Shown here: positions 1 through 35,987 of the stretch, one piece after another
Numbering within the stretch: the stretch's first letter is position 1
Layout of the letters: the number at the start of each line of letters is the position of its first letter
Assembly: GCA_020630175.1 (NCBI GenBank)
Contig: JAHDBW010000019.1
Coordinates: forward strand, 1 to 35,987
From: Anaerolineales bacterium
GTDB lineage: Bacteria; Chloroflexota; Anaerolineae; Anaerolineales; UBA6668
Direction of reading: 5' to 3'
Length of the DNA: 35,987 nt
Translations under genes and position numbers: made by a program
The notes under the pieces: model-generated
What the model was told of the DNA's origin: nothing
Database searches by the model: none
What the model saw: only the letters and a program-made list of their open reading frames with translations

Positions 1-1850
1 GGCCAAGGACCTGATTCTGGGATGACACATTCTGGCTCTGTAGGTTGGCTGTTACTGCCAGTGGCGCAAGGCGGCCAAGGGCCCGACTCAGGAATAACAC
101 ACTCTGCTTCAGTGGGAACTGGCACCACCGCAAAGTCAATCCGGTAGACATCCCAGTTTGTGTTTGGGTTATACGTAAAACAAGCTGCGTTACTAACATG
201 CTTCGTTTCGGTTTGGTTGACCGTATAGCCGGTAAACACGTAACCTACGCCACTGATGCAGAATTCATAACCGTTGATAATAATTTGTAAATTTGCGCTG
301 TAGCGATGGTTCCCGCCAGTTGCCAGCACCCCAGAGTTGCCGTCAAAAACGCAGCCATAAAGCCCGTTGCCAGCCCAACAGCCGTCTACTGGACTGAGCG
401 GGGTGGTCAGGCTAATGTTTTCTTGTGGCGCAATTGCGATGTTGGGTGTGTCATCGATAGGGGTTGGCGTGGGCTGAATTTCATAAGCACCGGCGTCACA
501 GTTGGTGTTGATGGGGCGTGTTTCGCCGCGTTGGTCGGTCGTGATTGTGGTGCCACAATCGTTCGCGCCATTGGGGGCAAGATCGACTGCAATGCTGCCA
601 TCTATCAGGGCGTGCGTTTGTGTAGGGCCGCCATTGTTAGCAAGTGGACCGAGTAGGCTGCTGGTGGCGCCAGCTAAGATTTCGTCAACGGCAGTGCCAA
701 TGCATCCGCCGTCTGTGCCGTTGCTGCCAAATACATTGAACCCACCTGACGTAATTGGCGTTGCGCCAACAAAATCGCACTCATTGTTACCCGTAGCGGC
801 AGTATTTCCAGATACAATACTGTTCTGAAGGTGCGTGACGGTTGCGGCACTATTCATAATTCCACCGCCTTCTTTATTAGCAGTGTTACCGGTAATGGTA
901 GTGTGGGTAATGGCTGTAATGGTACCAAGATTCGTAATGCCACCGCCTCTGCCGGCCACCGCTGGATTCAATGCTCCAGTCGCAGCGTTGCCGGAAATGG
1001 TGGTGTTGGTAATGGCTGTAATGGTACCAAGATTCGCAATGCCGCCGCCTTCAATACCAGAGGTGTTGTTTGCTATTGTGGTGTTGCGAATGGTTGTAAT
1101 AGTGCCGGTGTTGCGAATTCCAGCACCGTCGCTGCTAGGGGCTGCGTTACCAGAAATTGTGGAATTATTAATAGTTGTGATTGTGCCAGAGTTGCTAAGC
1201 CCCGCGATTTGGGTACTGTTTACAATCGTTACATTCGAAATCGTTGTGATGGTCCCACTTGCATTATCAATTCCGCCGTAATTGTTGTCGAATGTGCTGT
1301 CTGTAATAGAGCCAATTGAGCCTACTATGTTTTGAATTGCACGGCCACTTAGTGTGTTAGAAAAAGTTGAATTGGTAATGGCAGAAATTGTGCCGTTGGT
1401 GAAGTTCTGAATAGCATTGGACTGGTGGTTGGAAAAAATGACGTTAGTGATGCTCAGCGTACCGGAGTCGTTTTGGATTGCAATGCTTCCATTTTCAATT
1501 GTCATGTTTTCTAGGGAGTAGGTAGCGCTGGCAGCCGTTGCTTTGAACATGATCCCGCCAGTTGTAAAAGGCGCTGCAGCGCCTTGCACAATGGTGCTGG
1601 TTGCAGCTACACCGCGAATAGCAACGCTTTTGTCAACAATGATGCCTGTTTCGGTGTAGGTTTCCGCAGCGAGTTGAATGGTGTCACCATCTACAGCGGC
1701 AGCAATGGCGGCAGCGATAGTCGTGTGGTCACAGCCGCTGGCACATACCGTGATGGTGGCAGCCCGCGCTTGGCCGAACACCGCAAGAAGCGTAAACATC
1801 GCGCAGCAAACTGCTGTAAATTTCGAGAAGCGGGTTGATGAAATGAACAT
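1..1850 (-). CDS. Secreted parallel beta-helix protein, choice-of-anchor Q type (3' end cut by window edge)
   Basis: The minus strand is open from an ATG at 1850 to the window edge (616 codons, no stop seen), so the C-terminus is missing. Residues 1-30 form a Sec signal peptide: basic start, hydrophobic core, cleavage likely after FGQARA. The body repeats short strands of the kind TITxITNxTISGN, one turn of a right-handed beta-helix each. It is followed by LLGPLANNGGPTQTHAL and then DQRGETRPINTNCDAGAYE, the signature that closes choice-of-anchor Q proteins in Chloroflexota and similar bacteria. A Cys/Pro-rich tail follows with a 24-residue repeat (ECVIPESGPW seen twice). Function is probably extracellular or surface-attached; the ligand is unknown. 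The Shine-Dalgarno is weak. All plus-strand open frames over this stretch are shadows of this gene. Confidence 0.88.
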   Translation of the reverse strand, partial: MFISSTRFSKFTAVCCAMFTLLAVFGQARAATITVCASGCDHTTIAAAIAAAVDGDTIQLAAETYTETGIIVDKSVAIRGVAATSTIVQGAAAPFTTGGIMFKATAASATYSLENMTIENGSIAIQNDSGTLSITNVIFSNHQSNAIQNFTNGTISAITNSTFSNTLSGRAIQNIVGSIGSITDSTFDNNYGGIDNASGTITTISNVTIVNSTQIAGLSNSGTITTINNSTISGNAAPSSDGAGIRNTGTITTIRNTTIANNTSGIEGGGIANLGTITAITNTTISGNAATGALNPAVAGRGGGITNLGTITAITHTTITGNTANKEGGGIMNSAATVTHLQNSIVSGNTAATGNNECDFVGATPITSGGFNVFGSNGTDGGCIGTAVDEILAGATSSLLGPLANNGGPTQTHALIDGSIAVDLAPNGANDCGTTITTDQRGETRPINTNCDAGAYEIQPTPTPIDDTPNIAIAPQENISLTTPLSPVDGCWAGNGLYGCVFDGNSGVLATGGNHRYSANLQIIINGYEFCISGVGYVFTGYTVNQTETKHVSNAACFTYNPNTNWDVYRIDFAVVPVPTEAECVIPESGPWPPCATGSNSQPTEPECVIPESGPW

Positions 1851-1951
1851 TTAGTATTTTCTTACAGGGCCTGCCTATAGAAAGACATATGCACATGCAT
1901 TAAGGGTTGAATTATGCTAAGTGTCCTGTTTTGTAGGCACATAAGTATATT

Positions 1952-1980
1952 TTGAATTATAGCGGTCTGGTTTATATTTT
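1952..1980 (+). promoter_or_regulatory. Possible promoter for the M20 hydrolase gene
   Basis: TTGAAT (1952-1957) and TATTTT (1975-1980) are separated by 17 bases in the AT-rich gap between the divergent beta-helix and hydrolase genes. Both hexamers are imperfect, so this is a tentative sigma-70-like call. Confidence 0.35.
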
Positions 1981-2072
1981 CAATATAGCCAAGAGCGAGA
2001 TTTTACAAAGATCTTACGCTGGGCTAAATTAGTAGCAATTTGGATAACTTATCGACATCAAGGAGCTTCGTG

Positions 2073-3266
2073 ATGGCTAAAGCCCGAGTTCACAACATTT
2101 CAGCAGATTGGCTACAAACGCACAAGCAACATATGCTGGCGTTCCGGCATGATTTACATCAGCACCCGGAACTTGGGTTCGAAGAAACGCGTACCGCGCA
2201 GAAAGTTGCCGCTGCCTTGCGCAGCTATGGGCTAGATGTCTATACGGACATTGGGCAGACGGGTGTTGTTGGTGTTCTAAAACATGGCACTGGTTCCCGA
2301 ACTGTGCTTTTGCGTGCAGATATGGACGCACTGCCAATTACAGAACAAAGTTCGCATGGATATGTCTCTAAAACGACCGGCAATATGCACGCCTGTGGGC
2401 ACGATGGGCACACGACGATGCTGTTATTTGCTGCAAAGTATTTGGCAGAAACGCTGCCATTTTCAGGCACGATCCTCTTTTTGTTTCAACCAAATGAAGA
2501 GCACGGGCTAGGAGCCAAAGCAATGTTGGCCGATGGACTGCTAGAAACGTTTACGCCAGACGAAGCGTACGCAATTCACAATCTGCCGGGGGCGGTGCTT
2601 GGTGAGGTGTCTACTCGCGTTGGCATGATTTGTACCAGTGAGAGTTTGTTTGAAATTGAAATCAAAGGGCAGGGTGGGCATGCCTCAATGCCACACGTTG
2701 GCATAGACACAATCACCGTTGGGGCCGAGTTGGTGCTGGCTTTACAAACGATTGTGTCGCGCAAAATGGCACCCGGATCTGGCGCTGTGGTTTCTGTTAC
2801 AGAGTTTATTACCGATGGGCAGCGCAACGTGCTCCCAGGGCATACCCTAATCAAAGGAGATGCGCGGGCGCGAAAACCACAGGACCGCGTAATAATTGAG
2901 CGCCTGATGCGTCAAATAGCTAGTGGGGTTGCCCAAACGCATAACGTCGCGATCAAGATGACGTTCAACACTGAGTTTGTTGAAACCTATAACGCCGCTG
3001 CACAAGTTGCTGCCGTGGTAAGCGCTGCGACTAAGCTTGGCGTGCCGGTTGTGCCAGATCGGACGCCAATGTCTTTCTCTGAAGATTTTGGAATCTTTGC
3101 TGAGGCGATACCGGGTTGTTTTCTATTGTTGGGCAACGGCACCGCAGGCGTCTACAGCCAACCACTGCACTCTAATGATTACGACTTCAACGATGCAGTG
3201 TTGCCGATTGGCGTTCAATTTTGGACGCAGTTGGTAATAGAGCGCCTATCTGCCAACATTGACTAG
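2073..3266 (+). CDS. M20 family amidohydrolase (N-acyl amino acid amidohydrolase / hippurate hydrolase-like)
   Basis: A 397-residue cytosolic metallo-amidohydrolase of the M20D group, which removes acyl groups from N-acyl amino acids or related amides using two divalent metals. Diagnostic stretches appear in family order: RHDLHQHPELGFEE near the N-terminus, LRADMDALPI, NMHACGHDGH (metal-binding Cys/His), LFQPNEE (catalytic Glu region, usually QPAEE), the dimerisation-domain GGHASMPH and SEDFG near the C-terminus. The length matches the family. I chose the ATG at 2073 because AGGAG lies 7 bases upstream (2061-2065). An in-frame TTG at 2040 would add 11 residues without homology. The natural substrate cannot be told from sequence. 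The gene stands alone, divergent from the beta-helix protein. Confidence 0.9.
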   Translation: MAKARVHNISADWLQTHKQHMLAFRHDLHQHPELGFEETRTAQKVAAALRSYGLDVYTDIGQTGVVGVLKHGTGSRTVLLRADMDALPITEQSSHGYVSKTTGNMHACGHDGHTTMLLFAAKYLAETLPFSGTILFLFQPNEEHGLGAKAMLADGLLETFTPDEAYAIHNLPGAVLGEVSTRVGMICTSESLFEIEIKGQGGHASMPHVGIDTITVGAELVLALQTIVSRKMAPGSGAVVSVTEFITDGQRNVLPGHTLIKGDARARKPQDRVIIERLMRQIASGVAQTHNVAIKMTFNTEFVETYNAAAQVAAVVSAATKLGVPVVPDRTPMSFSEDFGIFAEAIPGCFLLLGNGTAGVYSQPLHSNDYDFNDAVLPIGVQFWTQLVIERLSANID

Positions 3267-3308
3267 ATCGATTTGCGCTTGCTTCTCATAATTCGGAGGT
3301 TGAAAGCT

Positions 3309-3326
3309 GCCGCTTAGGCGGTTTTC
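3309..3326 (+). terminator. Weak hairpin terminator after the M20 gene
   Basis: GCCGC (3309-3313) pairs with GCGGT (3318-3322, one G-U pair) around a TTAG loop and runs into TTTT. The stem is short, so termination is likely partial. Confidence 0.4.
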
Positions 3327-3387
3327 CTTTGACCGATGCAGGCCAATATTGATAAGATCAGTCTGGCCAACCTTGGCCTTCTAATCC

Positions 3388-4659
3388 ATGGCAACACCTA
3401 CTAAACAATCCGCAGAGTCCATTTCTTGGTGGACACTTGGTCTTGGCGTCAAACGCTGGGTTGTGTTTGCGTTGTTTAGCTTGGTTCTTGTCGCGTTGGC
3501 GATTGCCTTTATTCTGGTGGAAATTTATCAGGGTGGGTGGTTACCGCTTCCTATATATGCCATTTCTTTGAACTGGTTACCACGCTGGCAACGGGCGGTC
3601 ATGCTAAGCGTAATTGGCGTGCCGATTGCACTCTATTCGTTTTATCGGATCAATCAAGACGTGGTGCAGCCGTTTATGCCTGCGGATCGGAGTGCAGCTT
3701 CTGTTGTAGTTGCGCACCGCCGCCGTAACCGTGGTCCAAAAATCGTGGTGATGGGTGGGGGCACAGGCATGTCTACGTTGCTACGTGGCCTGAAACAGTA
3801 CACGTCTAACATTACGGCAATCGTTACGGTTGCCGATGATGGTGGCTCTTCGGGGCGTTTACGCCGCCACATGGGTGTGCTTCCACCGGGTGATTTTCGC
3901 AACTGTATTGCGGCGCTGGCGGATGATGAAGCACTCACTACGCAACTGTTTCAATATCGGTTTGGTGGCAAAGACGATATTGGCGGCCACTCGTTTGGCA
4001 ACCTCTATATCACTGCGATGAGCGGGGTGGCTGGCTCTTTTGAAAATGCGCTAATTGAATCTAGTAAGGTGTTGGCAATTCAGGGGAAAGTGATCCCGTC
4101 TACGTTAGATAACGTTACGTTATGTGCCGAAATTCGCGAAACTGAAACACAGCGTATGATTCAAGTGCGTGGGGAAAGTAAGATTCCCAATGTTGACGGT
4201 AAAATTAAACGTGTGTACTTAGAGCCAGAACAGCTTAGTGCGTATCCAACTGCGGTGCAAGCGATTTTGCAAGCCGATATTGTGGTGGCTGGACCCGGCA
4301 GCCTTTACACTAGTATTCTGCCAAATTTGTTGGTGGAAGAGATTGTGCAAGCGCTGGAAGCAACCAAAGCACCGGTGGTTTATGTCTGTAATGTGGCCTC
4401 ACAGCCCGGCGAGACTGATGGCTATTCCATTGAGCAGCATGTGAAGGTTTTGGAAGATCATACAAAAAATGATTTGTTCGATAGGGTACTTGCCAACGAT
4501 GCACAAACCGGCGCTTTACCCGATAATTTAGAATGGATAAAAACTGACGGTAAGAATACTTATCAAATTGCTTACCATGACGTTATCGACGATGACCAAC
4601 CATGGCGACACAGTTCAGAAAAACTTGCTGAAGCTGTGATTAGCTTGTTATCCGCTTAG
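3388..4659 (+). CDS. yvcK: YvcK/CofD-like protein with an N-terminal membrane anchor
   Basis: A 423-residue protein of the YvcK family. In Firmicutes, YvcK binds UDP-N-acetylglucosamine and is needed for growth on gluconeogenic carbon and for normal cell-wall synthesis. Two hydrophobic segments near residues 23-47 and 67-86 probably anchor it. From residue 117 the CofD-like Rossmann domain begins with KIVVMGGGTGMSTLLRGLK, followed by VTVADDGGSSGRLR, PPGDFRNC, GHSFGNLY and a PGSLYTSILPNL loop, all hallmarks of the family. Soluble YvcK proteins are about 320 residues, so the first 115 residues are an added membrane module, a form seen in other lineages. There is no clear Shine-Dalgarno. It lies 110 bases upstream of gap, which fits a role in balancing carbon flux, although co-transcription is not shown. 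Confidence 0.9.
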   Translation: MATPTKQSAESISWWTLGLGVKRWVVFALFSLVLVALAIAFILVEIYQGGWLPLPIYAISLNWLPRWQRAVMLSVIGVPIALYSFYRINQDVVQPFMPADRSAASVVVAHRRRNRGPKIVVMGGGTGMSTLLRGLKQYTSNITAIVTVADDGGSSGRLRRHMGVLPPGDFRNCIAALADDEALTTQLFQYRFGGKDDIGGHSFGNLYITAMSGVAGSFENALIESSKVLAIQGKVIPSTLDNVTLCAEIRETETQRMIQVRGESKIPNVDGKIKRVYLEPEQLSAYPTAVQAILQADIVVAGPGSLYTSILPNLLVEEIVQALEATKAPVVYVCNVASQPGETDGYSIEQHVKVLEDHTKNDLFDRVLANDAQTGALPDNLEWIKTDGKNTYQIAYHDVIDDDQPWRHSSEKLAEAVISLLSA

Positions 4660-4769
4660 CCTGCAACATCCAACCCAAAAAGGATGTTCGCTAAGCATGT
4701 TATTTCTGTAAAATCTGGCGATTGTTTAGATCGCTATAAAAACTCAATTACTCTAATGAGGACTACAAA

Positions 4770-5813
4770 ATGAGCAAAATTCAAATTGGCATTAACGGGT
4801 TTGGCCGCATTGGCCGCCAAGTTTTCAAAGCAATCAACGAACGTTACGGTGATGAAATCGAGGTCGTTGCAGTCAACGACCTGACCGACATCAAAACCAA
4901 CGCCCACCTGTTGAAATATGATTCAACCTATGGCAAATACAACGGTACAGTTGAAGCAACCTCAGAAGGGATTGTTGTCAACGGTAACCTGACTAAGGTT
5001 TTGAGCGAACGCGACCCAGGCGCATTGCCTTGGGGCGACCTCGGCGTGGACGTTGTGATTGAATCAACCGGTGTTTTTCGTGATGCAAACGATGCCGCAA
5101 ATGGCAAACCAGGCGCACGCTCACACATCACGCGTGGTGGTGCAAAGAAAGTTATTATTTCTGCACCTGCTAAGAATGAAGACATTACCGTTGTTCTTGG
5201 TGTAAATGATGACCAATACGACGCAGCAGCACACGATGTTGTTTCAAATGCATCATGTACAACCAACTGTCTGGCACCAGCTGCAAAGGTTGTGTTGGAT
5301 AACTTCGGCATCGAACGCGGTCTAATGGCTACCATCCACGGTTTCACCAATGACCAACGCATTTTGGATACCGCACACAGTGACTTGCGCCGCTCACGCA
5401 CTGCAAGCACCAACATCATTCCTACCACCACCGGTGCTGCAAAGGCTGTTGGGTTGGTATTGCCAGAATTGGTTGGCAAGATTGATGGTTACGCATTGCG
5501 CGTGCCAGTGGTAACTGGGTCTATTGTTGACCTTACCGTTCAAACTGACAAAGACACCACCTTGGAAGAAATCATTGCTGCGTTCCGCGCTGCTGCAGAC
5601 GGCCCAATGAAAGGCATTCTAGACGTTAGCGACGAACCATTGGTCTCATCAGACTACATCGGCAACCCATTCTCTTCAACCATCGACGTTGGAAGCTGCA
5701 TGCAAATGGGGCCACGTTTCTTCAAGATTGTCACCTGGTATGACAACGAATGGGGTTACTCATGCCGCACCGCAGACTTAGCTGCGAAAATGGCTAAAAA
5801 CATCGCTGGCTAA
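4770..5813 (+). CDS. gap: Glyceraldehyde-3-phosphate dehydrogenase, NAD-type
   Basis: A 347-residue type I GAPDH that converts glyceraldehyde-3-phosphate, NAD and phosphate to 1,3-bisphosphoglycerate. The N-terminal nucleotide fold is [12 protein letters not shown]. An Asp after the second strand (AVNDLTD, D37) favours NAD over NADP. The catalytic cysteine is C163 in SNASCTTNC, with H190 in IHGFTNDQ. The C-terminal YDNEWGYS is typical. The start is supported by GAGG upstream of the ATG. The base composition and codon use look like a highly expressed gene. It heads a block with pgk-tpi downstream. A hairpin in the 88-base gap (5848-5887) may set different expression levels for the two genes. 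Confidence 0.97.
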
Positions 5814-5847
5814 TTCACCCCGAATTAGGTAAACAAAGATGAACTCT

Positions 5848-5887
5848 ACTGGCACGCACCCTGTTTTATGGACGCGTGTCAGTTTTT
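5848..5887 (+). terminator. Hairpin with T-tract between gap and pgk-tpi
   Basis: ACTGGCACGC (5848-5857) pairs with GCGTGTCAGT (5874-5883, one G-U pair) over a 16-base loop, followed by TTTTT (5883-5887). It ends only 15 bases before the pgk start. It could be a terminator, a partial read-through terminator or a protective mRNA end for gap. Confidence 0.6.
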
Positions 5888-5901
5888 GATTAAGAAAATT
5901 T

Positions 5902-7839
5902 ATGTCTAAACTAACGATCCGTGATTTGAACTTTGCAGGTAAGAAGGCGCTTGTTCGTGTTGATTTCAACGTTCCACTAAAAGATGGCGTTGTAAATGAT
6001 GACACCCGCATTTCTGCTGCAATTCCTACTCTGAAGTATTTACTAGAAAAAGGTGCGGCGCTTATTTTGATGTCCCACCTTGGCCGCCCAAAAGGCGAAG
6101 CAAAACCAGAATTTTCTTTGGCACCGGTTGTTCCAGTGCTGGCTGAAAAATTAGGTGTTGATGTGCAGTTCGCAACGGCTTGCGTTGGTGAAGACGCCAC
6201 GCAAAAAGCGGCAAACTTGAAAGCTGGCGAAGTGCTCTTGCTTGAAAACACGCGCTATCTGGCTGGCGAGAAAAAGAATGATCCAGTTATGGCAAAGCAG
6301 CTCTCAGAATTGGGTGATATCTTTGTCAATGACGCATTTGGCACCGCGCATCGGGCGCACGCTAGTACGGTTGGGGTCGCAAACTACTTGCCTACCGTCT
6401 CTGGGTTGCTGCTTGAACGCGAGCTTGAGTATCTGTTGGGCGCGGTTAGCAATCCACAACGGCCATTCGTTGCCATCTTGGGCGGGGCAAAAGTCTCAGA
6501 CAAGATTGGTGTGATTGAAAACTTATTGACCAAAGCCGACAAAGTTCTGATTGGCGGCGGCATGGCTAACACCTTTTACAAAGCCCAAGGCATTGCTATT
6601 GGCAGTTCTTTAGTAGAAGATGATGCCCTTGAAACTGCAAAAGGCTTGCTTGAAAAATCTGGCGACACGTTAGTTTTACCAAGTCAGGTTGTGATTGCCG
6701 ATAAATTTGGCGCAGACGCCAACACTGAAACAATTGCTATCAGCGCTGGTGTGCCAGAGGGTTGGATGATTTTGGATGTTGTCACAACCGAATTTGTTGA
6801 TATTTTGGCCGACGCTAAAATGGTTGTTTGGAATGGCCCCATGGGTGTTTTTGAATTAGCACCATTTGCGATTGGCACAAACAATGTTGCGCAAATGATT
6901 GCTGACAGCGATGCAACTAGCATTGTTGGCGGCGGCGACTCGGTTTCTGCAATCAAGAAATCTGGTTTAGCAGACGCAATTACGCATATTAGCACCGGCG
7001 GCGGTGCCAGCCTAGAACTGTTAGAAGGCAAAGAATTGCCCGGTGTTGCCGCATTAGGAGAAAAAATGAACGCACGACGAACACCAGTCATCGCTGGTAA
7101 CTGGAAAATGAACATGTCCCCAGCCGCAGGCGTGGCCTTGGCAAATGGCATTGTGGAACAACTCGCGGGACAACTCCCAACCGATGTGATTGTTTGCCCA
7201 CCGGCGGTTAGCTTATTTTCTGTAAGCCAAATTGTTGGTCCAACTTCAGTTGGCATTGGCGCGCAAAACATCTACTTTGAAAGCAAGGGCGCTTATACTG
7301 GTGAAATTGCACCAGATATGCTTACTGGCTGGTGTAACTATGTGATCATTGGCCACTCAGAACGCCGTCAGATCTTTGGCGACACCGATGAATGGGTGAA
7401 TAAGAAGGTCAAAGCTGCGTTTGCGGCCGGGCTGATGCCGATCTTGTGCTGCGGTGAAACGTTAGCGCAACGCGAAGCCGGTGAAACAAATGCTGTGCTC
7501 AAGGCGCAACTTGAAAGCGCGCTGGACGGCTTAACTGCTGATGAAGTCGAAACGATGATCGTGGCTTATGAGCCAATCTGGGCAATTGGAACTGGGGTGA
7601 CGGCCTCACCTGAGCAAGCTGAAGAAACGGTTGCCGAAGTGCGTTGTATGATCGCCGGGTTCTATGATGCTAATCTGGCTGAAAAAGTCCGTATTCAATA
7701 TGGTGGCAGTGTAAAACCTGCTAATGCGTTTGAATTAGCTTCAAAACCAAATATTGATGGGTTCCTTGTTGGTGGCGCCTCATTGAAGGCCGATAGCTTT
7801 GTGGAAATTATTCGCGAGGCTGCGAAAGCCTACAGCTAA
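5902..7839 (+). CDS. pgk-tpi: Phosphoglycerate kinase-triosephosphate isomerase fusion
   Basis: One open frame of 645 codons encodes two complete glycolytic enzymes. Residues 1-388 are phosphoglycerate kinase: [51 protein letters not shown] and GGGDSVSA are all present. Residues 389-645 are triosephosphate isomerase: GNWKMN (K402), IIGHSERR (H485), [12 protein letters not shown] (E557) and the phosphate loop QYGGSVKP. All catalytic residues are kept, so both halves should be active. PGK-TIM fusions are known from Thermotoga, where PGK alone is also made. Here the TIM part starts with a Met codon preceded by AGGAG, so separate TIM synthesis is possible. The Shine-Dalgarno for the full-length start is weak. 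A strong terminator follows. Confidence 0.96.
7056..7068 (+). promoter_or_regulatory. Internal ribosome binding site and start codon for the TIM half
   Basis: AGGAG at 7056-7060 lies 5 bases before ATG 7066-7068, exactly at the PGK/TIM boundary (codon 389). This looks like the relic, or still working, start of a formerly separate tpi gene, and would give a 257-residue TIM of normal length. Confidence 0.6.
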
Positions 7840-7860
7840 GACGCGTCTCTTTCTGATAAT

Positions 7861-7896
7861 AAAAAAGCCCTGTGATCACATCACAGGGCTTTTTTG
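7861..7896. terminator. Strong bidirectional terminator
   Basis: GCCCTGTGA (7867-7875) and TCACAGGGC (7881-7889) form a perfect 9-bp stem with a 5-base loop. It is flanked by AAAAAA on the left and TTTTTT on the right, so it works for pgk-tpi on plus and for the small gene on minus. Confidence 0.93.
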
Positions 7897-7912
7897 TTTA
7901 CGCAGCTTTTGG

Positions 7913-7996
7913 TTAACCAGCAGCGCAAGCCGTCATCATAACGGATACGGCAATCATGGCGATCATCAATACATAAGTGGATTTTTGCTTTAACAT
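7913..7996 (-). CDS. 27-residue lipoprotein-like peptide
   Basis: A very short gene on the minus strand. ATG at 7996 is preceded by a perfect AAGGAG (8004-8009) 7 bases upstream, and the frame ends in TAA at 7913. The peptide starts MLKQKS, has a hydrophobic helix of about 16 residues and ends MTACAAG. This is a lipobox-like [L/M]-[T]-[A]-C followed by only three residues. It resembles the layout of entericidin-type or other tiny lipopeptides, in which almost the whole product is signal peptide and the mature form is a lipidated Cys with a few residues. It sits between a bidirectional terminator and a 327-base promoter region. Function unknown; the strong ribosome site is the best evidence that it is real. 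Confidence 0.62.
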   Translation of the reverse strand: MLKQKSTYVLMIAMIAVSVMMTACAAG

Positions 7997-8064
7997 TGTA
8001 AGTCTCCTTAGGTGGATGCGTGTGGACCCCAAAGTGTTTGGGATTGCATTTAATATGCTTGACT

Positions 8065-8093
8065 ATATTAGGTCTTGTTCAGGAATGAGTTAA
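8065..8093 (-). promoter_or_regulatory. Possible promoter of the small lipoprotein gene
   Basis: Read on the minus strand, TTAACT (8088-8093) and TAATAT (8065-8070) are 17 bases apart, about 70 bases upstream of the ATG at 7996. Each hexamer matches the sigma-70 consensus at four of six positions. Confidence 0.35.
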
Positions 8094-8096
8094 GCT

Positions 8097-8120
8097 GAAT
8101 TAGGTAATATACCTAAATTC
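8097..8120. repeat. Perfect inverted repeat, candidate operator
   Basis: TTAGGTA (8100-8106) and TACCTAA (8110-8116) form a perfect 7-bp dyad around ATA. The flanking GAA and TTC extend the symmetry with one extra base. It lies upstream of both divergent genes, with no T-tract, so a protein-binding site is more likely than a terminator. Confidence 0.45.
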
Positions 8121-8242
8121 GTATATGTTCAGTAGGCAATAAGCATGGTTTATGCAAAGTTTTGTGTCGGTTTTGCTCTCGATGGGTATCAAATTCTCTT
8201 TTCTATTAATCCGTAGAGTGATTGTGATTAAGTGGCTTGCAA

Positions 8243-8267
8243 TATAATTGTTCCTACTTCGGAACAA
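8243..8267 (+). promoter_or_regulatory. -10 element and overlapping inverted repeat before the HEXXH protein gene
   Basis: A perfect TATAAT (8243-8248) is directly followed by TTGTTCC (8248-8254), TACTTC and GGAACAA (8261-8267), a perfect 7-bp dyad at the expected start of transcription. A repressor bound here would block initiation. No good -35 is visible at 17 bases. Confidence 0.5.
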
Positions 8268-8323
8268 ACCTCGTAGAATTAGGCTAACGCGTTTACGCCC
8301 TGTTTACATCAACTGATTACCAC

Positions 8324-9082
8324 ATGTCTTCTGAATTTATTACTGGCTGGGTTTGGCTCATCATTGCACTACCAATTCTGGTGTTTTTGCAACGTTGGAT
8401 GTCTTCCACGACTCAAAAAATCGCTTTTTTGCTCACACGCCACCGTGAGCTTTCAATATTGGTCTATCAATTCGTTTTTTTACCGGGCGTCATTGTGCAT
8501 GAGGTTAGCCACTGGGTTGCCGCCAGACTAACGCAAGTGCGCACGGTTGGGTTTTCCATTTGGCCAGAGAGCATGCCAGATGGCACTCTGCGGCTGGGCT
8601 ATGTCCAAACTGAAAAGGTTGGCTTCATTCGTGAATCGCTGATTGGCATTGCGCCTTTGGTTTTTGGCGTAATTTTTATCCAGCTGATTGCGTACACGCG
8701 GTTAGCCGCTGGCGAGCTAGGTGTTGCGCTAACAACCGGGAACGTGGTGACGTTTCTAACGACGTTCCGTGCCGAGATCAGCACGCAAGATTTATATTTA
8801 TGGCTGTATTTGCTGTTTGCAATCTCTAATACGATGATGCCTAGCGCGGCTGACAGGCGTGCTTGGCCTTTGCTAATAGTCGCGTTGTTTGCGCTGTTGA
8901 TTGGCTTGTACTTTTTAGGGGTAGGGCCGTGGATTGTCGATAACGTTGGCGTTTATGTTGACGCTGGCGTTAGGGTTGTCGCTGCTGCGTTCACAATTAC
9001 GATTGTGTTAGATCTAATTTTTATGCTGCCTTTATTCTTAATTGAACAGGTGTTGTGGTGGGTATATCGTGAGGTAGGCTAG
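8324..9082 (+). CDS. Multi-pass membrane protein with HEXXH motif, putative M50-like metallopeptidase
   Basis: A 252-residue protein with about five or six hydrophobic segments. Residues 59-63 read HEVSH inside a hydrophobic stretch, the zinc-binding HEXXH motif. A second motif, SNTMMPSAADRRAW (N169, P173, D177), sits where site-2 proteases carry their third metal ligand in an N-x-x-P-x-x-x-x-D pattern. The HEVSHW sequence and the overall layout suggest an intramembrane M50-like protease or a relative of one. No PDZ domain is present. The substrate is unknown, and no sigma or anti-sigma gene is adjacent. The upstream region has a good -10 but no Shine-Dalgarno. I infer the family from motifs only. 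Confidence 0.65.
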   Translation: MSSEFITGWVWLIIALPILVFLQRWMSSTTQKIAFLLTRHRELSILVYQFVFLPGVIVHEVSHWVAARLTQVRTVGFSIWPESMPDGTLRLGYVQTEKVGFIRESLIGIAPLVFGVIFIQLIAYTRLAAGELGVALTTGNVVTFLTTFRAEISTQDLYLWLYLLFAISNTMMPSAADRRAWPLLIVALFALLIGLYFLGVGPWIVDNVGVYVDAGVRVVAAAFTITIVLDLIFMLPLFLIEQVLWWVYREVG

Positions 9083-9178
9083 AAATTTTTATACAGCGCA
9101 ACTGCTTAAAACATAGCTTCGCAGTTATAGTGCGGTTATAGTTACTTTACTACGCCTTCTATTTTCTTTTTCGGTGGG

Positions 9179-9184
9179 TATAAT
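9179..9184 (+). promoter_or_regulatory. -10-like TATAAT upstream of the fusion gene
   Basis: A perfect TATAAT lies in the 280-base gap before the YrdC/lyase/hydratase gene. No convincing -35 is found at 16-18 bases, so the call is tentative. The rest of the gap shows a small IR (AACTGC/GCAGTT, about 9105-9126) and nothing coding. Confidence 0.35.
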
Positions 9185-9262
9185 GAATGAAAACGAGTAT
9201 TAAGTTACGCAATATTTGTTCATTTAGCGCCTACCTCGGCTAGCACCAGTAGTAATTTCCGA

Positions 9263-9295
9263 GTGAGTTTGGCTAACCAATCAGGTTACACTCAC
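9263..9295 (+). repeat. Two-tier hairpin just before the fusion gene
   Basis: GTGAGT (9263-9268) pairs with ACTCAC (9290-9295). Inside it TAACC (9274-9278) pairs with GGTTA (9284-9288) around AATCA. It ends one base before the in-frame ATT at 9297, where YrdC similarity begins, so it may govern translation of the fusion gene. Confidence 0.5.
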
Positions 9296-9362
9296 CATTA
9301 CATCATTAACACTCTGTCCAGAAACGATATACAGAACGCTGCTTGCTGATGGCGTTGTTGTC

Positions 9363-11951
9363 TTGCCGACGGCGCTTGGATATGCGGTGATTGCCATCAC
9401 GCCTTGTGGTGTTGAAAAAATCCATCGGCTTAAGCAGCGGGCACCTTCCAAAAAGACCGGCATTATTGCCACCCCAGAAATATTCAATACGCTCACCAAT
9501 TCTGCCTATGCGGCTAGCGTCAGACGCTTCCAGTATCCAGTTGGTTTTATTGAAACGCTTGATATGCGGCAGACTGCCGCGCATCAAATTTCTAACTTGT
9601 CTAAACATCAAGATACGTTAGCGTTCTTTTTCAATCTTAATCCAATGTTAGGGGCAATTGCGGCTTATGCTTGGCAGGCAGGCAAGCTTGTAACGGTGTC
9701 TAGTGCTAATCGGTCTGGGACTGGCAATTGTTATGTGTACGCCGGATTAGATCACAACTTTATTGCCGAAGCAGACATGTGCATTGCTGGGGATGATCTT
9801 TCAATTGTGGAGCAACGCGCTTCATTTGAAGCAATTACGTCCACAATTATTAACCTCACCACCAATTCCGTGCAGCGCGACGGCGTGTATGCTACGCGGA
9901 TAAAAGCCCAAGCTTTGGCTAATCATATGATTATGAATGGGCCAAGGGGCGCTGCTTCACGATCGCGCCAGCCTCGTGCAATTAAGAATTGCCTTTTTTT
10001 GCAGGCCTATAATCCCAACACCTATACGCGGCTGCCGCTGCTGACCAATGTCGACTGTATCGTTTTTGATCTTGAAGACGGCTGTTCTATCCCGAATAAA
10101 CCAGTGGCTCGGGCTCTATTAGCAGCACATGCTAAAACAAGCGTGTTTGATGACGTTGTTGTTATTGTTCGTTTAAATGGATTAGCGGATGTGCATCAAT
10201 TGCAGGCCGACCTTGGTGTGGCGTATACGTCTGCGATCAATGGGTTTGCGTTGCCAATGCTGCAAAACGCGGCTGATGTTGCGCAATATGAAGACTTGAT
10301 CACCGCTTTAGAAAAGCGCCTTGGCCTGCCAACGCAAACGTTTTGCTTGTTTCCCATTATTGAAACCCCGGCAGCCTTAACAAATGCGGTAGAAATTGCC
10401 AAAGCATCTGCGCGTAATGTAGCGCTGTTGCTAGGGCATGCCGATCTATTTGCTGAATTAGGAGCCGAACGGACAACGCAGAACTTACACCCTGTGCGGT
10501 TACAGTACTTATCTGCGGCGCGGCAGGCAAATCTGATTGCATTTGATACGCCTTATGAGGCCGTTAAGGACCTGACTGCGCTGCGGCAAGATGCGTTAGA
10601 TGCAAAGCGCATTGGCTTAGACAGTAAAGTCGCACTGACGTTTGACCAGCTAAACGTTATCAATGACGTGTTTCAGCTACCATCAGCAGAACAGCGCCGG
10701 TATGAATCGCTGCTTGCTCAATACACTGGCGGCTGCCAAATTATTGACGGTGAGTTTATCGCACCGCCTATTGCAAAACGCTTACGCCGCTTATTAGCCC
10801 AATCTCAACCCCATATGAACCTGCCAAAAACAACATCTTCTCGCGGTAAAACACTCTCGTACGGCTTAGCACATGACACTGTACACGTGGGTCAGCTCGT
10901 TTTTGGGTGCACTGATGTAACAGTCGATGCCGCTTGGCTAATGAATTGGCAAAGCCTGGTGCAAACCAGCAACCCCATAGAAACCAGCACTCATTTTTGT
11001 GAGCAGCTAGGCTTAGCGGGGCGGTTGATTCCGTATCAGTTGGCTGTTAATTTAGCGCTGTGCTTGCTTGTGGAATCCTTTTCAGAATCTAGTTTGTTCC
11101 ATTTAGGGGTAAGCAACGTTGTTTATGAACAACCGGCTTATGTTGGCGATACGTTGCGCTCTTTGATGTGCATCGATGAAATCGTTCCATCGTCTTCAAA
11201 GCAATACTCAATTTTGAAAACGCGTGTCTTGTTATTGAATCAGCATGGCGTCCGTGTCATGAGTATGCAGCGCAATTCACTTTTTCCGTATTTAGATGAG
11301 ACCACCCGCTTGCCAGCAGTAACGGGGCAGCCAGAACATGCACTATTTGATGCTCCGATCTCGTTTGCGTTACGCGAGCGGCTAATTGCGCAAGCGGCGG
11401 TTTGGCCGGCGCGGATGCTTAATCGGCAGCCAGCGGTAATGCAAGGGGATCTGTTTCTACATAGCGTGACGCGTCCGCTGGGGCTTAGCAATACGGTGCT
11501 GTTTAGCACGCTGTATAAAAATACGCATCCGGTGCATATTAATAATGCGCGTTATGGGTTAGACGGTCTGGTGGTGTGTGGCGGGTTTATTATTCCGCTA
11601 ATGCATGCTGCGGCAAGCCGCGATATTTGCTTCGCACTCGATACAGAGATTGTAGACACAATGCATATCAACAAGGTGCATCATGAAGATGCCATTGCAG
11701 CCATGTCTTATGTTGTTGCGGTTGAAATAGTTGCAGACGGGATTGAGTGTGTGACGCTGCGGACGTTTGGGTTGAAGAATGTCGATCCGGAGCGAGATCT
11801 AGCTGGCGTCGATATTCCAGATGAACTCTTGAAAAGTCCGCAAATCAAGCCGAGTGATGTCAACCTGATTTGTAATACGTACTGCCCGCAGCTAAGCGAG
11901 AAAATTTGCGCCCGCATGACGTGGAAACTGTGGCGCAAGATTGCAGACTAA
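9363..11951 (+). CDS. Three-domain fusion: YrdC-like, CitE/malyl-CoA-lyase-like, mesaconyl-CoA-hydratase-like
   Basis: An 862-codon frame from a TTG at 9363. Residues 1-185 resemble YrdC/Sua5: LPTALGYAV stands for PTDTxYGL, KQRAPSKK for the KxR...K nucleotide site, and SSANRSG for TSANxSG. Residues 205-480 resemble CitE/HpcH lyases such as malyl-CoA/beta-methylmalyl-CoA lyase: FDLEDG, VIVRLNG, PIIETPAAL and LLLGHADLFAELG, with Asp/Glu metal ligands and Arg kept. Residues 495-840 resemble the double-hotdog MaoC-type mesaconyl-CoA hydratase, with NTHPVHINNARYG and VVCGG in the second hotdog. Together the last two would interconvert propionyl-CoA plus glyoxylate, beta-methylmalyl-CoA and mesaconyl-CoA. 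The true start is uncertain: YrdC-like sequence continues upstream in frame to about 9297 with no ATG, GTG or TTG. The stop overlaps that of the convergent transferase gene. Confidence 0.8.
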   Translation: MPTALGYAVIAITPCGVEKIHRLKQRAPSKKTGIIATPEIFNTLTNSAYAASVRRFQYPVGFIETLDMRQTAAHQISNLSKHQDTLAFFFNLNPMLGAIAAYAWQAGKLVTVSSANRSGTGNCYVYAGLDHNFIAEADMCIAGDDLSIVEQRASFEAITSTIINLTTNSVQRDGVYATRIKAQALANHMIMNGPRGAASRSRQPRAIKNCLFLQAYNPNTYTRLPLLTNVDCIVFDLEDGCSIPNKPVARALLAAHAKTSVFDDVVVIVRLNGLADVHQLQADLGVAYTSAINGFALPMLQNAADVAQYEDLITALEKRLGLPTQTFCLFPIIETPAALTNAVEIAKASARNVALLLGHADLFAELGAERTTQNLHPVRLQYLSAARQANLIAFDTPYEAVKDLTALRQDALDAKRIGLDSKVALTFDQLNVINDVFQLPSAEQRRYESLLAQYTGGCQIIDGEFIAPPIAKRLRRLLAQSQPHMNLPKTTSSRGKTLSYGLAHDTVHVGQLVFGCTDVTVDAAWLMNWQSLVQTSNPIETSTHFCEQLGLAGRLIPYQLAVNLALCLLVESFSESSLFHLGVSNVVYEQPAYVGDTLRSLMCIDEIVPSSSKQYSILKTRVLLLNQHGVRVMSMQRNSLFPYLDETTRLPAVTGQPEHALFDAPISFALRERLIAQAAVWPARMLNRQPAVMQGDLFLHSVTRPLGLSNTVLFSTLYKNTHPVHINNARYGLDGLVVCGGFIIPLMHAAASRDICFALDTEIVDTMHINKVHHEDAIAAMSYVVAVEIVADGIECVTLRTFGLKNVDPERDLAGVDIPDELLKSPQIKPSDVNLICNTYCPQLSEKICARMTWKLWRKIAD

Positions 11952-12991
11952 GAATTTTGGGTCGTGGTGGAGCGGGGTGGTTCCGGGATCGGTTTTGCCA
12001 AGATGGCCATGACCGTTAGCAAGATCACCGTGACACAGGTTAGTGCGAGCAGCTTGTAAAACCCAGACGGTAAAAGCAATGATAGCCCGCCAAAAGCGGC
12101 ACAAAATGCCCAGTAACTAATCACAATCGCCCGCATTGAAATCCCACGATCTAACAGCCGAAAGTGTAGATGGCCTCGGTCTCCAGAAAATGGACTGCGG
12201 CCTTGCCGCAAGCGACTGATGATTTGCCAAAGCGTATCTGTGATTGGAATGGCCATCACCATCAGAGCTGTAGCGGTCCGGGCTGGTGCCAAAATTGAAA
12301 GCGTTGCCAACAAATAGCCAAGAACCAGCGCCCCGGCACTGCCTAAAAAGATGCTCGCGGGTGCAAAATTGAACGGTAAAAAGCCTAAGCACGCGCCGAA
12401 TAAAATCCACGCATAGCGCGCGAGTTCTGTTTGCCCAAGCGATTGCATATGGATTGCAAAGAACAGCGCGGCAATCGCGGCAACCCCACATGCTAGCCCA
12501 TCAAGTCCATCCAGCCAGTTGACCGTATTGAGCATGCCCATGATCCAAAATGCAGTGATCGGCAAATAGATCAGCAGTGGCAAAATTACCAATTGACCGC
12601 TCATGGGATTGGTGAAACGTTCGATAATAACTTCTGTAAAGACCGCAATACAGGCAATGCCAAATTGCCCCAACAATTGCCAAGTGGGCTTGAGGTCAAG
12701 CCAATCATCTAGCACGCCAAAAATTGCCGCCGCCGCTACGCCGCCAAGCACTCCAGCCACGCGTAGATCTTCCGCGCTGCTAAGCGTATTGTTTGCAAAT
12801 AACCACAGGCCAGGTAATAAAACGCCGAGCGCAATCGCCACGCCGCCAACTCTTGGAATAATTCCTGTGTGCTTACGCCGTCCTGCTGGATACGCAACAA
12901 GGCCAAAACGGCGCCCAGCAACAATGGTGAGCGGCGTGATTGCAGCCGTGATGATGACTGCCGCAGCAATCGCAAGGAGTGTGGTTGGCAT
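11948..12991 (-). CDS. WecA/TagO/MraY family glycosyl-1-phosphate transferase
   Basis: A 347-residue integral membrane enzyme with about ten hydrophobic segments. It transfers a sugar-1-phosphate, probably HexNAc-1-P from a UDP-sugar, to undecaprenyl phosphate as the first step of a surface glycan. Family motifs: RKHTGIIPRVGG near the N-terminus, GVLDDWLDL (Asp pair), NTVNWLDGLDGL (catalytic Asp, NxxNxxDGxDGL pattern) and GDRGHLHFRLLDRG (the His-rich HIHH-type loop, here HLHF). These fit WecA/TagO-like enzymes better than MraY itself. It is the third gene of a minus-strand run after upp and a TPR gene, with a 3-base gap. Its stop codon overlaps the stop of the convergent fusion gene (CTAA, 11948-11951). 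Confidence 0.9.
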   Translation of the reverse strand: MPTTLLAIAAAVIITAAITPLTIVAGRRFGLVAYPAGRRKHTGIIPRVGGVAIALGVLLPGLWLFANNTLSSAEDLRVAGVLGGVAAAAIFGVLDDWLDLKPTWQLLGQFGIACIAVFTEVIIERFTNPMSGQLVILPLLIYLPITAFWIMGMLNTVNWLDGLDGLACGVAAIAALFFAIHMQSLGQTELARYAWILFGACLGFLPFNFAPASIFLGSAGALVLGYLLATLSILAPARTATALMVMAIPITDTLWQIISRLRQGRSPFSGDRGHLHFRLLDRGISMRAIVISYWAFCAAFGGLSLLLPSGFYKLLALTCVTVILLTVMAILAKPIPEPPRSTTTQNS

Positions 12992-12994
12992 GCG

Positions 12995-13429
12995 TTAGCG
13001 TTGAAGTTGCGCCTGAGCGGCTCGCTGATCAATGCGCTTGAGGCGTTTTTGAAGTTGGGCTAAATAAGGTGAGTCTTGAGCAGTTGCTATCGTAATGGCT
13101 TCATTTAGAAATTGTGAGGCAATGCTGAAGTTGCGTAGCTTTTCATTTAGGCTGCCCGCGTACCAAAGGGACATCATCACGCGTAGTGGATTGTTGAGCT
13201 TGCGATCTAGCTTGAGCGCAATTTCAATTGGTTCAATTGCCATCGCCCATTCACTTTGCTGATCCCAATTTGCTGCAATGCGATAGTACACTTCTGCGGC
13301 TTGGGCGTCTGAAAGTGGACGGCGCTTGAGCAACGCGGCATATTTTTGCTGTGCGATGTCATGCGATTTTTCAGCTTCAAGCGCTTCGCATTCTTCTAGC
13401 ACCGCTTCAATAGATGAACTAGGTGCCAA
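12995..13429 (-). CDS. Small TPR-like protein
   Basis: About 144 residues, almost entirely helical, with TPR-like spacing: EVYYRIAANWDQQSEWAMAI, then an amphipathic helix pair with MSLWYAGSLNEKLRNFSIA. There is no signal peptide or membrane segment, so a cytosolic adaptor is likely. The start is uncertain. I prefer TTG at 13429, which has GGGGA 7 bases upstream and overlaps the upp stop by 11 bases. An ATG at 13480 would overlap upp by 62 bases. It lies between upp and the glycosyl-1-phosphate transferase, with a 3-base gap to the latter, so translation is probably coupled. No specific function can be assigned. Confidence 0.7.
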   Translation of the reverse strand: MAPSSSIEAVLEECEALEAEKSHDIAQQKYAALLKRRPLSDAQAAEVYYRIAANWDQQSEWAMAIEPIEIALKLDRKLNNPLRVMMSLWYAGSLNEKLRNFSIASQFLNEAITIATAQDSPYLAQLQKRLKRIDQRAAQAQLQR

Positions 13430-14042
13430 ACTGTCGGTCCCCAGCGTCTCCCAATCCTGGCACAATATAGCCAATATCATTTAGATGCGAGTCGATTTGT
13501 GAGACGTAAATTTCAATATCAGGACAAGACTTGCGCAGGTTTTCAATGCCTTCTGGTGCAGCAAGTAAGCCAAGGTATTTAATGTTCTGAATTCCCCAAT
13601 CGCGTAAGAGATTGACGGCAGCGACCGCCGAACCACCAGTTGCTAACATAGGGTCTATCACCAGCGCAATTGCATCAGCACTGGCACTGGGTTTGTTGGC
13701 GTAGTAATGTTCAGGCGCAAGCGTTTCTTCATTGCGTTTGAGGCCAACGTGCCACACTTTTGCAAACGGTAATACATCTAATGCACCGTCTACCATTCCC
13801 AAGCCAGCCCGTAAGATCGGCACAATCCCAACTTCCACCGTCACGGCTTGCCCTTCTGCTGCGCCCATTGGCGTTGTGACCGTGGTTGCGGTGGTGGGCA
13901 GGTTGCGTGTGGCTTCATAAACCAACAGTTGGCTTAATTCACTGACTAACTCACGGAAGAGTTTGGCGTCAGTTTCGACGGCACGCAGGCGCGCAATTTT
14001 GTGCTTAACAAGCGGGTGATTAGATTCGTAGACGTTGTTCAT
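13419..14042 (-). CDS. upp: Uracil phosphoribosyltransferase
   Basis: A 207-residue cytosolic salvage enzyme that makes UMP from uracil and PRPP. The sequence carries NHPLVKHKIARLR at the N-terminus, VPILRAGLGMVDG, the PRPP-binding loop ALVIDPMLATGGSA and the C-terminal uracil-binding YIVPGLGDAGDRQFGT. The length matches the family (208-209). I chose the ATG at 14042. The frame is open 16 codons further, but that extension overlaps the promoter and lacks homology. There is no Shine-Dalgarno. A promoter at 14067-14095 gives a short leader of roughly 18 bases. First gene of a three-gene minus-strand run. Confidence 0.95.
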   Translation of the reverse strand: MNNVYESNHPLVKHKIARLRAVETDAKLFRELVSELSQLLVYEATRNLPTTATTVTTPMGAAEGQAVTVEVGIVPILRAGLGMVDGALDVLPFAKVWHVGLKRNEETLAPEHYYANKPSASADAIALVIDPMLATGGSAVAAVNLLRDWGIQNIKYLGLLAAPEGIENLRKSCPDIEIYVSQIDSHLNDIGYIVPGLGDAGDRQFGT

Positions 14043-14066
14043 TTGAATATACTTGAATGTTGTTTG

Positions 14067-14095
14067 ATTGTAGTCTGTGCAATAAACCATCGCAA
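14067..14095 (-). promoter_or_regulatory. Promoter of upp
   Basis: On the minus strand TTGCGA (14090-14095) and TACAAT (14067-14072) are exactly 17 bases apart, about 25 bases upstream of the upp ATG. Good sigma-70-type match (four and five of six). Confidence 0.6.
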
Positions 14096-14115
14096 GGTTA
14101 TTGGCCGTCCAGTTG

Positions 14116-14121
14116 TATAAT
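14116..14121 (+). promoter_or_regulatory. -10 element of ruvB, likely leaderless start
   Basis: A perfect TATAAT ends 7 bases before the ruvB ATG at 14129, so transcription would begin at or next to the start codon. The -35 zone would overlap the -35 of the divergent upp promoter. Confidence 0.5.
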
Positions 14122-14128
14122 CGTTAGT

Positions 14129-15175
14129 ATGACGCATACAGATCCACGTATAGTTTCCGGTGAAAATTCTGCTGATGATGGCGCGAATTTGTCACTCAGA
14201 CCAACCAAACTCGCTGAAGTTATTGGGCAAGATCGCATTAAGGAAAATTTGCAAATCTTGCTTGATGCTGCCAAAGCGCGCCAAGAACCGCTTGACCACG
14301 TTTTATTCTATGGCCCGCCCGGGTTAGGGAAAACAACGCTAGCGCATGTAATGGCGAATGAAATGGGCGTTAACATCAAAGTGACTGCTGGGCCTGTCAT
14401 TGAACGACAGGGGGATTTAGCCGCTATTCTAAGCAACTTGCGTGAAGGCGATATTTTATTTATTGATGAAATTCACCGCTTGAGCCGTGCCGTAGAAGAA
14501 GTGTTGTACCCTGCGATGGAAGATTTTGCCCTCGACATCATGATTGGCAAAGGTCCCGCAGCGCGTAACATTCGGTTGAGTTTGCCGCGCTTTACTGTGA
14601 TTGGCGCAACCACGCGCCTCGCACTGATGACAGCGCCATTACGCGCTAGATTTGGGGCTGTATATCGGCTTGAATTCTACGAACAATATGCAATGGAGCA
14701 TATTGTGACGCGGGCGGCTGAATTATTAGGCGTGCCAATTATTCCTGAAGGGGCGGCTGAAGTTGCTCGGCGCGCACGCGGTACGCCACGGGTTGCGCTG
14801 CGTCTGTTACGGCGGGTGCGCGATTTTGCGCAAGTTCGGGCAGATGGGGTCATCACCGCTGAAGTTGCGGATCAAGCGCTTAGCTTGCTCAACATCGACC
14901 GGCTTGGCTTGGATGAAGTTGACCGGCTTGTTTTGCGAACAATTATTGAAAACTTTGGTGGCGGCCCAGTTGGGCTTGAAACGATTGGTGCGTCCATCAG
15001 TGAGGAATCAGACACAATTATGGATGTGTATGAGCCGTATCTGCTGCAACTGGGCTTTTTAGATCGCACGTCACGCGGGCGCGTGGTGACACAGCGCGGG
15101 TACGAACATCTAGGCCTGATCTGGCCGCATAGCCCGCAAGCACCTAGCCAGCCACAGCAAGGCCAACTGTTTTAA
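14129..15175 (+). CDS. ruvB: Holliday junction branch-migration ATPase RuvB
   Basis: A 348-residue AAA+ ATPase that forms hexameric rings with RuvA and drives branch migration of Holliday junctions. Motifs in order: [12 protein letters not shown], Walker [10 protein letters not shown], Walker [12 protein letters not shown], sensor 1 [10 protein letters not shown], the arginine region APLRARFG, and the C-terminal winged helix with [15 protein letters not shown] and [17 protein letters not shown] start at the ATG 14129 because the 24 codons upstream in frame cross the -10 element. There is no Shine-Dalgarno, which fits a leaderless mRNA. Its stop shares bases with the queA start (TAATG), so the two genes are translationally coupled. 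ruvA is not in the window. Confidence 0.96.
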
Positions 15176-16215
15176 TGCGCGTTTCAGACTTTGAATACGA
15201 CTTGCCCCAATCTTATATTGCGCAGACCCCGGCCACACCGCGCGATGCTTCAAAATTGATGGTGTTGTCACGTAATGCTGCCGATGTAGACCACCGCACG
15301 TTTGCAGACATTACCGACTATTTACAGCCAAATGATCTGTTGGTATTTAACAACACGCGTGTGTTGCCTGCGCGCATTATGGCAAAGAAGAAAGCCACCG
15401 GCGGCAAAATTGAATTGCTGTTGCTAAAAAAGCGAGACGATTGCACCTGGGAAGTTTTGGCTGGTGGTAAGCGCGTAATGCCTGGCCTTGATATTGCATT
15501 TGCATTAACTGACGAAATTGAGGCTGTTGTCACAGAACGCTTGTCAGGACCGCGGCGCGTGGTGCGGTTTTCAACGCCGGTTGAGCCATATTTGGAACTG
15601 CTTGGTCAAATGCCGTTGCCACCCTACATCAGCGCTCGGCTAGATGATCAAGACCGTTATCAAACCGTGTATGCCGAAACGCCGGGTTCAGCGGCTGCCC
15701 CAACTGCGGGGCTGCATTTTACAGACGACCTATTGGCAACCTTACGCGAGCAGGGCGTAAACACAGCCTTTGTTACGCTAAGCGTTGGTTTAGACACCTT
15801 TGCGCCAGTTACGGTTGATGATGTCTCCGAGCATGTTATGCATGCTGAATGGTGTGAAGTGTCTGAAACGGTGGCGGCGTTAGTCAATCAGACGCGCGCC
15901 AACGGTGGGCGCGTAATTGCTGTTGGCACGACCACGGTGCGCACGTTAGAAAGTGCTGCAAAATTGAGCGCGGGGCAGGCAAATGGCCTGATGCCCTTCG
16001 CTGGTGATACGCGCCTGTTTATCACGCCCGGATTTGACTATCAGGTGGTGGATGGAATTATCACTAATTTTCATTTACCAAAATCCACCTTGCTGATGAT
16101 GATTAGCGCGTTCCTTGGCGAAAATGGCCGTGAACGGTTGCTAACGCATTATGAAACTGCAAAATTGAACGACTATCGCTTTTTTAGCTTTGGCGATGCA
16201 ATGTTCATCCGCTAA
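15175..16215 (+). CDS. queA: S-adenosylmethionine:tRNA ribosyltransferase-isomerase
   Basis: A 346-residue enzyme that moves the ribosyl part of SAM onto preQ1-modified tRNA, giving epoxyqueuosine. Recognised from the N-terminal FEYDLPQSYIAQTPATPRD, the segment DLLVFNNTRVLPARI, the central PLPPYI followed by YQTVYAETPGSAAAPTAGLHFT, and the C-terminal TNFHLPKSTLLMMISAFLG. Length normal. It overlaps ruvB by one base at TAATG, an arrangement (ruvB-queA) that is common in bacteria. Downstream lies a 277-base non-coding gap. Confidence 0.96.
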   Translation: MRVSDFEYDLPQSYIAQTPATPRDASKLMVLSRNAADVDHRTFADITDYLQPNDLLVFNNTRVLPARIMAKKKATGGKIELLLLKKRDDCTWEVLAGGKRVMPGLDIAFALTDEIEAVVTERLSGPRRVVRFSTPVEPYLELLGQMPLPPYISARLDDQDRYQTVYAETPGSAAAPTAGLHFTDDLLATLREQGVNTAFVTLSVGLDTFAPVTVDDVSEHVMHAEWCEVSETVAALVNQTRANGGRVIAVGTTTVRTLESAAKLSAGQANGLMPFAGDTRLFITPGFDYQVVDGIITNFHLPKSTLLMMISAFLGENGRERLLTHYETAKLNDYRFFSFGDAMFIR

Positions 16216-16434
16216 CTGTACATTTGTGAACTTTTGGCATTATGTGTGTCAAAATAAGCACCGATTGTTGGGTTTTGGTTAGATTGATTGGTGCGCCGCG
16301 TCCCCTTTGTAAAAAGTAAACATATTCTTAATTGAATCTATATCCTGTTAGATGGGTTTTGAGGCAGGATGAGAAGTAGAGGCTTTGTACTGATGTTTCA
16401 CTTTCGAGATCAATCTATACACTTGTCTTGAGTG

Positions 16435-16465
16435 CTGTATGTAAGGGTATTTTAGATACATACAG
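16435..16465. repeat. Perfect 9-bp inverted repeat upstream of the hybrid kinase
   Basis: CTGTATGTA (16435-16443) and TACATACAG (16457-16465) flank a 13-base spacer, ending 27 bases before the kinase ATG. There is no T-tract. It could be an operator or a 5'-UTR hairpin. The rest of the 277-base gap (16216-16492) shows nothing else clear. Confidence 0.5.
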
Positions 16466-16492
16466 TGCTGACACCGATTTGGATTATGCAAT

Positions 16493-19400
16493 ATGGTTGG
16501 GTCAACCTGGGTTCAATTTTTTACAAACTTACGAACTGAGCTAACAGTTTCTGAAAAACTAGAAAGTGCGCACCTTGATGCGGTTTCACGATTGGTAAAA
16601 CCATTCATCTTAGGGGCAACGTTTCTGACGTTTACGCACTATCTTGTTTTACCATCAGATATAGAACCGCTATCAGTTGTTGTGGCAGGTGTTACGGCAA
16701 TGATCTGCTTCGTGCTATATTGGTTTATAGGAAAGTACAGGCTTGCCAATCATCAGGTGTATCCAACACTTACACTTGTGATGATGTTGCTTGCATTAAG
16801 CACACTCGTACAGCTTTATTTCACTAATAATATACGGCTAACCACTAACCTCATCATCATTATTGCGGCCGCAGGTTATGTTTATCTTTCAGCACGCTGG
16901 CTTGTATTGGTCATTGGCACAATAATGGCAAGCTGGGTGTTGGCTTTATTTGCGTTTCAGTTTGATACTCAAGATTCTCTACACTTTTTATACGCCATGA
17001 TTTTAGCGTGCTTACTTGCTGTGTTTTTTCATCTGACTCGTCGGCGTCTGGTAACTGGCCCGATTCAATCAGAACTGGTTGAGGGTGGGCTGATTCCAGC
17101 GTTGCCAGATCAGGCACAACCCCCATTCATGCCAGAAACTGACCATCAGATTTCTGCGCAGCCGGCTGCCTCCGTTTTTGATGCCCCGCCAGTTGAAGTC
17201 GATGAGATGCCATTTGTAGAAACGCCGGTGGAAATCACACCAGTGGTGACCCAAGGGCAATCTGAGAATGTTGACGACTGGCTATTTTCTGCATTTATTG
17301 GCAAGGTGTTGCATCAAGATGGCATGATCTTGCAATCTAATTTGTGCTTTGCAGATATGGTCGAGGTGTTGCCAAACAATCTAATTGGGCAAGAGCTAAC
17401 CGATCTGCTTTACCTAGCAGACGCACCACTTGATTTAGAGACTGAAGACCTCACGCCATGTTTGCTAGAAACGCAGTCTGGCGTCAAGCGCGTTGAAATC
17501 CTCACGCATCGCGTTATATATGAAGGACACGAAGTTTCGCTGACTGAAGTGCAGGGCCTGCAAGCACTTGAAGACGCAAAAACGCGCCTCGCAGAAACCA
17601 GCGCTATTGTTCGCACCGTATTAGATTCTCCAACCGGATTTAGCATTATTATCAGCGCCGCTGGCAAAGTGGAAGTGATCAGCGAAAGCTTTGCTGCTGC
17701 CATTGGCATGCCTGCCGCCAAAATTGTTGGGCGTTACGTGTTTGACGTGTTGCCAGACCAATTCTTTGGCAACCGCAAAGACTTGTTAGCTGAAGTCTTC
17801 CGCACCGGCCAAACGCTGCGCTATGAAGAACAGTTTGCCGAACGTTTCTTTGACACCACAATTTTCCCTGTCACCAACACAGAAGATGAAGTGATCAAGG
17901 TTGCCCTGATTGGCTACGACATTACCGATCGTAAGCAAACGGCCGCTGCGCTTAAAGAATCTGAACTGCTGCTGCGTGAACAATACGAAGAAACCCAACG
18001 CGCTTTTGCCGAAACGCGCAAGCTCTATAAACTGAGCCAAACGTTCATTTCTGATGAAGCCTCGACGGATGTGTTGCAAAGTGCGGTCTCGCGCTCTGCA
18101 GAATTGCTGGGTGCCCGCTCTGTATTGTTAGTACGCTTGGAATCTGAAGAAAGCAATGCACCGTTGGAACTGCTTGTCGGTGGGGCAGCCAATTGGATGG
18201 CGCCTGACCTCAAACTGAAAGACCTAGACACTCCGCTAATTCGGCGTCTATTCGACCGCCGCCAACCAATCCTCATTAGTCGCGATCAAATTGCTGGGTT
18301 AGACCTAATTCCGCAAGCCTTTGTTGAGGCGCTAATTGGAACGCCAGGCTCGTTGATTTTTGTGCCGGTTCAGCATCGTGAAAATTTGAAAGGCTTTCTG
18401 GCCGCAATCAATTACGTAGAAGATCGTGATTTTCTTGAACGTGATGTTGAGCATATGCAGGTGGTGGCGAGCCACTTGGCTGTATCGCTGGAAAATATTG
18501 AGCTCTTCAAGCGCTCTGTGCAGCGTGCTAACGAACTGCAAACTCTGATTGAAACGGCGAACGCCCCGATCTTCGGGATGGATATTGAAGGCCGCATCAA
18601 CGAATGGAACCGTGGCATGGTGCGCCTGACCGGGCTTGGCAAAGAAAAAGCGATTGGCATGAGCTTAGTCGAGCGCGTGGGCGAAGACGGGCGCCAGATT
18701 GTTGGCGAAATCTTATCGGCCACGTTATTAGGCCAAGAGCAAGTTAACTTTGAAGTTCCGCTGCTGGATGATTTAGGCAATGCTACCCAAATTTTGGTTA
18801 GTTCAGCTGCCCGTTATGATGACAAAGGCGACATTATTGGTGCGCTGTGTGTGGGGCAAGATATTACTGAACGGCTCAGTACGGAAATGGAAATCCGGGC
18901 GCTCAATGAAGAGCTAGAACAGCGCGTATCTGCACGTACGGCGGCCATGGAACGTGAAATTTCTGAACGCCGTCAAGCGGAAGTCACGCTGCAACTTGAA
19001 CGTGAATTGCTGGCGAAGCGGGTTGAAGAACGTACATTAGAACTTAGTACGGCGAACAATGAACTCGCAAAAGCAGCCAAGATGAAAGATGAATTCTTGG
19101 CAAGTATGAGCCATGAATTACGGACGCCGCTCAATGCTGTGCTTGGGATGGCAGAAGCGTTAGAAGAAAACGTTTTTGGCGGCATCAATAAAGAACAGCG
19201 TAAGGCTGTCAAAAATATTGAAGAAAGTGGTCGTCACCTGCTGTCTTTGATTAATGACATCCTCGATCTGTCTAAGATTGAAGCCGGTAAGTTCACGCTA
19301 ATCCGTGAAATGACCTCAATCGATATGTTAGTGGTCTCTAGCGTACGCATGATTGAAAAAATTGCGCATGATAAGAACATTACGCTAACCACCAACGTGA

Positions 19401-20671
19401 GAGTTGACCGAGATTTGTTCAAGGCCGACTCGCGGCGCATGAAGCAAATCTTGGTCAACTTGCTCAGCAATGCGGCTAAGTTCACGCCAGACAACGGGCG
19501 TATTGGCTTAGATGTCTACGCTACGGATGATAACGACACTCTCAACTTTGCAATTTGGGATACCGGGATCGGGATTTCAAAAGAAGATCAAGAAAAACTC
19601 TTCAAGCCCTTCCAGCAATTGGATAGCCGTCTATCGCGGCGGCATGAAGGCACTGGTCTAGGGTTGGCGCTCGTTGCCAAAATGGCCGAGTTGCACGGCG
19701 GACGTATTACGCTTGAAAGTAAGCCTAACGTTGGCAGTCGCTTTACGATTGTCATGCCTTGGGAATACGATGAAAATGACATTAGCGTCAGCGGTGGGGT
19801 GGTCTCTGACCAAGAGCGCACAAGCACCCAAAAGACAACGGAAGCAATCGCGCCGACCTTAGTAAGCGAAGACCTGCCGATGCTTACCGATCAAGTTGCA
19901 AACTATGTGAAACGGTTGCAGCTTTCGCCAATTGAAGTCAATAACTTTGCAGATGCCTTCCGCGTGGCAACCAAAGAAATGCCAAACGTGATTATTCTTG
20001 ATCCAACGACGGACAACAATAGTGACAAAGGCTGGGATCTAATTTCACGCATCAAGAATGATCCTGTGATTGGTCAGATCCCATTGATTATTGTGTCCGT
20101 TGCAACGCATATTGCGAAGGGTATTGCGATGGGGGCGGCTGATTACTTGGTCAAGCCCGCAACGCATGATGACCTCGCCAAATCGCTAACCCGCGTGATG
20201 CCTGCTGGCTACGTCAATACCGACGATGCCAAGGCGCTCATTGTCTCATCAGGCCTTGGGGCCATTGAGGGGCAGGGCAAGCCGAAGATTATGCTTGCTG
20301 AAGATAATGAACAGAACGTAAACGTTGTTCAAGATTACCTAGAAAGTAAAGGCTACGATATTGTCGTTGCATGGAATGGTGTTGAGGTGGTGGAAATGGT
20401 TCAAGATGTTGACCCAGACCTCATCCTTATGGACATTCAAATGCCAGAAATGGATGGGATGGAAGCAACCCGACAGGTGCGTAAAATGAGCCCAGAGCTA
20501 GCAAGAATCCCGATTATCGCGCTGACTGCGATGACAATGCCCGGCGACCGCCAGAAATGTCTGGACGCTGGTATGAACGATTATGTAAGTAAGCCGCTAA
20601 GTTTGAAAGGCTTGCAACAAATGATTGAAAAATATATTCGCCAAAGTGCGGCAAATGGCAAAATGCATTAA
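16493..20671 (+). CDS. Hybrid sensor histidine kinase with PAS, GAF, PAS and two receivers
   Basis: A 1392-residue membrane sensor kinase. Residues 35-185 contain about six membrane helices with little outside, so it probably senses within the membrane or through its soluble domains. An acidic/proline-rich linker (185-260) leads to a poorly defined PAS-like part, a PAS near 370-480, a GAF near 510-680 and another PAS near 685-800, then a long coiled coil. HisKA has the phospho-accepting H874 in MSHELRTPLN. The ATPase has NLLSNAAKF, DTGIGIS and GTGLGLAL. Receiver 1 (about 1120-1237) keeps D1170 and K1221 but is divergent. Receiver 2 (1264-1382) is canonical, with AEDN, D1314 and SKP. There is no DNA-binding output. 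A second kinase gene follows 45 bases downstream. Confidence 0.92.
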   Translation: MVGSTWVQFFTNLRTELTVSEKLESAHLDAVSRLVKPFILGATFLTFTHYLVLPSDIEPLSVVVAGVTAMICFVLYWFIGKYRLANHQVYPTLTLVMMLLALSTLVQLYFTNNIRLTTNLIIIIAAAGYVYLSARWLVLVIGTIMASWVLALFAFQFDTQDSLHFLYAMILACLLAVFFHLTRRRLVTGPIQSELVEGGLIPALPDQAQPPFMPETDHQISAQPAASVFDAPPVEVDEMPFVETPVEITPVVTQGQSENVDDWLFSAFIGKVLHQDGMILQSNLCFADMVEVLPNNLIGQELTDLLYLADAPLDLETEDLTPCLLETQSGVKRVEILTHRVIYEGHEVSLTEVQGLQALEDAKTRLAETSAIVRTVLDSPTGFSIIISAAGKVEVISESFAAAIGMPAAKIVGRYVFDVLPDQFFGNRKDLLAEVFRTGQTLRYEEQFAERFFDTTIFPVTNTEDEVIKVALIGYDITDRKQTAAALKESELLLREQYEETQRAFAETRKLYKLSQTFISDEASTDVLQSAVSRSAELLGARSVLLVRLESEESNAPLELLVGGAANWMAPDLKLKDLDTPLIRRLFDRRQPILISRDQIAGLDLIPQAFVEALIGTPGSLIFVPVQHRENLKGFLAAINYVEDRDFLERDVEHMQVVASHLAVSLENIELFKRSVQRANELQTLIETANAPIFGMDIEGRINEWNRGMVRLTGLGKEKAIGMSLVERVGEDGRQIVGEILSATLLGQEQVNFEVPLLDDLGNATQILVSSAARYDDKGDIIGALCVGQDITERLSTEMEIRALNEELEQRVSARTAAMEREISERRQAEVTLQLERELLAKRVEERTLELSTANNELAKAAKMKDEFLASMSHELRTPLNAVLGMAEALEENVFGGINKEQRKAVKNIEESGRHLLSLINDILDLSKIEAGKFTLIREMTSIDMLVVSSVRMIEKIAHDKNITLTTNVRVDRDLFKADSRRMKQILVNLLSNAAKFTPDNGRIGLDVYATDDNDTLNFAIWDTGIGISKEDQEKLFKPFQQLDSRLSRRHEGTGLGLALVAKMAELHGGRITLESKPNVGSRFTIVMPWEYDENDISVSGGVVSDQERTSTQKTTEAIAPTLVSEDLPMLTDQVANYVKRLQLSPIEVNNFADAFRVATKEMPNVIILDPTTDNNSDKGWDLISRIKNDPVIGQIPLIIVSVATHIAKGIAMGAADYLVKPATHDDLAKSLTRVMPAGYVNTDDAKALIVSSGLGAIEGQGKPKIMLAEDNEQNVNVVQDYLESKGYDIVVAWNGVEVVEMVQDVDPDLILMDIQMPEMDGMEATRQVRKMSPELARIPIIALTAMTMPGDRQKCLDAGMNDYVSKPLSLKGLQQMIEKYIRQSAANGKMH

Positions 20672-20716
20672 TCAGGCGACAGCCGAAATTGAGCAACGCA
20701 ATTTGCAATAATTTTT

Positions 20717-22192
20717 ATGAGTGAAAAACCCCTAATTCTGATCGTTGATGATCAAGCGCCAGGTAGAGCGACCTTAGAAGCGGCCTTGATGCCGCTTGGC
20801 TGTCGTTTTGTTTTTAGTGACAACGGGCTAGATGCGATCAAAAAGGCCGCCCGTCACATGCCAGATGTCATCTTGCTTGACGCAATGATGCCTGAAATGG
20901 ATGGCTTCCAAGCCTGCCGTCTTATCCGCTCCAGTCCGGTGATTTCTGATGTGCCAATTATTATGATTACGGCCTTAGATGATCGCGACTCGCTATTGCG
21001 CGGGATTGAAGCCGGTGCGGACGATTTTGTTAGCAAACCCTTTGACCGCGTTGAACTCCGTGCTCGGATCAAGACGATTACGCGCCTAAATCGCTATCGC
21101 CGTTTGATGTTAGAGCGGGCAAAGTTCCGCTGGGTTGTGAAAAATGCTGACCTTGGGTTTGCAATTTTGAATCAGCAAGATCAAATTTTGTATGCAAATC
21201 CACGGGCACGCTTGTATCTTGGCTTGAATCGTGATGATCAAGGCAACATTACCGGCAAGTTTATTGAACTTGCGAAGCTGCGCTACCGGCTGGAGCCACA
21301 GCAGCAGTGGGCAGAGTGGCCAAAGCAAACGCCAACAGACGTTCAATACTATCTGGTGCAGCCTAAAACGGAAAATACGCCGTTAGCTTGGCTATTGGTC
21401 AATTGTGTTGAGATTCCATCAGGAACAGATGAAAGCTACGTTGTTTCTATTCGCGATGTGACGAATACTGTTGTCAACCAGCAAGAAATGTGGAACTTCC
21501 ACTCGCAGGTTAGCCATAAGCTGCGCACACCGGTTGGCACGCTCACCGGATTTTTGCGGGTGCTGCAAGACAGCAGCGGCGGCTACTCTGAAGAGCAAAA
21601 AGATAAGTTCATTAGCACGGCCTACCGGGCGGCGTCTAAGTTGCAAAGTGAAATTGTTGATATTTTGCAATATGTGGACGTGCCAGATAGCGAAAACCAC
21701 GGCTTCCCGCCTTGTAAGCTCAAAGAAATTGAAAAAGCATTCAACACGGTTATCCGCAACCTTGGGCTAGAAAATACCAAAGTGCAGTATCAGGTTGCCG
21801 AATCAATGGAGGATACGTTCCTGCCGTTCTCGCAACGCACGGCAGAAATTATCTTGTGGGAAATCCTAGAGAATTCGAAGAAATTCCACCCGACGAAAGC
21901 GCCCGAGATCAACATTTTGGTGCGTGCTACGGAAAAAGGATACGTCCATCTATTTATTGTGGATGATGGGGTCAATCTGCCGCCAGAAGAGCTGAATAAA
22001 GCTTGGCTGCCGTACTATCAGATTGAGCCAACGCACTCGGGGCAAATTCCGGGGATGGGGCTGGGGCTTTCGATGGTCTCGACCACGATCTGGGGGATCA
22101 ACGGTGAAACGACGATCCGCAACCGCGAAGATCGGCCGGGCGTCATCATCGAGCTCAAACTGCCGCTTAGCACAGACGGCCCACTCGCTTAG
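20717..22192 (+). CDS. Receiver-PAS-histidine kinase
   Basis: A 491-residue soluble protein. The N-terminal receiver (1-120) is canonical: IVDD, phospho-acceptor D55 in ILLDAMMPEMDG, T85 region and SKPF with K107. A PAS-like sensor lies near 135-250 (FAILNQQDQILYANPRARLYLG). The kinase core has H267 in VSHKLRTPVGTL, an N-box WEILENSKKF, VDDGVNLP and a GMGLGLS lid. The order receiver-PAS-kinase means it can be driven by phosphate from another kinase, and the 1392-residue kinase 45 bases upstream is the natural partner. A strong terminator follows, so the pair probably forms one transcript. The final output protein is not in this window. Confidence 0.92.
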   Translation: MSEKPLILIVDDQAPGRATLEAALMPLGCRFVFSDNGLDAIKKAARHMPDVILLDAMMPEMDGFQACRLIRSSPVISDVPIIMITALDDRDSLLRGIEAGADDFVSKPFDRVELRARIKTITRLNRYRRLMLERAKFRWVVKNADLGFAILNQQDQILYANPRARLYLGLNRDDQGNITGKFIELAKLRYRLEPQQQWAEWPKQTPTDVQYYLVQPKTENTPLAWLLVNCVEIPSGTDESYVVSIRDVTNTVVNQQEMWNFHSQVSHKLRTPVGTLTGFLRVLQDSSGGYSEEQKDKFISTAYRAASKLQSEIVDILQYVDVPDSENHGFPPCKLKEIEKAFNTVIRNLGLENTKVQYQVAESMEDTFLPFSQRTAEIILWEILENSKKFHPTKAPEINILVRATEKGYVHLFIVDDGVNLPPEELNKAWLPYYQIEPTHSGQIPGMGLGLSMVSTTIWGINGETTIRNREDRPGVIIELKLPLSTDGPLA

Positions 22193-22197
22193 TAATC

Positions 22198-22234
22198 AAA
22201 AAGAGCAAGTCTTATGCAGACTTGCTCTTTTTTT
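22198..22234. terminator. Strong bidirectional terminator
   Basis: AGAGCAAGTCT (22202-22212) pairs perfectly with AGACTTGCTCT (22218-22228) around TATGC, with A- and T-tracts on either side. It ends the kinase pair on plus and crtB on minus. Confidence 0.94.
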
Positions 22235-22256
22235 ATTCCTACAGCGTCTTGTTGTG

Positions 22257-23195
22257 TTACATCAACTTTGTTGACCACCAAGTCCGCATGAGCTCGCGCG
22301 CTTTTTTGCGTTTCTTGGTAAAAGCGCGATTGTTGAACACGTCATAGTCGTTTTGTTCAATTTCACCCAAAATTGCGCGGTATAAGTTCGCGGCAGATGC
22401 AATTGAAAAGCGACCATCTTTATTCAGCATGGCAATACCTGGCGTTGCGTCTTCATAAAGTTGGCGCGTGCGTGCAATTTGAAATTGCATAAACTTGCGC
22501 CAAGCTGGGGTAACGTCGCCACGCGCAATATCTGCATCGCTTAGCCCAAATGCCGCGAGTTCATCCTGTGGCAAGTAAACCCGGCCCATGCGATAGTCTT
22601 CCCCAACATCACGCAGGATATTGGTCATCTGTAACGCAATGCCCAGCTTGATGGCATAAGCCGCCGCATCATCTGTTAGATAACCCACGATGTGCATGCT
22701 CATGAGGCCAACCGTGCTGGCCACGGCATAGGAGTAATCCGCAACTTCGTCAAAGTTTTGATAGCGAACCTTAGAGAGATCTGAGTAAACGCCATCAATG
22801 AGTTGATGTGCATAAATCTGCGGAATGCGATAATTACGACGCGCGTCTGTCCAAGCAAGGACTGCTAAATCATTGGTCTGTGGTAACTCGATAAGGCTTC
22901 GTTGACGCCAAGCGATAACATCCTCCGTAATATTGCTCGCTGGGTTCGGATTGTCTACAATATCGTCAGTAATTCGGCAAAAGGCATATAAAGCGCGGAC
23001 GGCTTTACGTTTATGCAAGGGCAACAATTGCGAGGCAACGTAAAACGACTTACTATGTTGCGACGTCATCCGACTGCAATAGTCGTAGGCATAGTCCAGT
23101 GCCATTTGTTGTTCATTACTGATTGTCCCGACAGGCCCAAAGGCGTGTGGTGCGTATTCTTTTGGGGTGTCTAGATATTTTTCGATGTACAGCAT
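22257..23195 (-). CDS. crtB: Phytoene synthase (squalene/phytoene synthase family)
   Basis: A 312-residue prenyl-condensing enzyme that joins two geranylgeranyl diphosphates into phytoene, the first committed carotenoid step. Both Asp-rich Mg sites are present: ITDDIVDNP (D77, D78, D81) and ALQMTNILRDVGED. The flanking family motifs HSKSFYVASQLLP, VRALYAFCR and MGRVYLPQDEL are also seen. The length is typical. The gene is transcribed away from the B12-type MerR regulator across a 272-base region full of half-sites. No clear Shine-Dalgarno precedes the ATG. It is the only carotenoid gene on minus, facing the bidirectional terminator. A squalene synthase role is less likely given the desaturase and cyclase nearby. 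Confidence 0.94.
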   Translation of the reverse strand: MLYIEKYLDTPKEYAPHAFGPVGTISNEQQMALDYAYDYCSRMTSQHSKSFYVASQLLPLHKRKAVRALYAFCRITDDIVDNPNPASNITEDVIAWRQRSLIELPQTNDLAVLAWTDARRNYRIPQIYAHQLIDGVYSDLSKVRYQNFDEVADYSYAVASTVGLMSMHIVGYLTDDAAAYAIKLGIALQMTNILRDVGEDYRMGRVYLPQDELAAFGLSDADIARGDVTPAWRKFMQFQIARTRQLYEDATPGIAMLNKDGRFSIASAANLYRAILGEIEQNDYDVFNNRAFTKKRKKARELMRTWWSTKLM

Positions 23196-23241
23196 TGGTT
23201 AAGAATATCGAAAAATATCACTTTTGACCGCGAAAATCGAA

Positions 23242-23297
23242 AATTTGTCTAGAATTTGTCCAGATTGGTAGCTTGTGCAGGATTATAAGCTGTACAA
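23242..23297. promoter_or_regulatory. Tandem 11-bp repeats between crtB and the MerR gene, candidate CarH-type operator
   Basis: AATTTGTCTAG (23242-23252) and AATTTGTCCAG (23253-23263) are back-to-back 11-mers. On minus they read CTxGACAAATT and contain TTGACA-like -35 hexamers for crtB. A diverged copy lies at 23270-23280. The 11-mers at 23287-23297 (plus) and 23256-23266 (minus) fit the pattern nAnnTnnACAn that I recall for Thermus CarH sites. Confidence 0.5.
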
Positions 23298-23431
23298 AAG
23301 GCGGTACAATGTATTTAGAGAGCCCATGTTTTGTACAATTCTCTATGTTCCACTTAGCTTTCTAAGGTTTTATCGCATATTACAGTGCACCACAAAATCG
23401 GAGTTTGCCCAACTATTTTTTTACTGGGAAG

Positions 23432-23458
23432 TTACCAGTGAATTTCCATTGGTAAAAT
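23432..23458 (+). promoter_or_regulatory. Promoter with overlapping dyad, likely autoregulatory
   Basis: TTACCAGTG (23432-23440) and CATTGGTAA (23447-23455) form a dyad with one mismatch that runs into the -10-like TAAAAT (23453-23458), 9 bases before the MerR ATG. A further half-site ACTGG lies at 23423-23427. Confidence 0.5.
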
Positions 23459-23467
23459 CTTAATCCT

Positions 23468-24805
23468 ATGTCGCCTACAGACACATCGCCAACCTTCAAC
23501 CTGAAAGTTGCAGTCAAAGAAACTGGAGTAAAAGCAGATACCTTACGTGCTTGGGAGCGGCGGTACGGTTTACCGACCCCGCGCCGGACGCAAGGTGGGC
23601 ATCGCTTATATTCCCCGCGCGACATTCAAACCATTCTATGGCTTGTTGAGCGCCAACGCGGTGGCATGAGCATTAGCCGCGCAGTCGAACTGTGGCGTCA
23701 ATATGAAAGTGAAGGCCAAGATCCGCTTGAAATGCTGCCGGTCAACTCACCAAGTGTTACGACCGCTGCCACTGAAGACCTCTCAAACGCAAAAGGCTTA
23801 GATTCCTTTAGAGAGCGCTGGGTACAAACGGCGCTGGACTTTAACGAAAAAGGATCTGACGCAGTCCTTAATCAAGCGCTGGCGATTTTTCCAATTGAAC
23901 GCGTTGTGCTGGATCTAATCAGCAAAGGCATCGCAGAAATTGGCCAAGCTTGGTATGAAGGCACGGTCAACGTGCATCAAGAGCACTTTGCTACTGCGCT
24001 CGCCGTTCGCAAAATGGAATCAATGTTGGCTGGTGCACCGCCACCAACGCGCCCCGGGCGAATTTTGGCCGGTTGCCCGCCAGAAGAAACGCACACCTTC
24101 GGCTTACTTGTGCTCACGTTGCTACTGCGCCGTCAGGGCTGGGAAGTTATTTACCTTGGCGCACGCGTCCCGCTGATGCGTTTTGGCACAACAATTGATC
24201 ACACTCAGCCAGACCTAGTATTGCTGTCTTGCCAACAATTATTCACCGCCGCAGAAATGGCCGAGATTGCTAACCTTTTGGCGGTCAAAAATGTGCCGCT
24301 TGCGTATGGTGGGTTGGTCTTCAATGCAATTCCAGAATTGCGCTCGCGGATTCACGGCCACTTTCTAGGCACTTCAATTGAGCACGTGCCAGAAATGGTA
24401 GAGCGCCTGCTGATGCGCGATGTGCCATTGCCCGCCGTCAAATCGCCAACGCGCGAATATGAAACGCTCTTGCAAAGCTACCGTGAAGCCCGTCCGCTCA
24501 TTGAAAGCTACGTCTGGCAGTGTTTTGACTCACGCAGTGTTTCGCAAGGCATGCTGACCACCTGTAACAAATGCTTTGGTGACAGCATCGGCGCGGCATT
24601 GCGGTTGGGTGATATTAGCTTTGTAGGGCCAGACATCCAGTGGGTGCGCGGCTTCTTTTTACACGCTGGTTTGCCAGATATTTTGATTGAAGAATACCTT
24701 GGCGTCTATCATCAGGCGCTTCAAAAATACATGCCTCACGCCGATCAAATGTTGATTTCTTGGATTGAGAGAATCATTAGTGAAATTGACGTAATAACGC
24801 GGTAA
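23468..24805 (+). CDS. CarH/LitR-like MerR regulator with cobalamin-binding domain
   Basis: A 445-residue DNA-binding protein. Residues 10-75 are a MerR winged helix (VKADTLRAWERRYGLPTPRRT, GHRLYSPRDI). Residues 130-310 are a B12-binding four-helix bundle plus Rossmann fold. W162 and E172-H173 form the Wx9EH motif of AdoCbl photoreceptors, and E207-x-H209-x-x-G212 supplies the lower axial histidine. In Thermus CarH the residue after the Trp is the His that ligates cobalt in the light; here it is Y163. A further 135-residue C-terminal region (about 310-445) is absent from classical CarH. By family knowledge, dark AdoCbl-bound protein represses carotenoid genes and light releases it. The position next to crtB agrees. 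The promoter suggests a leaderless, self-controlled transcript. Confidence 0.88.
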   Translation: MSPTDTSPTFNLKVAVKETGVKADTLRAWERRYGLPTPRRTQGGHRLYSPRDIQTILWLVERQRGGMSISRAVELWRQYESEGQDPLEMLPVNSPSVTTAATEDLSNAKGLDSFRERWVQTALDFNEKGSDAVLNQALAIFPIERVVLDLISKGIAEIGQAWYEGTVNVHQEHFATALAVRKMESMLAGAPPPTRPGRILAGCPPEETHTFGLLVLTLLLRRQGWEVIYLGARVPLMRFGTTIDHTQPDLVLLSCQQLFTAAEMAEIANLLAVKNVPLAYGGLVFNAIPELRSRIHGHFLGTSIEHVPEMVERLLMRDVPLPAVKSPTREYETLLQSYREARPLIESYVWQCFDSRSVSQGMLTTCNKCFGDSIGAALRLGDISFVGPDIQWVRGFFLHAGLPDILIEEYLGVYHQALQKYMPHADQMLISWIERIISEIDVITR

Positions 24806-24856
24806 AATAGTGCGGCAAAAAACTCGGAACGTTTATTTCCGGTTACAATATGCTTA

Positions 24857-24912
24857 TTCAACAAGTCGTTTGAGAAAAGGTCAGCATTTGATGTGCTGAT
24901 TGGCTTGTTGAA
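24857..24912 (+). repeat. Long two-tier hairpin in the leader of the SDR gene
   Basis: TTCAACAAG (24857-24865) pairs perfectly with CTTGTTGAA (24904-24912). Inside, TCAGCA (24881-24886) pairs with TGCTGA (24894-24899). A -10-like TACAAT at 24844-24849 would place the hairpin at the 5' end of the mRNA. There is no T-tract and I recognise no known riboswitch. Confidence 0.55.
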
Positions 24913-24952
24913 AAGCAACTTTTATTTAAAGAGAAAAAGTGGAGACTTACGC

Positions 24953-26293
24953 ATGCGAGTAATTATTACCGGGGGCACCGGGCTTATAGGGACCGCACTC
25001 GCCGATAGTTTGCTCAAAGACCAACATGATGTGATTGTGCTTACCCGCAATCCTGATAAGGTCAAGCATCTATCACCGGCAGCCCGACTAGTTAAATGGG
25101 ATGCCCGCACCCCAACTGGCTGGTACGACCTCATCACAGAGGATACGGCTATTGTTAACCTTGCTGGGGCTGGTATTGCTGATGGCCGTTGGTCAGCTGG
25201 TCGCAAGCGCGCTATTCGTGATAGTCGTCGCTTGGCTGGTGCTGCTGTTGTGCAGGGCATTGACTTGAGCATGACGCTGCGCGATAAAAAGCCAGCATCA
25301 CTCATTCAAGCTTCTGCTGTAGGCTACTACGGCAACCGTGGCGATGAAATTATTACCGAAACTTCAACAGCGGGTGATGATTACCTAGCTGGGGTCTGTA
25401 AAGACTGGGAAGCTTCAACTGCGGCCGTAGAGGAAATGGGCGTTCGACGTGCCATTATCCGCACCGGCGTAGTGCTGAGCACAATGGGTGGGGCGTTCCC
25501 ACTTATGTCAATGCCATTCTATGTTGGCGCTGGTGGCCCAGTCGGGTCTGGTAAGCAATATATGCCGTGGATTCACGTTGCCGATCATGTCAAAGCCATT
25601 CGCTACATGATTGAAAACGAAGAAGCTGCTGGCGTTTATAACGTGACCGCACCAAATCCAGTTACAAATCGTGACTTTGGCAAGGCACTTGGTAAAACGT
25701 TGGCCCGCCCAGCAATTTTGCCTGCGCCAGCATTTGCAATGAAGGCAGCGCTTGGCGAAATGTCTACCATTTTGCTAGATGGACAGCGCGCAGTGCCAAA
25801 GCGCCTAATCGACGAAGGCTTCACCTTTGAGTATGGCGCAGTGCAAGCGGCCTTAGACAATTTGATGGAAGACGAATCGCCAGAAATCGCCGTGCGCGAA
25901 GAAGCGATGACCTACGCCGAACCAGTCGAACCACTACGCAAACGCGTTGAACGGGTGGCAAAAGCTCCAGTTGCGGCTGCTGCACCTGCTGCTGGCAAAA
26001 TTGATAAGAAAGCGTTGGTCAAGGCCAAACGTCAAGCGGCTTCCCTTAAGAAGAAAGGTGAACCAATTCCACCAGAATTGCAAGCAATTTTGGACGGTGG
26101 TAAAGGTGGCGGCGCAGCTGCTCCTGCTGCCGCAGCGGCCGTTGCAGCTGCACCAGCCGCCGTTGCCGAAGCTGTCGCTGAAGCCGCTCCGGCTGAAGGC
26201 AGTAGCTTGGCTGACCTTGCACCTGCCGCAAAACGGGCCGAAATCCGCAAACGCCGGGCGGCACGCTTGGCACGCATCAAAGCGGCTGGATAA
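24953..26293 (+). CDS. TIGR01777-family SDR (SDR39U1-like) with a long Ala/Lys-rich tail
   Basis: A 446-residue protein. Residues 1-304 are an extended short-chain dehydrogenase fold: ITGGTGLIGTAL for NAD(P) binding, VNLAGAGIADGRW, ASAVGYYGNRGDE with the usual Tyr region, RTGVVLS and PWIHVADHV. These identify the TIGR01777/SDR39U1 (YfcH-like) family, whose substrate is unknown. Residues 305-446 are an added tail rich in Ala, Pro, Lys and Arg, of very low complexity, ending in a basic helix. The start at ATG 24953 is set by GGAG 8 bases upstream; the frame is open 20 codons further, but into the leader hairpin. It lies between the light regulator and the desaturase, so a link to pigment metabolism is possible but unproven. 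Confidence 0.88.
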   Translation: MRVIITGGTGLIGTALADSLLKDQHDVIVLTRNPDKVKHLSPAARLVKWDARTPTGWYDLITEDTAIVNLAGAGIADGRWSAGRKRAIRDSRRLAGAAVVQGIDLSMTLRDKKPASLIQASAVGYYGNRGDEIITETSTAGDDYLAGVCKDWEASTAAVEEMGVRRAIIRTGVVLSTMGGAFPLMSMPFYVGAGGPVGSGKQYMPWIHVADHVKAIRYMIENEEAAGVYNVTAPNPVTNRDFGKALGKTLARPAILPAPAFAMKAALGEMSTILLDGQRAVPKRLIDEGFTFEYGAVQAALDNLMEDESPEIAVREEAMTYAEPVEPLRKRVERVAKAPVAAAAPAAGKIDKKALVKAKRQAASLKKKGEPIPPELQAILDGGKGGGAAAPAAAAAVAAAPAAVAEAVAEAAPAEGSSLADLAPAAKRAEIRKRRAARLARIKAAG

Positions 26294-26342
26294 CAGTTTG
26301 CTTGGTTGTCTCACGGCAATCGGATATCAATCGCGATAGACT

Positions 26343-26371
26343 AAAAAGAGTGGCATTTGCCACTCTTTTTT
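26343..26371 (+). terminator. Rho-independent terminator after the SDR gene
   Basis: AAAAAGAGTGGC (26343-26354) pairs with GCCACTCTTTTT (26359-26370) around a tetraloop. It ends in a T-rich tract about 20 bases before the desaturase ATG. Confidence 0.88.
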
Positions 26372-26390
26372 ATTTCTATATAGAACTCAT

Positions 26391-27935
26391 ATGACAAAAG
26401 CGATTGTAATTGGTGCCGGGGTTGGTGGGCTTACAACAGCAGCTTTATTAGCAAAAGCCGGTGTTGATGTCACAGTTTTGGAAGCGCATGTGTATCCTGG
26501 CGGGTGCGCAGGAACATTTTTCCACAAGGGGTATAAATTTGATGCTGGCGCAACGTTAGCGGGCGGCTTTTATCCGGATGGTCCCATGGATGTCATTGCC
26601 AAGACAGTTGGCATTACAGAGTGGCCGTCACATTCTAGCGACCCGGCGATGACGGTGCAGCTGCCGTCTGGGCAAACCATCACCCGTTGGATTGATGAAG
26701 ACCAGCGGATTGCAGAGCGCCGTGCCGCATTTGGTAAACAGTCAGACAAGTTTTTCGACTGGCAAGAAGCAACCGCTGATGCGTTATGGGAATTTGCAAT
26801 GCGTTTTCCGGCTTGGCCGCCGCAGTCTGCGCGCCAAGTTTTGCAACTGGGCGGGCACGTTACTGGCTGGCTTGGGTCTCGTGCGTTACAAGCGCCATTG
26901 CGGCTGCCGGGCATTGGCTTAGATGTTTTTCGCTCAGTGGGGCATCATTTATCCTCACAGAGTGATGCACTGCGATTGTTCATCGATGCACAACTTCTGA
27001 TTGCTGCACAAACAACTAGCAAGCACGCCAATGCGCTTTACGGCGCCTCCGCGTTGGACCTACCACGCCGTGGCATTGTGCATCTCAAGGGCGGGATTGG
27101 CGCTATTGCTGAAGAGCTAGCCCAAGCAGTGCGCAATAATGGCGGCGACATTATCTATCGACAGGAAGTTTTGTCTGTTGAGCGCGACTCGGGTAATAAA
27201 TATATTATCGAAACCAAACGGCGCAACGGCAAAAACACGTTCGAAGCCGATTTTGTGGTTGCGAATCTACCACCTTGGAATATTCGCAAGTTGCTTGGTA
27301 ACGCAACGCCACCAAAACTGAAACAATTGCCAGCGCGTCCAAAAGATGGTTGGGGGGCGTTCATGATTTATGTTGGCCTTGATGAAGCGGCGTTACCCAA
27401 AGATTTCCCATTGCATCATCAAGTGATTGCCGGTGAGCCGTTAGGGGAAGGCAACAGCATTTTCTTATCACTCAGTCCAGACTGGGACGGTGCCCGTGCG
27501 CCACAAGGCCAGCGCGCACTCACCATTTCTACGCATACGAATCTTGCCAAATGGTGGGATCTGCTCGCTGCTGATCCTGAGGAGTATGGGCGTCAAAAAG
27601 AGGTTTACACCAAGGCTATGCTGACGCTGGCTGAGAAAGCCATTCCAAATTTGCGTGACGCAGCGCAGCTAATCAAGGCCGGTACGCCTGTGACCTTTAA
27701 CCGCTTTACACGCCGTGAATGGGGTTGGGTGGGTGGCTTTCCGCAAACCAACTTGTTCCGAGCGTGGGGTCCCAAGCTCATGCCAGATTTTTGGATGGTG
27801 GGCGACAGTATCTTCCCAGGTCAGTCAACGGCAGCCGTGGCGCTAGGCGGCCTGCGCGTTGCGCGTGATATTTTGCATGAATATGGCCTGTCTGAAGCAG
27901 TGCCGCAAGCGGTCACTGAGGCGGGTTTGGCATGA
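26391..27935 (+). CDS. CrtI/CrtD-type carotenoid desaturase (FAD-dependent oxidoreductase)
   Basis: A 514-residue flavoprotein. The N-terminal dinucleotide fold is [21 protein letters not shown] with [17 protein letters not shown]. The middle has [26 protein letters not shown], the second FAD segment of phytoene-desaturase-like enzymes. The C-terminus ends with [23 protein letters not shown], the family FAD-binding signature. Whether it acts on phytoene (CrtI), introduces a C3,4 bond (CrtD) or isomerises cannot be read from sequence alone. The YPGGCAGTF variant is common in CrtD- and CRTISO-like members. The nearby crtB and lycopene cyclase make a carotenoid substrate very likely. Its last codon overlaps the photolyase start (ATGA), so the two proteins are made from one coupled mRNA. 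Confidence 0.87.
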
Positions 27936-29377
27936 AAACAGTCATTTGGTGGATTCGGCGCGATTTACGCCTCACAGATAATCAAGCGCTAGACGCGGCC
28001 TTGCACAATGCGGAGGCTATCATTCCTGTGTTTGTGCTGGATGACAAAATCTTAGCGTCCGACTATGTGGGTAATAAGCAGGTTGCCTTTATGCTAGCTG
28101 GTTTACAGGCGTTAGATGATGCGTTGCAAGCCCGTGGCAATCGACTGATTGTGCGGCGGGGCGATCCGGTGGCAGAACTGCGCCAGCTTGTTGAAGAGAC
28201 GGGCGCAACCGCAATTTATGCTGAGCGGGCCAACTCGCCATACGCCAAGCAACGTGATGCAGCTGTGGCTGAATTTGCGGCGCTGACGCTTACCGCTGGC
28301 ATCAGCATCCAAGAGCCGTGGGATGTGCTAAAGAAAGACGGTACGCCTTATACCGTTTTTACGCCGTATAAAAAACGCTGGTATGCATTGCTGAAACCAG
28401 AACAGCGGGCAGTGCTGGATGCGCCAGCGCATATTCCCGCGCCTGATGGGCATATCGAAAGTTTGCCATTGCCTGCCAGCCCCGCGTTAGCGCAACCGTT
28501 ACAGTATGTGTCTGGCGCAGCACGTGCCCAAGCGCTATTGACGCAGTTTGTAGCTGCAGAGCAACGCGACGCGCCAGCGCTATGTTTTTATGACGAGCAG
28601 CGTGATTTACCAAGCGTGGACGGCACTTCGTCGCTGTCTGCCTATTTACGGTTTGGCATGTTGTCCGCACGGCAAGCGGCTGATGCCGGCTTGAAACGCA
28701 TTCAATCTGCGAAAAGTAAGGCTGAACGGGAAAATGCGTCTGTTTGGGTGAGTGAGCTCATTTGGCGTGATTTTTACATGAGCATTTTGTATCACTTTCC
28801 GCATGTGATTGACGGTAACTTTCGGCCAGATTATGACTATATCGACTGGCGCAATGATACAACTGAGTTTGCAGCGTGGTGCGCCGGAAAAACGGGGTAT
28901 CCCATTGTAGATGCCGCCATGCGCCAATTGGTGCAAACCGGCTGGATGCACAACCGCGCCCGCATGATTGTGGCGTCCTTTTTAGTGAAAGATTTGCTAA
29001 TCGATTGGCGCTGGGGGGAGAAGTTCTTCATGCAGCATCTCATTGATGGCGATCCCGCAGCGAACAATGGCGGCTGGCAGTGGGCGGCTGGCACCGGCAC
29101 AGACGCTGCGCCGTATTTCCGCATCTTCAATCCGATGTCGCAAAGTAAGAAGTTTGATGGCAATGGCGATTATATTCGACGCTATGTGCCAGAGTTAGCC
29201 AACGTGCCTAAGAAATATATCCACGCCCCATGGGAGATGCCACCGTTGGAACAAGCCTTGGCGAAGGTTGAAATTGGTACCGACTATCCCGCGCCGATTG
29301 TGGACCATAAACTGGCGCGCTTACGTACACTTGATGCGTATAAGGCGAGCAAGGCTGTGGCTGCTGAAAAGCGATAA
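27932..29377 (+). CDS. phr: Deoxyribodipyrimidine photolyase (class I CPD type)
   Basis: A 481-residue light-driven DNA repair enzyme that splits pyrimidine dimers using FADH- and an antenna cofactor. The N-terminal antenna domain begins [15 protein letters not shown]. The FAD domain has [72 protein letters not shown] and [18 protein letters not shown]. The conserved Asn/Trp of true photolyases and the electron-transfer Trp residues appear to be kept, so this is a repair enzyme rather than a cryptochrome. It is translationally coupled to the carotenoid desaturase (ATGA), a pairing that fits a light-response operon, and ends in its own terminator. Confidence 0.95.
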
Positions 29378-29420
29378 GCAATTAGCGTCTTCAATAACTT
29401 AGAAACATGAAAGTGTATAG

Positions 29421-29468
29421 ACAAGGGTGTCGGTTCACAGTTAGCTGTGGGCGGACACCCTTGTTTTT
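29421..29468 (+). terminator. Terminator after the photolyase gene
   Basis: ACAAGGGTGTC (29421-29431) pairs perfectly with GACACCCTTGT (29454-29464). An inner CACAG/CTGTG stem closes the loop and TTTTT follows. On minus there is no T-tract, so it serves the photolyase operon only. Confidence 0.87.
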
Positions 29469-29480
29469 ATATCCGGAAAT

Positions 29481-31931
29481 TTATTCGATCCGCCTACGGT
29501 AAATAAGCCCGCTAACTAGAACAGTTAAGACTGCAATGACGGCAGTCAGATCCCAGCGTTGAATTGGATCGAGCGCTTTCCAACGTTGGACTGCTTCGAG
29601 CGCTTTCCAATTATTGCGTAGTCTTTGTATTCTAGAGATTGGAACCTGATCTACGATGGGTTCCAAATCGTTGATTTGTGCAATTCTGTCTAGATCAAGG
29701 CGTGGGTCGGTGACGGGCATGCTGATAAGCGTATTGTTTGCGCGGTCAGTGACATGCAGGTCTGCCCAATTGTAGAGTGGTGCCCCCCATGCTGGCATTG
29801 GGTCGCGTTGCAGCAATGCTTGCCCATCGTGTACCAGGGTTGAAGACTCATCCGTTATTGTGATTGTTTGTTGTGGGGCAATGGTGTTGCCGGGCTTGAT
29901 GACAACGCTATGTCCAATTTCCCAGCCAGAGATGTCTAACCACTCCGCGCTTAGATTCGTGATTGAGACTTCGATATATGGCAGATCCTCTTCTGTATAC
30001 ATAACTTCAATTGGATCAACAGCGATCTCAATTTCTTGTTGTGTGTTTGGCACTGTGCCAGTGTCGCTGCCTGCGCTCAATAAGTTTTCTTGATAAACGC
30101 CCACAAACCGTTCGTTGAAAAATAATTGGGTTTCTTCGGCTGTGCTGGCCTCAAACTCCCAAATCTCACGTTCTAATGCGAGTTCTGGTGCAATTCTTTC
30201 TAAGAGCCTGTTGACGCGCTGTTCCAAGACATCATCAGCGTAATAGTCTTCAGCAATGGTGCGCAGCCGCCGTAGATAGGCTTGTTCATAGTCTGGAATT
30301 TGCAGAATTGCGTTACACAATGGACAGAATGTATACGTGTTATGAACGGTGGCAAGATCGGTCCGTGGCCCGCCAATGTTCCAGTTGCGGTCTTGGCGAC
30401 CGTAGGTGAGATCTAAATCCCAAGGTAACAATTGCCAGCGTTGATTGCCAGTGACGTCATAGTACAGATAGAAGTTATGAAAGCCCTGATCCGCTTGCCG
30501 GATGGTAGACATGACCGCGAGTTCATTGATGACTTGTGGCACGTCAACTAACGTGTCTAAACAATTGCGTAATGCAGTCTGGTCTTCAGTTTCGATGCAG
30601 GCGGTGAGCGTCTCGATATCTTGCCAATCTTCATCTAGGCGCGTACGTTTTTCTAGCACGCCGCGATTCTCTTCATAAATTGGAATGGCTTTATAAACCG
30701 CATGCTCAGCCAAGCCATGCCGATCGCGCCACATGCCGTCCGGCATTTCTAAGAACGTAAATAAGCCAAAGTACTCGCCGTTGACATGCACGCGCACAAC
30801 TTCTACCTGATGGTCTGGCAGGCCATAGCTATTGACTGCTTCCCATGCCAAGAACTGACGCAAATAAGAGGGTTCGTAACCGCTGCCTTGCAGCGCGAAC
30901 TCATCGACGGCGCTGTGTAGAAACTCTGGCTTGAATTCATCGCCTTTGGCAAGTTCAACTTTATAGTTTTTACGCGGAAATTCTTGTGAGGCCCGCCCGC
31001 GAATTGAAAAGGTTACGTTCTCCCAAATTTGGTTGCCGTCACTTAAGACGGTTTGCGTCTCGTTTTCAAACAGGTGTAAGACTGGAATGTTAGTGTCGAT
31101 GGCTTGCGGCACCACTTGGCCGACATAAGCATCTGGCGTGTTGCGTGGTAAGGAGACTTGCTGTGCCCCTTGCGTTGCGGTAATGCGATAGCGCAATAGT
31201 GCGCCGGGATCTAGCGCTGGCAGCCGGGCGGTAAAGGTATTGCTGCTGGCTGTTTTTGTCAGTGCGATTGTTGTTGGGGCTTCAAAATTGGTTACATAGC
31301 GCAGCTCGGCTGAGTCTGCGTTTGTAATGGTTACGGTTAGCGTTGGTTGTTCATCGAAAGTGATCAGCGGCGTTTCAATACTAAGCAAGCTTTCAAGTTC
31401 AAGCGGGTTGGCACTGCCGGGTGATGGTGCGGTTGCTAGCCAGTTGTAGGCGTTTGCATTGTCTAAATTGAGATCAGCAAGGCTCAGGCTGTCGCCACTT
31501 CCGTCTGGCTGGCTAGGCCACGGCGACTGGTCTAAGTAGGAAATACTGTCAATAATGACGTTGTTCTCGTCACGTAAGGTTAGCGTTTCACCGGCATTAG
31601 AGAGTTTGCCTGCATAGGTTGCGTTTGCATCCATGGCGTAGGCTTCAGCAAATGCCAGCGCACTGCGCGCAATGACGAAATAGCTGTGGGGCTCAATTGT
31701 GGTTTCAGCTGCAAAACAGAACACTACCCCTTCAAAGCACCAGTCTGTAAGATCGACTGCAACGTCGTTGGCGTTATAGAGTTCAATAAACTCCGCTTTT
31801 TTTGTGGCGCTTGGCGGATGGTACATCACCTCAGTAATGATGACCTGTTTGGTATTTTGCGCATGCGCTGAAACGGCATTCGTACTGAACAATAGGGCGG
31901 TGAGAAGTAGAAAATTGCGGAACACATTCAC
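29481..31931 (-). CDS. Membrane-anchored surface protein with lamin-tail and CotH-like domains
   Basis: An 816-residue exported protein starting with GTG. Residues 1-24 are a signal peptide (cleavage near VSAHA-QN). Residues 30-150 form a lamin-tail domain (VIITEVMYHPP, AEFIELYN, VDLTDWCFEG). A beta-sandwich region follows to about 280. Residues 290-600 resemble CotH: TFSIRGRASQEFPRKNYKVEL, GEYFGLFTFLEM and LLPWDLDLTYG, which in CotH kinases surround the ATP site. A second lamin-tail-like region lies near 650-720. The end carries two copies of a WKAL..QR repeat, one membrane helix (about 795-811) and RRRIE, so the body is outside and the tail is in the cytosol. CotH proteins phosphorylate surface proteins in spore coats; the role here is unknown. 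Confidence 0.88.
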   Translation of the reverse strand: MNVFRNFLLLTALLFSTNAVSAHAQNTKQVIITEVMYHPPSATKKAEFIELYNANDVAVDLTDWCFEGVVFCFAAETTIEPHSYFVIARSALAFAEAYAMDANATYAGKLSNAGETLTLRDENNVIIDSISYLDQSPWPSQPDGSGDSLSLADLNLDNANAYNWLATAPSPGSANPLELESLLSIETPLITFDEQPTLTVTITNADSAELRYVTNFEAPTTIALTKTASSNTFTARLPALDPGALLRYRITATQGAQQVSLPRNTPDAYVGQVVPQAIDTNIPVLHLFENETQTVLSDGNQIWENVTFSIRGRASQEFPRKNYKVELAKGDEFKPEFLHSAVDEFALQGSGYEPSYLRQFLAWEAVNSYGLPDHQVEVVRVHVNGEYFGLFTFLEMPDGMWRDRHGLAEHAVYKAIPIYEENRGVLEKRTRLDEDWQDIETLTACIETEDQTALRNCLDTLVDVPQVINELAVMSTIRQADQGFHNFYLYYDVTGNQRWQLLPWDLDLTYGRQDRNWNIGGPRTDLATVHNTYTFCPLCNAILQIPDYEQAYLRRLRTIAEDYYADDVLEQRVNRLLERIAPELALEREIWEFEASTAEETQLFFNERFVGVYQENLLSAGSDTGTVPNTQQEIEIAVDPIEVMYTEEDLPYIEVSITNLSAEWLDISGWEIGHSVVIKPGNTIAPQQTITITDESSTLVHDGQALLQRDPMPAWGAPLYNWADLHVTDRANNTLISMPVTDPRLDLDRIAQINDLEPIVDQVPISRIQRLRNNWKALEAVQRWKALDPIQRWDLTAVIAVLTVLVSGLIYRRRIE

Positions 31932-32073
31932 AATTAGAGGCTACCCTAAAGTGTGGCCAGATTGCAATCTTAGCGACTGGGATGAGGACTGTAAGATTTC
32001 TTCAAAGTTATGGAATTCATACCGATTTGGCAAAATCGAACTAAAAACAAACGAACTTGCAATCAAGCCCTTA

Positions 32074-32102
32074 TTGAGCGAATTTGAATGCATGCGTACT
32101 AT
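32074..32102 (+). promoter_or_regulatory. Promoter of the small TPR gene, likely leaderless
   Basis: TTGAGC (32074-32079) and TACTAT (32097-32102) are 17 bases apart. The ATG at 32109 is 6 bases beyond the -10, at the expected first transcribed base. The gap 31932-32073 holds nothing else I recognise. Confidence 0.45.
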
Positions 32103-32108
32103 AGAGGC

Positions 32109-32585
32109 ATGGAAAACGTTATTGGTATGAATTCATTTTCTCAAGAATTATTGCACAATGCCGACACTGCATTGCGTGAAGGCAAAGACAGCTATGCGCG
32201 TTCAATTTTGGTGTGGCTGGTACGTAAGCAACCCACGAACGCAGCAGCTTGGCTGATGATGTCACGCGCGGTAGAAGACGTAGAGCATCGCTATGACTGC
32301 TTGCAACGCGCGCTAATCCTGACTGACGACAATCCAATTGTTCAAGAGCAAGTTTACGAACTTGAACGCATTATCACCGGCAAGAATTGCAATTCTGCAG
32401 AAGCGACGAAACCATGGCCTGAAACCAGTGAGTTGATGCCTCTGCCTGTTGCCCCTGAGCCGGTAACACTGCCGATAGAAGAAAGTGAACCGCCTGCGTA
32501 CGCGTTGTTTCGCCAAGTCAATGCCCGACATTTGCTGATGCTCTCTGGCCTGAGCGTGATTATGTTTGCCTACGTGTTTGGTTAG
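32109..32585 (+). CDS. Small TPR-like protein with a C-terminal membrane helix
   Basis: About 158 residues. The first 95 form two or three TPR-like helical pairs (ALREGKDSYARSILVWLVRKQPTNAAAWLMMSRAVED, then CLQRALILTDDNP), a pattern often seen in short Chloroflexota proteins. An acidic, proline-rich linker (about 95-140) leads to a C-terminal hydrophobic helix (LLMLSGLSVIMFAYVFG) that ends the protein. This suggests a tail-anchored membrane protein with a cytosolic TPR scaffold. I place the start at ATG 32109 because a -10-like element ends 6 bases before it. An ATG at 32088 lies inside the promoter, and a third ATG is at 32127. Partners and function are unknown. Confidence 0.75.
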   Translation: MENVIGMNSFSQELLHNADTALREGKDSYARSILVWLVRKQPTNAAAWLMMSRAVEDVEHRYDCLQRALILTDDNPIVQEQVYELERIITGKNCNSAEATKPWPETSELMPLPVAPEPVTLPIEESEPPAYALFRQVNARHLLMLSGLSVIMFAYVFG

Positions 32586-32616
32586 TTTCGATAAATTTAT
32601 TATCACAATAGAAAAT

Positions 32617-32665
32617 AATCTATCGTTTCTCGTTTTATTTATGGAGCAGGGCGATAGATTTTTTG
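32617..32665 (+). terminator. Hairpin terminator with large loop
   Basis: AATCTATCG (32617-32625) pairs perfectly with CGATAGATT (32652-32660) over a 26-base loop, running into TTTTTT (32659-32664). It lies between the small TPR gene and the P450 gene. Confidence 0.6.
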
Positions 32666-32758
32666 TTTAACCTTAGTCTTGTGGGAACTGTCTTGAAATA
32701 AATTGAAAGGAACCGCCTTAGCTCTTTTGCGTTGTTATCCAAAATCCACAGCAAGCAG

Positions 32759-32764
32759 TAAAAT
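32759..32764 (+). promoter_or_regulatory. -10-like element directly before the P450 GTG
   Basis: TAAAAT ends 6 bases before the GTG at 32771, with no Shine-Dalgarno. It is the same hexamer as before the MerR gene, so both genes may be leaderless. No good -35 is seen. Confidence 0.4.
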
Positions 32765-32770
32765 CTTTAC

Positions 32771-34054
32771 GTGCTACATCAACCCCCAACTCCAGATCCA
32801 CAGGCCGGTTTAGCCGCGCTAAAAAATATGGTGCGCCAGCGAACGCCGCTCGCCGCCCTTGAAACCTTTCATTCGCATTATGGCAATGCCTTTCAGGCAA
32901 ATTTACCCGGATTTTCCGCCACGGTCCTAAGTGGGGCAGACGCGTGTCGCTTTGTATTGTCGGCAACGTCAGAGACCTTAGCTTGGCGACACGAAACAGA
33001 TCCGATTGCGAAGCTGCTCAACCAAGGCATGCTGGTGACTGATGCCGCGGCACATGACGAAATGCGGCGCATTATGACGCCCGCTTTTCACCGCAAGATG
33101 TTGAGCACATATAGTGACGCCATGACGTGGGCCACAGATATCACGCTCGGACAATGGGCGCCGACTGACGAGCGCGATATGCTTAACGATATGCGGCGTT
33201 TGACGCTGCTAGCGTTGATGAAGGCGTTGTTCAACATTGACTTTTCGCAGCGTATTGACCCGCTGTGGGAGCCAATCCTAAAGTCGCTGAAATACATTTC
33301 ACCGGGCGCTTGGCTGCTGTGGACGAACGTGCCAAGGCCGGGCTATAAAAAAGCGCTGGCGCAGATTGATACCTATTTGTACGCCGTCATTGAAAAAAGA
33401 CGCCAGCAAACGGAACAGCCAGCAGATTTATTAGGGCTGCTAATCGATGCCGAACTTTCTGACAGTTTGATCCGTGATCAGCTATTGACAATGCTGATTG
33501 CGGGACATGACACTTGCACCGCGTTATTGGCGTGGGTCATGCTGTTGGTTGCCGACCATCCCGATGTGCAAAACGAGGCGCGGGCAACGGTTCTGCAAAC
33601 CCTCGGCACGGCTGCGCCAACCATTGAAACGCTCAAAACATTGCCGGTGCTAGATAACATCGTCAATGAGACCATGCGCTTGTATCCGCCAGTGCATGCT
33701 GGCAATCGGTTTGCGGCACAAGACCTGACGTTTGATGGCTATCACATTCCGAAAGGGCAGCGGGTGATGTATTCCATTTACCTCACGCACCGTGACCCGC
33801 AGTTGTGGCCAGACCCTTTGCAGTTTCGGCCACAGCGCTTTGAAACAAAGCCCGCAGCCTTTACGTTTGTGCCTTTTGGCGGCGGCAGCCGGATTTGTAT
33901 TGGCTATCGGTTTGCCCAGATTGAAGCGGCCTTGGTGCTAGCGCGCGTCTTGCAGAATTGGCAATTGACGCCAGTGGCACAAAAACAACATTTACACATG
34001 GGCGCGACGCTTGAGCCGCGACCGAAAGCACTGGTACGTGTAACCGCGTTGTAA
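32771..34054 (+). CDS. Cytochrome P450, candidate carotenoid hydroxylase
   Basis: A 427-residue soluble P450 starting with GTG. The I-helix AGHDT (244-248) supplies the oxygen-activation Thr. The ExxR pair is E300/R303 in NETMRLYPP. The PERF-type region reads FRPQRF, and the heme loop is FVPFGGGSRICIG with the cysteine ligand C376. These are complete, so the enzyme should be active with ferredoxin-type partners not seen here. It lies just before a lycopene cyclase gene. CYP175A1 of Thermus, a beta-carotene 3-hydroxylase, is the known precedent of a bacterial P450 in this position, so I infer a carotenoid ring hydroxylase. Substrate assignment rests on neighbours, not on residues. Confidence 0.9.
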   Translation: MLHQPPTPDPQAGLAALKNMVRQRTPLAALETFHSHYGNAFQANLPGFSATVLSGADACRFVLSATSETLAWRHETDPIAKLLNQGMLVTDAAAHDEMRRIMTPAFHRKMLSTYSDAMTWATDITLGQWAPTDERDMLNDMRRLTLLALMKALFNIDFSQRIDPLWEPILKSLKYISPGAWLLWTNVPRPGYKKALAQIDTYLYAVIEKRRQQTEQPADLLGLLIDAELSDSLIRDQLLTMLIAGHDTCTALLAWVMLLVADHPDVQNEARATVLQTLGTAAPTIETLKTLPVLDNIVNETMRLYPPVHAGNRFAAQDLTFDGYHIPKGQRVMYSIYLTHRDPQLWPDPLQFRPQRFETKPAAFTFVPFGGGSRICIGYRFAQIEAALVLARVLQNWQLTPVAQKQHLHMGATLEPRPKALVRVTAL

Positions 34055-34132
34055 ACAGATCGTTGCAATAACAATCTGTCCAACGTGGGCATGTTCCAGT
34101 CACAACGATTGGGTTTATACAGGACAGATTGA

Positions 34133-34942
34133 ATGACCTATTTTGGATTTTTGGCAATTTTTGTTGGTATTCCGCTTCTGGGCGTCTTACTTTGGAATCA
34201 ACGTGACGCGCGCAAAGGATTAGCACTACCTACAGATCTGCAAACGTGGTCACCGTGGGTTGTGATCTGGGGCCATGTGATTGTTGCTGTGCTTTACACC
34301 ACGCCGTGGGATAACTACCTCGTGGCAACGCGCGTGTGGTGGTATGACCCAGCGCTAGTGACAGGTCTACTGATCGGCTGGGTGCCAATTGAAGAGTACA
34401 CTTTTTTTGTGGTGCAAACGTTGCTAGTTGGCGTTGCGCTGCTGCTGGTGTTGCGGCGTCAACCTGTCAAAACGCCATTTGTGCCGAACTTACAACTGCG
34501 TATTGGCGCTACCTTGGGCGCGGGGCTGTTGTGGTTTGTTTCGGTTTGCTTCTTAGTGCTCAATATTCGCGCTGGTACTTATTTTGGCTTAGAAATGGGC
34601 TGGGCACTGTTGCCAATTATGTTCCAACTTGCATTTGGTGCTGATATTCTTTGGCACTACCGACGTCCAGTGCTGGGTGTGTTGCTAGGGTTTACCGCAT
34701 ACCTATCCTTTGCAGATACGCTGGCTATTGCCAGTGGTACTTGGACTATTGATCCGGCGCAGTCTTTCAATATTTTCTTGCCGGGCGGGCTGCCGATTGA
34801 AGAATTGATTTTCTTCTTTCTGACTTGTACGCTGGTGTGTTTCGGGGTGACGCTGGTGTTAGCAGAAATGAGTCAACAACGCGCCGCACCTGCGCTAAAA
34901 TACTGTCCACCAGTTTTACAGCGTTTTTTACCAAGCACCTAA
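34133..34942 (+). CDS. Lycopene cyclase, fused CrtYcd (CarR-domain) type
   Basis: A 269-residue integral membrane protein with about seven helices and two tandem lycopene-cyclase domains. The first half has TTPWDNYLVATRVWWY (about 56-71) and PIEEY (85-89). The second half has FADTLAIASGTWTID and PIEEL (221-225). The paired P-x-E-E motifs are the hallmark of the heterodimeric CrtYc/CrtYd cyclases of actinobacteria, here on one chain as in archaeal and fungal CarRP/CrtY forms. Activity: beta (or epsilon) cyclisation of lycopene ends. It follows the P450 by 78 bases, with AGGACA upstream of the ATG as a moderate ribosome site. The candidate selenoprotein gene starts 13 bases after its stop. Confidence 0.9.
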   Translation: MTYFGFLAIFVGIPLLGVLLWNQRDARKGLALPTDLQTWSPWVVIWGHVIVAVLYTTPWDNYLVATRVWWYDPALVTGLLIGWVPIEEYTFFVVQTLLVGVALLLVLRRQPVKTPFVPNLQLRIGATLGAGLLWFVSVCFLVLNIRAGTYFGLEMGWALLPIMFQLAFGADILWHYRRPVLGVLLGFTAYLSFADTLAIASGTWTIDPAQSFNIFLPGGLPIEELIFFFLTCTLVCFGVTLVLAEMSQQRAAPALKYCPPVLQRFLPST

Positions 34943-34955
34943 CATTATTCATGTC

Positions 34956-35489
34956 ATGATCAACACTACACTTGACCAATCCCTGTTAGATCAACCTGTC
35001 GTTGGCGTAAACCTAACCGCAGAAACCTTCTCAGAGGCCTTAGGCGATTCGAAAACGCTGCTTATTTTCCTGCGCCACTTTGGCTGACTTTTTTGCCGTG
35101 AAACTGTAAAAGATCTGCGTAAGATTGTTGCTGAAGATCCGAATTACCCAGCGGTGCTGTTTATTCACCAAGGGTCACCGAGATCAGGCCGCCGATTTTT
35201 CAACCGTTTCTGGCCAGAGGCACGGGCTGTCTCTGATAAAACTGCAGACTTGTATTCTGAATTTGGCTTAGTGCGTGGTGGCACCAAAGAAATGTTTGGT
35301 CTACCGGTATGGAAGCATGCGCTGCGTGCCATCCGGAAAGGAGCCTTTGTTGGCAAGCCGACACACGACCCGTGGCTGATGCCGGGGGCCTTCATCGTCG
35401 AAGGTGGGGTGGTGGTCTGGGAGCACGACTATGACAATATTGGTGATCATCCAGATTTGCCAAGCCTGACAAACTTCGTCACCGCATAA
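34956..35489 (+). CDS. AhpC/TSA-like (PRXL2/SelU-like) thioredoxin-fold protein, candidate selenoprotein with in-frame TGA
   Basis: Read through one TGA, the frame gives 177 residues. MINTTLDQ begins it, then TLLIFLRHFG, the TGA (codon 44, 35085-35087) and LFCRETVKDLR. In AhpC-TSA_2/PRXL2 proteins this segment is LRHFGCxxCRE, so the TGA replaces the first cysteine of CxxC and would give U44-x-x-C47. The frame continues with family-like sequence: VLFIHQG, FFNRFWPEARAVSD, LYSEFGLVRG, MPGAFIVEGG. Sequence on both sides is intact, which argues against decay. Such proteins are thiol/selenol oxidoreductases of uncertain substrate. Alternatives are a nonsense mutation or a sequencing error. selA-D and tRNA-Sec are not in the window. 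The next downstream start (GTG 35154) would lose the active site. Confidence 0.75.
35085..35125 (+). other. UGA codon and candidate bacterial SECIS hairpins
   Basis: Directly after TGA, CTTTT (35088-35092) can pair with AAAAG (35108-35112). Further on, ATCT (35113-35116) pairs with AGAT (35122-35125) with a loop starting with G, 29 bases from the TGA. Both stems are weak. Bacterial SECIS elements sit in this interval. Confidence 0.4.
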
Positions 35490-35501
35490 CGTGCGATTTT
35501 G

Positions 35502-35537
35502 AAAAGAGCGAACGTCTAACAAACGGGCGCTTTTTTA
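35502..35537. terminator. Terminator between convergent genes
   Basis: AAAAGAGCG (35502-35510) pairs with CGCTTTTTT (35528-35536, one G-U), with an inner CGT/ACG pairing. The T-tract is best on plus; it may also serve the minus gene. Confidence 0.7.
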
Positions 35538-35552
35538 TTTAAGTTGATTACG

Positions 35553-35957
35553 TTACCAAACGCCAGTATCAACACGTTTGGTGAACTCATCACGCATTGC
35601 GGCGATGGTGTCTTCAAAAACATCTGCTGGCACGGAGTCTTCCATTTTGCCCAGCAGGTAAACAATCCAGCCGGGCCAGAAATCAGGTTTTACATCGCTG
35701 AGTGCCTCAGCAGCTACGTCAAGCGCATTGCGGGCAACGGCGAGGCGTTCCCCCGTTGTTTCTGGGCGTTGCGTTGGCAGGGGCTGTTTTAGGTCTAGCT
35801 TGTTTTCTATGCGGTCAACTGCGGCAGTTACAATCAGGTCTACAATCTGATCCATTTCTTGGCGTAATTCAGCATCTACTGCCACGTTGTTGCTTGTGAG
35901 TGCCATTGAGAGATAGTGCACCAATAAATTACTGGCGTCGCGTTGAGAGTTTGACAT
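35553..35957 (-). CDS. Uncharacterised 134-residue helical protein
   Basis: I do not recognise this protein. It begins MSNSQRDASNLLVHYLSMAL, is mostly alpha-helical and acidic, and has no signal peptide or clear membrane helix. A tryptophan/proline patch, PDFWPGWIVYLLGKMEDSVP, lies near residue 90-110 and may be a buried core or binding surface. The ATG at 35957 has no Shine-Dalgarno. Codon use is like that of its neighbours, and no overlapping better frame exists, so the gene is probably real. It is convergent with the candidate selenoprotein gene and shares its terminator. The context suggests no role. Confidence 0.65.
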   Translation of the reverse strand: MSNSQRDASNLLVHYLSMALTSNNVAVDAELRQEMDQIVDLIVTAAVDRIENKLDLKQPLPTQRPETTGERLAVARNALDVAAEALSDVKPDFWPGWIVYLLGKMEDSVPADVFEDTIAAMRDEFTKRVDTGVW

Positions 35958-35987
35958 AGAAAATTTTGCTTTTGAAAATACTAAGAA

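Follow-up and report, generated by a model that had tools for sequence, protein, structure and literature searches.

A SelL-related Protein of an Anaerolineales Bacterium Very Probably Carries Selenocysteine at Its Peroxiredoxin-like Active Site

Introduction

The motif of selenoprotein L (SelL) is spelled UxxU. SelL is described as a protein of a Prx-like family from aquatic animals and marine bacteria, and its occurrence in prokaryotes or marine bacteria has been in print since 2008 (PMC2398784, PMC2397514). It carries a diselenide, i.e. two selenocysteines (PMC2397514). A further relative is an AhpC/TSA family selenoprotein with the motif UxxS, assigned to PF13911 in PMC9312934 and to cd02970 in Table 1 of PMC13188914. 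The table of 119 prokaryotic selenoprotein families in the latter paper (2026) lists neither SelL nor NF040769; the comparison was made by name, and entries under other names may overlap. Possible cases of overlap, known by their descriptions, are 'Prx-like thiol:disulfide oxidoreductase' (PF00578, UxxC/UxxU) and 'Redoxin family protein' (UxxC), both in PMC13188914, and the 'ULPU-containing selenoprotein' (PMC5029168). A literature search pairing 'SelL-related' with 'selenoprotein' returned no paper.

The gene analyzed here comes from an Anaerolineales bacterium. The window, i.e. the whole stretch of 35,987 nucleotides that was studied, is contig C233 of the organism's own genome (G000; 4.69 Mb, 500 contigs, 91% complete). 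The gene product resembles the NCBIfam family NF040769 (SelL-related redox protein) in scoring above its cut-off and aligning with it across the TGA, and no difference from that family was found. It differs from SelL proper in having a cysteine (Cys47, codon TGC) in place of the second selenocysteine. With the UxxS selenoprotein it shares the Pfam family and the Sec form, whereas its own motif is UxxC. PRXL2B, the human prostamide/prostaglandin F synthase (9us9, 9usa), has the same fold, and its CxxC also lies at positions 44 and 47, but it has Cys where the window protein has Sec; this likeness is one of sequence and fold alone, at about 17% identity. Given prokaryotic SelL, the printed UxxS form, and the NCBI family, the window protein belongs to an already known kind; it is very probably a genuine selenoprotein and a new member of that kind.

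Results

The Gene and Its In-frame TGA

The forward-strand frame at 34956..35489 encodes 177 residues and ends in TAA. Its single internal stop is the TGA at 35085..35087 (codon 44), located where homologues have Cys and replacing the first Cys of the CxxC typical of the family; otherwise the frame is open. The flanking residues read RHFG-U-LFCRET, giving U44-L-F-C47, in which Cys47 (TGC, 35094..35096) is the presumed resolving partner. A first-pass annotation of this DNA had placed the TGA on the first catalytic Cys of a PRXL2/AhpC-TSA-like protein as U-x-x-C, with family-like sequence on both sides, and this was borne out. The match to NF040769 (140.3 bits, cut-off 120) spans residues 10-172 and thus crosses the TGA. 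Pfam AhpC-TSA_2 (PF13911) was called above its gathering threshold (38.3 bits, threshold 27), with the best stretch at residues 67-159, after the TGA. SelL-related (NF040769) within AhpC-TSA_2 is the more exact name. The same annotation held that a random nonsense mutation would rarely strike this codon. When the frame was computed with a Cys codon at position 44, this codon was indeed the site of only 1 of the 54 single-base changes able to create a stop. It had also anticipated annotation as a truncated gene from 35154, and a plain ORF caller did report only GTG 35154 to 35489 at the locus, a 111-residue fragment without the catalytic residue. A chance reading of an open frame was rejected on the strength of both profile matches, the figure of 1 in 54, and the presence of TGA at the same codon in the congeners described below. 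Almost certainly, 34956..35489 is an intact gene with a TGA read as selenocysteine at a peroxiredoxin-like active site, and we are highly confident that residue 44 itself is selenocysteine.

The AlphaFold2 model of the selenoprotein had a mean pLDDT of 95.8 and a pTM of 0.92, and residue 44 sits in it just before the first long helix (residues 45-60). The best solved match in Foldseek was 9usa, in which human prostamide/PGF synthase carries the mutations C44S/C47S (E 1.2e-7, TM 0.69 by query length); PrxQ and AhpE peroxiredoxins ranked next. A profile search yielded the wild-type structure 9us9 (E 1.4e-19), on whose FGCxxCR the FGUxxCR of the read-through protein aligned. The model and these matches support an attacking role for Sec44, with Cys47 as partner.

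Spread of the Family

Bacterial genome contigs were scanned for the pattern R-H-F-G-U-x-x-C-R-E, and at least 119 stretches were found. All 119 listed stretches were rechecked with a family profile made from alignment A2, which matched 117 of them, 46 of these having themselves helped to build the profile. L160 and L161 did not match the A2 profile and were left out, as was L159, in which the frame after the TGA is short. The titles of the 116 kept among those listed name 12 phyla or none (13 unassigned), led by Myxococcota (23), Actinomycetota (20), Chloroflexota (16), Planctomycetota (13), and Acidobacteriota (11), and some of these titles look mislabelled, e.g. that of a Pleurocapsa bin grouping with Anaerolineae. 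With the window protein alone as query, tblastn at E 1e-5 found 97 of the 119 listed loci. The count of at least 117 family loci points to a common occurrence of the family's Sec forms in a range of bacterial phyla.

Alignment A2 comprises 47 rows, i.e. the window protein and 46 of the 116 kept stretches. R40, H41, F42, G43, [U]44, C47, R48, and E49 are invariant in it. Each of the 47 aligned TGA proteins matched NF040769 with an E value no higher than 0.001; the comparison with the curated cut-off was made for the window protein. A quick tree was built from 131 TGA and 22 Cys proteins. In it the three congeners grouped together (SH-aLRT 99) within a 12-row group consisting entirely of TGA forms (SH-aLRT 95). 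The Cys rows required two changes on this tree, and the proportions of U and C on it carry no meaning because rows were picked by the TGA pattern or as hits in relatives. UxxU forms, sought by the exact pattern [HF/HL]GUxxU, were absent from all 400 Chloroflexota genomes searched.

Conservation of the TGA in Relatives

Both congeners searched, G001 and G002, carried TGA at the same codon at a protein identity of 65-69%, so that three separate assemblies (G000, G001, and G002) agree on it. Over the 120 codons after the TGA, dN for the three congener pairs was 0.23, 0.21, and 0.12, and dS was saturated, 2.8, and 1.3, respectively. Purifying selection acts on the part after the TGA, and decay of the gene in relatives, which the first-pass annotation had named as a sign against a selenoprotein, was not seen.

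The search was extended to 301 genomes, the own one included, most of them from the same order. A family match was present in 69 of the 301, and 26 of these 69 had the TGA form. The check for relatives with TGA or TGC at codon 44, proposed in the first-pass annotation, found TGA in some and TGC or TGT in others. Every one of the 26 was read, and all showed the TGA in an R[HY][FLY]GU motif. A single case, L066 (G208), reads UIPY, with Tyr replacing the second Cys. selA was matched in 25 of the 26 TGA-form genomes as compared with 254 of all 301; the one exception was G060, which is 63% complete. With selA as frequent as this in the order, its co-occurrence with the TGA form is weak evidence. 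G003, the only genome among the 301 from the same family and outside the genus, matched neither the gene nor selA. A second TGA subtype with the motif RHLGU[IL]P[CY]REH occurs in 15 genomes of the same order (L053-L067), and on the quick tree 14 rows of this subtype cluster with support.

Selenocysteine Machinery and Use of TGA

The components of selenocysteine insertion proposed for a search of the same genome were all present above curated thresholds: selA with 526.5 bits (cut-off 267.9), selB with 346.7 bits (cut-off 242.25), selD with 377.5 bits (cut-off 125), and tRNA-Sec with a score of 64.5 (cut-off 47) and, according to ARAGORN, the anticodon tca. The selD gene itself contains one internal TGA in the motif SYAACAG-U. 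This site is the catalytic one (PMC13188914). selD is a selenoprotein gene in all three congeners (G000:C1:6771-7712; L013, L195, L196), and in each of them its UGA is followed by a clean hairpin closed by the loop AGUU. selA and selD were found in both G001 and G002.

Release factor 2 was also present (488.7 bits, cut-off 370). Stop use in the 22 listed genes of the window (49% G+C) was 14 TAA, 7 TAG, and 1 TGA, the latter ending the CrtI-like gene and overlapping the start of the next gene. Release factor 2 together with this one case implies that TGA also serves as an ordinary stop.

RNA Structure after the UGA

The bacterial SECIS is described as a stem-loop just downstream of the UGA with a small apical loop containing G (PMC1088965). 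The 39 bases after the UGA of 135 TGA genes were compared with synonymous recodings and yielded a mean z of -1.22 ± 0.08, as against -0.16 in a distal control stretch taken from these genes. For 22 Cys genes the values were -0.04 at the same place and -0.55 ± 0.29 distally. With 48 bases the family signal was weaker (-0.87 for TGA genes versus -0.49 ± 0.21 for Cys genes). In the shared hairpin, +21..+27 and +32..+38 form the stem and +28..+31 the loop; mean pairing was about 0.35-0.5 versus 0.10-0.16 in recodings, and AGTT stood at +28..+31 in 85 of the 123 genes outside the clade of the window gene.

The window gene departs from this picture. The place at which most sampled relatives have the SECIS-like AGUU-loop hairpin corresponds to 35106..35123 (+), and the hairpin is absent there. 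For the 39-48 bases after its UGA, z was +0.25 to +0.9 against synonymous shuffles, and no SECIS stood out. The same applies to its 12-gene clade, for which the mean z for the family hairpin was about 0 versus -1.1 to -1.5 in the other 123 genes (starts +9 to +21) and consensus folding gave no structure. A weak candidate SECIS hairpin at 35112..35139 (+), with an outer stem GAUCU/AGAUC, an inner stem GUAA/UUGC, and the loop GAUUG, was not distinguishable from synonymous shuffles; the 30-base stretch starting at +27 in this region had a z of -0.94. Against dinucleotide shuffles, four single-strand folds of the window gene had z values of -0.9 to -1.26. Another hairpin, far downstream at +60 (z -2.2), was discarded as unsupported by the clade, whose mean was -0.5. 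The RNA folding suggested by the first-pass annotation as a check thus had a divided outcome: a hairpin follows the UGA in the family on average, whereas none beyond shuffles was detected in the window gene. The absent family hairpin weighs most against a selenoprotein case that is complete in other respects.

Gene Neighborhood

The selenoprotein gene is the last in a row of three on the forward strand. It is preceded by a gene for a lycopene-cyclase-like membrane protein at 34133..34942 (Pfam Lycopene_cyc, 23.3 bits, below the gathering threshold of 27), which ends 13 bases upstream of the selenoprotein gene, and by a cytochrome P450 gene at 32771..34054, recognized by a domain match. The adjacency of cyclase and selenoprotein is kept in both congeners, and that of the P450 gene in G002; in G001 the contig breaks off before reaching the latter. 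Further upstream, domain matches identified a squalene/phytoene synthase family (CrtB-like) gene at 22257..23195 on the reverse strand and three forward-strand genes: a regulator with MerR HTH and B12-binding domains at 23468..24805, which we take to be CarH-like, a desaturase at 26391-27935, presumably CrtI-like, and a DNA photolyase at 27932-29377, which the CrtI-like gene overlaps. On the other side, a 134-residue protein encoded at 35553-35957 (-) has no Pfam match; its gene is convergent with the selenoprotein gene and has 75% identity in both congeners.

Similar neighbors recur elsewhere. Of the loci listed, 20 belong to Chloroflexota or Thermomicrobiota, and 5 of these had carotenoid, photolyase, or CarH neighbors at E 1e-10, versus 1 of 96 others (Fisher p 5e-4); at E 1e-5 the counts were 5 of 20 versus 2 of 96 (p 0.0016). 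These p values are to be read with the unequal length of the stretches and the non-independence of related loci in mind. The threshold of 1e-10 was chosen after the hits at 1e-5 were known, the window was left uncounted, and the queries were Chloroflexota proteins, with which crt genes from other phyla may have gone undetected. L079 has CrtI, photolyase, and selenoprotein in a row, and in L184 CarH-like regulators lie beside the selenoprotein and CrtI. Long ORFs beside the L184 selenoprotein had been considered as MerR fusions and proved, by eye and tblastn, to be CarH-like instead.

In G017, G054, and G098, the Sec copy is directly preceded by a same-strand gene in which a Cys copy is joined to a MerR-type DNA-binding domain. 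These Cys copies have the motif RHFGCIFCREW and lie in L041 at 507-1391, with the TGA of the Sec copy at 1558 (G017:C6), in L044/L068 (G054:C103), and in L031 (G098:C97). In the L041 fusion, the one in which the HTH was tested, Pfam called MerR, and the C-terminal part was found by tblastn with the window protein; AhpC-TSA_2 was not called by Pfam. A search of 400 genomes of the phylum for the MerR::SelL fusion at E 1e-25 gave 7 with a match, none of which covered both halves in one match. The 609-residue frame of one of the 7 (L201) was dismissed as a MerR fusion, as no MerR part was visible by eye; it ends in a Cys-type SelL-like protein.

Discussion

Three explanations would dispense with selenocysteine at codon 44. 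A nonsense mutation might have truncated a Cys-type gene, and the break of the frame by TGA and the unclear SECIS of the window gene are what such a pseudogene would look like. The conservation of the TGA contradicts this explanation: it recurs in two congeners and at the same motif in 26 of the 301 genomes. Moreover, the frame contains no other stop, its downstream part is under purifying selection, and codon 44 would be hit by just one in 54 nonsense changes, so that a pseudogene is very unlikely. An error of sequencing or assembly changing TGC or TGT to TGA could be imagined for a genome in as many pieces as this one, but the identical TGA in the separate assemblies G001 and G002, whose proteins have diverged to 65-69% identity, makes it hardly conceivable. 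TGA might instead stand for another amino acid, e.g. Trp or Cys, through genome-wide reassignment or suppression, and its rarity as a stop (1 of 22 listed window genes) fits this notion. Against it stand release factor 2, the CrtI-like gene terminating in TGA, a dedicated tRNA-Sec with SelA, SelB, and SelD, and the selD TGA likewise placed at a catalytic site, and we consider reassignment extremely improbable. The remaining alternative concerns function: the protein may be a real Sec protein whose activity is that of a thioredoxin-like thiol-disulfide reductase or, in the manner of prostamide synthase, is directed at other substrates, its carotenoid neighbors being coincidental and without any link to light stress. 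Fifteen of the 47 aligned members also match models of thiol-disulfide oxidoreductases such as ResA, and in other phyla such neighbors are rare among the loci listed; the lycopene-cyclase-like adjacency in all three congeners and the 5 in 20 Chloroflexota and Thermomicrobiota loci listed speak for a link. To this alternative we assign an even chance.

For the selenoprotein reading, a reaction sequence can be proposed from the fold. UGA 44 would be decoded as selenocysteine by the host's SelA, SelB, SelD, and tRNA-Sec, all of which the genome encodes. The Sec44 selenolate would most likely attack a peroxide or a disulfide, Cys47 would resolve the attacked residue as a selenenylsulfide, and a thioredoxin-type donor would then reduce the latter. 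Two-electron peroxide or disulfide chemistry of this thioredoxin-fold selenoprotein appears reasonably likely.

The row of P450, cyclase, and selenoprotein lies in an island of carotenoid, photolyase, and CarH-like genes, from which we infer that the selenoenzyme would serve defense against photo-oxidative damage. The recurring neighbors and the MerR-fused copies likewise lead us to propose a peroxide or disulfide reductase for this purpose. Taken by itself, the light-stress role, based on neighborhood and fold, is a tentative assignment, less likely than not. The overall reading, a SelL-related/PRXL2 Sec protein with Sec44-Cys47 chemistry and a putative role in photo-oxidative defense, is nevertheless one that we hold with confidence. 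Possibly the MerR::SelL fusion is a redox-sensing regulator paired with its selenoenzyme. A broader proposal would make Anaerolineae SelL-type selenoproteins effectors of B12-photoreceptor (CarH-like) light-stress regulons that link selenium to photo-oxidative defense, with one genus pairing a MerR-fused Cys copy as redox sensor with the selenoenzyme and with the SECIS of the window clade departing from the AGUU hairpin; in this full form it is speculative and rather unlikely. The recurrence beside carotenoid, photolyase, and CarH-like genes provides the family with a testable function.

As a minor observation, L151 (Anaerolineae bacterium CFX9) has a row consisting of a partial CrtI-like gene, a photolyase gene, two genes that we presume to be hydrolase-like and TspO-like, and the selenoprotein gene.
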